Origin: Nitrospirales bacterium
Lineage (GTDB): Bacteria; Nitrospirota; Nitrospiria; Nitrospirales; UBA8639
NCBI GenBank assembly: GCA_029261295.1
Contig: JAJDBP010000031.1
Coordinates: 62,001-126,000, forward strand
Length of the DNA stretch: 64,000 nucleotides
Direction of reading: 5' to 3'
The stretch's first letter is position 1, and every line of letters starts with the position of its first letter. Below, piece after piece: positions 1 to 64,000 of the stretch. Position numbers and translations under genes: made by a program. The notes under the pieces are model-generated. The model was not told the DNA's origin. It ran no database searches and worked only from the letters and a program-made list of their open reading frames with translations.

Positions 1-2
1 AT

Positions 3-395
3 GATCCACTTGAAGTATGGGGAACCGGGGAGGATGTAAGGGATATTATATATGTTGAGGATTTCATTGAGGGAATGTTACTCGCATTTGAAAAGCTTGA
101 CGGTTTTAATCCGATCAACCTGGCAAGTGGAGCCGGCTATCGTATCAAGGATATTCTGCAGACTTTACTTGAAATTGATGACTTTAGACGTGCTAACGTT
201 ATGTTTAATTCGTCTAAACCTTCAACGATTCCCATCCGCTGTATTGATACAGCAAAGGCTCAAAAATTATTGGGATTCTCTGCCAAAACGACATTGGAGG
301 AAGGTCTGAGGAAAACGCTTCAGTGGTACAGGGAGAATTGTTGTTTTGGTAAACAAGAAAGCACTATTGGGCAACCAATATCTGCAGCGGTCTAA
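3..395 (+). CDS. NAD-dependent epimerase/dehydratase, GDP-L-fucose synthase-like (5' end missing)
   Basis: This is the C-terminal ~130 residues of a short-chain dehydrogenase/reductase-type nucleotide-sugar enzyme; the reading frame is open to the left edge of the window. The visible part opens with a WGTGEDVRDIIYVEDF motif, which matches the WGTG...R.F.YV.D motif of GDP-fucose synthases and related epimerases. It continues with NLASG and SSKPSTIPIR, the counterpart of the tSKPdGtprK segment, and ends with LGF...TLEEGLRKTLQWY. The NAD-binding Rossmann motif and the catalytic YxxxK lie outside the window. It probably supplies a deoxy- or epimerised nucleotide sugar to the glycosyltransferases that follow on the same strand. 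The family is clear; the exact substrate is not. Confidence 0.8.
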   Translation, partial: DPLEVWGTGEDVRDIIYVEDFIEGMLLAFEKLDGFNPINLASGAGYRIKDILQTLLEIDDFRRANVMFNSSKPSTIPIRCIDTAKAQKLLGFSAKTTLEEGLRKTLQWYRENCCFGKQESTIGQPISAAV

Positions 396-513
396 CGCGA
401 TTGACCATTTAGAATGCAAATGTATCTCGTAAATCTTTAAGTTCCTGGATTTTGTTTGACGGACAACCAAGAATATACCAAGAAATCAGAATAGATTGAT
501 GGAGGAGGTTCTT

Positions 514-3500
514 GTGAATGTTCCCATAATCAACGGGCCTTTGGAGCAAACAGTGCATCAAAAATCTGAACCCCTAGTGTCCGTTTTTGTGTCTGTGTAT
601 AACTCTGAAAGGTTTTTATGTGGAGCATTAGAAGAATTAGAAGGTCAAACTATTGTAGACAAATTAGAAATTATCATTATAGAAACGGGGTCTCCGGCTA
701 ATGAGATTGAGATTGTTCGTGAATTCCAAAAAAAATATAACAATATCATTTATTTAAGGACTGGTGATCGAGAATACCCTCCAGCGGCAGTCAATCGTGG
801 AATTAAGGTCGCATCAGGGAAGTTTTTCACGATTGCGAATTCTGATGATCGGTATCGACCTGATGCATTTGAAATTATGGTAGGGGAATTGTTGAAAAAT
901 CCAGAGGCAGGTTTGGTCTACGGCGATATTTTCGTGACGAGTTATGCAAACCAAACGTTTCAACGTTTTATAAGGTGTGGGTATTCAATTCGCCCGGAAT
1001 ACTCCAAGGAAATTATGCTTTCAGGCTGTCATATAGGGCCACAACCCATGTGGCGTAGGGAGGTGCATGAAGAATTTGGACTGTTTGATGAATCGTTAGA
1101 GACTGCGGCCGATTATGAATTTTGGTGTCGGATTGCTCAAAAATATTCATTTAAATATATTCCGAAATTCTTAGGCGTGTATTTTCACAATCCTCAGGGG
1201 ATGGTTAATTCAAACAAGGATAAGGGTTTAGAGCAAACACAACTCGTCAAAAGAATATATCAAGACAAATTTCCTCCCCCGCAGAAGGATTTTGTGAAAA
1301 GGCTTCATTACCTTAAGAACGTGCCAGCTAACCGATATGTCAATATTGGGATGGTGACCTTTAATCGGCTTGAATTCACGAAATCATCGATTGCTTCTCT
1401 ATTAGAATTCACATGTTTTCCACATGTCATTACCGTTGTGGATAATGGAAGTACGGATGGGACTGGTGAATATCTTCAGGGACTGAAAAAAGAGGGGATC
1501 ATTACTAATTTAATTCTTTTAAAAGAAAATGTCGGGATTGCTAAAGCGTCAAACTTAGCTTGGAGTCAAGAACCCAATGCCGAATATTATGTAAAATTTG
1601 ATAACGATATTGTGATTCAAAAACCGAATTGGCTCGAACGGATGGTTGGGATTATCGATGCTGCTTCGGACTTGGCGATGGTAGGCTATAATTTTGAACC
1701 GAAAAGTTATCCGATTCAAATCATCAATGGACTAAAGGTCAGGCCCAAGACCGGGAATCTTGGTGGGGCCTGTGTCTTAATCCCCAAGCGAACTGAGCAA
1801 TTATTAGGATATTGGTGCGAGGATTATGGTTTATATGGTGAAGAAGATGCAGATTATGGGATCCGTCTCACTTTATCTGGTCTCATGCATGCCTATATGG
1901 AGGATGAGCAAGTCGGTGTCCATCTGCCTGCTGGAAGGGCTGCCCACATCGATCCTAGAACATCGCTAGCTGAGGATGGAATAGAAGAACGCCAATATGC
2001 TGATTATCGAAAATTTAAAGACAATCTACGACATATCAATGTGGAAGGGCGAGCAAAGGAAAATTTTGAACTGTATCAACGAGGCCAAAAATCTCTGTAT
2101 TGCCAGTCAACCTTTCTGGAAACTTTTCAGTCTGAAGAATTAGAGCCTTCGCCTCTATCTGTTCCAACTCGGCAGTCAACTAAGCCATTTCTTGAGAAGG
2201 AAGATTGCCAAAGCTCATCTCAAAGTGCGCGTCGAGTCTCCGTTATTGCCAATGATTCTTTTTGTGGGGGACTTCGCCTGTATTATCCCCTGGATTGGTT
2301 AAGGCAGAACAATGAATTGGCAGGACAAATGTTGTCGGAAGGCGATATTTGGAAAAGTACAGTCGATCTTCCGGTGGGGAAGCAGGAGGCTATTGTTGTT
2401 CAACGGATTGCTAATCTGATTGAACCAATGTTGGAAGCGGCGAAATCGAGAGGTACACGAATTATCCATGATTTCGATGATTTGTTATGGAAAATTCCTC
2501 AGGACAATAACAATAGTCAGGTCATTACCCGCCCTATGTTGGAGTGTTTCTTTCGAATCATGGCTCAATCAGATTGTGTCACCGTCTCCACAGAACCCCT
2601 TCGACAAGCCTTGGTAGCATGGGGCATTGAGGCGACTCTTCTTCCTAATTGTTTATTCCCTGAACATTGGAGCTCATTAAACCCACGTCGGCGAACGGGG
2701 AGTCGTCCTCGTGTGGGATTTGTAGGACAAGCTGGTGTGCATCGGGAAGATGTAGCCATTTTGCTCCCGGTAATTGAAATGTTAGGACAAGAAGTGGAAT
2801 GGGTATTTTTAGGTGAAATTCCTGAAGTTCAGCCTGGGGTTCGTTTTGAGGCGGAGACACATTCAATGGTGCCATTGCAAGACTTTCCAGCGAAGTTGGC
2901 CAATTTGAATTTAGATTTGGCGCTGGCCCCCTTGGCGTTGAATGAATTTAATGAAGCAAAGAGTGATTTGCGAATTCTCCAATATGGCATCTTAGGTTAT
3001 CCCGTGGTGGCAACAGATATTTTCCCCTATCAAATTGCCTGTGTCACAGGAGTTCCCAATGATTCTCAGTCGTGGGCTCGAGCTATTCGTGAGCACATCA
3101 ATAATCCTGATTCATCGGAAGTGCAAGGTGCACAGCTGAGGGAATGGGTATTATCCCATCGAATGTTTGAGCAATGGGCGTCTCATTATAAAACGGCTTG
3201 GCTTGGGGGGAATGCTAAAGCAGAAATGATTTCTGAATCTAAAAATATTCACCAGGCTTCCCACTCAGTCTCTAGAAATCTGTCTGATAGAGATAGAGCA
3301 TCTTACGATTGCTCCATTATTATTCCAGTTTTCAACAAGGTCGAGTTGACTCGGCAATGTTTAAGCCATTTAGCAGAAGTGACACATGGATGTTCTTACG
3401 AAGTAATTGTTGTGGATAATGCTTCTATTGATGGGACAGGAAAATTTCTCGCATCCTTAGAAGGTGATATCCAAGTGATTACCAATGATTCTAATCGTGG

Positions 3501-6273
3501 ATTTGCCAAAGCTTGCAACCAAGGTGCAACAAAGGCAAGAGGAAAACACTTGGTGTTTTTAAATAATGACACGATTCCCAAGGTAGGCTGGCTTTCTGCT
3601 CTAGTGAACGAAGTGGAACAGCATGCTGATGTGGCCATTGTTGGAAGTAAACTCCTCTATCCCAATGAGACCATTCAACATGCTGGGGTAGTTTTTTCAA
3701 AAAAATGTCTTACTCCATACCATATTTTTAATAGCGTGCCGTCAGATTTTATTGCTGCCAATATCCGGCAAGAATTCCAAGCCGTCACGGCTGCATGCCT
3801 CCTTATTCGTAAGGAAGTGTTTCATTCCGTCGGTGGCTTTGATGAAGAATATCTGAATGGATTTGAAGATGTAGATCTTTGTTTGAAAGTTCGAGAGTCT
3901 GGGGAAAAGGTGATCTATCAACCTCAAAGTGTCTTGTATCATCTGGAAGAGCAAACGCCTGGGCGCAAGAATCCGGAAACCGAACGGCAAAATGGACGAT
4001 TGTTAATGGACCGATGGGGCGACAAAATTGTGGTCGATGAGGACTATTATGTAGTTTCTGCGGGTTATTCCAATCGATATTCTTCGGAGAATGGAAAATT
4101 AGGACTAAAGCTTGAACCGTTCAAAAATGAGGTTGAAAAATATCAGTGGGAGCATGCAAAAATTGTTCAAGAGAATTTACTTAAAAGGCGTTATGGGCCA
4201 AAGCAACAACAGTACGAGCAGATTGATTCAGCGATTCGTATGCAACTCTCCGATGCTTCAACGTGGCCAGATGAAAAGGATACTCTTCATTGGGCAGCAG
4301 GTGTTTGTAAAGTGCTTGAAATGGTCGAAAATGAATGTGGTTTTTGGAAACAGGTTCTTTCCCTTGGAGAAAATACAGAGGCTCGAGGGGCACTCGCAAA
4401 ACAAGCTCTTAAGGATGGGAATTTGCCAGAGGCTTCTCAGCATGTGAAAGCCATTCTAGCTATGAATTCAATTGATGGATTGGGTTTGTGGTTACAAGGC
4501 ATTTTATCTATTCAATCTTTGGATTACATGAAAGCCGTGGATTCTTTTCAGCAAGCTTTAACCAATGGGTATGATCCTCCAAAATCAGGTTTGGGCTTAG
4601 GAATGTCATGGATGGGTGCTGGAGAGGCCGAGAAAGCTTGGGAAGCATTCCAAAATGTGATTAGGTCGAATCCCGATAATCTAGAAGCGGTTAATGGGTT
4701 GATTCAATCTGGTACAACCTTGCAATGGTGGGAAAAGTTACTTTCTCACTTAACTCGATATCTCGATCGAAATCCAGCAAACGGTGACATACGGTTTGCC
4801 TTAGCTGGGGTGTGTTACCGGGCTGGGGAAATTGTAGAGGCGCACAAACATTATGAAACGCTACAGCTGTTTCATCCAGAATATGATGGCTTGAAAGATT
4901 TAGGCGAATGTCTGAAGGAAGACCCCAAAAATTCTCATGTTCAAACTCAAGCTCAAAGTGACCAATCTACGCTCTATGAACATAAGCACGTACAGTCGTA
5001 TTTTCAGCCTCCTTCAGGGAATACTGAAACTTATATTCGAGCGGTGCCGATTGCTGTTGTTGATCATTCAGTTGCCGTTCATCAGGCATTAAATGACTAC
5101 GCTATTTCAGGCTTCGGTACTGGAATTGACGCCGTTGAGGAAATTCTTCCAATTGTTTTTCAGCGGCAGTTCTCGCAATCTATAAAACGTTCCTATGATA
5201 TGTGGGATCGGGTTGTGGCTCTCACTGTGAACTGTAAATTAGTCCATGGCCTTACGGGTCAATCGTTTAGTTCTTTACAGCCCAGAGATTTAGAAGATAT
5301 TGATCAGCGGTTTGCCCAACAAGAGGGAGAAACTCGGAAAAAGGAAATTGTGGCCCATCTGAATAAATTAAGAACAGGTGAAACGCTTGGGATGCCTCTT
5401 TATATCTCAGGCACCATTTTACAATATCTTGGGGCCCCTGCTGAAAAGGGTGCAATGTATATGCTTGATGGAGCAAGGCGATTATCGGCTTCAGCTCTGC
5501 ACCATGAAGAGCATGTACCAGTGATCTTGTTGGTCTTCGAAGAAGAATTTTCTCAATTATTGCAAGACCCGGTAAAAAAAGAACTTCAAGATTCTATTCA
5601 ACATTTAATTTGGTTTCAGAATTATCACTCTTTTCCATTTTTGAATATTACAGGGCAACGAAGTTCACAGCGTTTTAGCTTGATTGACACAGCGTTGTTC
5701 AAAGATTCTATTATTATAGATTTTGGATGTAATCTAGGGCAGGCTAGTTTGAAAGCCATTCAAAATGGGGCGAAAGAGGTGTGGGGTATTGAAGGAATGC
5801 CAGATACGATTGCTGTGGCTAAGCAAATAAAAAAGGTCGCAGGCTGTAAAAATCTCCATTATCTTCACGTTGATTTCAATGACCCGAATTTTGATCAAAC
5901 AATCAATCAGTCCATCCCTGGGCTTTGTGACTATTCGTTCTTTTTCTCTGTCTATCGTACGAAAGAATTAATGCAACGGGATAGATTGTTTCGCTATATT
6001 TTAGGGAAAACGACCAAAGGAATATTTTTTGAGGGACATGCCCATCAGAAGATTGACACGATTGAGTACTATGAATGGTTATTTGAATCATTCAATGTTC
6101 CCTCTACGTTTCTTGGATATTCGGAAAATCAGATACGACCACTGTTTTTCCTTAACCTGGAAGATAGAAACCTCTTGCAAAATTCATGGGTTTCTGAATC
6201 GAACATCACGTTGAATCCGCGAGAAATTTCTACGAGGACGTCACAACAAGAAAATTTTGTCAAAAGTCGCTAG
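514..6273 (+). CDS. Giant multidomain glycosyltransferase (GT2-GT2-GT1/4-like-GT2-TPR-methyltransferase)
   Basis: I place the start at the GTG at 514 because a perfect Shine-Dalgarno (GGAGGAGG, 501-508) lies 5 nt upstream; ATG 499 in the same frame has no such site. The 1,919-residue product is a fusion. A GT2 domain (~22-235, NSDD acidic motif near 109) is followed by a second GT2 domain (~272-490, VVDNGSTDGTG near 307 and FDND near 362). A GT-B-like segment (~575-895, IIHDFDD, GFVGQAG) precedes a third GT2 domain (~930-1190, VVDNASIDGTG, LNNDTIP, GFEDVDLC). A TPR-like helical stretch (~1290-1465) and a class I SAM-dependent methyltransferase domain (DFGCNLGQA near 1735) complete it. No signal peptide or membrane segment is visible, so it should act in the cytoplasm. 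The context (sugar epimerase, GT9 and CgeB-type enzymes, flagellin) points to flagellin or surface-glycan assembly, possibly with terminal methylation. Acceptor and sugar are unknown. Confidence 0.88.
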   Translation: MNVPIINGPLEQTVHQKSEPLVSVFVSVYNSERFLCGALEELEGQTIVDKLEIIIIETGSPANEIEIVREFQKKYNNIIYLRTGDREYPPAAVNRGIKVASGKFFTIANSDDRYRPDAFEIMVGELLKNPEAGLVYGDIFVTSYANQTFQRFIRCGYSIRPEYSKEIMLSGCHIGPQPMWRREVHEEFGLFDESLETAADYEFWCRIAQKYSFKYIPKFLGVYFHNPQGMVNSNKDKGLEQTQLVKRIYQDKFPPPQKDFVKRLHYLKNVPANRYVNIGMVTFNRLEFTKSSIASLLEFTCFPHVITVVDNGSTDGTGEYLQGLKKEGIITNLILLKENVGIAKASNLAWSQEPNAEYYVKFDNDIVIQKPNWLERMVGIIDAASDLAMVGYNFEPKSYPIQIINGLKVRPKTGNLGGACVLIPKRTEQLLGYWCEDYGLYGEEDADYGIRLTLSGLMHAYMEDEQVGVHLPAGRAAHIDPRTSLAEDGIEERQYADYRKFKDNLRHINVEGRAKENFELYQRGQKSLYCQSTFLETFQSEELEPSPLSVPTRQSTKPFLEKEDCQSSSQSARRVSVIANDSFCGGLRLYYPLDWLRQNNELAGQMLSEGDIWKSTVDLPVGKQEAIVVQRIANLIEPMLEAAKSRGTRIIHDFDDLLWKIPQDNNNSQVITRPMLECFFRIMAQSDCVTVSTEPLRQALVAWGIEATLLPNCLFPEHWSSLNPRRRTGSRPRVGFVGQAGVHREDVAILLPVIEMLGQEVEWVFLGEIPEVQPGVRFEAETHSMVPLQDFPAKLANLNLDLALAPLALNEFNEAKSDLRILQYGILGYPVVATDIFPYQIACVTGVPNDSQSWARAIREHINNPDSSEVQGAQLREWVLSHRMFEQWASHYKTAWLGGNAKAEMISESKNIHQASHSVSRNLSDRDRASYDCSIIIPVFNKVELTRQCLSHLAEVTHGCSYEVIVVDNASIDGTGKFLASLEGDIQVITNDSNRGFAKACNQGATKARGKHLVFLNNDTIPKVGWLSALVNEVEQHADVAIVGSKLLYPNETIQHAGVVFSKKCLTPYHIFNSVPSDFIAANIRQEFQAVTAACLLIRKEVFHSVGGFDEEYLNGFEDVDLCLKVRESGEKVIYQPQSVLYHLEEQTPGRKNPETERQNGRLLMDRWGDKIVVDEDYYVVSAGYSNRYSSENGKLGLKLEPFKNEVEKYQWEHAKIVQENLLKRRYGPKQQQYEQIDSAIRMQLSDASTWPDEKDTLHWAAGVCKVLEMVENECGFWKQVLSLGENTEARGALAKQALKDGNLPEASQHVKAILAMNSIDGLGLWLQGILSIQSLDYMKAVDSFQQALTNGYDPPKSGLGLGMSWMGAGEAEKAWEAFQNVIRSNPDNLEAVNGLIQSGTTLQWWEKLLSHLTRYLDRNPANGDIRFALAGVCYRAGEIVEAHKHYETLQLFHPEYDGLKDLGECLKEDPKNSHVQTQAQSDQSTLYEHKHVQSYFQPPSGNTETYIRAVPIAVVDHSVAVHQALNDYAISGFGTGIDAVEEILPIVFQRQFSQSIKRSYDMWDRVVALTVNCKLVHGLTGQSFSSLQPRDLEDIDQRFAQQEGETRKKEIVAHLNKLRTGETLGMPLYISGTILQYLGAPAEKGAMYMLDGARRLSASALHHEEHVPVILLVFEEEFSQLLQDPVKKELQDSIQHLIWFQNYHSFPFLNITGQRSSQRFSLIDTALFKDSIIIDFGCNLGQASLKAIQNGAKEVWGIEGMPDTIAVAKQIKKVAGCKNLHYLHVDFNDPNFDQTINQSIPGLCDYSFFFSVYRTKELMQRDRLFRYILGKTTKGIFFEGHAHQKIDTIEYYEWLFESFNVPSTFLGYSENQIRPLFFLNLEDRNLLQNSWVSESNITLNPREISTRTSQQENFVKSR

Positions 6274-6646
6274 GAGTATTCGATTGCTTCCTTTTTCCAT
6301 TGATTCCCTTCTAATTGCTAAAGCTTCCTGTTAGTTACTTTTAGTAAAACTCCCATAATTCCTTCTCTTTCGTAGTGCAGTTTCATCCCTCTTTTATAGG
6401 AGGGCATGAACAAATGTTCATGGCCTATCGCGGTCCAACCTTTGCATTCTTATTATTCTTTTGAGCGATTTTTGCAGGCTGAAGAAATTTCAAATTTTGT
6501 AAAAATTTGGCATGGCAAGGATGATCCGGTCGCAAAATCAAAGGAGGGAATGCGTTTTGAATATCGTACCCTCAAATCTGATGGTAATTATTTTTTAATA
6601 TGTTTTGTTTTATTTGATTGTTGCGTTTCCTTAAGACGGGAAAAAT
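6274..6646. other. 373-bp intergenic stretch, no convincing gene
   Basis: This gap separates the giant glycosyltransferase from the next GT9 gene. It is T-rich, with a weak 5-bp hairpin (TTACT-ttt-AGTAA) around 6336-6348 that has no following T-run. An 82-codon open frame (6406-6654) starts with ATG only 2 nt after an AGGAGG-like sequence and overlaps the next gene by 8 bp. Its sequence shows no recognisable domain and looks unlike a conserved protein, so I do not call it. Confidence 0.4.
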
Positions 6647-7927
6647 ATGCCTAGTTGGAATGCAGACTTACCGCGAATGTTAATCATTCAGCTAGCCAGG
6701 CTAGGAGATCTCCTGCAATCTCTTCCCGTTCTTTCCTCTCTTCGTGAGAAATATCCTGAAAGCTTCTTTGATCTTCTCTGTCCCTTTCCACTTGAATCCT
6801 TAGGAGAATGTATTCCGGGCATTCACCAAATCATTCCATGGAACGGAGAAGATTGGCATGTTCTTGCTAGGGAGTGGGAGGACACCTTTCTTCAATCCTT
6901 CCCGCATGCGGTGGAGTATTTTTCCCGATTTCCGTCTATCCCATATTCATTAGTCTATAACTTGAATAATCATCCTCGAAGTATTCTGGCGGCACATTTG
7001 TTAGGAACACGAGTGGTGGGAGCAGGGGACCAGGGCCCCTTAAATACGAACTGTTCTCCATGGGTGGAATACTTGCGTCAAGTGGCTTATGAGCGTGGCC
7101 CCAACCGTATTCATTTGGCGGATGCCTTTTGTGGAATATGTGGGGTAAAACCTCCAAGAGTTCTTCCCGGCATACAATCTAAGGATATTCAGTTGGCGGC
7201 GGATCTCACTCGAGTAATGGAGGATTCCTCAACCTCCAAAATCGGAATTGTCCTTGGTGCTGGAGATAACGATCGTCGTGTGCCGGTGTCAACCTGGTGT
7301 CGTTTGATTGAAGCTAGCGCTGAGCATCTTCCTAATTCTATGTGTGTGCTTATTGGAGGTGCAGGCGAACGTGAAGCTGCTTTGGCTTTAGAGGACAAAC
7401 TTTCTCCACATTACCATTCCCGACTACTCAACTGCGTAGGAAGGACAACCTTGCCGGAACTCGTCCATATTTTTAATCACTGCCAATGGGTTGTTGGATC
7501 GGATACTGGTCCTTTGCACTTAGGAGTTGCCTGTGGAGCACGGGCCATTGGTTGGTATTTTTCACGAGCACGTGTGCATGAAACTGGGCCATACGGGGTG
7601 GGACATTATGTGTGGCAGCATCAAGGGAACGGGCAGTCTGGAAATTGTAGGGAGCAATTATTCAATCATCACCCTGAGAATCCTTGTACATGGCCAATTA
7701 ATGAAACTATTGAACTTATGCAAGGTCAAGGCAGTAGTGGTGGGCTATCGGGTTGGGAGTTGTGGACTGGTCATCGGGATGACTGGGGCATGTTCTATTT
7801 AAATGAAGAAAAGCTGGATGTTGCAATAGCTGAGCGAAAAAATATTTGGGAAAGGTTGTCTGATATGCCGTTTAAACAGCATTCGGCTTTGAAGTCTCAT
7901 TCGATAAATACAGGATGTTCAGCATGA
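6647..7927 (+). CDS. Glycosyltransferase family 9 (heptosyltransferase-like)
   Basis: The 426-residue product has the GT-B layout of ADP-heptose:LPS heptosyltransferases. An N-terminal LARLGDLLQSLPVL motif (residues ~13-26) corresponds to the conserved R.GD...t.P.l signature. The C-terminal half carries GSDTGPLHLG (~280), the GT9 donor-site motif usually written NDTGPMH. Length exceeds the usual ~350 residues because of a ~60-residue C-terminal extension. It is cytoplasmic by the absence of signal or membrane segments. Position between the giant glycosyltransferase and a DUF115/CgeB enzyme, upstream of flagellin, suggests sugar transfer to flagellin rather than core LPS, but this is inference. 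The ATG at 6647 has a weak GGGA site; an ATG 30 nt further in, just before the motif, is the alternative. Confidence 0.85.
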   Translation: MPSWNADLPRMLIIQLARLGDLLQSLPVLSSLREKYPESFFDLLCPFPLESLGECIPGIHQIIPWNGEDWHVLAREWEDTFLQSFPHAVEYFSRFPSIPYSLVYNLNNHPRSILAAHLLGTRVVGAGDQGPLNTNCSPWVEYLRQVAYERGPNRIHLADAFCGICGVKPPRVLPGIQSKDIQLAADLTRVMEDSSTSKIGIVLGAGDNDRRVPVSTWCRLIEASAEHLPNSMCVLIGGAGEREAALALEDKLSPHYHSRLLNCVGRTTLPELVHIFNHCQWVVGSDTGPLHLGVACGARAIGWYFSRARVHETGPYGVGHYVWQHQGNGQSGNCREQLFNHHPENPCTWPINETIELMQGQGSSGGLSGWELWTGHRDDWGMFYLNEEKLDVAIAERKNIWERLSDMPFKQHSALKSHSINTGCSA

Positions 7928-9741
7928 CGATCTTTCAAAAAAATATAGAATTACTTCGGCGCCAAGATGCAGAATTAGCGGCCAAAATTTTGAAAGCGTC
8001 GGGAGGAACCCTGTCGATTCATCCTGCAAAATCTGGTGTTCCAACTGCAGTGGTGAAGAACAGAGCGATACATAGTGCTTATGATCCTATTCGAGAGGGG
8101 GAGCTATGGGCCAACCATCAAACGGAAAACTGTCAGCCTGGTGAAATATTAGTCGTGTTGGGTGTGGGATTGTTGTACCACGTAGAAGCGATGTGTTCGA
8201 AGTTAGCTCAAGGCTCGGTCATCATCGTGATTGTCCCAGATCTTTCAGAGCTGGCCGATGTGTTTTCTGTTCGATCTTTGGAGGGTTGGGGAGACCGAAT
8301 CTGCTGGGTGTGGGGTAATCCAGAGCAGATGGCCCTGCAAGTCGCTCAACAGGCGTCTCGCTTTCGACTCTTAACCTATGAACCGGCATTGCTGATTCAT
8401 CCGAAGGAATATGATGCTTTTCGCTCCCAACTTCGGGACCAATTAGCCGAGGGGGTTCATGGGCGGTTGCATATTATGGTAATCGGTCCAATCTATGGAG
8501 GCTCTCTTCCCATAGCTGGGTACGTGGTGCGTGCATTGGAGGCTTTAGGCCATCGAGTGAGCTGGGTTGACCATAGTCTGCATGATCCTGGTTATCAGCA
8601 TCTGAATACTATTCGAGATGCTCGCCTTCGTCTGACGGTCCAGCAGAGGTTTAGCGATATGTTAGGAGTGATAAGTCTGGCACATGTGGCTGAAGATCCT
8701 CCTGATTTTGTTCTGGCGATGTCCCAGTCTCCTTTGTCGATGGCTGTGCTTGAGCAAATGCGTCGCAAGAAAGTGATGACGGCCATGTGGTTTGTGGAAA
8801 ATTTTCGTCATTTAACCTATTGGCAACAGATGATAAGCGGGTATGACTTTTGGTTTGTCATGCAGCAAGGAGCCTGTTTGGATGCCTTTAAAAATGCCGG
8901 GGCTTCACACGTTTCCTATTTACCTCTCGCAGCTGACCCAACCATTCATCAATCAGTCACTTTGACCTCAGAGGAGCGAGAGGAGTTAGGCTCGGATGTC
9001 TCCTTCCTCGGTGCGGGCTATCACAATCGTCGTGAGCTTTTGCCAGAGTTGTTAAGGGATGAGTGGACTTTTAAGTTATGGGGTAATGAATGGGAACAGG
9101 CGGGGCGATTACAGACGGTCCTGCAGCGAAATGGGGAGCGGATCGATACACCCACCAGTGTGAAAATTTTCAATGGCACCTCCGTGAATGTCAACCTTCA
9201 TTCCTATACGAGTGAAGGCTTTGATCCCAATGGGGATAGTGTGAATCCAAGAACGTTTGAACTCGCGAGTTGTGGTGCCTTTCAAGTCATTGATCAACGA
9301 ACCCTATTGCCCGAGTTATTTGATGATTCAATGATGAGTGTCATGAGGACTCCAGAAGAACTTGTTTCAGTTGTCAGGAAATATCTTCATGAACCTGAGC
9401 AGCGACAATCTATGGCAGAAAATTCTAGGAAACGTGTCGTGATGTCGCATACCTATCTTCATCGCATGCAGACGCTATTAAGCATTGTGGGCCTTGCCTC
9501 TCCAGATCGTATTGGGGGCATCTTGCGAGGAGACCGTCAGGCAGAATCGCTATTGGCACGTAGCCGTGATTACCCAGAATTGGCATCACTTTTGGAATCG
9601 TTCCCCAAGACGGATCGAGTGGAGTTAGTGGACCTAGCAAAGGTGATTCGCCAAAAAGGTCCTGAGGCGAAGTTGAACCGTGATGAGTTATTAATTCTTA
9701 TGATGGATGAATATCGTCAAGAAAAACGCGATTTTGTATGA
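7924..9741 (+). CDS. DUF115/Maf-like plus CgeB-family glycosyltransferase
   Basis: The ~605-residue protein has two parts. The N-terminal ~170 residues resemble motility-accessory-factor (Maf/DUF115) proteins, with the HSAYDPIREG block and a VVLGVGLLYH segment. From ~residue 180 it becomes a CgeB-type glycosyltransferase: GPIYGGSLPIAGYVVRALEA at the start, WFVENFRH in the middle, and SVNPRTFELASCGAFQVIDQR near the end, the usual CgeB donor-site block. I use ATG 7924 because it makes a 4-bp ATGA overlap with the previous stop; ATG 7915 is also in frame. Such enzymes are commonly found beside flagellin genes, where Maf proteins transfer nonulosonic acids to flagellin. A role in flagellin glycosylation is therefore likely; the sugar is unknown. 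Confidence 0.82.
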   Translation: MTIFQKNIELLRRQDAELAAKILKASGGTLSIHPAKSGVPTAVVKNRAIHSAYDPIREGELWANHQTENCQPGEILVVLGVGLLYHVEAMCSKLAQGSVIIVIVPDLSELADVFSVRSLEGWGDRICWVWGNPEQMALQVAQQASRFRLLTYEPALLIHPKEYDAFRSQLRDQLAEGVHGRLHIMVIGPIYGGSLPIAGYVVRALEALGHRVSWVDHSLHDPGYQHLNTIRDARLRLTVQQRFSDMLGVISLAHVAEDPPDFVLAMSQSPLSMAVLEQMRRKKVMTAMWFVENFRHLTYWQQMISGYDFWFVMQQGACLDAFKNAGASHVSYLPLAADPTIHQSVTLTSEEREELGSDVSFLGAGYHNRRELLPELLRDEWTFKLWGNEWEQAGRLQTVLQRNGERIDTPTSVKIFNGTSVNVNLHSYTSEGFDPNGDSVNPRTFELASCGAFQVIDQRTLLPELFDDSMMSVMRTPEELVSVVRKYLHEPEQRQSMAENSRKRVVMSHTYLHRMQTLLSIVGLASPDRIGGILRGDRQAESLLARSRDYPELASLLESFPKTDRVELVDLAKVIRQKGPEAKLNRDELLILMMDEYRQEKRDFV

Positions 9742-11390
9742 AACAAGTTCTCATTATCAACATCACGCGAATGGGGGATCTGATTCAGATGATACCCCTG
9801 GTGGGTCGTTTGGACGAAGAATGGCCAGGAGTAGCTATTGATCTGGTTGTCGACAAAGAATTTGCACATGTAGCTACTCTGCTTCCAGGAATTCGACAAG
9901 TATTGGCCTATGACTTTCAAGGATTGATGGATGATAGTCGAGTGTGTGCTCGAGATGTGGTGTCCTTGCATCAAGATATTTCTCACTGGGCTAAGCCTTT
10001 GCTTCAAGTAGGATATGACCGTGTAGTGAATTTGACCTTTAATCGACGCAGTGCTTTTCTGGTGAAGTATTTGGGATGTGCCGATGAACGAGGGATGACG
10101 ACGGCAAGCGACGGTAGTTTTCTCGTCAAAAACTCGTGGATGAAATATTTTTTAGATTATCAAGTCTTTCGAGGGTTGAATCGCTTCAATATTGTCGATC
10201 TCTACTCGCTTGGAGGAAGTGGGCCAGGCAGTTTTTCTCCCATTAAGTTAAGTGTGCGAAATGAAACGTTGGTTTGGGCTGAGACGTTTCTTCAGAATTC
10301 AGGAACACCGAACACTTGGGTTGCCGTCCAGGTTGGAGCCAGCGATCCAATAAAAGCTTGGCGCCCTGAGTATTTTGGCCAATTGATGGCACATTTGAGT
10401 CATGATCGAAATATAGGTTTTGTTTTGATAGGAACGAAGAAAGAGGAGCCTGCAGTGAAAGAGGCCATACAGGCTTACCGTCAGGCCGGTGGGCAGGGGG
10501 CTTTGTGTGACGCCGTTGGCAAAACATCAGTGCCAGAGCTTTTCGCCCTTTTACACAAATGTCAATTGATGGTCACCAACGACACAGGCCCGATGCATAT
10601 GGCTGTGGGTGTGGATACCCCCGTTTTGAATGTGTCCGTTGGACACGTGGACTTTTGGGAAACAGGACCGTTTGGGTCAGGGCATTGGGTCGTACAACCC
10701 GATATTGTGTGTGGCCCTTGTGGCTTCGACAAAGTCTGCCCCCATCATGCTTGTAAAGATCAAATCATTCCGTATGAGATTGCCAATTTATCTCTGCATA
10801 TTTTAGGGAAAGGAGGATTTCCGACTTTTGCATCTAATATTCGAGTATATGAGGCAGGAATTACTGAAGATCAGTTGGGCACGTTTGTTTTGAGAGCTGG
10901 CCATGCACCAGCACTTCAATCTTGGTATGGAGTCTATTGGCAACACTATTGGTATGAAATGTTCACCGGGCAAATTAGTCAACGGGCCCTACCTTTACAT
11001 TCTCCTCCGGATCTAGCAGAAAACCAAATGTTGTGGGAACAAATAGCCCCTGAACTTGATGCTATGTGTGAACAGGCTGAACTGGTGCTTCGGATGTGCA
11101 GTCAGCATCGAGTCCCGGTTCAGCAATTGAAAGAAGTTCAACATCAATTAAAATGCAAAACCTTGGCAATGAAAGAACTGACGAGGTCTTCTTTAGCGTA
11201 TGGCCCTCTTGCTGTTGCGTCTATCCGAGAGACGTGTAATTTAGAGGGAGACACTCTTCTTGGGATGGCCGAGGAATGTGTCATGGCCTATCAAATTTGG
11301 CAAACGCGTGCGAGACAGGTCTTTGGGCAACTCGTGCAATATTCATCTGAACCTTCAAGGAGAAATCTATATGCTGGTGCAATTGGATGA
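9738..11390 (+). CDS. Glycosyltransferase family 9 with long C-terminal extension
   Basis: The start overlaps the previous stop as ATGA, so translation is probably coupled. Residues ~1-360 are a GT9 domain: IINITRMGDLIQMIPLVGRL at the N-terminus, VQVGASDPIKAWRPEYF in the middle, and TNDTGPMHMAVGVDTPVLNV (the NDTGPMH donor-site motif) near residue 280. A Cys cluster (CGPCGFDKVCPHHAC) follows, seen in several GT9 enzymes. The remaining ~190 residues are helical with no recognised domain. At 550 residues it is much longer than canonical heptosyltransferases. It lies two genes before flagellin and is probably part of the flagellin-modification set. Family assignment is firm; function is inferred from context. 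Confidence 0.83.
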   Translation: MKQVLIINITRMGDLIQMIPLVGRLDEEWPGVAIDLVVDKEFAHVATLLPGIRQVLAYDFQGLMDDSRVCARDVVSLHQDISHWAKPLLQVGYDRVVNLTFNRRSAFLVKYLGCADERGMTTASDGSFLVKNSWMKYFLDYQVFRGLNRFNIVDLYSLGGSGPGSFSPIKLSVRNETLVWAETFLQNSGTPNTWVAVQVGASDPIKAWRPEYFGQLMAHLSHDRNIGFVLIGTKKEEPAVKEAIQAYRQAGGQGALCDAVGKTSVPELFALLHKCQLMVTNDTGPMHMAVGVDTPVLNVSVGHVDFWETGPFGSGHWVVQPDIVCGPCGFDKVCPHHACKDQIIPYEIANLSLHILGKGGFPTFASNIRVYEAGITEDQLGTFVLRAGHAPALQSWYGVYWQHYWYEMFTGQISQRALPLHSPPDLAENQMLWEQIAPELDAMCEQAELVLRMCSQHRVPVQQLKEVQHQLKCKTLAMKELTRSSLAYGPLAVASIRETCNLEGDTLLGMAEECVMAYQIWQTRARQVFGQLVQYSSEPSRRNLYAGAIG

Positions 11391-11901
11391 AGAAACTTGG
11401 GAAGTTGGAGAGACAGATCGCCTAGAAGAAGTTTTGGCGGATTTAAGTGATCGGGCGCAGGCTAAAGGACGGTTGGTGACCCAACTGATTATTGGTGATC
11501 ATCCCATGACCGACCTGGAGTTGGTGCCTCCTACCTTGGCTAAAGTTGCCAGCACGTTTGGAAAGATTTCGGCCAAAAGTGAACGAATGGACAGTATTAT
11601 CCAAAATTCTGGAGAAACGGCCAAGAAGTTTGGACAGCAGATACGTGAAAATGCCCAACAATTAGTCGAAGATTTTCGGCAGGGAAAAAGTGGGATGCGA
11701 CAGTTAGATCAATGGTTTGGGCAAATTGCTGATTACCTGGAATGGGATCAAATTCATCAATCGGTTGGTCCCCCGCAATCAAGAGAGACAGAGGATCTGC
11801 CCTTTTGGGTGAATGAACTCATGAATGCTAGGCAGAGTTTGGATGAGGTGCGGGTGACAGACATGTTGGAGTATGAGGTAATTCCACGTCTGCCGCAATA
11901 A
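11371..11901 (+). CDS. Conserved-looking hypothetical protein of the flagellin-modification block
   Basis: I do not recognise this 176-residue protein. The start is the ATG at 11371, preceded by AAGGAG about 9 nt upstream; it overlaps the end of the GT9 gene by 20 bp, so co-translation is likely. It is acidic and mostly helical, with heptad-like stretches around residues 70-120. No signal peptide, membrane segment or cysteine is visible. The start MLVQLDEETWEVGETDRLEEVL looks like a small beta-hairpin followed by a helix. It is the last gene before the flagellin promoter and probably serves flagellar assembly or modification, perhaps as an adaptor or chaperone. That is a guess from position only. 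Confidence 0.6.
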   Translation: MLVQLDEETWEVGETDRLEEVLADLSDRAQAKGRLVTQLIIGDHPMTDLELVPPTLAKVASTFGKISAKSERMDSIIQNSGETAKKFGQQIRENAQQLVEDFRQGKSGMRQLDQWFGQIADYLEWDQIHQSVGPPQSRETEDLPFWVNELMNARQSLDEVRVTDMLEYEVIPRLPQ

Positions 11902-11924
11902 ATACAGGTCAGATCCGAATCTTT

Positions 11925-11945
11925 AATCCGCAGGATTTTCTTTTT
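11925..11945 (+). terminator. Weak intrinsic terminator candidate
   Basis: A 5-bp stem (AATCC-gca-GGATT, 11925-11937) is followed by TTCTTTTT. It sits 24 nt after the stop of the preceding gene and upstream of the sigma-28 promoter, where a terminator would be expected. The stem is short, so confidence is low. Confidence 0.35.
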
Positions 11946-12003
11946 GGTTTTGTGGGGTTTTGCACAGTATGGAAAAGCCAAGATTTTTTTGTTAATGAAT
12001 TTC

Positions 12004-12030
12004 TCAAGTTTCACTTTTGATGGACGATAA
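12004..12030 (+). promoter_or_regulatory. Sigma-28 (FliA) promoter of the flagellin operon
   Basis: TCAAGTTT (12004-12011), an exact 11-nt spacer, then GACGATAA (12023-12030) match the enterobacterial FliA consensus TAAAGTTT-N11-GCCGATAA at 14 of 16 positions. Transcription would start near 12037, leaving a ~110-nt leader before flagellin. This places fliC, and probably flaG-fliD-fliS-fliT, in the late class of flagellar genes. Confidence 0.82.
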
Positions 12031-12148
12031 GTAGGCCAGACAAAAAAATTGGTTAGTTTACCAATCTCTATGGAGGCCAGTCGGCTTATTTAACTTTCTC
12101 TCCCTTAAAGGACGGATCCTTTGAGGAGCAGCCATCAAGGAGGAATCT

Positions 12149-12988
12149 ATGGCACTTATCGTTAACAACAACATCTCATCACTGATTGCCCAGCGCAATT
12201 TAAACCTGAATCAAAACGAGTTGCAGGGGTCAGTTTCTCGTCTCTCCTCTGGACTACGAATCACGCGAGCTGCGGATGATGCGGCTGGTCTCGGTATTTC
12301 CGAAGTCTTACGGGCTCAAGTCCGTAGTATCAGCCAAGCCGTTCGGAATGCCAACGACGGAATCAGTTTATTACAGATTGCTGATGGTGGCGCGGCCAAT
12401 ATCGGAAACCTCTTAGGCCGCCTTCGAGAGTTAGCTGAACAATCAGCCAGTGGCATTTTAGGATCCAACGAGCGCTCATTCTTGGATCAAGAATTCTTGG
12501 CTCTTCGTTCTGAAATTGATCGTATCTCCAATGTGACGGAATTTAACGGAGTGAAGTTGCTGAGTGGGACAGGCGGGCTTACGGCGAATGAATCCCTGTC
12601 CATTCAAATTGGGTTCCGTAGTTCAGCCAATGATACGCTGGCAATTGGTCTGAACGATTTAAATCGACAGGCATTGGGGTTGACGACGACCAACGTTTCA
12701 ACTGCCCAGGCGGCATTAGCGGCTCTGTCCAATATTGATAGTGCCATCAGTGCGACAGCTGCTGCCCGAGCCAATATCGGGTCCTTACAAAATCGAATTG
12801 ATGCGGCTGTCCAAAACCTGGAAGTCGCGAATGAAAATCTTTCGGCGGCGGAATCACGAATTCGTGATGCTGATATAGCCTTTGAAACGTCGAAATTTGT
12901 CAGAAACCAAATTTTAGTACAGGCCGGCGTATCGGTTCTGTCGCAGGCCAATACTTTACCTCAAGCAGCGTTGTCTTTGCTGCAGTAA
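12149..12988 (+). CDS. fliC: Flagellin
   Basis: This is the filament subunit, exported by the flagellar type III system. The 279-residue protein is a short flagellin: it has the conserved N-terminal D0/D1 domain (NNNISSLIAQRNL, RLSSGLRI.RAADDAAGLGISE, N-DGISLLQ) and the C-terminal D1/D0 domain (GSLQNRID, ENLSAAESRIRDADIA, QANTLPQAALSLLQ). Only ~80 residues of central variable region remain, so the filament surface is minimal. A full AAGGAGG Shine-Dalgarno (12137-12143) lies 5 nt before the ATG. Expression is set by the sigma-28 promoter upstream. Surface Ser/Thr residues in the central part are plausible sites for the nearby glycosylation enzymes. Confidence 0.97.
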   Translation: MALIVNNNISSLIAQRNLNLNQNELQGSVSRLSSGLRITRAADDAAGLGISEVLRAQVRSISQAVRNANDGISLLQIADGGAANIGNLLGRLRELAEQSASGILGSNERSFLDQEFLALRSEIDRISNVTEFNGVKLLSGTGGLTANESLSIQIGFRSSANDTLAIGLNDLNRQALGLTTTNVSTAQAALAALSNIDSAISATAAARANIGSLQNRIDAAVQNLEVANENLSAAESRIRDADIAFETSKFVRNQILVQAGVSVLSQANTLPQAALSLLQ

Positions 12989-12996
12989 AGCAAAAC

Positions 12997-13042
12997 AATT
13001 AGGGAAGAGGCTAGGCCTTAGACCTGGCCTCTTCCCCTAATT
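12997..13042 (+). promoter_or_regulatory. Long hairpin between flagellin and flaG
   Basis: The arms at 12997-13011 and 13027-13042 pair over 15 bp with a single bulged base. The stem continues inward through TAGG/CCTG around a 7-nt loop (CCTTAGA). No T-run follows on the + strand; the flaG ribosome-binding site (AAAGGAAG, 13043-13050) abuts it directly. It is more likely an mRNA 3'-stabiliser or attenuator that lowers downstream expression relative to flagellin than a classical terminator. Confidence 0.7.
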
Positions 13043-13055
13043 AAAGGAAGTCATC

Positions 13056-13454
13056 ATGATTTCTACCATTTCTCAAAATTCTTCCATCATCGCGCTCTCG
13101 GTTGGAAATGAAATTCGGGTGCGAGATAGTCAAAATCCTAGAGAGATTGGAGCTACCGACCCCCCCCAAAAAAAGGGTACGGAGCCAAAAGAGGTCGGCA
13201 GTTTTGAAGGATCTCAAAACCCAAGGTCTACTTCTGGAAATATTGAAGCAGTTGTAAGCAGGTTGGAAGAAACCTTGCGGCATGTTGAGCCACGTATTGA
13301 ATTGACTGTAGATAAGGATCTGAATCAAGTTATTTTTCGTGTATTTGATAAAGGTTCTGGTGAATTGATCCGACAAATACCTTCTGAAGAAGTTTTGAAG
13401 CTTGAGCGTTTTCTTGCTGATCAGTCTGGTTTGTTTTTGGAAGAGAAAATTTAA
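13056..13454 (+). CDS. flaG: FlaG-family flagellar protein
   Basis: The 132-residue protein has a low-complexity, variable N-terminal half and the typical FlaG C-terminal domain from ~residue 75: LRHVEPRIELTVDKDLNQ, VIFRVFDKGSGELIRQIPSEEVLKL. The IRQIPSEE block is the FlaG hallmark. FlaG proteins influence filament length in several bacteria. The gene lies between flagellin and fliD, the usual place. A run of seven C followed by A's at 13160-13176 near the middle of the gene is a potential slippage site, but the frame is intact. Confidence 0.9.
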   Translation: MISTISQNSSIIALSVGNEIRVRDSQNPREIGATDPPQKKGTEPKEVGSFEGSQNPRSTSGNIEAVVSRLEETLRHVEPRIELTVDKDLNQVIFRVFDKGSGELIRQIPSEEVLKLERFLADQSGLFLEEKI

Positions 13455-13531
13455 GCTCTTTAGTCATTTGAATTAGTACATTTCCCTCAATACCCTCTTT
13501 TCAACGGATATTCTTTTGGGAGTGAAAACCT

Positions 13532-14923
13532 ATGATTAGTTTTGGCGGACTAGGTAATGGAATCGACTTTGGTCCAATTGTCGATTTGCTAGTCCAAGCT
13601 AGGCGAATTCCGATCGACCGGGTCAATCAACAAAAGCTTGATACTCAGGAAAAATTAACGAATTTTGGCTCGTTGGGAACTAAATTAATAGGACTCCAAA
13701 GTGCTGCCAATGGTCTCCGAACCCGTCTGAGTTTTGATAAAAACGAAGTCAGTGTTACTTCTGCCAGTTCCCAAACCTTGTTAACCGCAAGTGTGTCATC
13801 GACTGCGGCTTCAGGTTCTCATACGGTGACTGTGAATGCCTTGGCTTCAGCCCATCAAGTTGTGTCAACAGCGTCAACAGCAGTTGCCACTAAGGATACT
13901 GATATTGTTGGCGGAGCATCCGGAACCTTTTCCTTTCAATTAGGAACTGGTTCAGTTCAAACTGTGAATCTAGGTGCGACCGGGACATTAGAAGATCTAC
14001 GTGATGGCATTAATAATCTTGGCGCAGGAGTGAATGCCTCGATTCTTAATACGGGCACAGAGACCACTCCAGCGTATCGCTTGGTGTTGGCCTCCAATGA
14101 TACCGGTGCGAGTAATACCATCACCATTACTGCGGATAATACGACGTTAGATACGGTCAACACCGGCGTAGATACGTTTCAAGCTGGGCAAGATTCCGAA
14201 ATCGTATTGGGAGAAGGTGTTGGAGCCCTGACGATTAATCGATCTGGTAATACTTTGACGGACGTTATTTCTGGGTTAACGCTAAATCTTCAAGCTGATG
14301 ATGTAGGAAATCCCGTGACGATTGCGGTAACTCGTGATACCACCGCGGTGAAAGAAGGAATTTCGAGTTTTGTGAGCGCCTATAATGAAGTCGTGTCCTT
14401 TATCAAAGAACAATCAGTTTTTGATCTCGATTCAGGGGAACGAGGAGTTTTTGTTGGCGAATCGCTTACTCGAACTGTGCTTGATCGAATACGACAAGCA
14501 GCCTTTTCACAAATTAGTGGGTTAACCACGTTCACTGGGGCGTCTCAAATTGGCTTTGAAACTCAGACGACTGATGGCTCGATTAAACTCAACGAGGAAA
14601 CCCTTGATGCAGCCCTGAGTAACAATTATACCGCCGTTCGTGATTTGTTTATTCAAAATGCGACAACAGGGACCGATGGAATCGCTGAACTGGTGGTGGA
14701 TGCGGTGGATACATTGGATGATGTGCAATCAGGTGCTTTAGCCATTAAGCAGAAAGCCCTGACCAATCTCATTGATGATTTCGAAGATCAGATTCTCTTT
14801 AAGGAATCAGCCCTCATTCAGTATGAAGAACAACAACGGTTGAAGTTCGCTAATTTAGATGGGTTGTTAGCGAGCCTTGAAAGTCAACTTGATGCCTTAA
14901 CGGCCTTGTCACCGACTCAATAA
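13532..14923 (+). CDS. fliD: Flagellar filament cap protein FliD (HAP2)
   Basis: FliD forms the oligomeric cap at the filament tip that inserts new flagellin. The 463-residue product has the FliD N-terminal domain (FGGLGNGIDFGPIVDLLVQARRIPIDRVNQQK, with the characteristic short-repeat start) and the FliD C-terminal domain (SGLTLNLQADDVGNPVTIAV, ISSFVSAYNEVVSFIKEQS, GIAELVVDAVDTL). A helical coiled-coil end (ALIQYEEQQRLKFANLDGLL) is also typical. Length is normal for the family. It sits 77 bp after flaG and 23 bp before fliS. Confidence 0.95.
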   Translation: MISFGGLGNGIDFGPIVDLLVQARRIPIDRVNQQKLDTQEKLTNFGSLGTKLIGLQSAANGLRTRLSFDKNEVSVTSASSQTLLTASVSSTAASGSHTVTVNALASAHQVVSTASTAVATKDTDIVGGASGTFSFQLGTGSVQTVNLGATGTLEDLRDGINNLGAGVNASILNTGTETTPAYRLVLASNDTGASNTITITADNTTLDTVNTGVDTFQAGQDSEIVLGEGVGALTINRSGNTLTDVISGLTLNLQADDVGNPVTIAVTRDTTAVKEGISSFVSAYNEVVSFIKEQSVFDLDSGERGVFVGESLTRTVLDRIRQAAFSQISGLTTFTGASQIGFETQTTDGSIKLNEETLDAALSNNYTAVRDLFIQNATTGTDGIAELVVDAVDTLDDVQSGALAIKQKALTNLIDDFEDQILFKESALIQYEEQQRLKFANLDGLLASLESQLDALTALSPTQ

Positions 14924-14946
14924 CTTCCAAGGAAGGGATACATACG

Positions 14947-15336
14947 ATGGTAGGTGCTCAAGCTTATGCTACCACGCAAATTTCGACGGCTTCTTCAGTG
15001 CAGATCGTGGTCTTATTGTATGACGGAGCAATTTCTTCGATGAAATTGGCTCAAGAAGGAATTGTCGAGAAAAATTCCAATGACAAAGCCCGTTTTCTTG
15101 ATCGAGCTCTTCGGATTGTTGGCGAGCTCTCTGCCTCTTTAAACATGGAAGTTGGTGGAAATATTTCAACTGACTTACGACGATTGTACGAATATATTCA
15201 ATTCGAATTAACCCAAGCCAACATGAAAAATGAACCAGCATGTTTGGAAGGCCCAATTCGATGTTTGAGTGTGATTCGAGAAGCTTGGCAAGAATTAGCC
15301 ACTCAAGAAACTAAATCCAAAGCTGTGGGTATGTAA
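14947..15336 (+). CDS. fliS: Flagellin export chaperone FliS
   Basis: FliS binds the C-terminal disordered region of flagellin in the cytoplasm and prevents premature polymerisation. The 129-residue, all-helical protein shows the family pattern: AYATTQISTASSVQIVVLLYDGAI at the start, then a helix with KARFLDRALRIVGELSASLNMEVGG and LRRLYEYIQFELTQANMK. Both length and motif order are normal. An AAGGAAGG Shine-Dalgarno (14930-14937) precedes the ATG. It follows fliD in the standard order. Confidence 0.95.
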   Translation: MVGAQAYATTQISTASSVQIVVLLYDGAISSMKLAQEGIVEKNSNDKARFLDRALRIVGELSASLNMEVGGNISTDLRRLYEYIQFELTQANMKNEPACLEGPIRCLSVIREAWQELATQETKSKAVGM

Positions 15337-15340
15337 GAAG

Positions 15341-15661
15341 ATGAGTCAGGTGGCTAACGATGAGTTGCTAGAGCAATGGACGAGAGAGGCTGTTGATGCC
15401 GCAAAGCATGGTCGATGGGATCAAGTTGTGCAATTGTATGACCGTCGAAAAAAAAGTGGAATTCTGGAGAAAGTTTCTTCAAAAGTGGCTCAAAAACTCA
15501 TACCGTATGATCGGTGGATGATGACTCGTATTCGAGAAGTTCAAGCCCTCACACAACAGCATCTGGGAGAGGCCCAAAATCATCGTCGTAAACTGGAAGC
15601 TCTAAAGCGGCGATGGGTTGGAAATACGGATCTGCAAGTTCGATATCGGTTAAGCATCTAA
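15341..15661 (+). CDS. FliT-like small flagellar protein
   Basis: The 106-residue, highly charged helical protein begins 4 nt after the fliS stop. I assign it as FliT-like from position, size and predicted helical content. The sequence itself (WTREAVDAAKHGRWDQVVQLYDRRK... ending VRYRLSI) has only weak resemblance to FliT, which binds FliD and regulates late export. The GRWDQVVQLYDRR stretch followed by a long charged helix fits that fold. No other assignment suggests itself. Confidence 0.6.
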   Translation: MSQVANDELLEQWTREAVDAAKHGRWDQVVQLYDRRKKSGILEKVSSKVAQKLIPYDRWMMTRIREVQALTQQHLGEAQNHRRKLEALKRRWVGNTDLQVRYRLSI

Positions 15662-15954
15662 TACAACCTACCTCTGCCGGTTCTGGGCCCTGAGATTTCC
15701 AACCCATTTTCTCTTATAAAATTTAATACCCAGAACGTAATCTATGTGTATTCTATGAAACAATTGACCTGTCGAGGTAAGTTTTTCCGTACATTGATCA
15801 GTTCCTTCCTAGTATTCTTTCAAAATTAGCTATTTCTCTTGCATTTTGGTTGTAAAATTAACCCATAATTTAGGTGTAATATTTGCTAGCTAGTATGGGG
15901 GTTAGGAGTAAATAACATTTCTTGAAATAACGTCCTATGTTTTGTGAGTAGTCT
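15662..15954. other. 293-bp AT-rich intergenic stretch
   Basis: This gap ends the flagellar operon. I see no convincing hairpin-plus-T terminator and no well-spaced promoter pair, although TTGTAA (15851) and several TAAT-rich segments make a promoter for the next gene possible. No short coding frame stands out. Confidence 0.4.
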
Positions 15955-16206
15955 ATGACACCTACCCATAGTATTCAGTCAGAGAGCCCCTCTCCAAGGG
16001 AGACAATTGATTCCGCCCACATGGGAGCCTTATTACATTCCCTTTCAAACAAGCTGTTACCCATTGTCGTTTTTTCGGAATTAGCGATCCGTCGTTGTGA
16101 GGATATTCAACTGAGGCCTCAATTGGAAAAAATTCATGGTGCAGCAAAAGAGGCTCGGGATATTCTTGTCGAGATTCGGAATTCTCAAGAAGGCTTACTG
16201 CCTTAA
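15955..16206 (+). CDS. Stand-alone HisKA-like (dimerisation/phosphoacceptor) small protein
   Basis: The 83-residue product has a disordered ~20-residue start. It continues with GALLHSLSNKLLPIVVFSEL, which looks like the H-box of histidine kinases (H.l.N.L..i.g..El), including the histidine and the asparagine five or so residues later. A second helix (LRPQLEKIHGAAKEARDILVEI) follows, as in the second helix of the DHp hairpin. No ATPase domain, receiver or sensor is attached. It could be a phosphotransfer or dimerisation partner for a kinase elsewhere, or a decoy. The gene is followed 29 bp later by a PilZ gene, so it may act in chemotaxis or motility signalling. Confidence 0.55.
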   Translation: MTPTHSIQSESPSPRETIDSAHMGALLHSLSNKLLPIVVFSELAIRRCEDIQLRPQLEKIHGAAKEARDILVEIRNSQEGLLP

Positions 16207-16235
16207 AAAATTATGAAGGACAATAAGGTGAGCAA

Positions 16236-16847
16236 ATGGATGATGGGATGATTGATTCTGAAGATCGTCGGCAAGATTGTCGTTCGGATGTCCCAGTGTG
16301 TCTCTGGATCGAAGTGCCGCTTGCATTTTCCTATGATTCCGTTGAGTTAGATGAAGCAGCATTTAGTCAGTGGCAATGGGAAGAATTGGCTGTGTCGCCA
16401 GATCTTGTGAAGGCCATGGTTGAGGAAAATGACCAAAGCATTCGTGATCCGTTGTTATTACAAATGGTGACACGAATTGATTGGATGCTGACCTCGATTC
16501 TTCGGACCTTGGGAAAAGACAAAGGTGTAAAGCCAACAATTCCAGAATTAGCCAAGGTCAATATCAGTGGATCGGGGATGAGGTTTTTCTCTGAGCAAGA
16601 CTTCCCCCTTCATTCCTTTCTTGTGTTGCGGTTGATATTGCGACCATTCATTCCAATGCAGGTAGTAGGGAAAATTATTCGAATTGATCCAGTGGAGCAA
16701 GAAGAGCGGAAGGGCTTTGAGATTGCTGTTGAGTTTTCACAAATAGCTCCTGATGATCGTGAAGCCATTATCCGCCATGTTCTCAGATCTCAAGCAACTA
16801 TCCAGCGTTTTCGACAAAAAACCCATCACAATTCCGTCCTTGGCTAA
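16236..16847 (+). CDS. PilZ-domain c-di-GMP-binding protein
   Basis: The 203-residue cytoplasmic protein contains both PilZ signature elements, widely spaced. RRQDCR near residues 11-16 supplies RxxxR, and NISGSGMRF near residue 109 supplies the (D/N)xSxxG motif. Between them are ~90 residues of helical insert, including a long amphipathic stretch (WMLTSILRTLGKDK), so the architecture resembles the longer PilZ proteins of flagellated bacteria. It probably senses c-di-GMP and adjusts motility or surface-polymer production. It lies directly downstream of the flagellar operon and the small HisKA-like gene. The start has AGGTG 6 nt upstream. Confidence 0.75.
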   Translation: MDDGMIDSEDRRQDCRSDVPVCLWIEVPLAFSYDSVELDEAAFSQWQWEELAVSPDLVKAMVEENDQSIRDPLLLQMVTRIDWMLTSILRTLGKDKGVKPTIPELAKVNISGSGMRFFSEQDFPLHSFLVLRLILRPFIPMQVVGKIIRIDPVEQEERKGFEIAVEFSQIAPDDREAIIRHVLRSQATIQRFRQKTHHNSVLG

Positions 16848-18525
16848 TTCCAAAAAGTGGTTGTGGTTTCTCATTGCTTGTCTTTTTGGGCTTTGTAGCT
16901 GCCAGGTAATTCTTTCTGATTCAAGAGCAGTTTTCCCGGATTCCGCTTCTTCTTCACCAGATAAGAAAAGTGATCCTCTATCCCTTGCTCTTCCGTATAC
17001 GTTAGCCATTCTTCCTTTTGACAATTTAAGTTCCAATGCTCGGCTTCATTGGTTGGGTCGTAGTTTGTCAGAGATGCTGACACATGATTTAGCCTCCGCA
17101 CCGACTCTTTCCATCATTGCCCGTGACACCATGGGGTCGATTCTCCGTGAACAATGGCTTCAACATCAAGGTTTTTCATCTACCGTCTCTCCGGTAAAGT
17201 TAGGGCATTTACAAGGTGTGCGTTATTTATTGAGGGGAGGATTTTATCACCATGAACATAGTTTAAAAGTTGATGTGCAGGTTGTTGATGTGGAAACAGG
17301 CATCATCATTAAATCGATGAGTGCTCAAGGACAAAAATCCGAACTTCCGAGAATTGAACATGCTCTTGTTGTTCAAATTCTGAATTTTTTCAATACTCTT
17401 TACGAATTGCCAGTGCCTATGGTTTTGAATGGAGGGGAAACTGATCGCCATAGAGACGTTATTCAGCATGATGTAGGCAAAGGAGAGGGTATTCATCCAA
17501 GAAGAAAAAATTCTTTTGGAAAAGATTCCGTACATCAACTTGATCTCCAGCTTTCCTTAGAGCGAATGACTCAAAGTCGTATGGAGGCCTTGGGTGTGGC
17601 TGAAGCGTTTTGGGAAAACGGATGGTCTCCAGAAATAGGACAGCCACGCTATGATTTCTGGGAGTCTTCTTACGAAAAACCCAAAATATTACCCATCTTG
17701 AGCATCCCCATTTCTTTGTTTATGCAAGCCAGTAATATTTTGAATGTGTTGGAGAAGGCGAGAGGAGAGGAATATGCCACAAATGTTAATGTGGAGTTGG
17801 ATGGTGTTTCACTGAAGTCAACTGATGATACGGGAATCAGTCATTTGTTCCTTCGTTATCTTCAGCAACCTCGAAGATTGTTTGTGCGGGCTCTTAATAC
17901 CAAAGGGGAATTGATGGCGGTCTATTCAAAGTGGTCATGGAAAACGGAGTCTATCTTTCAGGACACAAATCCTAATCGAATTTATTTCCCCATATGGCCT
18001 CAGCCATTATTGAGTGGGGTTGCCGAATTTCCTATAGCTTGGGTTGAGCGAGATCAACAACATATGACATTTGATATGGTTATGGTCCCCATTCCACATG
18101 AACATCTTTCTATTGTGCTTGAAACGGTCCCCACACCTGGTTCTATTGAGCATGAAGATCGAATGCCAATGCCTGAAGATGCGAGTTTTCTCTTGCCCTT
18201 AAAAAAATGGATTCTCAGTCAATGGAAGCCGCCGATTACTGAAGCCTTGCCAGTTGGGGGGTATCTTCCTGCGAATAAAAGAACGGTTGGGGTTCTGTTG
18301 AATCTACAGGATGGAAAAATTGTCAAGGTTAAACTTTTTAATGTCCCTCAGGATACGCTGTTCTCTCGAAGTCTTGAAGTTCTTAAGCAAGGTCTCTTGG
18401 GATTTTGTGTGAGATGTGAAAATGGGGCAATGGGATCTTCTGCGTCAAGCACCCAAATCATTCGTCTTCAATTGACCTTAGCTCAAGATTTTCAGGCATT
18501 CCATTTTGGCTCGCCCTCTAGTTGA
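16840..18525 (+). CDS. FlgO/CsgG-like lipoprotein
   Basis: The hydrophobic stretch WLWFLIACLFGLCSC ends in a lipobox (LCSC), so the mature protein should be a lipoprotein. I take TTG 16840 as the start because it gives a 21-residue signal peptide and overlaps the PilZ stop by only 8 bp; ATG 16753 is also in frame but would overlap by 95 bp. Residues after ~60 form a FlgO/TolB-N/CsgG-type domain (LAILPFDNLSS, LGRSLSEMLTHDL, GVRYLLRGGFYHHEHSLKVDVQVVDVETG). Proteins of this type sit at the outer membrane near flagella or secretion channels. The C-terminal ~350 residues are unrecognised but end in a TonB-C-like beta segment (VGVLLNLQDGKIVKVKLFN). Role inferred: outer-membrane factor for motility. 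Confidence 0.6.
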   Translation: MANSKKWLWFLIACLFGLCSCQVILSDSRAVFPDSASSSPDKKSDPLSLALPYTLAILPFDNLSSNARLHWLGRSLSEMLTHDLASAPTLSIIARDTMGSILREQWLQHQGFSSTVSPVKLGHLQGVRYLLRGGFYHHEHSLKVDVQVVDVETGIIIKSMSAQGQKSELPRIEHALVVQILNFFNTLYELPVPMVLNGGETDRHRDVIQHDVGKGEGIHPRRKNSFGKDSVHQLDLQLSLERMTQSRMEALGVAEAFWENGWSPEIGQPRYDFWESSYEKPKILPILSIPISLFMQASNILNVLEKARGEEYATNVNVELDGVSLKSTDDTGISHLFLRYLQQPRRLFVRALNTKGELMAVYSKWSWKTESIFQDTNPNRIYFPIWPQPLLSGVAEFPIAWVERDQQHMTFDMVMVPIPHEHLSIVLETVPTPGSIEHEDRMPMPEDASFLLPLKKWILSQWKPPITEALPVGGYLPANKRTVGVLLNLQDGKIVKVKLFNVPQDTLFSRSLEVLKQGLLGFCVRCENGAMGSSASSTQIIRLQLTLAQDFQAFHFGSPSS

Positions 18526-18577
18526 ATATCCTTTTGATAAATCTGACGGGTGTTTTACATCCTCAATAGTAGAGTGT

Positions 18578-19990
18578 TCAGGTAGGGTGAAGTAATTCCG
18601 GCCAATGTTTTTGGAGGGTTTTCTCTGCGGCTTGAGCTAAGACCATATCTTGGGAATGATCTTGGCTGAAAATTCGTAAGGTGATCATCCGAGCGGGAAG
18701 ATGTTGTAGATATGTCCGTAAACTTTCTTTGTCAATGGTGTTGGTGGCAGGGTTCCAAACGAATATTTGAAATCCTCCCATCTGTAATAAGTTGATTGGG
18801 CGAGGGTCCTTGTAGGCAAAATCAATTCGAATGTCTGTCTCTCTCAATTTTAGCGGGAGGGACTTGCGCATACGTGCTAAAAAGGTCTGTGGTTGAAAAG
18901 AGGAAGAGCCCTGAGGAATCGGCACTAAAAGGCTAAAGGCGGTTTTCCATTTAACATGCCTATTCAAAATGTTGGCCCATTCGACCCCGAGTCGGCGTTT
19001 TCCTGGATGGCGGGATTTTGGCCAAGTTCGAACGGTTTCCATAACGTGCCAGTCAGTCAGATGTAAGTACCGAGATAAGGCCTTGAGAGGATTGTGAGGA
19101 AAGAGAAGTTGCAATGTTGGCTGAAATATTTCTTGGAGATGGAGATCTATCGCCCGAGTGGTGCGGTGGTAATAGACATTAGCATAGAGATACAGCCTTG
19201 CATGTAAGAACATTTGGAGGGCTGAGAGCCCTGATTGATGGATCGTGAGACCATGGGATGAGAAAAATGTGTAATGTAAGAGGCGTTCAATATCGACTGG
19301 GCCTATGGCTACTCCGCACATATACGAATCCCGCAGCACGTAATCACAATTATCTGGCGTGAAAATACCCCCTAATAGAGGGCGTAGTGCCGTGACCCAT
19401 GAGGGAAGGCCTTTTGTGCTTTGGTGAGGATCTTTGAGTATAAGAAAAGCAATATGCTCAGGATTCAGCTGTTCGCCATTGGCGAAATAACCCGATGGAC
19501 TCCTCTGAATATTTCGGATTATTTCCCCTAAGTGATCTCGAATAATGTGTTGTCCAACCAATTCGTGCGAGAGACCATATTGATGGAGAAAGTGGTGATC
19601 GAAAAAATGGCAAAAGGGCCCATGTCCAATGTCGTGGAGCAAGGCGGTAATGCGCACAAATTCTTCCAAAAAGGCCAAGGATGGAAGATCTGGAATGATC
19701 CGATGGAGTGAAGGATAGAGCTGTCTCATGAAGCGGCCAGCTAAATGCATTGTCCCTAATGAATGCTGAAAACGAGTATGTTCTGCACCTGGATACACCC
19801 AATGAGCACTTTGGAGTTGAAGAATGTAACGAAGGCGCTGAACCCACGGAGAGTCGATCAGATCTTTTTCTGTCTGTTCCCTGGTTGTGGTGTTAGTAAA
19901 GGGGACGGTGAGAGAAATATACCCATGAATGGGATCAGCCAAAAGGGAGACCCCATCAAAAGGGGGTGCGGATGATTCGATTAGTCGCAT
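18578..19990 (-). CDS. HD-domain phosphohydrolase (SAMHD1/dGTPase-like)
   Basis: The 470-residue product has the HD metal-binding set. HTRFQHSLG gives His71/His76, ALLHDIGHGPFCHFFDH gives the His119-Asp120 pair, and GIFTPDNCDYVLRDSYMCGV supplies the later Asp and the RD motif of the SAMHD1-like branch. The opening DPIHGYI is also typical. Family members cleave nucleotides (often dNTPs to deoxynucleosides and triphosphate). The C-terminal ~170 residues are not recognised. It is the last gene of a - strand set (lon, thiL, DUF2062, this gene), 44 bp after the DUF2062 gene. Substrate cannot be told from sequence. Confidence 0.85.
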   Translation of the reverse strand: MRLIESSAPPFDGVSLLADPIHGYISLTVPFTNTTTREQTEKDLIDSPWVQRLRYILQLQSAHWVYPGAEHTRFQHSLGTMHLAGRFMRQLYPSLHRIIPDLPSLAFLEEFVRITALLHDIGHGPFCHFFDHHFLHQYGLSHELVGQHIIRDHLGEIIRNIQRSPSGYFANGEQLNPEHIAFLILKDPHQSTKGLPSWVTALRPLLGGIFTPDNCDYVLRDSYMCGVAIGPVDIERLLHYTFFSSHGLTIHQSGLSALQMFLHARLYLYANVYYHRTTRAIDLHLQEIFQPTLQLLFPHNPLKALSRYLHLTDWHVMETVRTWPKSRHPGKRRLGVEWANILNRHVKWKTAFSLLVPIPQGSSSFQPQTFLARMRKSLPLKLRETDIRIDFAYKDPRPINLLQMGGFQIFVWNPATNTIDKESLRTYLQHLPARMITLRIFSQDHSQDMVLAQAAEKTLQKHWPELLHPT

Positions 19991-20034
19991 GTCTTTTAGG
20001 AACTGATGCGCATTGAGGTAAAACTACATTGACA

Positions 20035-20505
20035 TTATACGCGAGATTCTGATGCTTTGGGAGACGAGGTATTTCGAAATCGTGTAATAGTCCATCGCAT
20101 GATGGGATACGCGAGCAGCGAACCAACTACTGCAAGTGTGCAGGCACCAAGAATAAAGGGAAGGAGGTACGGAGACAAAAGGTCAAAAATATTATCCATG
20201 GACAATTGTTCCCATTCAATATCTGGATGAGAAGAATGACCCATTAAAAATATTCCCGTATACAGACTCGCGGCTAAAATAGGAATGAACGTCCATGGGT
20301 TGTTAATGAAGGATCCGAGGAATATCGCCACGTAATTTAATCGAAACATCCAGCCGCAAAATACCGCACTCGCGGTATGAAATAAATAATGGGGTGCAAA
20401 GGCAATAAACACTCCCGTTGCAAAGGCTAATGCGGTGCGGTGTGGAGTTTCTTGAAGGTGGAGAACTTCTGACAGCCGTTGTCGAAGAGACGCCAGTCCT
20501 AGCAT
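20035..20505 (-). CDS. DUF2062 membrane protein
   Basis: The 156-residue protein has the DUF2062 pattern: ETPHRTALAFATGVFIAFAP, then a hydrophobic segment, then SFINNPWTFIPILAASLYTG, and a final membrane segment (LPFILGACTLAVVGSLLAYPI). Two to four membrane helices place it in the inner membrane. The biochemical role of this family is not established; some members are fused to glycosyltransferases. It begins 9 bp after the thiL stop and is presumably co-transcribed. Confidence 0.85.
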   Translation of the reverse strand: MLGLASLRQRLSEVLHLQETPHRTALAFATGVFIAFAPHYLFHTASAVFCGWMFRLNYVAIFLGSFINNPWTFIPILAASLYTGIFLMGHSSHPDIEWEQLSMDNIFDLLSPYLLPFILGACTLAVVGSLLAYPIMRWTITRFRNTSSPKASESRV

Positions 20506-20514
20506 GACGTGCTC

Positions 20515-21570
20515 TTACCTTTCGGTTCTTGGAGAAAAATGCTCATACCCCTGGGGTTGTAAATAATCCTGTATATTCTCACTATGTTCTATTCGGATGC
20601 CAAACCCTTTAGGTTGAATGGTTCCGATTTGTGAAATGGGTATTCGGCGTCTTTTTATAAACTTTTCGAGTTCATATTCCCATTTTTGAGGGATCGTGAA
20701 CAGTAATTCATAATCTTCCCCTCCATGAAGGCTCCAATGAAGGGGAGTCGTATGAATGCGTTTGGCATAACGTTGCATTTGTTGAGACATGGGAATGTGA
20801 GAGCTATAAATTAACGCGCCCACTCGGCTTTGTCGGCAAAGATGCTGGAGGTCTCGGGACAATCCATCTGACAGGTCCATGGCAGCAGAAGCGTAGGGTT
20901 GAGACGCCAAATGTTGCCCAAGAGCAACGCGAGGAGTGGGGTTGAGGTGGCGATGTACTAAATAGCTCATGGGTGTTGAAAGAGTTGATGGTTTGGGGGG
21001 GGTCTTATATTTCTTGAGGTAGGCGAAACCTGCTGCTGAATCGCCAAGGGTGCCGCTTACATAGATAAGATCTCCGGTTTTGGCTCCATTTCGAGTCAGA
21101 ATATGCTCAGGGTGGGCTTGTCCAATGATGGTAATCGAGATAAATAAGGATGTAGGAGAAGAAGAGGTATCTCCTCCAAGAAGTCTTACCTTATGGGTTT
21201 TACAAGGTGCCCCTAAGCCTCTATAGAATTCTTGCCAATCTTGTTGGATTAAGGAAGACGGCAAGGCGATGGAGACAAAAATTCCTGTTGGAGTGGCTCC
21301 CATGGCAGCCATGTCACTTAGATTGACAGCGGCAGCTTTATACCCAATGTTGTAAAGTGTGGCGGTTTTCCTCGTAAAATGAATTTCTTCAATCAGGAGG
21401 TCCGTTGAGAGGACCACGTGTTGTGGTGAGGAAGGGGAAAAGACCGCAGCATCATCCCCCAATCCAATTGTGGGAAGAAAACCTTGAGTGCTCAATTGAC
21501 GGGGAATTGATTGTATGAGATTGAATTCCCCCAGGTTCGAAAGACGCGCCGTTCGGCGATTCGGGGTCAT
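20515..21570 (-). CDS. thiL: Thiamine-monophosphate kinase
   Basis: ThiL phosphorylates thiamine monophosphate to the active cofactor thiamine pyrophosphate in the cytoplasm. The 351-residue product is of normal length and shows the AIR-synthase-like fold: EFNLIQSI at the start, GLGDDAAVF (nucleotide/Mg site), STDLLIEEIHF, AVNLSDMAAMGATPTGIFVSIALP, GGDTSSSPT and AMDLSDGLSRDLQHL, with GGEDYELLFT near the end. All are hallmark motifs. It lies 10 bp downstream of lon on the same strand. Confidence 0.95.
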   Translation of the reverse strand: MTPNRRTARLSNLGEFNLIQSIPRQLSTQGFLPTIGLGDDAAVFSPSSPQHVVLSTDLLIEEIHFTRKTATLYNIGYKAAAVNLSDMAAMGATPTGIFVSIALPSSLIQQDWQEFYRGLGAPCKTHKVRLLGGDTSSSPTSLFISITIIGQAHPEHILTRNGAKTGDLIYVSGTLGDSAAGFAYLKKYKTPPKPSTLSTPMSYLVHRHLNPTPRVALGQHLASQPYASAAMDLSDGLSRDLQHLCRQSRVGALIYSSHIPMSQQMQRYAKRIHTTPLHWSLHGGEDYELLFTIPQKWEYELEKFIKRRRIPISQIGTIQPKGFGIRIEHSENIQDYLQPQGYEHFSPRTER

Positions 21571-21580
21571 AGCGTCTGGC

Positions 21581-24058
21581 TCAGGAAGCCCGGGTCACCT
21601 TGTGTCGAGCTGGTAGTCGAGAAGTGCTGGGAGAGGCCACTTTTTTGCGTCGTCCTGAAGTCGATTGAGAAGGGATTGTCGTGGATTTTAACTTTTGGCG
21701 GCCTTTCGGTCGAAGGGCAGTTTTCAAAACTTCTGACATGTTATCAGCCGCAATAAATTCCAATCCTCTTACGAGATGTTTTGGGATATCATCTAAATCT
21801 TTTTGATTGCGTTTGGGAATAATAATCGTTTTGATATGTGCCCGTTTCGCTGCCAGAACTTTTTCCTTTAATCCTCCAATTGGGAGAATGCGCCCCTGCA
21901 AGGTGATTTCTCCAGTCATGGCAATATCTCGCCTAACCGGTATTTGGCTAAGGCAGGATGCCAATGCCGTCGCAATGGTGATTCCTGCGGAAGGTCCGTC
22001 CTTAGGCGTGGCACCTGCAGGTACATGAATATGGATATCTAGTTTCGAATAAAAATTGGAATCGATGTCTAATTGTTTGGTCTGAGAGCGAATATAACTC
22101 AAAGCGGCATGAGCCGATTCCTTCATGACATCTCCAAGATGACCAGTTAATGTCAACTGTCCTTTACCCTTACCGACGGAGGCCTCCACATACAACACAT
22201 CACCTCCAGTCTCTGTCCAGGCAAGGCCAGTTGAAACGCCCACCTCATCCTTTTCTTGTTCCTGCTCAGGAATAAATTTAGGCACTCCCAAAAATTGAGA
22301 AAGATTTCTTGGGGATACCTGATATTGTTTAATTTTACCCTCTGCAATGCGTTTGGCGATTTTGCGCATAACCTTGGCGAGTTCGCGCTCAAGATTCCGA
22401 ACCCCAGCTTCACGGGTATATTGAGAAATAATATGGGTTAAGCAGGAATCGGTAATATGAAGGTGCTGGGAGGTGATGCCATGTTCCTCAAGTTGTCTGG
22501 GGATGAGATAGCGTAGGGCAATGCCATGCTTTTCTTCCTCTGAGTAGCCAGGAATATCAATGATTTCCATGCGATCCCGTAAGGCTGAGAGAATAGGGTC
22601 TGTCAAATTTGCGGTGGTAATAAACATGACATCGCTCAAATCAACCGGGACACCAAGGTAGTGATCCACAAAGGCAGAATTTTGTTCAGGATCCAAAACT
22701 TCAAGGAGGGCGGCTGAAGGATCCCCTCGAAAGTCCATGCCAATTTTATCGACCTCATCCAGCATAAAAACAGGATTAACAGTGCCAGCTTGTTTAAGCC
22801 CCTGAATTATTCGTCCAGGAAGCGCTCCTACGTATGTTCGACGATGTCCGCGAATTTCGGCTTCATCTCTGGTCCCTCCAAGGCTTATGCGAACAAATTC
22901 GCGACCAAGGGCTCTGGCAATGGATTTCCCTAATGATGTTTTTCCCACGCCAGGAGGTCCAGCAAAGCACAAAATGGGTCCTTTCATTTTGGCCTTAAGT
23001 TTGCGGACAGCCAAATATTCCAAGATTCGTTCTTTGACACGTTCCAGATCGTAATGATCTTCATGGAGAACTTTAGACGCTTCAGCAATATCTAAATTAT
23101 CTGTCGAACGCCGACTCCAAGGTACTTCCACCATCCATTCTAAATAGGTACGGATCGTACCGGACTCAGCAGAATCTTGGTGCATCTTCTCGAGACGCTT
23201 CAGTTGCTTCTCGGCTTCTTTTTGGACCTTTTCAGGCATTTTTGATTCTTCGATACGCAGGCGAAAATCTGCGACTTCTTCAGTGCGATCATCGAGTTCT
23301 CCTAATTCCTTTTGGATCGCTTTCAATTGCTCGCGAAGAAAATATTCTCGTTGAGTTTTATCCATTTCGCCTTTGGCATCTGCTTGGATTTTTTGCTGCA
23401 TGGCGAGCACTTCTTGTTCTTTCCCAAGAATATCATTCACATACTTAAGACGAACAAGGGGATCTTCAATTTCGAGTACTTGTTGGGTCGTATCGACTTT
23501 AAGTCCAAGGTTCGAAACAATAATATCCGCGAGACGCCCAGGGTCATCGAGATTTTCGATGACCGTGAGGACATCGGGCATAATGACTTTCCCCAACCCG
23601 AGCAGTTTTTCTAACCCTTCGCGAGCAGATCGAATGCTGGCTTCGTGTTCTAGTGGCGAGATTTCAGATGATGCTTCTGTGATCGTTTTGAGTCGAACTG
23701 AGAAAAAAGGTTGTGATTGGGTCACCCCCTGAATGCGAGCCTTGGCCAATCCTTGTACAAGGATTTTTATACGCTCATCTGGGAGTTTCAGCATACGCAT
23801 GATCACTCCGACCGTTCCTGTCTCGTGCAGATCTTCGGAAGTGGGCTCTTCTGTTTCTTGATTTTTTTGAGTCGTGAGGAAAATTAATCGATCTGAAGAA
23901 AGAGCGGCCTCAATCGCTTTGATCGAAAGGTCGCGGCCAACAAAAAGTGGAAGAACCATATAGGGAAAGATCACGATGTCGCGAACCGGCAGGAGCGGTA
24001 ATTCCTCAGGGATATTTTCGAGGGACGGGGGTGAAAATTCTGGTGTGTCTTCTGTCAT
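21581..24058 (-). CDS. lon: ATP-dependent protease La
   Basis: LonA is a cytosolic AAA+ serine protease that degrades misfolded and regulatory proteins. The ~825-residue product has the N-terminal substrate domain ([23 protein letters not shown]), a coiled-coil middle, and the AAA+ module with Walker [14 protein letters not shown] and Walker [12 protein letters not shown]. The protease domain carries the catalytic serine in [10 protein letters not shown] and the lysine in [11 protein letters not shown] use the first ATG, at 24058; a TTG start at 24091 would add 11 residues, and neither has a clear Shine-Dalgarno. The C-terminus carries a basic, Ser/Thr-rich tail of ~45 residues beyond the usual end. 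A sigma-70-type promoter lies ~90 bp upstream. Confidence 0.96.
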
Positions 24059-24146
24059 AACGGGATGCCCATGGCTTTCATGACGAGGCAAAGAGACGAA
24101 GGGAAGAGGAAATGAGTCTGTAGGTGTTTTCGATGCACAACTTTCG

Positions 24147-24176
24147 ATACTAGGAGAAGGTGAAAAAAGTTGTCAA
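24147..24176 (-). promoter_or_regulatory. Sigma-70-type promoter of lon
   Basis: On the - strand, a perfect -35 TTGACA (24171-24176) and TAGTAT (24147-24152) are separated by 18 bp. Transcription would begin around 24140, giving a short leader to lon. It diverges from the bamA promoter. I see no CIRCE element, so heat-shock control is not evident. Confidence 0.6.
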
Positions 24177-24241
24177 GGTTTTCCAGGAGCTCTTTTTCTT
24201 GGTGATGAGTCTAAGATGACAAACGGATTGGTTGGCCATGC

Positions 24242-24270
24242 TTTACAAGGAATCCTTCCCTGAATATAAT
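24242..24270 (+). promoter_or_regulatory. Strong sigma-70-type promoter of the bamA-LPS array
   Basis: TTTACA (24242-24247), a 17-bp spacer and a perfect TATAAT (24265-24270) form a near-consensus promoter. Transcription would begin around 24277, leaving a ~215-nt leader before bamA. No other + strand promoter of this quality was noticed in the next 20 kb, so it may drive much of the outer-membrane array. The leader contains pyrimidine-rich GTTCTCTT-type repeats but no obvious structured element. Confidence 0.75.
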
Positions 24271-24492
24271 CTCTCATCTATCTGTTATCGAAATTCCAAC
24301 CTTGTTCATTGGGCGTCTTCCCCGCAGGTATGCCAACCAATAAAATTTTATGCTAGTGGCTTCAGCGACGAACAAGGTCATCACTTTTAATGAACCTGTG
24401 TTCTCTTCTTGTTCTCTTTCTGTTGATGTTCCCACTATTATCAGGGCTGGTGGATTCTTTTGCCCTTCCCTGAGACGGCTGTCTTAAATTTC

Positions 24493-26790
24493 ATGCCGTT
24501 GCCTCACCACTTTTTTTTGAGAGTTTTTTTCATTGTGTGGGCGGCTGCCCTTTCGGTCTTTGCGGTGCTTCCTTCGTTTGAAAGTGGCGCTCAGGCTCAG
24601 GGTACGAACCATCGAATTCAAGCGATTGAAATAGAGGGGAATCGGCATATTGACCGTGAGGCGATTATCGGAAAATTGAAGATCCAACCCGGGGACAAGT
24701 TTTCTCAAGCGAGGGTTCGTGAGGAAATTCAAAAGATATACAGTATGGGGTTTTTTGAAAAGGTGGATGTGTCGACTCAGGCAAGGGGCGATGAAGTCGT
24801 GGTTCTTTTTCTGGTTAAGGAAAAACCCTTTACCGTTGAAGTTATCTATGATGGCAATGATGAATTAACTGATGAAAATCTAGGTGAAAAAAATACAATC
24901 AGAAATCAGACCTTCCTAGACCAAGAGCAGGTAAAGGTATCGGTCGAGCATTTTCGAAAACTCTATCAGGAAGAAGGGTATTTTCATGCCCAGATCATTC
25001 CAATTGTCGATATGATTGAGGAGGGGCAGGCCCGTCTGACCTATTATATTGAAGAAGGAGAACAGGCTCATATCAAAGCCATTGAATTTGAAGGACGAAA
25101 TGTTCTCAAGAAAAAGCAATTAGGGGCATTTATGGCCAACCAAGAATGGTCTTGGCCATGGTCCGTTTTCTCGGATACTGGTGTGTTACGGCAGGATGAA
25201 TTGCCAAATGATATTGAACGGATCAAAGAAGTTTACATGAACAAAGGATATTTAGATATTCAAGTCGGCATGCCTCGCATAGATTTGGATGATACCAAGG
25301 AGTGGTTTACCGTGGTCTTCCCCATTGTAGAGGGAGAGCCGTATATCGTGAACCGAATTCAATACAAAGGGAATTCGGTTTTTCCTGAAAATGAACTGAG
25401 AGAAGGCCTTCCCGTTAAATCTGGTGATGTTTTTCAGCGTGTTAAAATCCGAGATGAAATCACCAGGGTCACAGATCTTTATGGCAGTCGAGGGTATGCC
25501 TTTACAGACGTGAGTCCGTCAGTTGAACCTGATCCAAGCACGAGAAGCGCTAATATTACCTTTATTATCGATGAAGGAGAAGTGGTGCGAATCAGGGATA
25601 TTCGCATTACGGGGAATCATAAAACGCGAGATAATGTCATTCGACGAGAATTGCGTGTCAATGAACGAGACATGATTAATTCTCCTGCCATCAAACGCAG
25701 TTTTCAGCGACTGAATAACACGAACTTTTTTGAAACGGTCGAAATTCTTCCTAAACAAAATGCTCCTGGCGAAGTGGATTTAGACGTCAAAGTCAAAGAG
25801 AAGCCAACAGGAGCCTTTAGTCTTGGAGGAGGTTTTAGTACCTTAGATCAGTTTACTCTGATTGCGGATATTTCGGAGGGGAATTTTTTAGGCCGTGGTT
25901 ATTTAGCAAAGATTCGAGGGCAGTTAGGCGGACGAAGGACCTTAGGAATTATTACCTTCAGGAATCCAGCTATTCTTGATACCTTAACTTCTGTTCAAAT
26001 AGATGGGTTCCGTACTCGCACGAATTTCTTAACCTACGACGAAACGAAGGTTGGGGCCAATCTTACTTTTGGCCGGGCGTTTTCTGAATATCTGTCAGGG
26101 AGTTTTACTTTTGTTGGCGAACATATCAAAATTCGTGATGTTGATAATGATGCCCCAGAAATTATCCAAGATCAGGAAGGAAATCAGTCCACCACTGGTT
26201 TTCGTGCCAGTTTATTTCGAGATACGCGCGATTTTTACCTAGATCCTAGAAAAGGGGTGCGGGTTGGGGTTCGTACAAGCCTTGGGACCCAGCTACTTGG
26301 GGGATCCAATAACTTTTATAGTACTTCTTTCGATGCATTGAAATACACTCCGCTTCCATTTTGGGATCTTCGTCATTCGATTCGTGGGCGTATTGGCTAT
26401 GGTACAGGATTCGGCGGAGAGAACCTTCCTGTTCCAGAATTTTTCTTCATTGGTGGTATTAATACCGTGCGCGGATTTAAATTTGGTCGAGCTGGACCGG
26501 TTACCTCAAGTAACGATCCTGCAGGAGGTAATAAACAATTAATCTTTAATAATGATTTAGTTTTTCCTATCTTGCCAGATGCTAAATTAAATGGTGTGAT
26601 ATTTTTTGATTATGGAAAAGGCTTTGGGTTTGGTGAACCTTTAGACTTCGATCTTCGAAAAGCGGCCGGATTTGAAGTAAGATGGATCTCACCATTTGGG
26701 CCTCTTCGGGCTGCTTATGGATTTAATTTGGATAAGGAGCCAGGTGAAAAAAAAGCCGTGTTTGAATTTTCTATTGGCTCAGTATTTTAG
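24493..26790 (+). CDS. bamA: Outer membrane protein assembly factor BamA
   Basis: BamA is the beta-barrel core of the machine that folds outer-membrane proteins. The ~765-residue product starts with a signal peptide (hydrophobic FFLRVFFIVWAAALSVFAVL, cleavage near AQA). Five POTRA domains (~35-420) follow, recognisable by repeated G....f....i...i..ly...Gy patterns, then a C-terminal 16-strand barrel. The barrel has the NTVRGFKFG loop-6 motif (VRGF/Y) near residue ~665 and ends in a Phe (IGSVF), as outer-membrane barrels do. I use ATG 24493 because it begins a normal signal peptide; a TTG 33 bp upstream is less likely. It is the first gene of the array and is followed by the skp-like gene, the standard order. 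Confidence 0.96.
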   Translation: MPLPHHFFLRVFFIVWAAALSVFAVLPSFESGAQAQGTNHRIQAIEIEGNRHIDREAIIGKLKIQPGDKFSQARVREEIQKIYSMGFFEKVDVSTQARGDEVVVLFLVKEKPFTVEVIYDGNDELTDENLGEKNTIRNQTFLDQEQVKVSVEHFRKLYQEEGYFHAQIIPIVDMIEEGQARLTYYIEEGEQAHIKAIEFEGRNVLKKKQLGAFMANQEWSWPWSVFSDTGVLRQDELPNDIERIKEVYMNKGYLDIQVGMPRIDLDDTKEWFTVVFPIVEGEPYIVNRIQYKGNSVFPENELREGLPVKSGDVFQRVKIRDEITRVTDLYGSRGYAFTDVSPSVEPDPSTRSANITFIIDEGEVVRIRDIRITGNHKTRDNVIRRELRVNERDMINSPAIKRSFQRLNNTNFFETVEILPKQNAPGEVDLDVKVKEKPTGAFSLGGGFSTLDQFTLIADISEGNFLGRGYLAKIRGQLGGRRTLGIITFRNPAILDTLTSVQIDGFRTRTNFLTYDETKVGANLTFGRAFSEYLSGSFTFVGEHIKIRDVDNDAPEIIQDQEGNQSTTGFRASLFRDTRDFYLDPRKGVRVGVRTSLGTQLLGGSNNFYSTSFDALKYTPLPFWDLRHSIRGRIGYGTGFGGENLPVPEFFFIGGINTVRGFKFGRAGPVTSSNDPAGGNKQLIFNNDLVFPILPDAKLNGVIFFDYGKGFGFGEPLDFDLRKAAGFEVRWISPFGPLRAAYGFNLDKEPGEKKAVFEFSIGSVF

Positions 26791-26821
26791 TAACGTGAAA
26801 TGAAAACTAAAGTGGTAAAAT

Positions 26822-27412
26822 ATGAGGTATGATCGATTTGGAGTTTTCGAATCTGATATTTTTTTGAGTCATTGGATATTCCCCATCTTCTTGCTTTTCA
26901 TTCTAGGTCTAGGGGGGTGTGCTTCTGGAGTAAGTGAGCCTCCAGCTGGTCTTATTATTGGGGTTGTTGATCCGCAAAGAATCTTACAAGATACCGTGAA
27001 AGGGCGGCGTCTTTCCGACAACCTGAATGCGTTTATGAAAGACCGACAGGCTCTTATTGAATTAGAACAAAGGGAACTTCGTGATTTGGAAGAGTCATTG
27101 CGTGCGCAAATGACGGTGTTGAGTCAATCCGCAAAGGTATTGAAGGAAGAACAATTTCGCCAAAAGATGGGCGCCTATCAACAAAAAGTCGCTGAATTAA
27201 ATCGTGAAGTACAAGACAGACAACGAGAATTACAAAATGAGTTTCGTCGTGAAGTGGGAGAAGTCGTGACTCAGATTGCCAATGAAAGAAATTTAGGATT
27301 GGTCATTGAACATGGCCCCAGTTCCGGAACGTTATTTCATCAAGAAAGTTGGGATATTTCAAAAGAAGTCATTCAGACAATGAATCAGAGTGAAAAAGTG
27401 GAAATTCCCTAA
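26822..27412 (+). CDS. OmpH/Skp-family periplasmic chaperone with lipoprotein signal
   Basis: Skp holds unfolded outer-membrane proteins in the periplasm on their way to BamA. The 196-residue product has the OmpH core: IGVVDPQRILQDTVKGRR, then a long charged coiled coil (~60-150), then VVTQIANERNLGLVIEHG. Unusually, the N-terminus is a long signal peptide ending in GLGGC, a lipobox, so the protein should be membrane-anchored by lipid, whereas classical Skp is soluble. The signal peptide has an extended ~18-residue n-region. It follows bamA by 31 bp. Confidence 0.88.
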   Translation: MRYDRFGVFESDIFLSHWIFPIFLLFILGLGGCASGVSEPPAGLIIGVVDPQRILQDTVKGRRLSDNLNAFMKDRQALIELEQRELRDLEESLRAQMTVLSQSAKVLKEEQFRQKMGAYQQKVAELNREVQDRQRELQNEFRREVGEVVTQIANERNLGLVIEHGPSSGTLFHQESWDISKEVIQTMNQSEKVEIP

Positions 27413-27492
27413 GTATATCTAGATATGCCGTTTGTCGAGTGTTTACAAGGGGTCTGATTAATATTGGGGAATGGAATTAAGGAGAGGTCTCT

Positions 27493-27951
27493 ATGGCTCA
27501 AGAGATATTAGATATCCTGGCGATCCAAGCTCTACTTCCGCACCGATATCCCTTTTTATTAGTTGATAAAATTGTGGAGTTAGAGCAGGGCAAGCAGATT
27601 GTTGGATTAAAAAATGTCACAGCAAATGAGCAATTTTTTCAAGGTCATTTTCCTGGGCAACCCATTATGCCTGGCGTGCTACTTCTCGAGGTCATGGCAC
27701 AAGTTGGTGGTGTATTAGCGAGAAAGACTGCGGAGGGGGAAGGACGACCGACGGTCTTTCTTACCGGCATTGAAAAAGCTAAATTTCGGCGCCCAGTTGT
27801 TCCAGGTGATCAATTGAGGGTGGAGGTGGAAGTTGTTCGGAGAAAAGACCCATTTTGGAAAATGAAGGGTCGAATTACCGTCGATTCTACATTAGTGTGT
27901 GAAGGAGAAATGACGGCTATGGTGAGAATGGAAGAGGAGATTTCCGCCTGA
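27493..27951 (+). CDS. fabZ: 3-hydroxyacyl-[ACP] dehydratase FabZ
   Basis: FabZ dehydrates beta-hydroxyacyl-ACP in fatty-acid synthesis and competes with LpxA for beta-hydroxyacyl-ACP. The 152-residue hotdog-fold protein has LLPHRYPFLLVDKI, the active-site block NEQFFQGHFPGQPIMPGVLLLEVMAQ (the His of GHFP and the later Glu) and KAKFRRPVVPGDQL. Length is normal. A Shine-Dalgarno (AAGGAGAGG) precedes the ATG by a normal distance. Its place before lpxA is standard. Confidence 0.96.
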   Translation: MAQEILDILAIQALLPHRYPFLLVDKIVELEQGKQIVGLKNVTANEQFFQGHFPGQPIMPGVLLLEVMAQVGGVLARKTAEGEGRPTVFLTGIEKAKFRRPVVPGDQLRVEVEVVRRKDPFWKMKGRITVDSTLVCEGEMTAMVRMEEEISA

Positions 27952-28024
27952 AGGCTTGCCATACCTTGGTTTTCCAGATTGATGGGTTTAAGGTTTTTAA
28001 CTAATCCCGTCATGAATTGAGAGC

Positions 28025-28837
28025 ATGATGAATATTCATCCCACAGCAATTGTACATCCGAAAGCCAATATTGGAGAAGATGTGAGTATTGGCCCCTATT
28101 GCGTGATTGGAGAACATGTCACTATTGGGGACCAAACTGAATTATCCCCACACGTGTGTATTGAGGGACATACCGAAATTGGCCGATGTTGTCGGATTTC
28201 ACCTTTTGTGTCCATAGGAACACCTCCGCAACATTTACAATATAAAGATGAACCAACAAAGGTAAGTATTGGGGACCATAATATTCTTCGTGAAAATGTG
28301 ACCATTAGTCGAGGCACTGTTTTTGGAAATGGGATTACACGGATTGGACATCATAACTTCTTGATGGCTTATACACACGTGGCCCATGATTGTGAACTGG
28401 GCAATCACATCGTCATGGCAAATGCGGCCAATTTGGCTGGGCATGTTTCTGTCGGAAATTCAGTGGTCATTGGGGGGCTCGTCGGCGTTCATCAATATGT
28501 TCGCATTGGGGAATATGCCATGGTTGGTGGTTGTTCAGCATTAGGACGAGATGTGCCTCCCTTTGTTCGTGCAGCAGGAGGCTATCGAGCGCAGATGTTC
28601 GGTCTGAATACGATTGCCTTGCGGCGACATGGATTTTCAGCTGTGCGAATGGCGACCCTTAAAGCCGCCTTTGAATTGCTGTTCAGGCAGGGCCATCGCC
28701 TTCAAGAAGCTATCAAATTGGCGAGAAATGATTATGGAGAGAGTACGGATGTTCTGAGTTTATTGACCTTTCTTGAAAGTACTAGTCGAGGAATTTGTCA
28801 AGTCTCCTCTCGGGAACTGGATGATGATGAAGAGTAG
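28025..28837 (+). CDS. lpxA: UDP-N-acetylglucosamine acyltransferase LpxA
   Basis: LpxA adds a 3-hydroxyacyl chain from ACP to UDP-GlcNAc (or a 3-amino variant), the first step of lipid A synthesis. The 270-residue protein begins IHPTAIVHPKANIGEDVSIGPYCVIG, the left-handed beta-helix hexapeptide pattern. It carries HNFLMAYTHVAHDCELGN, with the catalytic His in the AHDC block, and GLNTIALRRHGFS of the C-terminal helices. Length is normal. Two adjacent ATGs (28025, 28028) are equally possible starts. Confidence 0.97.
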   Translation: MMNIHPTAIVHPKANIGEDVSIGPYCVIGEHVTIGDQTELSPHVCIEGHTEIGRCCRISPFVSIGTPPQHLQYKDEPTKVSIGDHNILRENVTISRGTVFGNGITRIGHHNFLMAYTHVAHDCELGNHIVMANAANLAGHVSVGNSVVIGGLVGVHQYVRIGEYAMVGGCSALGRDVPPFVRAAGGYRAQMFGLNTIALRRHGFSAVRMATLKAAFELLFRQGHRLQEAIKLARNDYGESTDVLSLLTFLESTSRGICQVSSRELDDDEE

Positions 28838-28866
28838 TCAATGTCCTAATACCGCGAGAGAAGGCT

Positions 28867-29721
28867 GTGAACCCATCCAATGAGGGTAAGCCCATTGGGC
28901 TGATAGCAGGCGATGGGCGGTTTCCCATTATTTTTGCTGATAATGTTCGTCGATTAGGGTTTACCGTTTCTGCCATTGCGCATTTGGGCTCTACCCTTCC
29001 GGAACTTGAATCCCATGTTGAGAACATTCATTGGTTAAAAGTTGGTCAATTTAGCAAGGCGCTGGCAGCCTTAAAGCAAGATGGTGTGTGTCAGGCTGTG
29101 ATGCTAGGTGGCATAAAAAAGACCAATGTGTTTACCACTCTTCGCCCCGATCTTCGAGCCTTAGCAATTTTTAGTCGTTTGAAGCACTGGAAGGACGATG
29201 CCATTCTTCGTGAGGTGGCAGGAGAATTGGAACGTGAAGGAATTGAGATTTGTGAATCAACATTTGGATTAGAAGGCATTTTAGCCGATGAAGGGTATTT
29301 GACAAAAAAGAGGCCCACCAAAAAAGATGAAGAAGACATTCAGTTTGGATGGGAGACCCTAGAAACTTTAGGAACATTGGATATTGGGCAATGTGTGGTG
29401 GTCAAAAACCAGGTGATTGTTGCCGTGGAGGCCGTAGAAGGTACTGATGAGGCGATTGCTCGAGGTGGGAAGCTTGCCGGTAAAGGGGGAGTGATCGTGA
29501 AAAGAACGAAGCCTCAGCAAGATTTGCGTTTTGATCTGCCTGCCATTGGACCGCAAACAATTCAAACCATGATCTTGGCTCAATCTTCTGTGCTGGCCAT
29601 CGAAGCTAACAAGACAGTCATTCTTGACCGCGAAGAGGTGATTTCTCGCGCGAACAAAGCCGGAATTGCTATTATTGGGAAGACTGAAACGATTGAATCG
29701 ACCATTTCTGACTCACCCTAA
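28867..29721 (+). CDS. lpxI: UDP-2,3-diacylglucosamine pyrophosphatase LpxI
   Basis: LpxI (DUF1009) cleaves UDP-2,3-diacylglucosamine to lipid X, replacing LpxH in many bacteria. The 284-residue product has the LpxI N-terminal block IGLIAGDGRFPIIFADNVRR and GGIKKTN. The C-terminal domain shows QCVVVKNQVIVAVEAVEGTDEAIARGG (the catalytic Asp lies in this EGTD motif), then PAIGPQTIQTM. The start is a GTG at 28867. The gene lies 29 bp after lpxA, as usual. Confidence 0.95.
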   Translation: MNPSNEGKPIGLIAGDGRFPIIFADNVRRLGFTVSAIAHLGSTLPELESHVENIHWLKVGQFSKALAALKQDGVCQAVMLGGIKKTNVFTTLRPDLRALAIFSRLKHWKDDAILREVAGELEREGIEICESTFGLEGILADEGYLTKKRPTKKDEEDIQFGWETLETLGTLDIGQCVVVKNQVIVAVEAVEGTDEAIARGGKLAGKGGVIVKRTKPQQDLRFDLPAIGPQTIQTMILAQSSVLAIEANKTVILDREEVISRANKAGIAIIGKTETIESTISDSP

Positions 29722-29796
29722 CTCTCTCAGTAACCCTTTTCCTCAATGTCCTCAGTGGCAGAGAGCTCTTTCTGTATTTCCCATACACGTTGCCTT

Positions 29797-30753
29797 ATGA
29801 CACAGTCTCTACGAGTTGGAGTCATTGGTGTGGGTCATCTGGGTCGCCATCATGCCCGCATCTATTCGACGTTGTCGTCGGCCCAGGTCGTTGGGATTAC
29901 TGATACTGATGCTGTGCGGGGACAAACGATTGCGGATGAATTTAACCTTTCCTTCTACCGTAACCTTCATGAGTTACTACCCCTTGTCGATGCAGTGAGC
30001 GTTGTCGTTCCAACTTCTGCTCATTTTTCAGTGGTGGTGTCTTGCTTGAACGCGGGTTGTCATGTCCTGGTTGAAAAGCCCATCACGACCAATGAACAAG
30101 AAGGGGAAAAATTAGTCCAACTGGCTAAAGACAAAGGAAAGATTCTCCAGGTTGGACATGTTGAACGGTTTAATCCCATCCTAGATACAGTTCGTCCCTT
30201 GATCCAAAAACCTGGTTTCATTGAATGCCATCGGCTCAGCCCGTTCCAGCCTCGTGGGACGGATGTGGATGTAGTTCGAGATTTAATGATTCATGATCTT
30301 GATTTAATTTTGTCCTTGGGCCTTGGGCCCACAAAGCGCATTGAAGCTAGAGGAATGCCGGTATTTACGGAACATCCAGATATTGCGAACGTCAGGATAT
30401 TGTTTGAATCAGGATGTTTAGTGAATTTAACGGCGAGCCGAATTTCATCTGGACGTTTGCGGAAGCTGAGGATCTATCAGCGAGATTGCTACATTTCTGT
30501 TGATTTGGGCTTAAAGGAGGCCGTGATCAATACTTGCCAGGCAACTGACTCCATGAATCGGGGAGTCCAATCGCAAAAGATATCTGAATCAGAAGGTGAT
30601 GCGTTAACAAGAGAGTTAGACTGTTTTACTCAGTCAGTTCTGGGATCAACGGGGAAGTCAGGTGTATCGGGTCAAGAAGGTGTTGAAGCCTTACGAATGG
30701 CCAGTCACATTGTCACTTTGATTCAAGAATCCGTTATGGAGCTATCTTTGTAA
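29797..30753 (+). CDS. Gfo/Idh/MocA-family oxidoreductase of the lipid A operon
   Basis: The ~318-residue product has the N-terminal Rossmann fold (VGVIGVGHLGRHHARIY) and the EKP motif (HVLVEKPIT) with the catalytic lysine; GHVERFNPI and MIHDLDLIL are typical C-terminal-domain blocks. I choose ATG 29797, just before the Rossmann strand; ATG 29746 would add an odd 17-residue start. In lpx clusters such a dehydrogenase sits between lpxI and lpxB. In species with 3-amino lipid A the related GnnA oxidises UDP-GlcNAc, but the partner aminotransferase GnnB is not in this window. Substrate therefore unknown, with a sugar-nucleotide likely. Confidence 0.85.
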   Translation: MTQSLRVGVIGVGHLGRHHARIYSTLSSAQVVGITDTDAVRGQTIADEFNLSFYRNLHELLPLVDAVSVVVPTSAHFSVVVSCLNAGCHVLVEKPITTNEQEGEKLVQLAKDKGKILQVGHVERFNPILDTVRPLIQKPGFIECHRLSPFQPRGTDVDVVRDLMIHDLDLILSLGLGPTKRIEARGMPVFTEHPDIANVRILFESGCLVNLTASRISSGRLRKLRIYQRDCYISVDLGLKEAVINTCQATDSMNRGVQSQKISESEGDALTRELDCFTQSVLGSTGKSGVSGQEGVEALRMASHIVTLIQESVMELSL

Positions 30754-30801
30754 GGTCATTCATCGAGTGCTTATTCCTATCGTGGTGTAATCTAATCTTA
30801 C

Positions 30802-31929
30802 ATGTTCAATCTTCTACTTGTGACAGGAGAGGCATCCGGTGATCTTCATGGCGCGAAATTGGCTCGAGCTCTTCGAGATTTAGAACCCTCCATTACCCTT
30901 ATAGGGGTAGGGGGAAGACATATGGCTCAGGCAGGGGTGCAATTGATTCCAAATGTTTCACGCGTGGATACGATGGGAGTACCAGGTATTCGCCAATTAT
31001 GGAATGCCTGGAAAACCCTACGTCAACTTTCAACTTTGGTAAAGCAAACTCACTTTGATGCGATTGTTCTCATAGATAGTCCTGCATTGAATCTCCGTCT
31101 TGCCAAAGTTGCCGTGAAAGCTTCCCAAACCTTGATCTATTACATTGCTCCACAGGTTTGGGCTTGGGGGCAGGCTCGTGTACATTTGATCCGAAAGGTT
31201 ATCAAGCATGTATTAGCCATCTTGCCATTTGAAGAGGCCTTTTTCCGCAATGCGGGGGTCACTTGTGATTATGTGGGACATCCTCTTCTCGATGAGCTGG
31301 CAGAATCATATAATGTAGAGCAGGAACGCAGGTCTTTAGGTTTAAAGCCGAACGAGATGGTCGTTGGATTACTTCCCGGTAGCCGAATCAAAGAGGTCCA
31401 GGATCTCTTACCTACATTATTAGAGGCGTGCAATATTATTCAAAGGAAATATCCACAATTACAATTAGTCTTGGCGCAAGCGGATACCATTGCAGATTCC
31501 ATTTTCGCAGAGATTCTACCCAATGCTCCCCCAGTCAAGTTCATTAAAGGGCAACCTAATGAGGTCATCGCGGCCTCAAATCTTGTCCTTGTTGCTTCAG
31601 GGACCGCAACTCTTCAGGCGGCTTTAATAGGCACTCCAATGGTCATCGTCTATAAAACGTCAGCCCTTACCTATCAAATTGGAAAACGTCTAGTTAGAAT
31701 TCCTTATATTGGATTAGTCAATATATTAGCCCAAAAAGAGGTTGTTCCCGAAATTCTACAGGAGCGTGTCACTGCAAAAAACATTGCTAGAGAAGCTCTG
31801 GCAATATTAGGAAATCCAACTCGCCAAGGTACGATGAAAGAAAATTTCCGAGCTCTTCGAAAATCATTAGGAAACCCAGGAGCTTCACGCCGTGCGGCAG
31901 AAATGATTTTAACGGAGATTCGTCCATGA
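30802..31929 (+). CDS. lpxB: Lipid-A-disaccharide synthase
   Basis: LpxB (GT19) joins lipid X and UDP-2,3-diacylglucosamine into the tetraacyl disaccharide at the cytoplasmic face of the inner membrane. The 375-residue product has the N-terminal VTGEASGDLHGAKL and VGGRHMAQAG blocks, YIAPQVWAWGQARV, FEEAFFRNAGV..DYVGHPL, and LLPGSRIKEVQDLLPTLL. ASGTATLQAALIGTPMVIVYK completes the donor site. All are diagnostic. Its stop overlaps the msbA start by 4 bp (ATGA). Confidence 0.97.
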   Translation: MFNLLLVTGEASGDLHGAKLARALRDLEPSITLIGVGGRHMAQAGVQLIPNVSRVDTMGVPGIRQLWNAWKTLRQLSTLVKQTHFDAIVLIDSPALNLRLAKVAVKASQTLIYYIAPQVWAWGQARVHLIRKVIKHVLAILPFEEAFFRNAGVTCDYVGHPLLDELAESYNVEQERRSLGLKPNEMVVGLLPGSRIKEVQDLLPTLLEACNIIQRKYPQLQLVLAQADTIADSIFAEILPNAPPVKFIKGQPNEVIAASNLVLVASGTATLQAALIGTPMVIVYKTSALTYQIGKRLVRIPYIGLVNILAQKEVVPEILQERVTAKNIAREALAILGNPTRQGTMKENFRALRKSLGNPGASRRAAEMILTEIRP

Positions 31930-33677
31930 ACATTTTATGGCGTATCGTCGCGTACCTTAAGCCGTATCGATTCAGATTGTTTCTAGCCATACTCTGCTCT
32001 GCGGGAGTTGCAGCGGGCCAAGGGGCCACGGCTATGTTAGTGGCTCCTCTTTTGCAAGATATTTTCATAGACTTCAATGAGGAGTCTAGAGTGATGTTGC
32101 CCCTAGCCCTTTTAGCTCTCACAATTTTTAAAGCTGTTTTTTCTTATGGTCAATCCTATTTAATGGGGTATGTTGGGCAATGGGTGATTGCTGACATTCG
32201 GCAGCAATTATTCATTCAAATTGTGCGGTTACCTATTCGTTTTCATGATGCGAATAGTTCAGGGCGACTCATGGCTAGAGTCATTAGTGATGTCAATGAA
32301 ATGGCCAATTCCATACCGAGTATCCTCAAGGATATATTTCAACAAGGGCTGACATTTATTGTCTTAATCGGTGTGGCCTTTTATCGAAGCTCAGAGTTGG
32401 CTGCGGTGGTCTTAGTGGTATTACCGTTATCTGCCTATGTCCTGATTCGCGTTGGAAAACGTATTCGAAGGCTTTCGACACGAGGCCAAGAATCGATTGG
32501 TAGTATGGCGTCAGTACTCAAAGAAGCGTTTACGGGAATTAAAATTGTCAAAGCGTATGGCCAGGAAGAGAAAGAATCAGAACGATTTTCTCTTATGAAT
32601 AAAGCGTATCGAAGAGTTCAAGTCAAATCTTCTCAGGCTTCAGCGATTTCTTCTCCCATGTTGGAAATTATTGGTTCTTTTGGAGTGGCATTTATTATTT
32701 GGTATGGTGGTGGTCTCGTGATAGCTGAAGAAATGAAATTTGGTGAATTTTCTTCCTTCCTCACCGCCATATTTATGGCGTATGGCCCTGTCCGGAAAAT
32801 GGCTGGTGCCAATGCATCCATCCAGCGGGCTTTAGCAGGCGGGAAACGCGTATTTTCGGTGTTGGATCTTGATAGTGAATTGGCAAAGGATGAAGGCAAG
32901 GAAATGTTGCCTCTTATTACACGTCAAATAGACTTTTCAAACGTCAGTTTTTCTTATGAGGGTGCGAAGGATCCTTCTTTGGATCGAGTAAATCTGACCG
33001 TTCGGGTTGGTGAAGTGGTGGCGTTAGTAGGGGCGAGTGGAAGTGGCAAGACGACGTTAGTCAATCTTGTCCCACGATTTTATCGTCCGACAGAGGGTCA
33101 AGTGACCATTGATGGATTGGACATCCGATTAGCTGATCGATCGTCCTTACGTCGACAAATTGGGATTGTTTCTCAAGAAACGGTGTTATTTGATGATTTG
33201 ATTCGGAATAATATTGCCTATGGTCGTCCGGATGCGACCGAGCCACAAATCATTGAGGCAGCGCGTGCTGCCTATGCATGGGAATTTATCGATCGCCTGC
33301 CACAGGGGCTTGATACCTTGGTAGGTGAAAATGGACTGAAATTGTCTGGGGGACAACGACAGCGACTGGCCATTGCTCGAGCAATTTTGCGGGATCCTCC
33401 AATCTTGATTCTTGATGAAGCCACGTCGGCCTTAGATTCTGAATCAGAAAAACTGGTGCAGCAAGCTCTGGCTAATTTAATGAAGGATCGTACGACGTTG
33501 GTTATTGCTCATAGGCTTTCAACGGTTCAACATGCCGATCGTTTAGTGGTGATGCAACGAGGGCGGATTGAAGAAATTGGAACCCATGACGAGTTATTGA
33601 AAAAAGGGGGATTGTATACTCGGCTTTACCAAACCCAATTTCAGCTGACCCAACTGCAACCCCTTTCGACCAATTGA
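31926..33677 (+). CDS. msbA: Lipid A export ABC transporter/permease MsbA
   Basis: MsbA flips lipid A-core across the inner membrane. The 583-residue half-transporter has an N-terminal six-helix membrane domain (~1-315). The ATPase domain follows, with Walker A GASGSGKTTLV (~365), Q-loop IVSQETVLFDD, signature KLSGGQRQRLAIARA, Walker B ILILDEATSALD, and the H-loop histidine in VIAHRLSTV. Length is normal. Translation is coupled to lpxB through the ATGA overlap. Other type-IV exporters look alike, but the position between lpxB and waaA supports MsbA. Confidence 0.93.
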   Translation: MNILWRIVAYLKPYRFRLFLAILCSAGVAAGQGATAMLVAPLLQDIFIDFNEESRVMLPLALLALTIFKAVFSYGQSYLMGYVGQWVIADIRQQLFIQIVRLPIRFHDANSSGRLMARVISDVNEMANSIPSILKDIFQQGLTFIVLIGVAFYRSSELAAVVLVVLPLSAYVLIRVGKRIRRLSTRGQESIGSMASVLKEAFTGIKIVKAYGQEEKESERFSLMNKAYRRVQVKSSQASAISSPMLEIIGSFGVAFIIWYGGGLVIAEEMKFGEFSSFLTAIFMAYGPVRKMAGANASIQRALAGGKRVFSVLDLDSELAKDEGKEMLPLITRQIDFSNVSFSYEGAKDPSLDRVNLTVRVGEVVALVGASGSGKTTLVNLVPRFYRPTEGQVTIDGLDIRLADRSSLRRQIGIVSQETVLFDDLIRNNIAYGRPDATEPQIIEAARAAYAWEFIDRLPQGLDTLVGENGLKLSGGQRQRLAIARAILRDPPILILDEATSALDSESEKLVQQALANLMKDRTTLVIAHRLSTVQHADRLVVMQRGRIEEIGTHDELLKKGGLYTRLYQTQFQLTQLQPLSTN

Positions 33678-33700
33678 TACATTGAGGTAATGAGGCGATT

Positions 33701-34410
33701 ATGAAGACTTGGTTAAAGCTGTCCGTGCTTCCCGCAATCGCCGCCTGGGGAATACGCTTATTGGGTAGGACGATGACCATAGCAACAGTTGGCGGAGAAA
33801 CAGTGGATGCCTTCATTCAAAAAGGGAATCCCATTATTATTGCCTTTTGGCATGGGCGACAACTTATGATGCCATTAGCGTATCGAGGGAAATCCGCCTC
33901 AATTTTGATTAGCCATCATCGGGATGGCGAAATTATTGCCAATATCATGAAGGAATTTTGTTTTGGTGCGATTCGAGGATCGAGTTCCCGAGGAGGGATG
34001 CAGGCTCTTCGTCAGTTAGTCTTTGCCGGAAAGCAAGGGAAGGATTTAGTGATTACTCCAGATGGGCCTCGTGGTCCGTCTTGCCAGGTGCAGGCGGGTG
34101 TCATATCTTTGGCGAAGCTTACCGGTTTTCCTATCGTACCTTTGACCTTCGCCTGCTCAAAAAAAAAGTCTTTTCTAGCTGGGATAAATTTCAAATTCCC
34201 TTTCCATGGACGATTGGATTGTTTGTTTGGGGAAACCCTATTTCTGTAGAAAGGGCTCTTCAGAAAGATGAGTTGATTGCCCATGGGAAAGAATTGCAAC
34301 GTATTTTGAATACCTTGACCGAACAAGCTGAAATAGCTGTCCAGCAATCTGATCCTGCTTCGTATTTTCTTCATGCCAGAAACGAAGATTCATCTTCCCC
34401 TTTCAGGTAA
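33701..34410 (+). CDS. DUF374/LpxJ-like lipid A acyltransferase, frameshifted
   Basis: The first frame (33701-34249) encodes a DUF374 lysophospholipid-acyltransferase-type protein with IIAFWHGRQLMMPLAY, ISHHRDGEIIA, RGSSSRGGMQALRQL and VITPDGPRGP, the family's catalytic blocks. After the A9 run at 34159-34167 the family sequence continues in another frame (FSSWDKFQIPFPWTIGLFVW...PISVERALQKDEL, ending at 34410). One extra A in the run would restore a ~236-residue protein of normal length. As written, the product ends after ~182 residues with a wrong tail. DUF374 includes LpxJ, a lipid A late acyltransferase, which fits this operon. The shift could be a real mutation, a sequence error or transcript slippage on the A-run. 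Confidence 0.85.
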
Positions 34411-34417
34411 CCTCCTT

Positions 34418-35815
34418 ATGTTTTGGTTGGTCTATAATGCGTTACTGATCTTGTGTTTCCCAGTCATCATCACTTTGCTCATGACCAAAAAGCGATGTCG
34501 ACGGGGCTTCTTAGCTAGATTGGGGAAAGTCCCTACAGATTTGCAACCTCGGTCTGAGCGGCTGGTGTGGGTTCATGCTGCTTCGTTAGGGGAGGTCACG
34601 GCAATTGTTCCTTTACTCAAAGCTATGAAGGAAGAAGATTCTTGTCAGGAAATAGTGGTGTCCACCGTAACCGAAACTGGGCGGGAAATGGTGTTAAAGC
34701 AATTAAAGGGGATTGCCACACATTTTTATGCCCCGGTGGATATGTGGTGGGCGGTGAGCCGTTATGTGCGAGTCCTCAATCCGCGTTTGTTTCTGCTGGT
34801 TGAGTCAGAAATTTGGCCAAATTTGCTGACAAGTCTTCAGCAACATCAGGTACCTGTGTGTTTAGTGAATGGCCGAATTTCTTCGCGGTCTTTTCCGCGT
34901 TATCGGCTGGTGAGAAAGTTTATGAAAGAGATTTGGTCTTCTTTTGATTTAGCCTTGATGCAAACAACTCAAGATGCGGAACGGATCAGAGAATTGGGAG
35001 CCAAAGTCAGTGTGGTTTACATGACGGGCAATATGAAGTTTGACCAATCATTGGAGCTTCGAGAGAAGAATGACTCGACTATGGCTATCCGAACAACATT
35101 GGGAGTCAAGGAAACAGAGTTAGTCATTGTGGCAGGAAGCACTCATCCTCAAGAGGAGGAATTTATTCTTGAGGCGTATAAGTCCCTCATCAAAACACAG
35201 AAGCACCTGGTGTTGGTTGTGGCTCCCAGACATATTGAGCGGGCTTCAGAATTGGAAAAAATCATTGCACGGTACGGCCTACCCTTTGTCCGACGTAGTC
35301 AGATGAATGAGACGCATCCCATCTGGAATCACGAAGAATCACCACGAGTGATCCTTTTAGATTCACGAGGTGAATTACCTTTTGTTTACAGGGTGGGGTT
35401 TGTAGGATTTGTTGGAGGAACCCTCGTTCCCGTGGGTGGGCATAATCTTTTAGAGCCTGCGCAATGGAGTCGTCCCGTCTTGTTTGGACCGTACGTGGAC
35501 CATTGCCGAGATATTGCTCATCAACTGCTACAAGCTGGTGGGGCTATTCAAATTCATCAACCTCAACAATTAGAGGGACAACTGTTACGCCTGCTCAAAA
35601 ATCCTCAGGAAGCTGAAGAGATGGGTAGGCAAGCCCTGGCCGTTATTCAAGAAAATCGTGGTGTCGTGGAAAAAAATCTCAGAATGATTCACCAATTGAC
35701 CATGCATTCAGGCCCTACCTCCTCCGGTTTGGGTAAGTCCAGTTTCGACTCTTCTGTGGAGAATCCCAATATTATGAGGAAGGATTTGGAGCCCTCTTCT
35801 ATGAGTGTATCTTAG
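34418..35815 (+). CDS. waaA: 3-deoxy-D-manno-octulosonic acid (Kdo) transferase
   Basis: WaaA (KdtA, GT30) adds Kdo to lipid IVA at the inner membrane. The ~465-residue product starts with an N-terminal membrane anchor (WLVYNALLILCFPVIITLLM), followed by RRGFLARLG, WVHAASLGEV, VVSTVTETGREM, FLLVESEIWPNLL and LVNGRISSRSFPRYR. Late motifs are VAGSTHPQEEE, FVGFVGGTLVPVGGHNLLEPAQWSRPVLFGPY. I prefer ATG 34418, which begins the anchor as in homologs; ATG 34373 would add 15 residues. The ~40-residue C-terminal tail is unconserved-looking. Confidence 0.96.
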   Translation: MFWLVYNALLILCFPVIITLLMTKKRCRRGFLARLGKVPTDLQPRSERLVWVHAASLGEVTAIVPLLKAMKEEDSCQEIVVSTVTETGREMVLKQLKGIATHFYAPVDMWWAVSRYVRVLNPRLFLLVESEIWPNLLTSLQQHQVPVCLVNGRISSRSFPRYRLVRKFMKEIWSSFDLALMQTTQDAERIRELGAKVSVVYMTGNMKFDQSLELREKNDSTMAIRTTLGVKETELVIVAGSTHPQEEEFILEAYKSLIKTQKHLVLVVAPRHIERASELEKIIARYGLPFVRRSQMNETHPIWNHEESPRVILLDSRGELPFVYRVGFVGFVGGTLVPVGGHNLLEPAQWSRPVLFGPYVDHCRDIAHQLLQAGGAIQIHQPQQLEGQLLRLLKNPQEAEEMGRQALAVIQENRGVVEKNLRMIHQLTMHSGPTSSGLGKSSFDSSVENPNIMRKDLEPSSMSVS

Positions 35816-36956
35816 CCCTATTGTGAACGATGACCTGGGACTGTTGTTTCTCGTGAGTACCCTCCGCTCATCTCATATTCCCTTCCAGCTAAAAATTTGG
35901 GAATGGTTTCAACGACATTGCCCCTGGGTTTTGCAGGGCCTTTCTGTCATCTATGGTATGATTGTTCGAATTCGTCGGACGGCCTATCAACAGGCATGGC
36001 TCCCACGGCGGCGTTTACCCAAACCAGTTGTTAGTGTAGGAAATATCACAGTAGGGGGAACAGGGAAAACGCCATTTGTTATTTGGTTAGCCCAGCAACT
36101 GTCTGCCAAAGGTAAACGAGTCGCGATATTGAGCCGTGGGTATGGACGCCAGGACCCATCCAAAAACTTCATGGTGTCGGATGGGCAGAGCCAAATCAAA
36201 GAATGGCGGATATCTGGTGATGAGCCAACGATGATTGCTCAACGTTGTCCTTGGGCTATTGTGGCAGTGGGGCCGGATCGTTTCCATTTGGGGCAATGGG
36301 TATTGGAGCAAATACCCTGTGATTGTTTCATTTTAGACGATGGCTACCAGCATGTGTCGTTGTTTCGGGACCTTGATGTGGTGTTATTTGATGGAACAGA
36401 TTCCCAGGGGCTGTCGAACGTTTTGCCGGCAGGGCGATTGCGAGAACCCTTGGAAGCCACGAAAGGAGCCGGGGCTTTTATTTTCACACGGGCAGATTCT
36501 CATTCCTCAATCGAGCCTATTCAACAGCGTATTGAGGAGTCCTTAGGAAAGACGATAAGCCCCATTATTCTGAAATCGGTACCCAAGCAGGTTCAGCATC
36601 TTGTCACGGACCAGGTCCAACAATTGGAATTGTTATTGGCGTTCCCACTTTTGCTTGTGAGTGGGATAGGAAATCCCGGATCATTTCGAAATATGTTGGC
36701 AGATTATGGATCTGAGATATTAGAGGAAATTCTATTCTCAGATCATTGTGCGTATGGCCAGAATGAGGTCAACGTCATTCACCAAAAAATGAACCAATAT
36801 GAGAATGCCATCGTCATGACAACGGAAAAGGATGCGGTGAAACTAAGGGAATGGTTTACGAAAGAGGATCCAATATGGTTTCTCTCTACCGAATTAGAAT
36901 TCCTGCGGGGAGAACAAAAAATTTTGGAACTATTGGATCATGCCGGTTTTCTGTGA
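35805..36956 (+). CDS. lpxK: Tetraacyldisaccharide 4'-kinase
   Basis: LpxK phosphorylates the 4' position of the lipid A disaccharide. The 383-residue product has the P-loop in SVGNITVGGTGKTPFV (residues ~70-85), ILSRGYGR, DEPTMIAQR, FILDDGYQH, DVVLFDG and LPAGRLREPL, all family hallmarks, and ends with a TTEKDAVKL block. The start is a GTG at 35805, overlapping the waaA stop by 11 bp; a GTG 18 nt further on is an alternative. The N-terminus carries an extra ~45 residues before the usual hydrophobic segment, so the true start may be inside. Confidence 0.95.
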   Translation: MYLSPIVNDDLGLLFLVSTLRSSHIPFQLKIWEWFQRHCPWVLQGLSVIYGMIVRIRRTAYQQAWLPRRRLPKPVVSVGNITVGGTGKTPFVIWLAQQLSAKGKRVAILSRGYGRQDPSKNFMVSDGQSQIKEWRISGDEPTMIAQRCPWAIVAVGPDRFHLGQWVLEQIPCDCFILDDGYQHVSLFRDLDVVLFDGTDSQGLSNVLPAGRLREPLEATKGAGAFIFTRADSHSSIEPIQQRIEESLGKTISPIILKSVPKQVQHLVTDQVQQLELLLAFPLLLVSGIGNPGSFRNMLADYGSEILEEILFSDHCAYGQNEVNVIHQKMNQYENAIVMTTEKDAVKLREWFTKEDPIWFLSTELEFLRGEQKILELLDHAGFL

Positions 36957-36992
36957 ATGAGAAATGAAATTGGATTAAAAGAAACCTCATGA

Positions 36993-38105
36993 GTGCAACG
37001 TTTAATGATGAGCCGGATTTCCCCACAAAATATTCTTGTGCGTGTCCCTAATTGGATTGGGGATGCCGTCATGTGTTTGCCAGCGCTGATGGATTTGCGC
37101 GAGGGTTTTGATCAGGCAGACATGACTGTTTTAGCCAGGCCAACCATTGCTGAAATTTTGCGGGACCAATGTGGAATTAAGAATGTGTTGGTGTATGAAC
37201 ATCAAGCAGAGCATCAGGGTATTTTCGGACTGTTGAAGTTGAGTCGACTCATACGGGCAAGAGCCTTTGATACCGCTATACTTTTCCAAAATGCCTTTGA
37301 AGCAGCCTTTCTTGCCATGCTTTCCAGCATTCCAACACGAATTGGATATGCGACTGACGGGAGAAGTTGGCTGTTATCTCAAGCTGTTCCACTTCCTTTA
37401 GAACAATCCTTACACCATACGCACTATTATCAACAATTGGTACAAGCCATAACGCAAATCCCTTCAAAAGATCGTCTTCCGAAGTTAGTTGCCCCGTCTC
37501 ATAATCAGTTGCCCGGGTCGCCACAGTTGGCTGAACTGTATTCTTCATCCAAAACGTTATTTGTCGGGATTAATCCCGGTTCCATTTATGGTTCCGCTAA
37601 GCGTTGGGGTTCTTCTCGATTTGCAGAGGTTGGGGATCAAATTGTCGAACAAATTCAGAAAGAATATCCACAATATGCCACTGTCCGTTGTGTTCTTTTT
37701 GGAGGGAAAGGGGAGGAAGGTCTGGGAAGGGAAATTGCTAATCAGATGCGAACTCAGCCAATAATTTTATCGGGTAAGACCACGGTTCATGAGCTGATGG
37801 GTGGCCTCAGTCGTTGTGCGGTGTTGGTGACGAATGATACGGGGCCGATGCATATGGCTCAAGCCCTTGGCGTACCGGTTGTGGCTATTTTTGGTTCAAC
37901 CGATCCGAAAACGACTCAACCGGTAGGGGAGAGCTCCTATGTCATTCGAGAGCAGGTGCGTTGTTCACCCTGCTTACTGAGAGCATGCCCTATTGATCAC
38001 CGCTGTATGACCAACGTGTCTACCAATCAAGTCGTTGGGACGATCATGGGACAGATGGACGAAATTTTGACATGTTATGCCGCTAAAGAATCTGTTGACT
38101 CATGA
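36993..38105 (+). CDS. waaF: ADP-heptose:LPS heptosyltransferase II
   Basis: WaaF (GT9) adds the second heptose of the inner core. The ~370-residue product begins ILVRVPNWIGDAVMCLPAL, the WaaF-type signature. It contains GINPGSIYGSAKRWGSSRFAEV, LFGGKGEEGLGREI and TNDTGPMHMAQALGVPVVAIFGSTDP, the donor-site block with the SPC-type cysteines (CSPCLLRACPIDHRCM) near the end. The start is probably GTG 36993 or ATG 37005. It overlaps gmhB by 4 bp (ATGA), which ties heptose transfer to ADP-heptose synthesis. Confidence 0.94.
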   Translation: MQRLMMSRISPQNILVRVPNWIGDAVMCLPALMDLREGFDQADMTVLARPTIAEILRDQCGIKNVLVYEHQAEHQGIFGLLKLSRLIRARAFDTAILFQNAFEAAFLAMLSSIPTRIGYATDGRSWLLSQAVPLPLEQSLHHTHYYQQLVQAITQIPSKDRLPKLVAPSHNQLPGSPQLAELYSSSKTLFVGINPGSIYGSAKRWGSSRFAEVGDQIVEQIQKEYPQYATVRCVLFGGKGEEGLGREIANQMRTQPIILSGKTTVHELMGGLSRCAVLVTNDTGPMHMAQALGVPVVAIFGSTDPKTTQPVGESSYVIREQVRCSPCLLRACPIDHRCMTNVSTNQVVGTIMGQMDEILTCYAAKESVDS

Positions 38106-38698
38106 AAAACTCAATCCCACGGAATGTTGCGGTATTTGTCGATCGGGATGGAACCTTAAATGAGGATCATGGCTATGTGACCTCCCCAGAACAATTGGTG
38201 TTATTTCCCGGTGTTCCAAAAGCACTTGGTCGTTTAAATCAATTGGGGGTCCGGGTTATCCTTGTTACCAATCAATCAGCCATTGGCCGTGGCTTCATGA
38301 CGGCTCAGGATTTTCAAGGAATTCAACAAAAACTCACAAACCTTCTTCTGGTCCATGATGCGACAATTGATGCTGTCTTTTTTTGCCCCCACCATCCCAA
38401 AGAGGAGTGTGTCTGTCGTAAACCGAATATCGCCATGATTCAACAAGCGGCAGAACAGTTTACCCTTGATTTGTCTGTGTGTTATTTCGTTGGCGATAAG
38501 TCAAGTGATCTGGAAGCAGCCCACAAGGCAGGATCCTTAGGTGTCTTGGTGATGTCCAGTGAATATAGTACGGCTGCTTTGAGGGCCAGGGATCATGGGA
38601 AATTTCCCATTGCTCATGTGGCAGAATCATTTGTGCAGGCTATCGATTGGATTGAAGGAGATTTGGTGGAACGGTATCAACGTTCGCCAGGAAAATAA
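38102..38698 (+). CDS. gmhB: D-glycero-beta-D-manno-heptose 1,7-bisphosphate 7-phosphatase
   Basis: GmhB is a HAD phosphatase in ADP-heptose synthesis. The 198-residue product has the HAD motif I FVDRDGTLN (nucleophile and acid/base Asp), ILVTNQSAIGRG (motif II), the zinc-binding loop CPHHPKEECVCRKP (Cys/His set), and VGDKSSDLEAAHKAGSLGVLV (motif IV). It has the normal family length. Translation is coupled to waaF through the ATGA overlap. Confidence 0.95.
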   Translation: MKNSIPRNVAVFVDRDGTLNEDHGYVTSPEQLVLFPGVPKALGRLNQLGVRVILVTNQSAIGRGFMTAQDFQGIQQKLTNLLLVHDATIDAVFFCPHHPKEECVCRKPNIAMIQQAAEQFTLDLSVCYFVGDKSSDLEAAHKAGSLGVLVMSSEYSTAALRARDHGKFPIAHVAESFVQAIDWIEGDLVERYQRSPGK

Positions 38699-38735
38699 AA
38701 TTGACCATTTCTGGAGTAAGAAGCGTGAGAGGTTT

Positions 38736-39791
38736 ATGAACATTTCTCCCCGGCGAATTTTGGTCATCAAGCTCAGTTCGTTAGGTGATATTGTTCACAC
38801 GCTTCCTGCGGTGGCTGCCCTCCGCCAACGATATTCCTCCGCTCATATTTCTTGGCTTGTGAAAACACAATGGGCATCGATTTTGGAAGGGAATCCGGAT
38901 GTCAATGAGGTTGTGCACATTGATTTTTCTTGGAGAAATTGGCCGACACTCGTCTCTATTCTGAGACGACAACCGTACGATCTCATTATAGATTTCCAAG
39001 GACTTTTTCGTACTGGACTGATAGGGATGCTTTCCGGTGCTACTATGCGCGTAGGGTTTGCACGAGCCAGAGAAGGGGCGCCGTGGATGTATACGCATCG
39101 TGTTTCTTTGCCAAAAGATCGAGAAACGTCGTGGCGGCTCTTAGAGATTCATGCGGTTGATCGAAATTTGGCGATTGCGGAATTTCTAAGTGCGGATACT
39201 TCTCGCCCGACTTTTCATTTTCCCGCATTGGCAGAAGATCAACATTCTATTAATGAGATATTGAATAATGCACAAGTCGAAAAACACCAAAAATTGATTG
39301 CTTTGGCCCCCTGGAGTCGTTCTGCCTTAAAATCTTGGCCCCTGGATCGGTTTGTCCAGTTAGCTGATGAGCTGGTACGGATACCGAATCTTCGTGTGGT
39401 GGTTTTAGGTGGACCAACCGATGGTCCATCTGCGAAGGAGTTTCGTTATTTAGAGTCTCACGGACTTGTCAGCTTGGTTGGAAAACTTTCTCTTCGTCAA
39501 TTGCCTGAAATGTTGCAAAAAATGAAGCTTGTTGTTGGCAATGACTCATCACTGATTCACCTGGCTGCAGGTGTCGGGACACGCGTGCTGGGGATTTTTG
39601 GACCGACCCAACCCAAAGCCACTGGCCCCTATCCATTATCGGAACATCTGATTCGACGGACTGAGCTCGCGTGTAGCCCCTGTGGGCAACGAGTATGTCG
39701 TCATTCCCAGTACTTGGAATGCTTGCAATCTATTTCTGTCGGTTCCCTTTTAGAAATCATTCGCGAAACGTTGACCTGCCCTTCGAAATGA
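38736..39791 (+). CDS. waaC: LPS heptosyltransferase I-like (GT9)
   Basis: The ~351-residue GT9 enzyme begins ILVIKLSSLGDIVHTLPAVAALRQ, which closely follows the WaaC (heptosyltransferase I) signature. It contains LIIDFQGLFRTGLIGMLSG, IALAPWSRSALKSWPLDRFVQLA, and VGNDSSLIHLAAGVGTRVLGIFGPT near the C-terminus; the usual DTGPMH is replaced by DSSLIH, as often in WaaC. The start is ATG 38736, just before the signature, although the frame is open further upstream inside gmhB. WaaC transfers the first heptose to Kdo. Together with waaF and gmhB it forms the inner-core module. Confidence 0.88.
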   Translation: MNISPRRILVIKLSSLGDIVHTLPAVAALRQRYSSAHISWLVKTQWASILEGNPDVNEVVHIDFSWRNWPTLVSILRRQPYDLIIDFQGLFRTGLIGMLSGATMRVGFARAREGAPWMYTHRVSLPKDRETSWRLLEIHAVDRNLAIAEFLSADTSRPTFHFPALAEDQHSINEILNNAQVEKHQKLIALAPWSRSALKSWPLDRFVQLADELVRIPNLRVVVLGGPTDGPSAKEFRYLESHGLVSLVGKLSLRQLPEMLQKMKLVVGNDSSLIHLAAGVGTRVLGIFGPTQPKATGPYPLSEHLIRRTELACSPCGQRVCRHSQYLECLQSISVGSLLEIIRETLTCPSK

Positions 39792-39857
39792 CGAACAAAT
39801 TTTGGTGAGCGAGCTGCGATGTTGAGCCAGGTTAGCCGTTAGGGAGGAACACGAGTT

Positions 39858-40628
39858 TTGGCTGGTCCCGACATGCCACGAAAAATTTCGGCTGTAGTCA
39901 TTGCGTATAACGATGCTCCCAATATGCGACGGTGTTTGGATAGTTTGCATTGGGTGGATGAAATTATTGTCGTTGATTCGAATAGTACTGATGGCACAAC
40001 TGAGATTTGCTTGGAATATACCAACCAGGTTTTTCACTATCCCTTTCAGGGCTTCGGTGCATTGCGCAACCAGGCCATTACTCACGCGGAACATGATTGG
40101 ATTTTTAGTTTAGATACGGATGAATGGGCCACCTCGGAAATTCAGCAAGAAATTAAAAACCTGTTGATTCATGATCCACCGGCACAGGCGTATTTGGTTC
40201 CACGAAAGAATTACTTCTTAGGTCATTGGATCAAACATTGTGGATGGTACCCAGACTATCGTCAGCCGCAATTGTTTCATAAAGCCCATATGCGCTATCG
40301 AGAAGATCTGGTCCATGAGGGATTTGAGGTATCAGGAAAGACAGGTGTTCTTCAGTCACATGTCGAACAGATTCCTTTTCGAAATCTCGATCAGTATTTT
40401 CAAAAAATGGAGAGATATTCTACTTTGAGGGCTCAAGTGATGCATTCAGAAGGGCGACGTTTTCGTGCCCATCAATTGTTTTCGCATCCTTTGTTTACCT
40501 TTTTTAAAATGTTTGTTCTTCGAGGAGGGGTTTTCGATCGAAAGCCTGGCCTCATACTTTCTATCCTTTATGCTTACTATGCCTTTGTGAAGTATGCCAA
40601 GTTGTGGGAATGCCAGGTGAAAAGGTAG
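39858..40628 (+). CDS. Glycosyltransferase family 2, WaaE/KdtX-like
   Basis: The ~256-residue single-domain GT2 enzyme resembles the core beta-glucosyltransferase group (WaaE/KdtX). It has ISAVVIAYNDAPNMRRCLDSL at the start, WVDEIIVVDSNSTDGTTEI, FSLDTDEWATSEI (the DxD-type motif), and GHWIKHCGWYPDYRQPQLFHK. A TTG at 39858 has a good GGAGG site 9 nt upstream; ATG 39873 is the alternative. It is the first of two adjacent paralogous enzymes. It probably extends the heptose core. The acceptor is not known. Confidence 0.87.
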   Translation: MAGPDMPRKISAVVIAYNDAPNMRRCLDSLHWVDEIIVVDSNSTDGTTEICLEYTNQVFHYPFQGFGALRNQAITHAEHDWIFSLDTDEWATSEIQQEIKNLLIHDPPAQAYLVPRKNYFLGHWIKHCGWYPDYRQPQLFHKAHMRYREDLVHEGFEVSGKTGVLQSHVEQIPFRNLDQYFQKMERYSTLRAQVMHSEGRRFRAHQLFSHPLFTFFKMFVLRGGVFDRKPGLILSILYAYYAFVKYAKLWECQVKR

Positions 40629-40714
40629 AGGGATTTTCTCTACTTTAAGTTTTTGTGAGGGTTGAAATTTTGTAATGACCAATACCTTAATGGAGAAAAG
40701 GTGGTAATGAGTTC

Positions 40715-41503
40715 ATGAATTCCTTTTCCCTTTCCACAATAATCATTACGAAAAATGAAGAACAGAATATTGAAGAATGTCTTCAGAGTGTGGATTGGGT
40801 TCAACAGATTCAGGTTGTTGATGCGGAAAGTGCCGATCGGACCATAGAATTGGCTCGGCTCTATACACAAGACGTCATTGTCAGACCCTGGGAGGGGTAT
40901 GGCCCCCAAAAAAATTATGGCATTCAACAAGCCACGGGTGATTGGATCCTCATCCTTGATGCTGATGAGAGAGTTTCTCCTGAATTGGCGAAGGAAATTC
41001 AAGAAAGATTACAGTCTTGGATGGCGCATGACCCGGTCGCCTATCGTATACCCCGCCGAAATATATTTTATGGTGCCTGGGTTCGATGGGGTGGAGCCTA
41101 TCCCGATCCCCAAATTCGCCTTTTTCGAAAGGGAAAAGCCACCTATAATGATGTCGAGATTCATGAAAACTTAATCGTCGAAGGTCGAATTGGGAATCTG
41201 GAAGGATTTTTACTGCATTACACGGAGCGCCAGATTGCAGATCATTTTCGCAAGTTTTCTTTATACATTACTCTTGCCGCCAAAGAACGTGGGAAATTTA
41301 CAAGCAATGTTCATTGGTGGCATCTTCTCCTGAATCCCTTGGTGACGTTTACCAAGAAATATTTTTTAAAACAGGGATTTCGTGATGGTATTCGTGGAGT
41401 AATTTATGCGGGGTTTGCGAGTATGTATACATTTGGAAAATATGCAAAATTATGGGAATTGAAATGTGAGAACTCACAAATACCTCCTTCAGAACGCACG
41501 TGA
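40715..41503 (+). CDS. Glycosyltransferase family 2, WaaE/KdtX-like (paralog of the previous gene)
   Basis: The 262-residue protein shares its layout with the preceding gene: LSTIIITKNEEQNIEECLQSV, WVQQIQVVDAESADRTIEL, ILILDADERVSPELAKEIQ (DxD-type motif in LDADE), and GAWVRWGGAYPDPQIRLFRKG. The C-terminal part has GFRDGIRGVIYAGFASMYTFGKYAKLWEL, like the KPGLILSILYAYYAFVKYAKLWE of the neighbour, a probable membrane-associating helix. The two arose by duplication. It probably adds another core sugar. Confidence 0.87.
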   Translation: MNSFSLSTIIITKNEEQNIEECLQSVDWVQQIQVVDAESADRTIELARLYTQDVIVRPWEGYGPQKNYGIQQATGDWILILDADERVSPELAKEIQERLQSWMAHDPVAYRIPRRNIFYGAWVRWGGAYPDPQIRLFRKGKATYNDVEIHENLIVEGRIGNLEGFLLHYTERQIADHFRKFSLYITLAAKERGKFTSNVHWWHLLLNPLVTFTKKYFLKQGFRDGIRGVIYAGFASMYTFGKYAKLWELKCENSQIPPSERT

Positions 41504-41583
41504 GGGTGTTTCCAGGAAAAATCATTTTTGAGTTTGGCTGACCATTTCATGAAGCGGCACATATTTTAACTGGGTATTGTGGA

Positions 41584-42717
41584 ATGGCACAGTTTCCTAA
41601 CAAGGGGATAAGAGTTCTCTATCTCCATGGAGTGGCTCAAATTGGAGGCGCAGAGAGAGAATTGTTGTCATGGTTGGAATTCTTAGATCGGAAACGATTT
41701 GAACCTTACGTGGTTTGTCCATCCAATGGTCCGTTAATTACAGAATTGGAGAAATTGCACATCCCCCATATTTCCTTTTCTTTTCCAGCATGGAGGAAAT
41801 TGTTCCACATATTTTTGCGACCGTTTGCCGTCTATAAATTAATGAGTATTATTCGGCGATGGAATATTGACCTATTGCATGTGAATGATTATTGGTGGGC
41901 TCCGCTCGGAATTTTGGCTGGGCGATTCACGGGCCGTCCATGTCTCATCCATGTCAGACAAGAAATTGAACCACGAAAGGTTTCACAATATTGGTTGGAC
42001 AAGGGAAATTTGGTTGTCCCAGTTTCAAAAAGCATTGGAAACGTCCTGAAGGATGCCGGTGTTTCACCAAAAAACATTCAAGTGCTTCTGAGTGGCGTTG
42101 GAGCAAGGAAGGACCCCATTTCCCCCTTACCATTGGAGACCTTGGCCGTCCTGCAGCAAATAAAAGGGCAACCTGTTATGGGAACCGTCGCCAATCTCTT
42201 CCCAAGGAAAGGGCTACAATATCTTGTAGAAGCCATGGGCCAGGTTAAAGAATTGTTTCCGAATATTTTTTTAGTGATTGTAGGGACGGGTGATGATGAA
42301 TATGAACGTCACTTACGAACGCAAGTCGAATCTCTGGGATTGACCAATCAAGTACTCTTTGCTGGGTTTCAAGCGAATCCAGAAATCTTTATTTCACAGT
42401 TTGATATTTTTGTTCTCCCTTCCGTTCTGGAAGGACTTGGGATCGTATTGCTAGAGGCCATGACTTTAGGTAAGCCTATTGTTGCCACTACCGTTGGAGG
42501 GATTCCGGAAATTGTTCAACATGAAAAAACAGGATTATTAGTTAAGCCGGCCGATGTGGATGATTTATGCCGAGCGCTCCTCACTTTATGCCAGAACCCT
42601 GCTATATGTCAGCGTATGGGGGAAGAAGCAAAGAACCGTGTGGCAGAAACTTTTTCTCGTACACGCATGATGGAAGGATTATATCATGCATATGAAAGCC
42701 GGCCTGTGAGCCGTTAG
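41584..42717 (+). CDS. Glycosyltransferase family 4 (group 1)
   Basis: The 377-residue GT-B enzyme starts RVLYLHGVAQIGGAERELLSWLEFL, the typical GG.E motif of GT4. It continues with LLHVNDYWWAPLG and VVPVSKSIGNVLKDAGV. The donor-site half is GTVANLFPRKGLQYLVEAMGQ, FAGFQANPEIFISQFDIFVLPSVLEGLGIVLLEAMTLGKPIVATTVGGIPEIV (the EGLG.V..EAM E-x7-E motif). It is a retaining sugar transferase, probably adding a core or O-chain sugar. The gene is in the middle of the core cluster. Confidence 0.9.
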   Translation: MAQFPNKGIRVLYLHGVAQIGGAERELLSWLEFLDRKRFEPYVVCPSNGPLITELEKLHIPHISFSFPAWRKLFHIFLRPFAVYKLMSIIRRWNIDLLHVNDYWWAPLGILAGRFTGRPCLIHVRQEIEPRKVSQYWLDKGNLVVPVSKSIGNVLKDAGVSPKNIQVLLSGVGARKDPISPLPLETLAVLQQIKGQPVMGTVANLFPRKGLQYLVEAMGQVKELFPNIFLVIVGTGDDEYERHLRTQVESLGLTNQVLFAGFQANPEIFISQFDIFVLPSVLEGLGIVLLEAMTLGKPIVATTVGGIPEIVQHEKTGLLVKPADVDDLCRALLTLCQNPAICQRMGEEAKNRVAETFSRTRMMEGLYHAYESRPVSR

Positions 42718-42751
42718 GTGGTTGTGACGAAATGGTTATGGACCGTGGAGT

Positions 42752-43855
42752 ATGGCTGACAATTATTTTGATGTTTCTCGGACCCCAATGCATTTAGGTC
42801 AAGAATTGCAACCGCGTATTTTAATTATTGCGATTCGTGTCATCGGCGATGTTGTTCTGATTACCCCTCTCCTGACTCTTTTGAAGAAGGCCTATCCAAA
42901 CGGCTATTGTGCGGTTCTTGTTGATGAATCAACCTCGAAAGTCCTGCTGAATAATCCGTCAATTAACCGTCTCATCGTTATTAATCGCGCAAAATCACAA
43001 CAGGAACCCTGCTGGAAGCGAGGAAGAAATTGGCTTCATCTTGTTCGTGATTTAAGAAAAGAGCAATTTGATGTGGTGCTGGATTTATTTAGTGGACCAC
43101 GAAGTGCCGTTCTCACATATTTTTCTGGTGCGGCAAAACGGTATGGGGAAGATTTCAGGAAACATGGACGGGGGTTTCTTTATAGTCATCCCATTAAAAT
43201 CAAACGTGATAGAAACCATCTCATTGAACAAAAATTAGAACTGGTGCAGACATTGGTTGGAGATGCCACGCTGGAAGCCGGCCCTTTAGAATTGTATGTG
43301 ACGGACAAAGAAGAGGATGATGGACGGCGTTTGTTGGGGAACCCCCCCAATGGCTATTTGCCCAGAATAGGATTGATCCCAAGCGCGGGCTCTCAATGGC
43401 GGGTCTGGCCGTCGGAGCGATTTGCCGAAATTGGGGATGCACTTTCTCGAAGCTATGGAGCGCAAATTGTATTGTTGGGTGGTCATGACGACATGTCCCT
43501 TTGTCATTCTATTAGCGATCGCATGCAGACGAAGTCGTTAGATCTTTCTGGCCAAACGAGCTTGCGTGAGCTAATTGCGGTGTTAGCCCGATTGGACTTG
43601 GTGATTTCGAATGTCACCGGCCCGATGCATCTGGCTTCAGCTTTGCCCAGGCCGAAAGTCATTGGGTTATACGGGGCAGCAGACACGGTTCAATATGCGC
43701 CATGGAGCAAGAATACTTGGATGCTGACCAAGGGGACAAAGAATGATGCCTATTGGAATCAGGTTAATTATCAAAAAGATTATGAGTATTTATGCCGTAT
43801 AACGGTAGCTGATGTGATGGACTTAGCGCAGAAGCTTTTGACAATTTCAAAATAA
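42752..43855 (+). CDS. Glycosyltransferase family 9 (heptosyltransferase-like)
   Basis: The 367-residue product begins ILIIAIRVIGDVVLITPLLTLLKKAYP, the GT9 start with the R..GD pattern, and has DVVLDLFSGPRSAVLTYFSGAAKRYG. IGLIPSAGSQWRVWPSERFAEIGDAL follows, with the donor block ISNVTGPMHLASALPRPKVIGLYGAADTVQYAPW near the end. The conserved Asp of NDTGPMH is replaced by Val (SNVTGPMH), which may affect donor binding. It resembles the GT9 gene at 44942. The transferred sugar is unknown. Confidence 0.86.
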   Translation: MADNYFDVSRTPMHLGQELQPRILIIAIRVIGDVVLITPLLTLLKKAYPNGYCAVLVDESTSKVLLNNPSINRLIVINRAKSQQEPCWKRGRNWLHLVRDLRKEQFDVVLDLFSGPRSAVLTYFSGAAKRYGEDFRKHGRGFLYSHPIKIKRDRNHLIEQKLELVQTLVGDATLEAGPLELYVTDKEEDDGRRLLGNPPNGYLPRIGLIPSAGSQWRVWPSERFAEIGDALSRSYGAQIVLLGGHDDMSLCHSISDRMQTKSLDLSGQTSLRELIAVLARLDLVISNVTGPMHLASALPRPKVIGLYGAADTVQYAPWSKNTWMLTKGTKNDAYWNQVNYQKDYEYLCRITVADVMDLAQKLLTISK

Positions 43856-43922
43856 ATGGTGAATCTCAGTAGCCCGACTCAAGACCGGGAGCCCTCTATC
43901 TACACTATTCGGGAATGATGAA

Positions 43923-44228
43923 ATGAAGTGGTTGGGGTCGTGGATTTTTTGGGTGATATTTGCCGCAGGTTGTGCTGTGTTTTTTCTTCCCAAATTTCCT
44001 TATTATCAAGTTTGGATGCCCTATGGGTATGATTTGGGAGGGATAGCACTCGTGATATTGTATCTCTCAATAGGGTTTGGAAGCCTTGGATTCTATGGCC
44101 TAATGGGTTGGCTGACCTCTACGCCAACGAACCATTTTTCTTTGAAGGTTGGGACTGCCGGATTGGGTCTTGCCGTGGGTTTAATTTGCTGTTATTTGAA
44201 ATTAATGGATCTTACTCCTACCGTGTGA
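43923..44228 (+). CDS. Small membrane protein of the LPS core cluster
   Basis: The 101-residue protein contains three hydrophobic segments (~5-22, ~38-62, ~74-92), so it should be an inner-membrane protein. I recognise no family. The next gene starts 1 bp after its stop, so the two are almost certainly co-translated. Their position between two GT9 genes suggests a role in LPS assembly, for instance a lipid carrier or flippase helper, but the sequence does not show which. Confidence 0.6.
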   Translation: MKWLGSWIFWVIFAAGCAVFFLPKFPYYQVWMPYGYDLGGIALVILYLSIGFGSLGFYGLMGWLTSTPTNHFSLKVGTAGLGLAVGLICCYLKLMDLTPTV

Positions 44229-44229
44229 C

Positions 44230-44955
44230 ATGAAAAGTATTCTGAATTCTATTCGATGGCCTTTACCAACTCACAACGGGAATGAGCCACCAATTCAAAA
44301 ATTATGGTGGTGGCAAACGTGTCTTCAAGTCATAGGTGTTTGTGGGGTGATGGTTGTGTTGATCAAATTAGGAAGTGGCCTTCAAGGTTGGAGCGAGGTG
44401 GTCGCCTCAGAAAACGGGCCCGTGGAACGGATCAGTGCGGCCGTGTGGTTTATGGCATTCACATGGTCGTTTATGGCTGGGTGGTGTGATAGGGTTTTTC
44501 GGATAGAATGGTTGCTCATCTCGCCTATTTTTTTACTGTTTGGATTACGTGAGCTAGATGCCCATGTTTGGGCTACAGGTTGGAACCTGGACAAATTTGC
44601 TAATTATTGGAACCCACAATTTCCATTAACTGAAAAAATCGTAGTCTTAACCTTGATGGTTCTGCCCTGTGTGGGAGTTGGAGTCCTGCTCTGTATACGG
44701 TTCTGGTCGGCTATTGGGCCTGCTTGGAGGAGAGGGAGCCTGTGGTTGGGACATGTAATTTTCGTTGGGATTTTATTGGCCATTTGCTTAGCCCTAGATA
44801 AAATTGGGGCGTATACCTTACCCTATTTGGGGATTGGTACTTCGGGGCAAGTCTTCTTTATGATGATCGAAGAGTTCTTGGAAATGGTGTTAGCCGTGTT
44901 TGCTTTTGTATCTATCTGGCCATACTTACAGGAGGCCTTCAATGGGATTGATTAA
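44230..44955 (+). CDS. Polytopic membrane protein of unknown function
   Basis: The 241-residue protein has about six hydrophobic segments. Acidic residues sit close to the membrane: ENGPVERISA, LRELDAH and MMIEEFLEM. These look conserved-type motifs, with a possible metal or substrate site of Glu/Asp/His, but I do not recognise the family. It starts 1 bp after the preceding small membrane gene and ends 14 bp inside the next GT9 gene. The pair may form one membrane unit. Confidence 0.6.
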   Translation: MKSILNSIRWPLPTHNGNEPPIQKLWWWQTCLQVIGVCGVMVVLIKLGSGLQGWSEVVASENGPVERISAAVWFMAFTWSFMAGWCDRVFRIEWLLISPIFLLFGLRELDAHVWATGWNLDKFANYWNPQFPLTEKIVVLTLMVLPCVGVGVLLCIRFWSAIGPAWRRGSLWLGHVIFVGILLAICLALDKIGAYTLPYLGIGTSGQVFFMMIEEFLEMVLAVFAFVSIWPYLQEAFNGID

Positions 44956-46027
44956 CCTGAAAAGTTTCGAAGTTCCTGCAGCTCAAGCTGATGAAGATAC
45001 CTCTCAGGAGCAACAAAAGGGTAAACGCATTCTCCTGATTAAGCTTCGCTATCTGGGTGATGTGGTCTTATCGACTCCGCTGCTTCCTCTTCTGAGAAAA
45101 CAATACCCCGATGCCAAAATTACTTTTCTTGTGAACCCAGGCACTTCGGCTGTCTTACAGGATAATCCCTATTTAGATGAAGTGTGGGTATTGCCCCAGA
45201 AATCTTGGTGGACACAACTCCGATTTATCCAGCGATTGCGCAAGGCCAAGTTTGATACGGTCATTGATTTGACCGATGGTGATCGTTCAGCCTTTCTTTC
45301 TCGGCTATCAGGCGCGGTGACCCGATTAGGATATAACCGAGAAAGACGTTGGCGCGGACGGTTGTATTCACAAGTCTTGCCGTCTGCCTATGGTTCCATG
45401 CATATGGTGGAATATCATCAACAAGCCTTAGAAGCTTTGGGCATTACCGAGTCGGTGGGAAAACCTGAGATCTATCTGAAATCTGTTATCACAGAGCCAA
45501 AGGAAGAAGAATTTGGCGAGGTGTTTAGCCAAGGGCAACCATTGGTACTGTTACACCCAACGGCACGGTATACGTTTAAGGCCTGGCCAATTGAGCGGTT
45601 TGCGGCTTTAGCTGATTGGTTAAGTGAACAGGGGATGAATGTAGGGATCATTGGAAGTCCTAAAGAAATACAGATTGGTCAGCAAATTGGAAATTTAACT
45701 AAACACAAGCCTATCAGCCTCATGGGTAGTACGAAATTGTCTCAATTAATTGGCTTAATGAAGCGGAGTGATCTGATCATTGGCAATGATGGTGGGCCCA
45801 TGCATATTGCCGCCGCGGTAGGGTGCCCGGTGTTAGGACTCTTTGGTCCCTCAGATCCTTCGGTCTGGGGCCCTCGCGGGTTATCTGTTCAAGTTATCTA
45901 CAAGGGATTAGATTGCGAAGAATGTTTCTATCCCGGTTGCTCCCGCGGCGAAGACAGTTGTATGCGTCAAATTTCAGTAAAAGAAGTTTGCCAAGCCGCG
46001 AAGACAATGCTAGCTTTTCCTACCTAG
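44942..46027 (+). CDS. Glycosyltransferase family 9 (heptosyltransferase-like)
   Basis: ATG 44942 is preceded by AGGAGG with 7-nt spacing and overlaps the upstream gene by 14 bp; this decides the start over in-frame codons further upstream. The ~361-residue product has RILLIKLRYLGDVVLSTPLLPLLRKQYP, LHPTARYTFKAWPIERFAALADWL, and IGNDGGPMHIAAAVGCPVLGLFGPSDP. Cysteines (CEECFYPGCSRGEDSC) near the end parallel other GT9 enzymes. NDTGPMH reads NDGGPMH here. It is the last gene of the long + strand array. A ~30-residue N-terminal lead precedes the domain. Confidence 0.88.
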   Translation: MGLINLKSFEVPAAQADEDTSQEQQKGKRILLIKLRYLGDVVLSTPLLPLLRKQYPDAKITFLVNPGTSAVLQDNPYLDEVWVLPQKSWWTQLRFIQRLRKAKFDTVIDLTDGDRSAFLSRLSGAVTRLGYNRERRWRGRLYSQVLPSAYGSMHMVEYHQQALEALGITESVGKPEIYLKSVITEPKEEEFGEVFSQGQPLVLLHPTARYTFKAWPIERFAALADWLSEQGMNVGIIGSPKEIQIGQQIGNLTKHKPISLMGSTKLSQLIGLMKRSDLIIGNDGGPMHIAAAVGCPVLGLFGPSDPSVWGPRGLSVQVIYKGLDCEECFYPGCSRGEDSCMRQISVKEVCQAAKTMLAFPT

Positions 46028-46119
46028 CGTCTCTATAAACACATTAAAGGGCATATAAAAAATATTTTCGAGTCCGAGTTAGGTCTCTGTTTGTTTGATT
46101 GTGCACTGGCGAGGAAGCT

Positions 46120-46199
46120 GTTCAAAAAGGCTCGTCCAGCAAGGCCGCAGGCAGGGAAATGGGTGAAGCGTACTTGGTTGTACGCTGAGGCCTTTGAAC
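46120..46199. repeat. Palindromic dispersed intergenic repeat
   Basis: The outer arms GTTCAAAAAGGC (46120-46131) and GCCTTTGAAC (46190-46199) can pair, and inside them AGCGTAC-ttggtt-GTACGCT (46167-46186) is a perfect 7-bp stem. The layout, with CAGCAAGGCCGCAG between, resembles a mobile palindromic repeat that I recall from intergenic spaces of Nitrospira genomes. Only one copy was noticed here. Confidence 0.6.
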
Positions 46200-46236
46200 A
46201 ACGAGAACGCTGCTTTCGAACTTTCCCCACAGACTT

Positions 46237-47298
46237 CTAGGGAAAGACGGGGAGTGGAGCGTAGACGAGGGGATGCCCCACCAATTCTGCGAACCAACAT
46301 TCCGTTTCTTCATGAGAAAGCGGATGTTGGTTCAGTCGTATCTCCAAACGAAATTCTCCTTCAGAACCAACAAGCCCAACAATAGCAGAAGCATCGACCC
46401 CATCTGGTAAGGGAACTCCAGTTTGAAATTCTGCCAAACTCCCATACATCCGCCCTCGTGATTTGAGTAAGGAGAAAATTTCCGGAATTTCTTCTAACTG
46501 GCAATGAAGCGAGCAACGGTACATCAATCGGGTGTCGGCCGATGGTTGCTGGAAATCGCGTAAGGCTTGCTGAGGAAATCCCGTAAGATAGACGCGGACT
46601 TGGTTTGCTGGATGAGAGATTGTTGCCGCAAGTTGGCCGGCCGAAACGAGAAATTCAAAGGGGTCAGGAGAGTTTAATTCAAATTGACAAGGTCCAAAGG
46701 CGTCAGGCCAAGAACAAAATAAAGGCGTGTCGTCTCGTGAGGTTTGAAGCGAAACTTTATGATGATCGACTTTGGCTTCAAGAGGTAATTGTAGAACTTC
46801 GATAGCTGAACGAAAACCCTCTTGACGGTCATTGAGCCAAAATTGGTCACGAGGAGCTTCCACAGATTCTCCAGGGGCAATAATTTCGGTGGTATGTAAT
46901 CGCACGCGAATAAAGCCGTGCGTATGGCGAAATCCTATCCAGAAGGAAGCTAAAGGCTGAAGCGTGGCGAGCGGACGCCCTATTCGCCAGGGGTGAGCAA
47001 CGGAGCAATAGGTATTCACCGTTTGGTGCTTCTGGAAGACCGTATGGTACCCACCCGCAAGTAAGAAAAAATCACCCTCCCACTGGTCTAACACATGTAA
47101 GAGCGTGACATCTTCGGTCGGCCATGCTTCAAGCTGATTAATTTCATCAAGATCAGACACGTCCCACTCTTCGATATACGTAATCATCTCTTTTTCAGGT
47201 TGCATAGTAGTTAAGCCAGCTTGTCGTAGCTTATCCGTCACCAACAAAATGTCGTCAAAGGACAGAGTCGATGTAGATTCCCAACGATGTTCACGCAT
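46237..47298 (-). CDS. Hypothetical protein
   Basis: I do not recognise this 353-residue protein. It is acidic and soluble, with no signal peptide, membrane segment or repeat. Features include WRIGRPLATLQPLASFWIGFRHTHGF in the middle, a CSWPDAFGPCQFELNSPDPFEFLVSAGQLAA block, and YRCSLHCQLEEIPEIFSLL. The pattern of alternating beta strands with a few helices suggests a compact globular fold. It stands alone on the - strand between the LPS array and the tRNA region, with no partner gene. The ATG start at 47298 has no strong ribosome-binding site that I can see. Confidence 0.6.
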   Translation of the reverse strand: MREHRWESTSTLSFDDILLVTDKLRQAGLTTMQPEKEMITYIEEWDVSDLDEINQLEAWPTEDVTLLHVLDQWEGDFFLLAGGYHTVFQKHQTVNTYCSVAHPWRIGRPLATLQPLASFWIGFRHTHGFIRVRLHTTEIIAPGESVEAPRDQFWLNDRQEGFRSAIEVLQLPLEAKVDHHKVSLQTSRDDTPLFCSWPDAFGPCQFELNSPDPFEFLVSAGQLAATISHPANQVRVYLTGFPQQALRDFQQPSADTRLMYRCSLHCQLEEIPEIFSLLKSRGRMYGSLAEFQTGVPLPDGVDASAIVGLVGSEGEFRLEIRLNQHPLSHEETECWFAELVGHPLVYAPLPVFP

Positions 47299-47459
47299 AC
47301 AGAATAGGATGTGAGGATGTGGTGGAAGAGTCAGTCAGAAAGATTAGCACTGATGTGGTTGAAAAAATCAATCCGAGTGTCTGACGAGAAGATAGCAACG
47401 TGACAACGAAGACATTTCAAATGGGGTTTCACCCTGAACCCAAAGCTGTTCATGTTTGA

Positions 47460-47702
47460 TTACCACAGTCGTTTCTTGGCAAACGGTCGTCCCGAACCCG
47501 TCTTAAGATAGGTCTCGAACGCAAGGGCTTTTGAATCTTCAGAAAAACTCACATAGGTGTGGAGCTTCCACGGCGTAAACTTTGAGGTGTGGGTAGAACC
47601 GCCAGCATTGTGACTGTCCAGGCGTGTGTTGAGGTTCGAAGTGACCCCGACATAGGTTTTATTCGAATGGGATTCGCTTTTGATTAAATACACATACTTC
47701 AT
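47460..47702 (-). CDS. GIY-YIG nuclease-domain protein
   Basis: The 80-residue single-domain protein opens with YVYLIKS and has YVGVT after the loop, the GIY-YIG pair. It then has a conserved arginine (LNTRLDSHNAGGS-HT) and a Glu near the C-terminus (ALAFETYLKTG), the remaining catalytic residues. Length is typical for the stand-alone UvrC-like (YhbQ/Slx1-like) group. Its targets are unknown. It lies close to a tRNA-Ser gene and short repeats, a common position for these genes and often mobile. Confidence 0.85.
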   Translation of the reverse strand: MKYVYLIKSESHSNKTYVGVTSNLNTRLDSHNAGGSTHTSKFTPWKLHTYVSFSEDSKALAFETYLKTGSGRPFAKKRLW

Positions 47703-47730
47703 AAGAAAGGAATCCTGAGAGTCCGCCTAA

Positions 47731-47793
47731 GCTCTTTATCTGTGCTGGCCTACTAGTAGTAACCATCGCTCTTTATCTGTGCCGGCCTACCAG
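47731..47793. repeat. Two near-identical 26-bp direct repeats beside tRNA-Ser
   Basis: GCTCTTTATCTGTGC-y-GGCCTAC-y-AG occurs at 47731-47756 and 47768-47793 with two differences (T/C). The second copy runs into an inverted repeat CCAGCC-(14 nt)-GGCTGG (47790-47815) that ends on the genomic CCA of the tRNA. The set may be a recombination scar or a nuclease/integrase target beside the tRNA. Confidence 0.75.
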
Positions 47794-47812
47794 CCGAAGC
47801 CTTGGCGAAGGC

Positions 47813-47902
<90 letters not shown>

Positions 47903-48012
47903 GCGCAAGATTTAGTGTTTTATTTCAATGAATTGTAAGCTTATGTGGCATCCGAATCTCGACATTAGTCTAGAGCCAATAAAAGAGATATATATTAACC
48001 AAAAAGATGTTT

Positions 48013-48035
48013 AAAAAGATAGAAATCTTTTTTTT
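48013..48035. terminator. AT-rich bidirectional terminator candidate
   Basis: AAAAAGAT-agaa-ATCTTTTT (48013-48032) followed by TTT. The stem is perfect over 8 bp but nearly all A/T, and T-runs exist on both strands. It lies between the hydrolase remnant and tRNA-Ser. Confidence 0.35.
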
Positions 48036-48064
48036 AGTCTTTGAGGTTTGGTTCATGTCATTGA

Positions 48065-48373
48065 TTATAATAAATATGACAAAAACCATTCAGAGATTAT
48101 ATTTCCTGAAGATTTCTCAGCTTGGATTGAGAGAAGGTCCTGGTTTTCGGCTTGGTGATATATAGCTCTGGCCAAAGCATATGATTCTTTAACTGTTCTC
48201 TGACTCACTTCCCGATTCATTCCATCCACTAAGTATTCCATTCGCAGGGGGAGAGGGGCCAATGCTGCTGCAATATCTGGCAGATCGGCTATTCTTAATA
48301 ATCCGCGAATGATTGAATCTGCTGGTTGGTACAAACGCACATCATATTTGATGGTTGTATGGTACTTCTCCAA
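48065..48373 (-). pseudogene. Remnant: C-terminal end of an alpha/beta-hydrolase gene
   Basis: The ~100-residue frame matches the C-terminal ~90 residues of the full-length hydrolase at 57097-59355 across YQP-DSIIRGLLRIADLPD, A-ALAP-PLR-E-LVDG-NR--S and IQAE--SG. It has no proper start: the first frame codon is a TTG, after a stop codon upstream in the same frame. None of the hydrolase catalytic blocks are present. It is thus the 3' fragment of a second copy, in the same orientation as the intact gene, with the giant secreted protein between them. A functional small protein is possible but unlikely. Confidence 0.75.
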
Positions 48374-48399
48374 TAATATTCTTGACTTATTTCACGAAT

Positions 48400-48506
48400 T
48401 TGGTCAGAGTCTTTCGCTCTTGGAAAGCCTGGGTGCGGGCTTCGGGGTTCCAGGAAGATCGGCCATTCCAGCTATAAGCAACGTATAATTTCGGCGTTTA
48501 CGGATG
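48400..48506 (+). promoter_or_regulatory. Structured upstream region of the giant secreted-protein gene
   Basis: Small hairpins occur in a row: AGAG/CTCT (48406-48420), alternative AAGCC/GGCTT (48425-48442) and CCTGG/CCAGG (48428-48454), the last two mutually exclusive. A TATAAT at 48484-48489 could be a -10 box, but no fitting -35 is visible; if it is a promoter, the following hairpin would begin ~10 nt into the transcript. I could not match this to a known riboswitch class. Confidence 0.35.
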
Positions 48507-48551
48507 AATGCCATCTTGAGGGGATTTCCTGAAAGATGGCATTATTTTTTT
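48507..48551 (+). terminator. Intrinsic terminator-like attenuator hairpin in the leader of the giant gene
   Basis: A perfect 11-bp stem (AATGCCATCTT, 48507-48517; AAGATGGCATT, 48533-48543) has an inner AGG/CCT extension. It is followed by A then seven T (48544-48551). The Shine-Dalgarno GAGGA (48552-48556) and ATG 48561 follow immediately. No + strand gene lies upstream for 2.4 kb, so this is not an ordinary operon end; attenuation of the giant gene is the natural reading. Confidence 0.85.
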
Positions 48552-48560
48552 GAGGAACTA

Positions 48561-51500
48561 ATGGAGATTTCCACAATGACCAATGCAGTCCATAGGCCAT
48601 TCCTTAATCAAAACAAAATCTGTCTTTTGCTTGCCTTGGTATTTCTTTTGTTATGTGGATGGTTTTCTCCATTGTTTGCAGCCGTGGAGTTTGAATCGTT
48701 TCAGGTTAAAAATCCCAATCTTCAAACCCAACGCGGGCCGTTGCTGGATGGTATGACTCTTCGGGGAACGATTCGTTTAGCGCCAGCCAGTAATGGGATC
48801 GACCCACTACAAGAGCCGTTGATGGTGACCCTTCGTGACTCGGAAGGTACCGTCCTTTTTTCTCAAACGATTCCTTCAGGAGCCTTTACCAAAAAGAAAA
48901 GAAGGCGCGGAAGCACGGACTATACGTTTAAGGGAGCTGATACTGCCGAATTTCACAACATTCGACTGGCGGTGACAAAGAAAAAAAGCGTGACCTTTAC
49001 CTTAACCAGTAAAAACCTGCAAATGGCCTGCTGTTCCCCGACTATGATGTCGTTGGAAATTGGGGATGATGGTGGGGCCATCAATCTCACGACACAGACT
49101 CAACTGCCGATGGATTCGCAAGGGTTGGTCGCTGAGGAAGGAAGGCCTGAGACTTCTGAGGCGATAGATGAACCGCTTTCGAGTGCTGTGAGTGCAGCCT
49201 TTCCGGAAGATTCGTTGGATGTTGATGAGAATGGCTCGGCTGAAGCCGCCACCGATGGCAAGATCATCCTGCGGTTTTTGTTTGGTCTGCGAGGGAGCGC
49301 CATGACGGATGGTGTGTTAGGTGCCGGTGCACAACAGACCGATCCAGCTGCCATCGCTGCATATTTGGAAGATCGACGGTTGTCGATGCTGGATGTCGAT
49401 TGTAGTGGGACCACGTCCCCCATGACGGATGGCAATTTAATTATCCGGTTTCTCAACGGATTAGATGGAACTGATCTCACCAATGGCATAACGGAGACTA
49501 CTGGGTGCCGTCCTACGGCCGAAGAGATCATTCCCTTCTTACAGCAATTCATTCATACCATGCCCTTACTGGACGTGAATCCACTCAACCTGGATTTTGG
49601 AAATGTCTTTGTGGGCCTCTCATCCACGATGAATGTCATGGTTGGGAATTTGGGGAATGCCCCCCTCTCGATCACGTCTATTTCCACCAAGCCTCCTTTT
49701 ACGGTTTTTGCCCCAACGGCGTTTACCATTTCGATCGGTGAAGCGGCTCGGAAGGTGGGGATCGGATTCACTCCGTCAAGCGCTGGACCTTTTTCAGAAA
49801 CAGTGACCATTGAACAACTCGATGGTTCCTCGGTCATGGTGAGTGCGAATGGTCAAGGAATCGTCGCGAGCGATCCTGGTGATATGAGCGTGCCCCCATC
49901 CCTTGAGTTTGATGAAGTCGCAGAAGAGAAATCTGTCGACCAAACTCTCACGATGACCAATACTGGTCTTGGGCCTCTCACGGTGTTTGGGGTGATGGTG
50001 GATCATACGGATTTTTCGGTCGTGCCCACCCCGGGGGAGATGTTTCCGCTCATCATTCCGCCTGGATCCTCGATGAATCTCGTGGTCACTCTTACGACTC
50101 CTATTGGGAGTGCAGGAACGAGGTTTGAAGGATTACTGACCGTTCAAAGTGACGACCCTGACGAAGGAGATACTGTCGTTCTTCTTGAGGGTCAGGCGGT
50201 GGCCGCTGTCCAAAATAATCCTGTCTTGAGTGCCAGAGTCCAGTTCAATCCCTTTGACCTCATCACCGCAACGACCTGCTCCAACGTCGGTGGGGATGTA
50301 CAGTTTGGATCAGATTCTTTAGCAAGCGACAGTTTCCATGTGGTCCTTACGGATCAGGGCGGGACGGCTGTCATCAGTACGAATTTCAATGGGTCATCAG
50401 GTCCCGGAACCGTCAGCTTTAGCGGTATCAATGCTTGTGGGTTAGCTGATGGCGTGATTTCAGTGAAGGTTATACCCACGATTGGCGGAATACTATTGCC
50501 CGGGTTTGCCGGTACGCCAGCGGTGAAGAATACGTCGACCCTTAATGCGCCAATACTTAATCCCGTCGACCCGGTGAGTGTGCTCTCCGTTATTTCACTC
50601 TGTGGAACCGCTCGAGAGAGCACGACTGTTCGGGTAGAAGGTGGAGCCAGCGTGGTGTCAACGACCTTGGATGCGGCGACCACGAATTTCTGCCTGGATG
50701 TGCCGCTACGAAGAAACTCAAGCAATATATTGATTGCGTCCGCGATTGATGATTTGTCTGTGGCACCCAAACTTGTCGCCTCGGCCCAACAAGTCACCGT
50801 CATGCATGTCGATCCTTCAGAGATTGTTATTGCTCAAGCTTCTTCACGACCTTTGACAGTGGAAGAGATAGAAACGCTCGTGGATAATGGCGTGATCGAT
50901 ATTGATGATCCGACAAATTTCAACGTATCCGTCTATACCGTTGTATTAACCATTGGCTCGTTTGGGTCTTCTTTCCCTAGCACCATTTCTGTGATTGGCA
51001 AATGGCCTAACAAGGCACCAGGTGGCACCGTAGCGTATGGCGGTGGCGGCAGTGGTGGTGGCGGCGGTTGGGGTGGCGGTGGTGGCGGTGGCGGCGGCGG
51101 TGGCGGTGGTGGTGGTGGTGGCGGCGGCGGTGGCGGCGGATGTATCACCGGATGTGCTTTGCCTTTTTGGGTGCAGTTGAAGGAGGGCGGGCCTCAGATA
51201 CCGGGCATCATCATCATCGATGGTCGCATCAAGACGCTTAAAGAATTTTTCCAAGTGACCATTCTGATTCAGAATACCTCTGAGACGTTCATCCTGACGG
51301 ATGTGAATACCATGATCACTCTGCCTTCAGGCTTGTCTCCCGTGCGAGCTGGCTTGGGAACTAATGTGGGTGATGTTAATACCAATGGTGACATCGATAT
51401 GGTGACGTTAGGGACCATTGGTCCACAGACCAACGGAACTGGTCAATTTATCGTGCGCGGGGACGGAATTGGGACGCATGACATTACCGTCAATTTTGAT

Positions 51501-54500
51501 GGGTTCATTACCGGTGGGGGATTGACTGAGCCCTTCCCGATGAATGGCTCAGCGAATACATCAGTCGAAGTCTTTGGCCCGCCCGAACTTGATGTGGTTG
51601 TTCGTCATCCGAGTCGGATAGGTTTGCCCGATGTGATGGTGAATGAAATTTATACCTTATTTGTGGATGTTACGAACACATCCGATCGACCTGCCCTCTA
51701 TGCTAGCATGGAACTCTTTTTGGGCGGCGATGTGCTATTAGTCGACGAAAATGACGTTCCTATCCCCAACTCACACGAAATAAAAAATTTCGGGCATATC
51801 GACCCTGGCGCGACGGTGTCCTCTGCCTTTCGTGTTCAGTCCCTGGTTGAGGGTGAAATTATTGCCTGTCAGGGATTAGCGTCGGAAAACATTACGCTGA
51901 CGGTTGATACGGGCCCTGATGGAGCGCCTTGCAATATTGCTAATACCTTTCCGGCAAATTTTGAGCCGCTCCCTGCAGATGCTGTCCCCACGGTGATTGG
52001 AATCAATCCATTGAATGGACAACCCAATATCCCGGTTACGACATCGGTCTTGGCCGTTTTCACGCCGCAAAGCGCCTGTCTCACGGTAGATACCTGGACG
52101 AATGTCGTGACGCAACCCATCCCAGGAGGCGGGGGGATTCTTGAGATCGTCTCAGCGGATTTAGCCTCCACAGGCACGGTTGTTCTCGAAGAGCTCGATC
52201 CCTTAGGCAACCCCGTGCGACATATTCCGATCGATCTCACGCTGGCCAACCCACCAGCAGGTGGGACAACCATTGCGGCGATGAGATTGGGATTAGATGC
52301 CCCGAATAGCCAGGTATTTCTTAAAGACAATGCAACCTATCGCACTACTATCAAAGGTGGGGGTGGCGGAGTCTGTAGTGCCACGTCATCGGCTACGCTG
52401 GCAGAAGATTTTGTGTGGACGTTCAGTACTGAGCAGAAATGTGAAGGAGTGACGCCTCCTCAGGTCACGATCATTGATCCGGCAGAAGGGTCAATTGATC
52501 GTCCGCTCAATCAGTCGGTAGTGCTCAACTTTACCAATCGAATGAATCCAGCCACGCTCACATTCGTTCCAGGTGATCTTGGGGCAAGCACCTTTAGTGT
52601 GTATACCAATGCCTCAGAAATCGGAGGAGATATTGATATTGCTGGGGCAACGCCCATCGCCGGTCAAGCCGTGTTTAGTAATCTGGAGCAAACGATCACC
52701 TTCATTCCCAGTGCTAATTTACCTGCCGGGGGAACGGTTCATGTGCGCTTGACGGATGGGTTGAAAGATACTTGTGGAAATCCCTTGCAAACCCCGGCTA
52801 ACGGCGTACGTCTTTTCAGCTTCACCGTGCAGCCGCCTGATATAGATCCACCAGCCAACCCGTTGGTTACTCCTGTCGTAACGTTAACCAATCTTAATCA
52901 AATTACGGTCAGTGGATCCGCCGAGCCCTTGAGTACCATGACTGTTACAGGAGGAGCTACGATCGCGACGAATCAAGCCGGACCTTCTGGCCTATTCAAT
53001 GTTCTCGTCACATTAACCCCGTCTCAATCCAACACCCTGCAAGTGCAGTCAGAGGATGCCTCGGGCAATATCTCTGGAGTGGTGTCAGTGGATACAGTTG
53101 GAGGGGCTTTGGTTGTGACCAACGACAGTACCCCTCCCATGGTGAACGCCATCGCGCCAGCTGATGGTGCCAGTGAAATTCCTACGGATTCGGTCATCGC
53201 CGTAGCTTTTAGCGAAGGTATTGATCCCAACACGGTGAACAGCCTCAATGTTGAAGTCAACAATGGAGGCCTCAGCGGGACCTTGAGCTTGGATGGGGGT
53301 TCCGGCTTCACCTTTACCCCGGCAAGCCCTTTAGGAATGAATCAAAATATTTCGATTCGAATACGTGCCAACGGTGTTCGTGACCTAGCGGGCAATGGGT
53401 TGACCGAGGACTTTGTCGCCACGTTTACGACCGTGCAAGGGCCACCAACGATCACCATGATTATTCCCGGCCTTGGAGTGCAGGGGCAGACCGTCAATGC
53501 GGAGATCCGCGGGACAGGTTTAATCAACGTCACGGGTTTGACGATTGACGGGACGGGTGTAACCTTGACAAATCGCGGGACGGGCGATGCCGACACAACC
53601 AGAATTGACGTGACCTTTGCGATTGATTTCACTGCACCTACGGGCAGTCGAACGGTGGAAGTAACAACTCCCACCGGATCTACGACCAACACGTTTATGG
53701 TCCTCCTGAATACTGCCCCAATAGCAAATGCAGGGCTGGATCAAATAGTCTCCGCAGGTGATCTGGTCACGCTGGATGGAAGCGGATCATTTGATTCGGA
53801 CGGACATCCCATTAACTTTGCCTGGACGCTCACGACCGTTCCGCAAGGAAGTGCAGCCAGCTTGACGAATGCCAACATGGCCATGCCGACATTCACGGCT
53901 GACCTAGGCGGAGAATATCGCACGCAACTAGTAGTAGACGATACCGCCGCATTCTCGACACCTGACGAAGTCATCATCACGGCAGTCGCCATACCGCAAA
54001 CGGTCACATTGGGCCCAGCCCCAGCACAAATGCTCACGCGATCCAGTCTCACGCTCACGGCGGTGTTGGACGCGCCAGCGCCAGCAGGTGGACAAGTCGT
54101 CAATCTTAGCGCAAGCAATGGCAAAGTCACGGTATCAGCCACTGCCATCGTTCCCGGTGGGGCCACAAGTGTGGATTTCTCAGCAGATTCCAATACAGAA
54201 ACCGGAGTCGTGACGGTCGATGCCACCTCGACAGGGTTGGTGGGCTCTTCATCAGAGATCACGGTCAATGCCCGAACCTTCAGTCTGACCATTCCATTAG
54301 TAGGACTTGATCGAACGGTCACGGGAACCGTCACGCTACTAGACCCTGCGCCAGTAGGTGGAGCAACGATCTTATTGTCTTCTGATGACCTGGGGGTGGC
54401 CACCATATCTCCAGACTCGGTAACCGTGCCACAAGGAGGGACCACGGCGACCTTCGAGGTGACTGGCAGTTCAACAGTCGGGTTTACCAATATCGTAGGG

Positions 54501-56564
54501 AATGGTCTGGCCGATGGTTATATCTCCGTCAGCCAACCCATCTCAGTCACGGATCGCGTCATCGACCTCCCTGGTTCACGCACACTTGCGCTGGGCGAAA
54601 CCATTCAGATTCCGGTCCTCATCGCCCCGGATCCGGCGCCAGCGGGCGGCGTGACCATTGCGCTCACGAGCAGCGATCCCGCAATCGTCTCTGTGCTTAC
54701 CCCAACCGTTGTAATTGCGGAAGGTGAGTTCACCGCTGATGCAACAATCATGGCCAATAGTACAACCATGGGAATCGCAGACATCATGGCCAGTAATGTC
54801 GGTTTTGCTCCGGATGTCACGAACGCGATGGTGACTGCAGATCTCCAAATTCTGGAATCTACGGTTCAGTTCGACCACCTCGAAACAGGCCATATCTTTC
54901 TACGTATAAAAAGTGGGGGTCAGCCATTTCCGGCTGCAGCTGGCGGGCTCAATGTCGCACTCAGTGCTGACGACACGACCTGTGTGACTGTGGCCCCGAC
55001 GGCCACGATTCCGGCGGGTGAGTCAATATTAGAAGTGCTCTTGACCTATGGCGGGACGGCGACCATCCCCTGTAATACAACTGTCACGGCTACGAACTTG
55101 CAATTTGGGACCGATGCCGTACAAGTCACGATGGGCCCACAAGTTGATGATCTGGGGTCGCTAAGCTTCACCGCGTTTGGTGGAACGCGAGTAGGCGGAG
55201 GGTTGCAAGACAGCAATTTCCGCCTGAACTTGAGTAGTGGTGCCCATGCTGGAGTAACTGTTCAACTGCGAAGTAGTGATCCATCGAGCATGTTGCTATC
55301 CGATGGAGGTTTTGTCGCAGGTGATGCCATATTGGAAGTTGCCTTTACCCCAGGGCAGACGACTAAGTTTTTTACGGTGCAAGGGGTGGCGGGGGCGACG
55401 GGCCCGGTGACGATCACAGCGACAGAGCCGCGGTTTACGGATGGGACGGTGAATGTGGAGATTGTCGAGCCGGTAGTAGATATCCTAAGTCTGTCGCCAA
55501 CCCATACGATCACAACAGTACAGCAGATTGCGGATAATGTATTTACGGTCCGTACAGGGATTTTGAATGTGGCCGGGACGAGCTTGAGCCCTGAGCAGCT
55601 CGTGAGTGCGGCGGCGGGGCCGTTGACGGTGGATTTGGCGAGTAGTGATACCGCATTTGGGTCGCTGGTGACCAATGCGGGCACGGCGGGCACGGGGCAG
55701 GTGGTCGTGCCAGTGAATAATTCTCGATCTCCGGGTAATGTGGCCTCCGGGGGCAGTGCGGTGACGTTTCCGGCGTTTCCGTCGGCGGTGACAGGGTCGA
55801 CGGACATTACGGCGACGGCGATAGGGTTTGGCCCAGATACTGCGACAGTGAATGTAACGGTGACGGCCGCGAATATAAGCTTCACCGCGTTTGGTGGAAC
55901 GCGAGTAGGCGGAGGGTTGCAAGACAGCAATTTCCGGATGACCTTGAGTGGAGGCGATCATGGGGGCGCGACGGTACAGCTAACGAGCAGTAATCCGGCG
56001 GTAGCGTTGGTGGCGCCGGATGGGGCGACGGCAGGGAGTACGTCGATCAATGTGGTCTTTGCCAATGGCCAGACGATCAGAAATATTACGGTGCAAGGGG
56101 TGGCGGGGGCGACGGGCCCGGTGACGATCACAGCGACAGAGCCGCGGTTTACGGATGGGACGGTGAATGTGGAGATTGTCGAGCCGGTCCTGGATATTCT
56201 GAGTTTATTTCCAACGATTTCTTCCAACGCACCGAACAATTCCTTTACGGTCCGTACGGGGATTCCCAATCAAGCCGGGACGACTTTGAGCAATGAACAG
56301 GTCGTTAGCGCGGGGGCGGGTACGTTACAGATCTTGACGACGAGTAATAATCCAGAGGTCTGCCAACTTATCACCAACGCAGCAACTGGTGCTCAGGCAA
56401 CCGTAGAGGTACAACCCAATCAAAGCCGATCTCCCTCTTCTGTCGCCACCGGTGGGGTGGCGCATGGTCCACTGACTACCGGGTCTTGTACAATTACGGC
56501 GACGTCGGGTGACTTTATCAATGGATTTCCGGATGCCTCGCAAGATGTGACGGTGACTCCTTAA
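48561..56564 (+). CDS. Giant secreted multidomain protein (dockerin-like, HYDIN, Ig/Big, IPT, PKD, repeats)
   Basis: The ~2,667-residue product starts with a signal peptide (KICLLLALVFLLLCGWFSPLFAA). Two calcium-loop, dockerin-like segments follow (~218-325: LDVDENGSAEAATDGKIILRFL and LDVDCSGTTSPMTDGNLIIRFL), then two HYDIN/choice-of-anchor-D domains (~334-547). A 34-residue glycine tract (~827-860) precedes DUF11-like strands. Two Big_5-type domains (~1300-1625), an IPT/TIG domain (~1630-1715), a PKD domain (~1718-1810, NAGLDQIVSAGDLVTLDGSGSFDSDG), CalX/invasin-like repeats (~1813-2097), and long near-identical repeats (~2201-2667) complete it. There is no autotransporter, LPXTG, PEP-CTERM or obvious sorting signal at the C-terminus. 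Start ATG 48561 has GAGGA 4 nt before it; ATG 48576 is an alternative. It is probably a surface or matrix adhesin; secretion route unknown. GC and codon use (many GCG/ACG/GGG) are higher than in flanking genes. Confidence 0.88.
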   Translation: MEISTMTNAVHRPFLNQNKICLLLALVFLLLCGWFSPLFAAVEFESFQVKNPNLQTQRGPLLDGMTLRGTIRLAPASNGIDPLQEPLMVTLRDSEGTVLFSQTIPSGAFTKKKRRRGSTDYTFKGADTAEFHNIRLAVTKKKSVTFTLTSKNLQMACCSPTMMSLEIGDDGGAINLTTQTQLPMDSQGLVAEEGRPETSEAIDEPLSSAVSAAFPEDSLDVDENGSAEAATDGKIILRFLFGLRGSAMTDGVLGAGAQQTDPAAIAAYLEDRRLSMLDVDCSGTTSPMTDGNLIIRFLNGLDGTDLTNGITETTGCRPTAEEIIPFLQQFIHTMPLLDVNPLNLDFGNVFVGLSSTMNVMVGNLGNAPLSITSISTKPPFTVFAPTAFTISIGEAARKVGIGFTPSSAGPFSETVTIEQLDGSSVMVSANGQGIVASDPGDMSVPPSLEFDEVAEEKSVDQTLTMTNTGLGPLTVFGVMVDHTDFSVVPTPGEMFPLIIPPGSSMNLVVTLTTPIGSAGTRFEGLLTVQSDDPDEGDTVVLLEGQAVAAVQNNPVLSARVQFNPFDLITATTCSNVGGDVQFGSDSLASDSFHVVLTDQGGTAVISTNFNGSSGPGTVSFSGINACGLADGVISVKVIPTIGGILLPGFAGTPAVKNTSTLNAPILNPVDPVSVLSVISLCGTARESTTVRVEGGASVVSTTLDAATTNFCLDVPLRRNSSNILIASAIDDLSVAPKLVASAQQVTVMHVDPSEIVIAQASSRPLTVEEIETLVDNGVIDIDDPTNFNVSVYTVVLTIGSFGSSFPSTISVIGKWPNKAPGGTVAYGGGGSGGGGGWGGGGGGGGGGGGGGGGGGGGGGGCITGCALPFWVQLKEGGPQIPGIIIIDGRIKTLKEFFQVTILIQNTSETFILTDVNTMITLPSGLSPVRAGLGTNVGDVNTNGDIDMVTLGTIGPQTNGTGQFIVRGDGIGTHDITVNFDGFITGGGLTEPFPMNGSANTSVEVFGPPELDVVVRHPSRIGLPDVMVNEIYTLFVDVTNTSDRPALYASMELFLGGDVLLVDENDVPIPNSHEIKNFGHIDPGATVSSAFRVQSLVEGEIIACQGLASENITLTVDTGPDGAPCNIANTFPANFEPLPADAVPTVIGINPLNGQPNIPVTTSVLAVFTPQSACLTVDTWTNVVTQPIPGGGGILEIVSADLASTGTVVLEELDPLGNPVRHIPIDLTLANPPAGGTTIAAMRLGLDAPNSQVFLKDNATYRTTIKGGGGGVCSATSSATLAEDFVWTFSTEQKCEGVTPPQVTIIDPAEGSIDRPLNQSVVLNFTNRMNPATLTFVPGDLGASTFSVYTNASEIGGDIDIAGATPIAGQAVFSNLEQTITFIPSANLPAGGTVHVRLTDGLKDTCGNPLQTPANGVRLFSFTVQPPDIDPPANPLVTPVVTLTNLNQITVSGSAEPLSTMTVTGGATIATNQAGPSGLFNVLVTLTPSQSNTLQVQSEDASGNISGVVSVDTVGGALVVTNDSTPPMVNAIAPADGASEIPTDSVIAVAFSEGIDPNTVNSLNVEVNNGGLSGTLSLDGGSGFTFTPASPLGMNQNISIRIRANGVRDLAGNGLTEDFVATFTTVQGPPTITMIIPGLGVQGQTVNAEIRGTGLINVTGLTIDGTGVTLTNRGTGDADTTRIDVTFAIDFTAPTGSRTVEVTTPTGSTTNTFMVLLNTAPIANAGLDQIVSAGDLVTLDGSGSFDSDGHPINFAWTLTTVPQGSAASLTNANMAMPTFTADLGGEYRTQLVVDDTAAFSTPDEVIITAVAIPQTVTLGPAPAQMLTRSSLTLTAVLDAPAPAGGQVVNLSASNGKVTVSATAIVPGGATSVDFSADSNTETGVVTVDATSTGLVGSSSEITVNARTFSLTIPLVGLDRTVTGTVTLLDPAPVGGATILLSSDDLGVATISPDSVTVPQGGTTATFEVTGSSTVGFTNIVGNGLADGYISVSQPISVTDRVIDLPGSRTLALGETIQIPVLIAPDPAPAGGVTIALTSSDPAIVSVLTPTVVIAEGEFTADATIMANSTTMGIADIMASNVGFAPDVTNAMVTADLQILESTVQFDHLETGHIFLRIKSGGQPFPAAAGGLNVALSADDTTCVTVAPTATIPAGESILEVLLTYGGTATIPCNTTVTATNLQFGTDAVQVTMGPQVDDLGSLSFTAFGGTRVGGGLQDSNFRLNLSSGAHAGVTVQLRSSDPSSMLLSDGGFVAGDAILEVAFTPGQTTKFFTVQGVAGATGPVTITATEPRFTDGTVNVEIVEPVVDILSLSPTHTITTVQQIADNVFTVRTGILNVAGTSLSPEQLVSAAAGPLTVDLASSDTAFGSLVTNAGTAGTGQVVVPVNNSRSPGNVASGGSAVTFPAFPSAVTGSTDITATAIGFGPDTATVNVTVTAANISFTAFGGTRVGGGLQDSNFRMTLSGGDHGGATVQLTSSNPAVALVAPDGATAGSTSINVVFANGQTIRNITVQGVAGATGPVTITATEPRFTDGTVNVEIVEPVLDILSLFPTISSNAPNNSFTVRTGIPNQAGTTLSNEQVVSAGAGTLQILTTSNNPEVCQLITNAATGAQATVEVQPNQSRSPSSVATGGVAHGPLTTGSCTITATSGDFINGFPDASQDVTVTP
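51039..51140 (+). repeat. Polyglycine-coding GGN tract
   Basis: 34 consecutive codons are almost all GGC/GGT, broken only by one Ser and one Trp codon. It encodes a flexible linker of ~34 residues bordered by Cys codons (C.-tgC) just after. The run is prone to slippage in steps of 3 bp, so length variation between strains or assemblies is likely. Confidence 0.9.
55162..56188 (+). repeat. Two-copy 714-bp tandem repeat in the giant gene
   Basis: Blocks of perfect identity recur with a constant 714-bp (238-codon) offset: 55162-55222 equals 55876-55936 (61 bp), and 55372-55474 equals 56086-56188 (103 bp). The intervening sequence has diverged in the protein (e.g. NLSSGAHAG versus TLSGGDHGG). The encoded repeat is SFTAFGGTRVGGGLQDSNFR...VQGVAGATGPVTITATEPRF. 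Such exact islands inside a diverged repeat point to recent gene conversion. Confidence 0.92.
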
Positions 56565-56633
56565 GGAAATTAAAAGGGTATTGGGTAAAATCCTCGAGCC
56601 AGGTCTGGGGCTTGGCGAACGGTCATCGACACT

Positions 56634-56966
56634 ATGCAATATTTTTTATCTATACTTCTATTGGGAATGGTGCTCTGTTTTCCCGGACATGCCTCCGCTT
56701 CTGTGCGTGTGAATGTCTCCATTCATTCGGAAGAATTGCAGACTCAGGATGAGATTGGGTCTGTCAACGTGGAGGGACTTGGAAACGTCCGGCTTCTGGC
56801 TATTCCAAGGGGTAAGAAAATTATCGTCAAGGCTTTAGTCAAAGGCGAAGTCATTGGAAGGGCGGAAACGTTTGTCGGGCTCACTCAAACCCCGCTCTTT
56901 CTTCAAACTCCCTCTGGCCTGAAGGAAATTCTCATCTTCTGGGGCCAGTCTCTAAAAAATAAGTAG
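56634..56966 (+). CDS. Small exported protein
   Basis: The 110-residue product has a signal peptide (FLSILLLGMVLCFPGHASA, cleavage near SAS) and a mature part of ~85 residues rich in beta strands (VRVNVSIHSEELQ, EIGSVNVEGLGNVRLLAIP, KIIVKALVKGEVIG). I recognise no family. It starts 70 bp after the giant gene and may form an operon with it; a partner or accessory role is possible. The mature protein has no cysteine. Confidence 0.65.
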   Translation: MQYFLSILLLGMVLCFPGHASASVRVNVSIHSEELQTQDEIGSVNVEGLGNVRLLAIPRGKKIIVKALVKGEVIGRAETFVGLTQTPLFLQTPSGLKEILIFWGQSLKNK

Positions 56967-57014
56967 AAGGCATTCCCTAAGATGCCTGGAATGATTCACA
57001 TAACCCGCCCCTAA

Positions 57015-57037
57015 AAACCCCCCGGTGGGTTTCTCTT
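57015..57037 (+). terminator. Intrinsic terminator candidate after the small exported protein
   Basis: AAACCC-cccggt-GGGTTT (57015-57032) is followed by CTCTTTCT, a pyrimidine-rich but interrupted T stretch. It lies between convergent genes (small exported protein and the - strand hydrolase), where a terminator is expected. Confidence 0.45.
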
Positions 57038-57096
57038 TCTGACCCTTACAGGCTTTTCTTACTGTTTGCAGGAACTGGGTTTAGGGCATGCAGGAT

Positions 57097-59355
57097 TTAT
57101 ATATGTGCCATGAACCATTTTGCGATATCCTCACCAGAAGCGTTTTCAGCCTGGATGGTTAATCTATGAGATTGGTTCATTTGAGCATAGGCCGCTCGGG
57201 CTCTGTTGTAGGTCTCTTCAGCTCGCTTGCGGCTGATCTGCCGATTGCACCCATCCACTAGTCCTTCTATTCGTAGGGGACGAGGAGCCAACGCCTCGGC
57301 CATATCAGGTAAATCGGCGATTCTTAACAATCCTCGAATGATTGAATCCACTGGCTGATAGACAAATGGTTCATCTAGCATTGCCTCATAACTTAGAAGA
57401 CTTCCCTGTATATACACGGCCCGGATGTCTGGTTCGTACAGCGCGGCAAAGAGAGTGGCCACTCCAGCTAACGGTTCTCCTCGCTCTGGATAGTGAGTGG
57501 CATCTAACGGGACGGCGAGTTTCTTCCCATGTGGGTTGGGTGCCGCAAGAGAATCAGCCCAAAGACCTATTCGATTTTCATCGATTTCTTTTCGATTACG
57601 GAGATGGTCTATGACGGTTCGTAGATCGCGCACGCGAGAACTGAGCAAGCTTTCCCCAAGCATGAGACTTGTGGTAGTGACACCGGCGCTCGGACTGAGT
57701 CTGCCTCTGTACACTTCGCCATGTCGCCCATCGCCGATCCCTCGCATTTCCACTAAACAGACGGCTATCTTTTGACCCAACAGACTCTGGATCATTGGCA
57801 GACGTTCTTTCTTGAGTCTGAGATTCCCCTCCTGCGTCACACCAATCACTATTGGTGGTTTCGTTTTGCCCAAACGAGACGGCCATAGAATTTGAAAGCG
57901 GACGAAAAGGTTTTCTTCGACTTCCAAGACTACATAGCCCGATTTTCCAAAACCTCGACGCGTTGATTGCACTCGATAGGATGGGAAGGGCGTTATGGGT
58001 CTCAGAATCTCGGTGAGTTCTTGTTGCAACTGTCCCGCCTGTGTGCCTTGCTCTTCCGCTTCTCGCAGAATACGACGAGTGGTGAGGTGTTTTTGGGCCA
58101 TGTCTGGTGTGATTTGATGAACCCGGTGCGGGCTGAATGTTTTGCGTGCCTCCTTGGTCAAACATTCCAGCTTTGCCTTTTGAACCGGTTCGGTCACTTC
58201 TTGTTCAGGAACAGGAATATCAAACCATTCTTGCAATATGGGATAGAGCTGCTTGCGATGGATGGGACCGACATTGGTGCAATGGGAATCCAGGGGACCA
58301 TGCCGCGATATTCGGCCGGACCCGTGTACTGAGTGGAGCGCATCGCGTTGGCCATAGAGCTCATAGACTTTTTCAAGATATTTCCAAGTCATATCATGCT
58401 GAGGATCCCAAGAAAATTCTCGTCCATAGACCAATCGGCGTGGGGCAATCGAGCAAAGAATGACCCATGGCCAGAATCCCAATCGAGCCGTATCCGGAAG
58501 ACTTCTTGTTGAGTCCCACTCACCCATCGAGAGAGGCCCGAAGTTAAATGCGACCACTGCTGTCACACGCTCATCCAATGCACCAACGACTGCTGCTAAA
58601 TCTCCTCCCCCTGCCACTGCCCCGATGACGATGATTCGGTCACGATCAACTTGGGGATTCGCCCATAACCAATCAATGCCACGCCTCACATCTTGAACCA
58701 TCCATCCCATTAAGCTTTCGCCGATCAGATCCAATTGCATGCCCAGCACATGTCGGAAGTAATAGTCTTGCCGGTCAAGACGAAATGAATCGTTGTAGTT
58801 CGCTGGTGAGGCGAAGGGATGTTGCCGTCGTTCACCATGCCCTAGTAAATCCATAATGAGGACTGCGCAACCTTGTTGAGCCCACGTCATCCCCATGCAT
58901 TGTAATTCTTCTTGAGTTTTGGGCTCGTGATGACTGTGACAAATGATAATCGCTGGCGTTTTCTGAGAGCTTAGGGTTGGACGATAGAGGTTCGCTGTCA
59001 CGGGTACATCCCTGTGACCCTGGTAGACGATATTTTCAATGCGGTATCGATCTCGTTCTACTGTACCACTGACAACCGAGTTCGGGGTTTCCAAATTCGT
59101 CACATTGTTGGTGAGGGAAAGACGGAGTGCTGCCATGCGTTCCTCACAGAAAGTCTCCCACTCGGCTTTTGTGCTTATGCCATCTAAAAGGGATATATCC
59201 TTTTCTGCTGCTTCTTGTAGTTGTGTTGAGAGATGATCGCCAAGCTCTCGAATCCGTCGATTGCCGAATGCTACTTTTCGTGCCCATAGCCATTGGCGAA
59301 CCTGTGAAGGGAGTAGTGCTTTCACCAAACTTTTGATTGGCATATGGCTAGCCAT
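57097..59355 (-). CDS. Double alpha/beta-hydrolase-domain protein (acetyl-xylan-esterase/dienelactone-hydrolase-like)
   Basis: The ~752-residue product holds two hydrolase-like domains. The first (~105-370) has PAIIICHSHHEPK, LIMDLLGHGERR and VIGAVAGGGDLAAV, where the usual nucleophile Ser of GASGGG is Ala. The second (~480-700) has VEMRGIGDGRHGEVYRG and IGLWADSLAAPN, with a Ser in a non-canonical A-D-S-L-A. A C-terminal segment (YQPVDSIIRGLLRIADLPDMAEALAPRPL) is duplicated as a remnant at 48065. No signal peptide is evident. ATG 59355 is my choice; TTG 59370 is in frame. Related enzymes deacetylate or hydrolyse sugars and esters, but the missing Ser makes activity of domain one doubtful. Confidence 0.8.
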   Translation of the reverse strand: MASHMPIKSLVKALLPSQVRQWLWARKVAFGNRRIRELGDHLSTQLQEAAEKDISLLDGISTKAEWETFCEERMAALRLSLTNNVTNLETPNSVVSGTVERDRYRIENIVYQGHRDVPVTANLYRPTLSSQKTPAIIICHSHHEPKTQEELQCMGMTWAQQGCAVLIMDLLGHGERRQHPFASPANYNDSFRLDRQDYYFRHVLGMQLDLIGESLMGWMVQDVRRGIDWLWANPQVDRDRIIVIGAVAGGGDLAAVVGALDERVTAVVAFNFGPLSMGEWDSTRSLPDTARLGFWPWVILCSIAPRRLVYGREFSWDPQHDMTWKYLEKVYELYGQRDALHSVHGSGRISRHGPLDSHCTNVGPIHRKQLYPILQEWFDIPVPEQEVTEPVQKAKLECLTKEARKTFSPHRVHQITPDMAQKHLTTRRILREAEEQGTQAGQLQQELTEILRPITPFPSYRVQSTRRGFGKSGYVVLEVEENLFVRFQILWPSRLGKTKPPIVIGVTQEGNLRLKKERLPMIQSLLGQKIAVCLVEMRGIGDGRHGEVYRGRLSPSAGVTTTSLMLGESLLSSRVRDLRTVIDHLRNRKEIDENRIGLWADSLAAPNPHGKKLAVPLDATHYPERGEPLAGVATLFAALYEPDIRAVYIQGSLLSYEAMLDEPFVYQPVDSIIRGLLRIADLPDMAEALAPRPLRIEGLVDGCNRQISRKRAEETYNRARAAYAQMNQSHRLTIQAENASGEDIAKWFMAHI

Positions 59356-59370
59356 GACCTCCGAACTCAA

Positions 59371-59844
59371 TGAGGGAACGAGACAAGACGAGCTTAGCAG
59401 ATTGCTAAGAGCTGTGAAGTGCCGACGTGCGCGTGAAATGTTCTATCAAAAGCTGGAAACACGGGAAGAACTTTACCTACTATGGGTTTTCCCTTATTGG
59501 CTAGTTGTGCTGAAAAACTCGGGTATTTCTCTCAGGTAGATGTTTTTTTCATGTATACAAATGGATAAAAAGTGTATCACTTTAGATATAGTTTTCTATT
59601 CACTCTCTGCTTTGATTAAGAGAGATCTCTCTTAAGTTTCTGTGTAATTTCAACGTCTTCCCTTGTGTGAAGCTGTTCCTTTTTTTTTACAGAAAAAATG
59701 GCACAAACACTGCTTTCTCAGCAGAGGTGGAGTCGTAGTTCAGATGGCGACCTTTTCCTTCTTTCAAAATAGGCCACGACGGAAGTTGGAAAAGAAGGTA
59801 AGGGGAAGAATGCCAAACATTTTTTCTTTGGAAAGGAGTCAATC
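59371..59844. other. 474-bp intergenic region with palindromes
   Basis: This divergent gap between hydrolase and neprosin genes is AT-rich. It contains a hairpin CTTAGCA-gat-TGCTAAG (59393-59409), a 20-bp perfect palindrome (59616-59635), and a T9 run near 59674. No gene is convincing; small frames there lack ribosome-binding sites and recognisable sequence. A strong GGAAAGGAG Shine-Dalgarno appears just before 59845. Confidence 0.5.
59616..59635. promoter_or_regulatory. 20-bp perfect palindrome, operator candidate
   Basis: TTAAGAGAGATCTCTCTTAA reads the same on both strands. It lies ~210 bp before the neprosin-like gene and ~260 bp before the divergent hydrolase. With no T-run it does not look like a terminator, and its length suits a dimeric regulator. 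The chance of a hairpin with no loop is low, so an operator is the best guess. Confidence 0.45.
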
Positions 59845-61209
59845 ATGCGAAAGAGGAACAATCATGGTTTTTGCCACGTGAGGTTCGGACATCTTTTCCT
59901 AGGCAGTCTAGGGCTAGTGCTTCTGCTTGCCAGTTGTCATGGCCACGGACCTTATCCGCCCAATGGGCAGGACTCGGATCCTTATGTGGCTGACATCGGG
60001 GATCTTCCTGACTTGGATGAGCCAGGCCCACTTCGCCATTCCGCTCCACCGCAGGATCGGGTTCTCAATGAAAAAGAACGTATCCGCATGCAGGAGTATC
60101 TGACGCAATATATTGATCCCAAGGATGTCGTGTTTCATTTCACTTCCCCGGCTGGGGATGAAATTGACTGTGTGGATATCAAGAAACAGCCAGCGCTGCG
60201 AAGGCCTGATATGGTCAAGCACGTTATCGAATATAAGCCTCGCCACAATGTTCGTGAGGAAGAAATGGACAAGAATAGACAAGGAGCCGCTGAGCATCCT
60301 GATCGACTCTCCCTTGAACAGGAGTTTTCTTCAGGAGGGAAAAATTGCCCGCAGGGGTCCGTTCCGATTCGGCATCTTACCATGGACATTCTCCAAAGCT
60401 TTGAAACGTTAGAGGCTTTTTTTCATAAAACCCCACCAAAAGATGGGCCGACCAGTCTCCATCAATATGCCACTGCCCACAAATGGGTCAGCAATTGGGG
60501 TGGAGAAAGCGTGTTGAATATTTGGAAGCCCTATACCGAGCGTTCCGATGAATTTACCTTGTCTCAAATATGGGTCGTGCGAGGTTCCGGTAGCAATAAG
60601 GAAACGATAGAAGGGGGCTGGCAGAAATATCGAGATTTGTATGGGGATTGGCGTTCCAGGTTGTTTATTTATTTTACGCCTGACAACTATGGCAGCGGCG
60701 GATGTTACAATTTATCCTGTGGGGCCTTTGTTCAGGTTAATAACACTGTATACATTGGTGGAGGATTTACAAACTATAGCTCGCATGGTGGTTCTCAGCA
60801 TACCTTTAAACTTCTTTGGTATAAGGATGGGGAGTCTGGGCATTGGTGGTTACGGTATGGGAATACCTGGGTAGGGTATTATCCCCGTACGCTCTTTGAT
60901 TCCAACGGTCTGCGGAACTTTGCCTCTCGGACAAGCTTCGGGGGCGAGATCATTAACAGAAATATTAATAGCCAACATACGCGAACCGACATGGGAAGTG
61001 GATATATGCCCTCCTTTGGATACCAATGGGCCGCCTATCAACGCTCTATTCGGTATGTGGATACCAATAATTTTTATCGGCAAGCCACCGGTATGTCGAC
61101 CAATGTGAGTGATGATGACTGTTATGATATTCAGCTTAAATCAAGCAGTGGTTCCTGGGAACAATATTTTTACTTTGGCGGGTGGGGATATAATTCACAA
61201 TGTGAATAG
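59845..61209 (+). CDS. Neprosin-domain lipoprotein (putative prolyl glutamic peptidase)
   Basis: The 454-residue product has a lipoprotein signal peptide ending in LLLASC. An acidic Pro-rich linker and a neprosin activation-like segment follow (~90-135, containing IDCVDIKKQPALRRP, as in plant neprosin precursors). The neprosin domain (~200-454) contains SLHQYATAHK, SQIWVVRGSG, TIEGGWQKYRDLYGDWRSRLFIYFT, CYNLSCGAFVQVNN, WWLRYGNTWVGYYP and FGGEIIN, plus MGSGYMPSFG. The Glu in IEGGW and the Glu in GGEI match the two conserved glutamates that I believe form the catalytic pair of pitcher-plant neprosin. The family is best known from plants (DUF239). A good GGAAAGGAG Shine-Dalgarno precedes ATG 59845. 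It would sit in an outer or periplasmic membrane leaflet. Confidence 0.85.
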   Translation: MRKRNNHGFCHVRFGHLFLGSLGLVLLLASCHGHGPYPPNGQDSDPYVADIGDLPDLDEPGPLRHSAPPQDRVLNEKERIRMQEYLTQYIDPKDVVFHFTSPAGDEIDCVDIKKQPALRRPDMVKHVIEYKPRHNVREEEMDKNRQGAAEHPDRLSLEQEFSSGGKNCPQGSVPIRHLTMDILQSFETLEAFFHKTPPKDGPTSLHQYATAHKWVSNWGGESVLNIWKPYTERSDEFTLSQIWVVRGSGSNKETIEGGWQKYRDLYGDWRSRLFIYFTPDNYGSGGCYNLSCGAFVQVNNTVYIGGGFTNYSSHGGSQHTFKLLWYKDGESGHWWLRYGNTWVGYYPRTLFDSNGLRNFASRTSFGGEIINRNINSQHTRTDMGSGYMPSFGYQWAAYQRSIRYVDTNNFYRQATGMSTNVSDDDCYDIQLKSSSGSWEQYFYFGGWGYNSQCE

Positions 61210-61251
61210 GGGGATACTTTTCCTTAGCCAGTGTGTGGGGGGAGAGGGCGT

Positions 61252-61581
61252 ATGATGATGTCCTGGTTCTTAGTGATACTCGTGACGGGGATGGGTGGGG
61301 TACTGGAGCCAACCGATAATCAGTCAACATCTATATCCTTGGATATGACTTCTGGTCAGGTGCTGGCTCTTTTGGGAAAACCTGATCGCAAAGCGGTATT
61401 GGAAGGCAAGTTGCTACGTATTCTACCCCCGGATGACACGGAGATTGATCTCTTACAGAATAGACTTGTGTTTCTCTATGACGAGACGAACGTACAGGTT
61501 TGGTTTAAGGAAGGGCGGGTCACGGGGATGACTAAACGTGGAGTCGCCGTGTTGAAGAAGGAGTCTTTGGCTCATGAATGA
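61252..61581 (+). CDS. Small exported protein with BamE/SmpA-like fold
   Basis: The ~109-residue protein has a signal peptide (MMMSWFLVILVTGMGGVLE) and a mature domain with MTSGQVLALLGKPDRKAV, LRILPPDD, LVFLYDETNVQVWFKEGRVTG. This resembles the MT..QV..LLG.P... pattern of the SmpA/OmlA (BamE) superfamily, also seen in many non-BamE exported proteins. It lies 42 bp after the neprosin gene and is probably co-transcribed. ATG 61252 starts the signal peptide directly after a purine-rich GAGAGGG; a GTG 21 nt upstream is possible. A Bam role is not implied. Confidence 0.6.
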   Translation: MMMSWFLVILVTGMGGVLEPTDNQSTSISLDMTSGQVLALLGKPDRKAVLEGKLLRILPPDDTEIDLLQNRLVFLYDETNVQVWFKEGRVTGMTKRGVAVLKKESLAHE

Positions 61582-61602
61582 AATCAATGTCCTCTATTCT
61601 AC

Positions 61603-61624
61603 TTGGCAATGAAATGCCAATTTT
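61603..61624 (+). terminator. Intrinsic terminator candidate
   Basis: TTGGCA-atgaaa-TGCCAA (61603-61620) followed by TTTT, 21 bp after the preceding + strand gene. The stem is short but perfect and well placed, before the convergent SulP gene. Confidence 0.5.
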
Positions 61625-61688
61625 GGTCATGTTCTTTGATAAAAGAAGAATGCATTTATAGCCGCTCCTGTAAAGACAGCATTTGGTA

Positions 61689-63395
61689 TTAGGCGGTTTT
61701 GGGAGGGATGTCTCGGCCGAGGAATTGTTCGCCGATGTAATCAATGCCTTCATTGAGGGCGGCTTCGAAATTTTCTACGAAATTTTCTTCCCCGATATGT
61801 TCCATCACGCTTAGCTCCTTGAGGGTCCGACGGACGGCGGGGTTCATTCCTTTAATCAGGACTTTGGTGCCATTCTTTTGCGCGTGGTGGGCCATGTCTT
61901 CCAGGGCGAAGGCTCCTGACAGATCGACCATAGGCACATGGATAAGCGAAATAATAAGGACCTGGTAATCAGTGAGCTTATCCACCTGGCGGTAGAGGGT
62001 GTCGGCAATTCCAAAAAACATGGGACCGTTAGGTTCGAGGACAGCAATTTGTTTTCGCAGATGGGCTGGAACCAGTTCAGCGCCAGATTTTTGACTTTCC
62101 TCAAGGCCGACGACTTTGGGTTTCCACATTTCGCTCATGTCCCGCACAAAGAGGAAGAAGGCGATGGCGAGTCCTACGCCAACAGCAACCAATAAGTCTT
62201 CCCATACGGTCAAAAGGAATACCGTCCAAAAAGTAATTTTTGATGGGGTGGGGATGCGATGCAGAATGGGGAAGACTCGGAAGTCTAAGATGTCGTACCC
62301 AACTTTAAAAAGGATGGCTGCGAGGCAACCCATAGGAATATACGAGGCTAAGGGTGCTAGGCCCAGAACAAGGGCGAGGAGTACGCATCCATGGACGATG
62401 GTTGAGAGAATCGTTCGTGCTCCACATTGAATATTGGCAATGCTCCGCATGGTCGCGGTCGCAGTGGTGAGGCCTCCGATTAAGCCTGCTGCCATATTGG
62501 CTAGGCCTTGTCCCCAGATTTCTTGGTCGCTGTTATGTCGGTCATCATCGCTCATTTGGTCAATGACGACGCAGGTCAGGAGGGAGTCATAGATGGCTAA
62601 TCCAGCCAGCGCGGCCGCTGGAGGAAGCATGTCATAGAACTGGCTGATCGGGGGAAGATATAGATCAGGAAGGCCGATTGGCACTTCTGGAATGTAGTCG
62701 ATATCCAAGGCTAAGAAATTGGCGATGGCTGTGCCCACGACTAAACCTATGAGAGGGGCTGGGAGCCAGATCACTTTTGTAATCTTGGGCCAGATCAATA
62801 TTGTGCCCAAGGTGATGAGGGAAATCATGAGCGCATCAAAATGCGTGTTCATGAGGGAGCTGGGAATAGACAACAAGGCTTCACGAACTGATGAAAGGGT
62901 GGGAAGCCCGAGGAAGGGATTTAATTCGATGATAATGACGATGGCACCAATGCCACACATGAATCCGGATATGACGGAATAGGGCGTGAGGTAGATGAAT
63001 TTCCCGACGCCCATAGCTGCCAAGATGAGCATGATGACGCCGCTCAAAAATACGCATCCGAAAGCGAAGCTCAGATCTGGTTGGCCATTCGCCAACATGT
63101 GGTCGTGCATGACCACGGCAAGCTGAACGGTTTTTGGGCCTGTCGGTCCGCTAACCCCAACATTTGACCCTCCGAATAGGCCCCCAACAAATCCCCCAGC
63201 AATGGCTCCCCACATGCCGGTAATGGCTCCAAGGCCAGAAGCTACGCCAAACCCCAACGCCAGCGGCAATGCGATGAAGGCGACCGTGACCCCTGCGAGT
63301 GTGTCCTGCGCAATGTTATTTCCCATGATCCGGATTCTCGGCCACGGGTTCATTTCTGAAAGGAAACCTTTAATTTTATTGCCAATGAAGTCCAT
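61689..63395 (-). CDS. SulP-family anion transporter with STAS domain
   Basis: The 568-residue inner-membrane protein has the SulP core of ~12-14 helices (~20-420). It contains TLAGVTVAFIALPLALGFGVASG and the GLFGGSNVGVSGPTGP motif near residue 80, typical of SulP substrate sites. A C-terminal STAS domain (~450-555) includes VPMVDLSGAFALEDM, with the Ser of the DLSG loop that in anti-sigma antagonists is phosphorylated. Family members carry sulfate, bicarbonate or other anions; the specific ion cannot be told. It precedes on the same strand as the CBS-domain gene, 287 bp apart. Confidence 0.93.
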   Translation of the reverse strand: MDFIGNKIKGFLSEMNPWPRIRIMGNNIAQDTLAGVTVAFIALPLALGFGVASGLGAITGMWGAIAGGFVGGLFGGSNVGVSGPTGPKTVQLAVVMHDHMLANGQPDLSFAFGCVFLSGVIMLILAAMGVGKFIYLTPYSVISGFMCGIGAIVIIIELNPFLGLPTLSSVREALLSIPSSLMNTHFDALMISLITLGTILIWPKITKVIWLPAPLIGLVVGTAIANFLALDIDYIPEVPIGLPDLYLPPISQFYDMLPPAAALAGLAIYDSLLTCVVIDQMSDDDRHNSDQEIWGQGLANMAAGLIGGLTTATATMRSIANIQCGARTILSTIVHGCVLLALVLGLAPLASYIPMGCLAAILFKVGYDILDFRVFPILHRIPTPSKITFWTVFLLTVWEDLLVAVGVGLAIAFFLFVRDMSEMWKPKVVGLEESQKSGAELVPAHLRKQIAVLEPNGPMFFGIADTLYRQVDKLTDYQVLIISLIHVPMVDLSGAFALEDMAHHAQKNGTKVLIKGMNPAVRRTLKELSVMEHIGEENFVENFEAALNEGIDYIGEQFLGRDIPPKTA

Positions 63396-63682
63396 TGATA
63401 TTTTTTACTTCCTGAGATTGTAAATGGGAGTAGAAAGCAAGGGAGGGACTACAACGTTCTTCTCAATTGCTAGAATCCAATAAATGTTAAAGCAAATCCT
63501 ATGCCTTTACTGCATGAGGTTTGAAGAGAGAAATGTTATCTCAACTCATTGATTCTATGTAATTTTTATGAGTAGTGATGGCAGTGTATTTGAGGTGAAT
63601 GGGTCGATTATCAAAATCGCGCTAAATGCTTTGAGTGAAAACGCACACATTAATGTTATTGGTGAATATTTTGATGTGCAGG
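63396..63682. other. 287-bp AT-rich intergenic region
   Basis: Between the SulP gene and the CBS gene end, the sequence is AT-rich. I see no terminator of note and only weak promoter-like segments on the - strand (TTGCTT...TAGCAA, 17-bp apart, near 63470). A short + strand frame is listed separately. Confidence 0.4.
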
Positions 63683-63704
63683 TTACCCCTCAAAAAAATC
63701 CGTA
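63568..63704 (+). CDS. Short 45-codon frame, doubtful
   Basis: ATG 63568 to TAA 63704 would encode a 45-residue peptide (MSSDGSVFEVNGSIIKIALN..., ending VTPQKNP). The residue pattern looks protein-like (alternating hydrophobic strand), but there is no Shine-Dalgarno and it overlaps the 3' end of the opposite CBS gene by 22 bp. It is probably not a gene; I list it because it may be missed otherwise. Confidence 0.18.
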
Positions 63705-64000
63705 AAGTAGCGAATGAGGTCGCTAATTGTCACTATACCGACAATTTTTCCAGCTTCTGTCACGACAAGATGTCGAACCCCATTCGATTTCATCATAGCC
63801 TGTGCGGCTCGAACAGGTTGATCGCTTTCGATAAGAAGCATCTCTGATCTCATGATAGCTTTAACGGTCGTCGTCTCCATGTTGAGGCCTTTCGCCACTC
63901 CCTCTCGAGCCAGACGTTTGTCTGAGACAATACCCACGTATTCATCTCCATCAGTCACGAGTAATGCGCTCACCCCTTGATCGATAAATGATTGGCTCAA
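63683..64000 (-). CDS. CBS-domain protein (5' end outside window)
   Basis: The visible C-terminal ~105 residues contain the end of a first CBS motif (GVSALLVTDGDEYVGIVSDKRLARE) and a complete second motif (VRAAQAMMKSNGVRHLVVTEAGKIVGIVTISDLIRYF), a Bateman pair. The frame continues beyond the right edge. CBS pairs bind adenosine nucleotides or NAD and often regulate transporters or enzymes. The gene lies upstream of the SulP gene on the same strand, so a regulatory link is imaginable. Confidence 0.9.
   Translation of the reverse strand: MSQSFIDQGVSALLVTDGDEYVGIVSDKRLAREGVAKGLNMETTTVKAIMRSEMLLIESDQPVRAAQAMMKSNGVRHLVVTEAGKIVGIVTISDLIRYFTDFFEG

Follow-up and report, generated by a model that had tools for sequence, protein, structure and literature searches.

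A probable intrinsic leader terminator immediately before the gene for a 2,667-residue secreted protein in a Nitrospirales bacterium

The question raised by this locus is why a hairpin with the form of a transcription terminator should stand immediately before the start codon of a giant gene, and whether it controls that gene. The following features lie at this point of the window, which is the whole stretch of 64,000 nucleotides that was analysed.

48507-48543, + strand: intrinsic-terminator hairpin with a perfect 11-bp stem (48507-48517 with 48533-48543) and an inner 3-bp stem
48545-48551, + strand: T7 (U7) tract, read from the sequence, with one A (48544) between it and the hairpin
48552-48556, + strand: Shine-Dalgarno GAGGA for the ATG at 48561, spacing 4 nt, from the sequence and the anti-SD duplex
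48561-56564, + strand: gene of 2,667 codons for a secreted multi-Ig protein, with a signal peptide judged by eye and Big_5, Big_6, PKD and HYDIN/ASH-type Ig domains

The initial annotation had described both stems, the A, the T7, the GAGGA and the ATG as well as a product of 2,667 residues, and all of these are present in the sequence, including the number of codons between 48561 and 56564. It had also called the product a secreted adhesin, where the word adhesin is a reading of the Ig-like domains.

The two arms of the hairpin, AATGCCATCTT (48507-48517) and AAGATGGCATT (48533-48543), are fully complementary, and the order over 48507-48543 is AATGCCATCTT-GAGGGGATTTCCTGA-AAGATGGCATT, followed by A48544. 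This is a stable, G+C-containing stem directly before a U-tract, as expected of an intrinsic terminator (11 bp, -19.7 kcal/mol for 48507-48543 by RNAfold, A, T7), and sequence and thermodynamics together identify the hairpin and T7 as a terminator. The core of the stem had a pair probability of about 1 for every transcript start tried, and the fold of 48500-48560 (-21.4 kcal/mol, z -4.4) was equalled by none of 200 shuffles. The window has a single terminator-like hairpin of greater stability, at 13037 on the - strand, and its T-run is poor. A simple terminator scan had overlooked the hairpin at 48507-48543 because its loop limit was 8 nt. Rarity was judged in a background sample of 377 kb from this genome, made up of the window, its flanks and other contigs. 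Among perfect stems with a T-rich tail, 15 had 8 bp or more against 2.2 expected from shuffles and two had 10 bp or more against 0.2 expected, and the hairpin is therefore more than chance. Several of the counted stems sit directly after stop codons, which suggests that this organism very probably uses intrinsic terminators.

Whether the hairpin lies in the leader depends on where the giant gene starts. An ATG at 48504 is in frame with the gene, the reading frame is open, and if this were the true start the hairpin would be coding sequence (MNAILRGFPERWHYFFEEL...). However, this ATG lacks a Shine-Dalgarno, its anti-SD duplex being only -1.7 kcal/mol, compared to -6.2 for the ATG at 48561 and -7.4 for an ATG at 48576 that could use GGAG at 48563-48566 as its Shine-Dalgarno. 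The hexamer score of 48504-48560 is non-coding, and about 40 residues would precede the signal peptide. The sole family-level relative of the protein's N-terminus (genome G028, 34% identity) aligns in a way that fits a start at 48561 or 48576. A start at 48504 is thus extremely improbable, and the hairpin most likely belongs to the leader, outside the coding sequence. Since the T-run abuts the Shine-Dalgarno, any full-length mRNA would have to cross the hairpin unless it started inside it.

The leader and its surroundings contain four further features.

48068-48335, - strand: truncated abhydrolase 3' end (last 88 codons), by tblastn, 58% identity to an intact paralogue at 57097-59370
48348-48377, + strand: weak sigma-70-like promoter candidate, TTGATG-18-AATAAT
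48442-48532, + strand: candidate antiterminator, 48442-48468 with 48506-48532, 22 bp with bulges, which excludes the terminator stem
48484-48489, + strand: TATAAT without a recognisable -35 element, from the sequence, which would place a transcript start about 11 nt upstream of the hairpin

It had been claimed that no + strand gene lies upstream for about 2.4 kb, and this holds: the nearest + strand ORF of at least 100 aa ends at 46027, and none ends between there and the hairpin. The features back to that point are all on the - strand, namely the abhydrolase remnant, a tRNA-Ser and a gene of 353 aa. A small GIY-YIG-like endonuclease frame was also seen by eye at 47466-47701 (- strand), adjoining the tRNA-Ser.

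The reading favoured here, and held to be somewhat better than evenly balanced, is that 48507-48551 is an intrinsic (Rho-independent) leader terminator that would lower the amount of full-length giant-gene mRNA and in this simple sense be an attenuator. We infer that termination takes place in vivo as follows. Transcripts would begin upstream, perhaps near 48384, and most would stop at the T-run (48545-48551). Read-through polymerases alone would continue into the Shine-Dalgarno and the 8 kb of coding sequence, and it is for this reason that full-length mRNA would be lowered. Termination may be relieved by a signal, possibly one that leads 48442-48468 to pair with the 5' arm of the terminator. 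The initial annotation had proposed attenuation, and as far as a leader terminator with required read-through is concerned the proposal is well supported by the orientation, the T-run, the energy, the position, the lack of an upstream + strand gene and a cobalamin riboswitch precedent in the same genome. The part that called for regulation through a sensor is not supported. If the terminator works, RNA elongation is the level at which this bacterium of the Nitrospirales limits expression of an 8-kb gene for a surface protein.

The transcript start bears on two other readings. The promoter-like site at 48348-48377 and the terminator, with no coding-like ORF between them, could bound an independent small RNA of about 48384 to 48551, in which case the dependence of the giant gene on its read-through would be incidental. 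However, the leader upstream of the hairpin (48336-48500) folds no better than shuffles (z -1.3), such an RNA has no Rfam match and it is not conserved, so this reading is very unlikely. The second reading takes the perfect TATAAT at 48484-48489, which is at a fitting position, as the promoter. The hairpin would then be only a stable 5' UTR structure that protects the mRNA or shapes initiation, with the Shine-Dalgarno remaining single-stranded just past the stem and the T-run unused. This is considered quite unlikely, as the -35 element is absent and a U7 directly after a strong stem is the signature of a terminator that protection does not need. The sigma-70-like promoter scan as a whole gave no excess above chance, which counts against this second reading as well.

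The main rival to the leader-terminator reading comes from the history of the locus. In the congener G001, an intact abhydrolase gene adjoins the same tRNA-Ser, along with a counterpart of the 353-aa gene as judged by position and length. Only the 3' remnant is left here, which places a rearrangement junction that truncated the abhydrolase gene at about 48336, 171 nt upstream of the hairpin, as read from the sequence comparison. The junction and the intact gene in G001 mark the giant gene and its leader of roughly 225 nt as accessory DNA. The giant-gene block looks as if it was inserted at, or recombined into, the counterpart of the intact abhydrolase gene next to the tRNA-Ser in the congener. 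The intact paralogue at 57097-59370, also on the - strand, is divergent and flanks the giant gene on its far side. Because the giant gene begins about 0.2 kb past this junction, the hairpin may be a relic or exapted 3' terminator that once served a gene or element removed by the rearrangement, and that now causes accidental and unregulated partial termination. The stop codon (48486-48488) of a 45-aa + strand ORF (48351-48488) precedes the hairpin by 18 nt, a distance commonly seen where genes end. At -19.7 kcal/mol the hairpin is also nearer the published mean for 3' terminators (-20.2 kcal/mol) than that for 5' terminators (-16.5 kcal/mol), and cases in which a 3' terminator is exapted into a leader have been described (PMC2965389). 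However, that frame is non-coding by score and has neither a Pfam match nor a copy elsewhere in the genome, and no mobile element was identified. A relic terminator is a possible but doubtful explanation. The 45-aa frame is also the only + strand ORF found there that could serve a ribosome-mediated (leader-peptide) attenuator, and as it scores as non-coding and neither a Shine-Dalgarno nor a codon run was seen in it by eye, it does not qualify as one.

The case for a sensor was examined separately from that for the terminator. Stems at 48425-48454 had been suggested as the sensing part, but they are unremarkable and the fold of 48410-48505 does not surpass that of shuffles (z +0.8). The earlier remark that no known riboswitch class could be recognised was borne out: a covariance-model search with Rfam 15 at the gathering threshold matched only the tRNA-Ser in the window, with no known riboswitch, T-box or ribosomal leader, and a permissive search gave nothing beyond unrelated sub-threshold matches. 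The alternative helix of 48442-48468 with 48506-48532 would block the 5' arm of the terminator, and with some 5' ends its energy approaches that of the terminator state to within about 2-4 kcal/mol. For hand-picked starts this energy gap seemed significant (1/300), but this was lost once the 5' end was scanned, when the gap was reached by 17 of 400 shuffles and 11 of 400 genomic segments (about 3-4% by chance). The pairing is only suggestive. A lineage-specific transcriptional switch, in which signal-driven pairing of 48442-48468 with the terminator 5' arm permits production of the costly 2,667-residue surface protein, is given as a rather unlikely possibility. As the folds are unremarkable, Rfam gave no match, the leader has no homologue and the antiterminator is expected at this frequency by chance, sensor-based regulation of the attenuation is unproven on the sequence analysed here.

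Conserved or covarying stems would have spoken for regulation, but the leader is unique among the 236 genomes of the order, with no homologous leader in any of them. There is no copy of it elsewhere in its own genome and none in plasmids. Three genomes (L008, L058 and L059) gave matches of 20-25 nt to the leader that were attributed to chance, and two of the matches fall inside prs-like coding sequence. The 20 other genomes of the genus contain no relative of the N-terminus of the giant protein, and protein relatives were absent from viral contigs. Across the phylum this N-terminus has the one family-level relative in G028 and two weak order-level ones, and a separate collection gave a locus that is apparently G028 again and two distant ones. 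The G028 gene has a hairpin, a T7 and a GAGG some 100 nt upstream of its start. This was rejected as conservation of the leader, given that the DNA similarity exceeds the 95th but not the 99th percentile of shuffles and that an upstream frame stops about 150 nt short of that hairpin. The more distant relatives (L066 and L067) have no leader terminator. Nor is a leader terminator a rule for giant genes, since only two others of the 14 ORFs of at least 900 aa in the 377 kb have a weak leader hairpin with a T-tail (-13.4 and -12.9). Clusters of giant proteins of up to 5,159 aa are present on two other contigs (L041-L044 on C6 and L045-L047 on C24). These share a domain of about 120 aa with the window protein at approximately residues 213-341 (counted from the ATG at 48561), a position at which the window protein has no Pfam name.

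Other terminators of the same genome help to place the one studied here. A cobalamin riboswitch (RF00174, 69.7 bits; L050:17917-18121 = C14:22917-23121) has its own terminator, a hairpin and T7 from C14:23168 directly before its gene, the whole element spanning L050:17917-18196. A second leader terminator outside Rfam, on the - strand at C17:55189-55217 (L052:10189-10217), is a strong hairpin (-22.8 kcal/mol) with a T-run, 22 nt upstream of a gene of 285 aa, and a P4-like primase gene was seen by eye nearby. Nearness to a Shine-Dalgarno alone proves no regulation, as a bidirectional terminator at C2:255915-255944 abuts the start of the next gene and apparently ends the preceding one. Two similar elements of a hairpin and a T-run (CATGCACCGACGGCAGCCGCC...) were also observed at L051:18280-18318 and 19323-19359, close to clustered paralogues on contig C22 that encode secreted proteins of about 210 aa.

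Intrinsic terminators in leaders are a well-known kind of element, and a leader terminator alone does not indicate a new class of regulatory RNA. The closest comparison within the genome is the cobalamin riboswitch (C14:22917-23196), which likewise has a hairpin and T7 in the leader before its gene; however, it has a recognised aptamer and conserved structure, and the 48507 leader has neither. Naville and Gautheret (2010) took as 5' terminators those in the orientation of the gene, at most 300 nt from the first codon and with the downstream gene nearer (PMC2965389). The 48507 hairpin resembles these attenuator candidates in having a T-run, in being on the strand of its gene with the stem 17 nt from the ATG at 48561, and in having its nearest upstream same-strand ORF end as far away as 46027. 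It differs from the mean 5' leader terminator in that study in energy (-19.7 compared to -16.5 kcal/mol) and in stem length (11 compared to 7.0 bp), and from the leader attenuators in that it was not found across species and has no identified sensor. The same study described exapted "mobile attenuators", in which 3' terminators of insertion sequences or prophages come to stand before a gene. No insertion or prophage sequence was recognised here and the genome has no second copy of the hairpin, in contrast to those elements, but the position near a rearrangement junction is shared with them. If the terminator works, a leader terminator this close to the recombination junction of an accessory gene would agree with the published account of attenuators arising by exaptation.

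Follow-up and report, generated by a model that had tools for sequence, protein, structure and literature searches.

The window, a 64,000-nucleotide stretch of a Nitrospirales genome (4.06 Mb; contig C25), carries a gene for a neprosin-family protein, together with a small gene for a secreted-looking protein and genes for a giant Ig/PKD-domain protein, an AXE1-like hydrolase, and a SulP-type transporter (table 1). The earlier note had delimited the same reading frame and quoted from it the motifs SQIWV, IEGGW, YGD, CYNL-CG-FVQ, GGEI, and MGSG, all of which are present. PF03080 occurs as a single copy in this genome, which lacks PF14711 (nitrate reductase beta C-terminus), a hint of nitrite oxidation whose absence, as that of a single marker, says little. 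Just before the giant Ig-domain gene, positions 48074–48337 resemble the 3′ end of the hydrolase gene (58% identity over 88 aa), either as its remnant or as a duplicate of it, which suggests insertion of the giant gene beside this end or through it.

Table 1. Genes and Predicted Features around the Neprosin Gene, in Window Coordinates.
Feature	Position	Strand	Evidence or remark
Giant Ig/PKD-domain protein, 2686 aa	48504..56564	+	Big_5, HYDIN-like Ig, PKD, Big_6; not linked to neprosin
AXE1-like alpha/beta hydrolase	57097..59370	-	PF05448 8.7e-12; not linked to neprosin
Shine-Dalgarno-like GGAAAGGAG 5′ of neprosin ATG	59830..59838	+	Inferred by reading the sequence
Neprosin-family zymogen gene, 454 aa	59845..61209	+	ATG start; Pfam, PDB, and fold match
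Signal peptide, lipobox LASC, lipid-accepting Cys31 (predicted)	59845..59937	+	Reading and regex
Neprosin activation (pro-) domain, residues 99–211	60139..60477	+	PF14365; C109–C168 = neprosin C52–C98
K195, proposed latency-plug lysine (neprosin K118)	60427..60429	+	38/38 rows and profile alignment
Catalytic beta-sandwich domain, ~residues 204–454	60454..61206	+	PF03080; mature neprosin structures Z 31.7–31.9
E256 (catalytic E188)	60610..60612	+	39/39 rows
E368 (catalytic E297)	60946..60948	+	39/39 rows
Small secreted-looking partner, 109 aa	61252..61581	+	42 nt past neprosin stop; hydrophobic N-terminal stretch
SulP sulfate-permease family transporter	61689..63395	-	PF00916 4.5e-67, STAS; conserved right flank, colinear in G007

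The assignment of the protein to the neprosin family is far above chance level. PF03080 (Neprosin) matches residues 235–446 with an E-value of 4e-60 (203.3 bits for a cutoff of 22) and PF14365 (Neprosin_AP) matches residues 99–211 with 5.9e-18 (66 bits for a cutoff of 39.2), and the order of the two, pro-domain and then catalytic domain, is that of the plant enzyme. Both domains had been proposed in the earlier note, which had made its proposal hang on PF03080, and both are borne out. A sequence search of the PDB (E ≤ 1) returned nothing besides neprosin entries, with E-values ranging from 2.8e-54 to 6.2e-43 (4e-54 for 7zu8), and an NCBIfam search gave no match, though RefSeq names relatives of the protein. 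The hydrophobic N-terminal stretch closes with the lipobox LASC at Cys31, in agreement with the lipoprotein signal previously predicted for this protein.

An AlphaFold2 model built from the window protein and 37 loci (mean pLDDT 83.2, pTM 0.81; residues 1–65 unreliable) gave a Foldseek match of 6.2e-34. The comparison with the neprosin crystal structures suggested in the earlier note points to the zymogen fold, because the model aligns with the zymogen 7zva over 323 residues, pro-domain included (Z 40.8, 2.2 Å rmsd), as well as with the mature structures (Z 31.7–31.9). The next peptidases, of the eqolisin kind, score Z ~14.

We then compared the active site by using a MAFFT alignment of 39 rows, comprising the window protein, plant neprosin, and 37 bacterial loci, and the residue roles given in PMC9343461. 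The two glutamates that had been regarded as catalytic indeed align with the pair E188/E297 in this alignment, and the register of the structural alignment agrees at its start, where model residue 204 corresponds to chain residue 132 and Y208 to Y136. Q241 (Q173) is found in all 39 rows and W243 in 33; the equivalent W175 is termed indispensable in PMC9343461. H206 (H134), Y208, T254 (T186), and Y282 (Y214) are further identities, as are F237, L239, Q260, Y262, and Y288, and the window protein matches in kind neprosin H134, Y136, F169, L171, T186, Q192, Y194, Y208, Y214, and Y220. E293, one of the three S3′ residues of neprosin, is replaced by S364. Six of the seven neprosin cysteines are retained (C109, C168, C287, C292, C426, and C453), covering all three disulfides, two of which are also given in PMC13269764. 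Judged from the pocket residues, cleavage after proline by the window enzyme is plausible.

In the plant zymogen, as described in PMC9343461, K118 forms a salt bridge with E188 and occupies the S1 site until acid frees it, and the K118A variant matures partially at neutral pH; plant neprosin is described as reversibly inactivated above pH 5. When the 38 bacterial rows were aligned without the plant protein, K195 was the sole invariant position N-terminal of the catalytic domain, and it falls on K118 in an alignment with the profile of these rows. The MAFFT alignment including the plant row misplaced the linker and set K118 on H194, one column off, and the match to K118 is taken from the profile alignment in its place. 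We read the invariance of K195 and its profile match as conservation of the plug lysine, with moderate confidence, and this lysine looks general among bacterial members.

By scanning named bacterial genomes with one peptide pattern, we identified relatives at 46 loci, in Nitrospirota, Myxococcota, Pseudomonadota, Campylobacterota, Actinomycetota, Acidobacteriota, Bacteroidota, Chlamydiota, and Chloroflexota. A paper of 2022 describes neprosin orthologues as restricted to plants, PMC4768671 mentions in passing that DUF239 is found in plant and bacterial proteins, and two Novosphingobium plasmid genes are annotated as "neprosin family prolyl endopeptidase." Given the 46 loci and these RefSeq records, the family is not confined to plants as had been printed; bacterial members are already catalogued, and the label "plant-type" under which the protein had first been described is misleading. 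Our literature search on neprosin or DUF239 in bacteria gave no title on a bacterial neprosin. Read by eye, the proteins of L018, L022, L024, L025, L028–L030, and L036, which include those of Streptomyces, Kitasatospora, Mucilaginibacter, and one Nitrospira, seemingly start without a signal peptide, although export is to be expected for this kind of zymogen.

The family is rare around the window genome: it was found in 2 of 20 genomes of the genus, 7 of 235 of the order, and 6 of a 395-genome draw across the phylum. The window protein joins that of locus L008 in the tree (support 90/86), followed by those of Myxococcaceae and of a Bacteroidetes MAG (90/91); neither of these branches is starred. 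A branch with 100/100 support splits 10 bacterial rows from 29 that include the window and plant rows; because the plant placement depends on one long-branched row (1.82), it was not used for the direction of transfer. The patchy rarity of the gene and the position of its nearest relatives beyond L008 in other phyla indicate lateral transfer, and the neprosin gene and its small partner were probably acquired together in this way.

The comparison of neighboring genes across relatives revealed no pattern common to the entire family, and what Myxococcus loci seem to share consists in part of antisense and background frames. One Pyxidicoccus neprosin (L010) is adjoined by a Met-zincin-like metallopeptidase (11428–13659; DUF4953, 6.4e-14). 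Immediately upstream of the L008 neprosin gene (genome G264, Nitrospiraceae), and on the opposite strand, the small partner has a homolog (46% over 78 aa). A protein search found the partner in 2 of the 395 phylum genomes, the window genome and G264, and a profile search of the 235 order genomes gave two strong matches, both in genomes with a window-type neprosin and adjacent to it both times, plus a weak one (1.8e-4 over 44 positions) in a genome that has no neprosin. In the remaining loci, including those of Myxococcus, Thiothrix, Campylobacteraceae, and Bacteroidetes, no significant homolog was found. The chance of hitting two given genomes of 235 is 1/27,495, and joint inheritance or transfer explains the linkage as well as function does.

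PF04355 (BamE) scores below its cutoff of 23.2 bits on both partners (13.3 and 15.2 bits; E-values 0.075 and 0.019), and a PDB search gave nine weak rows, all of them BLIP (E 0.5–0.6). BamE and BLIP form one superfamily, and BLIP is an inhibitor; the two resemblances are faint hints that the partner belongs there. Its fold model is poor (pLDDT 44.5). On the thin ground of two linked loci, we propose that the partner is a dedicated regulator of the window neprosin, possibly an inhibitor, or else a folding or activation partner.

A second type of Nitrospirales neprosin (L047–L050) keeps both glutamates and has Ala at the position of W175 and Thr or Ala at that of Y214. A small, secreted-looking, Cys-rich protein directly follows the second-type gene in L048 (11191–11556), L050, L053, and the Pseudomonadota MAG locus L049, that is, in four of five such loci, L047 being without it. 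This protein was found in 2 of the 395 phylum genomes, both with a second-type neprosin, and a Pfam search with the L048 copy gave no match. A protein of ~1186 aa, also without a Pfam match, directly follows the neprosin gene both in L025 (11180–14737; Nitrospira) and in the Pseudomonadota MAG locus L043 (51% over 752 aa). That different neprosin types have different dedicated neighbors suggests that these neighbors are regulators or substrates traveling with the peptidase.

From its sequence and predicted fold, the window protein can be read, with high probability, as a glutamic endopeptidase zymogen of the neprosin family that is exported and lipid-anchored. In the proposed mechanism, the protein would cross the inner membrane by means of its signal peptide, be acylated on Cys31, and remain latent as long as K195 is salt-bridged to E256 in the S1 site. 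Release of the linker, by acid or another trigger, would allow a second molecule to cut near P202–T203, a cut that would take the enzyme part off its lipid anchor, so that it could be released. The freed beta-sandwich would hydrolyze extended peptides, probably after proline, with a water molecule polarized between E256 and E368. The adjoining 109-aa protein would regulate the enzyme, as inhibitor or as folding or activation partner, and the patchily distributed two-gene unit would break down extracytoplasmic proteins as a nutrient source or attack neighbors. We consider this explanation as a whole, a lipid-anchored zymogen with a regulatory partner gained laterally as a unit for proteolysis outside the cytoplasm, to be likely.

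Other explanations account for part of the data. The protein might belong to a bacterial subfamily apart from the plant enzymes, as an active neprosin-fold glutamic peptidase without proline specificity or with activity at neutral pH. This scenario would fit a catalytic domain only 41% identical to that of neprosin, a window group nearer to Myxococcus and Thiothrix proteins, the replacement of E293 by Ser, and the fact that our analysis found no pointer to an acid habitat of the host; however, the residues that PMC9343461 assigns to the S1 and S3 pockets are the same in both proteins, and we regard it as rather unlikely. A member of the family that is not processed, or not catalytic, and plays a structural or signaling role in the envelope has a precedent in plant LOTR1, which, according to PMC8794472, appeared full-length and uncleaved and seems to fulfill its role unprocessed. 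Such a role is improbable for the window protein, which retains both glutamates, Gln241, Trp243, His206, Tyr208, and the plug lysine.

It had also been proposed, on the grounds that the genes adjoin, that the peptidase, the giant adhesin, and the ester hydrolase make up an island for matrix processing. The sister genomes do not support this link, and we give the proposal very little credence. In G007, both the left flank (to 47936) and the right flank (from 61691) are colinear with the window, and 1.4 kb replaces the whole 13.8-kb stretch between them. In G001, 136 bp separate the hydrolase gene from a 44-bp stretch matching the 3′ end of the SulP gene, a gap which implies that this genome lacks the 2.3 kb of neprosin and partner genes. 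The hydrolase is also present in G002. Neprosin was found in none of these three genomes, although its lack in G002 weighs less because that genome is only 66% complete. The presence of the hydrolase in relatives that lack neprosin thus speaks against the adhesin, the hydrolase, and the neprosin forming one system.

The window gene thus codes for a peptidase of a known family that is well formed and sits in a host where it was not expected; the favored reading is a lipid-anchored zymogen, whose role in the cell may be nutritional, or lie in processing the envelope or attacking competitors. New here are the apparent generality of the plug lysine in bacteria and the small dedicated neighbors of neprosins. 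For two-glutamate peptidases, neither a natural inhibitor nor a chaperone is known to us. A broader scenario, which we put forward tentatively as somewhat less probable than its negation, is that bacterial neprosins are held in check by such adjacent regulators, BamE/BLIP-like for the window type and of an unrelated Cys-rich kind for the second Nitrospirales type, and that the pH switch based on the lysine plug is an ancestral bacterial trait predating plant digestion. If the small neighbors are regulators, the control of this catalytic class opens to direct test. A broad bacterial branch that keeps the active site and the plug lysine contradicts the plant-only view and bears on the origin of the plant enzymes. 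Neprosin is under development as an oral gluten-degrading enzyme, and the bacterial proteins offer enzymes that may be easier to produce in bacteria.

Among known systems, eqolisins (scytalidoglutamic peptidase, G1; 2ifw, 2ifr) share with the window protein a beta-sandwich and a catalytic Glu (Z 13.7–13.8) but use a Glu–Gln dyad, in contrast to its Glu–Glu pair (PMC9343461). The dyad speaks against membership in this G1 family, as E256 sits where SCP-B has Gln107 (PMC9343461). The Novosphingobium plasmid proteins are distant members of the same family (32.8% identity at 83% query coverage). The closest relatives after L008 are the neprosins of Myxococcus, Pyxidicoccus, Thiothrix, Campylobacteraceae, and a Bacteroidetes MAG (L009–L016), with catalytic domains 51–67% identical to that of the window protein; a search of their loci for the small partner yielded no homolog. 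Nepenthes x ventrata neprosin (7zu8, 7zva, 7zvb, 7zvc, 9qr8; 41% identity in the catalytic domain) differs in that the window protein has a bacterial lipobox, a linked small gene, Ser in place of E293, and no counterpart of C334, whereas the two have in common their domain order, fold, glutamate pair, and active-site shell, six of seven cysteines, and, according to the profile alignment, the plug lysine.
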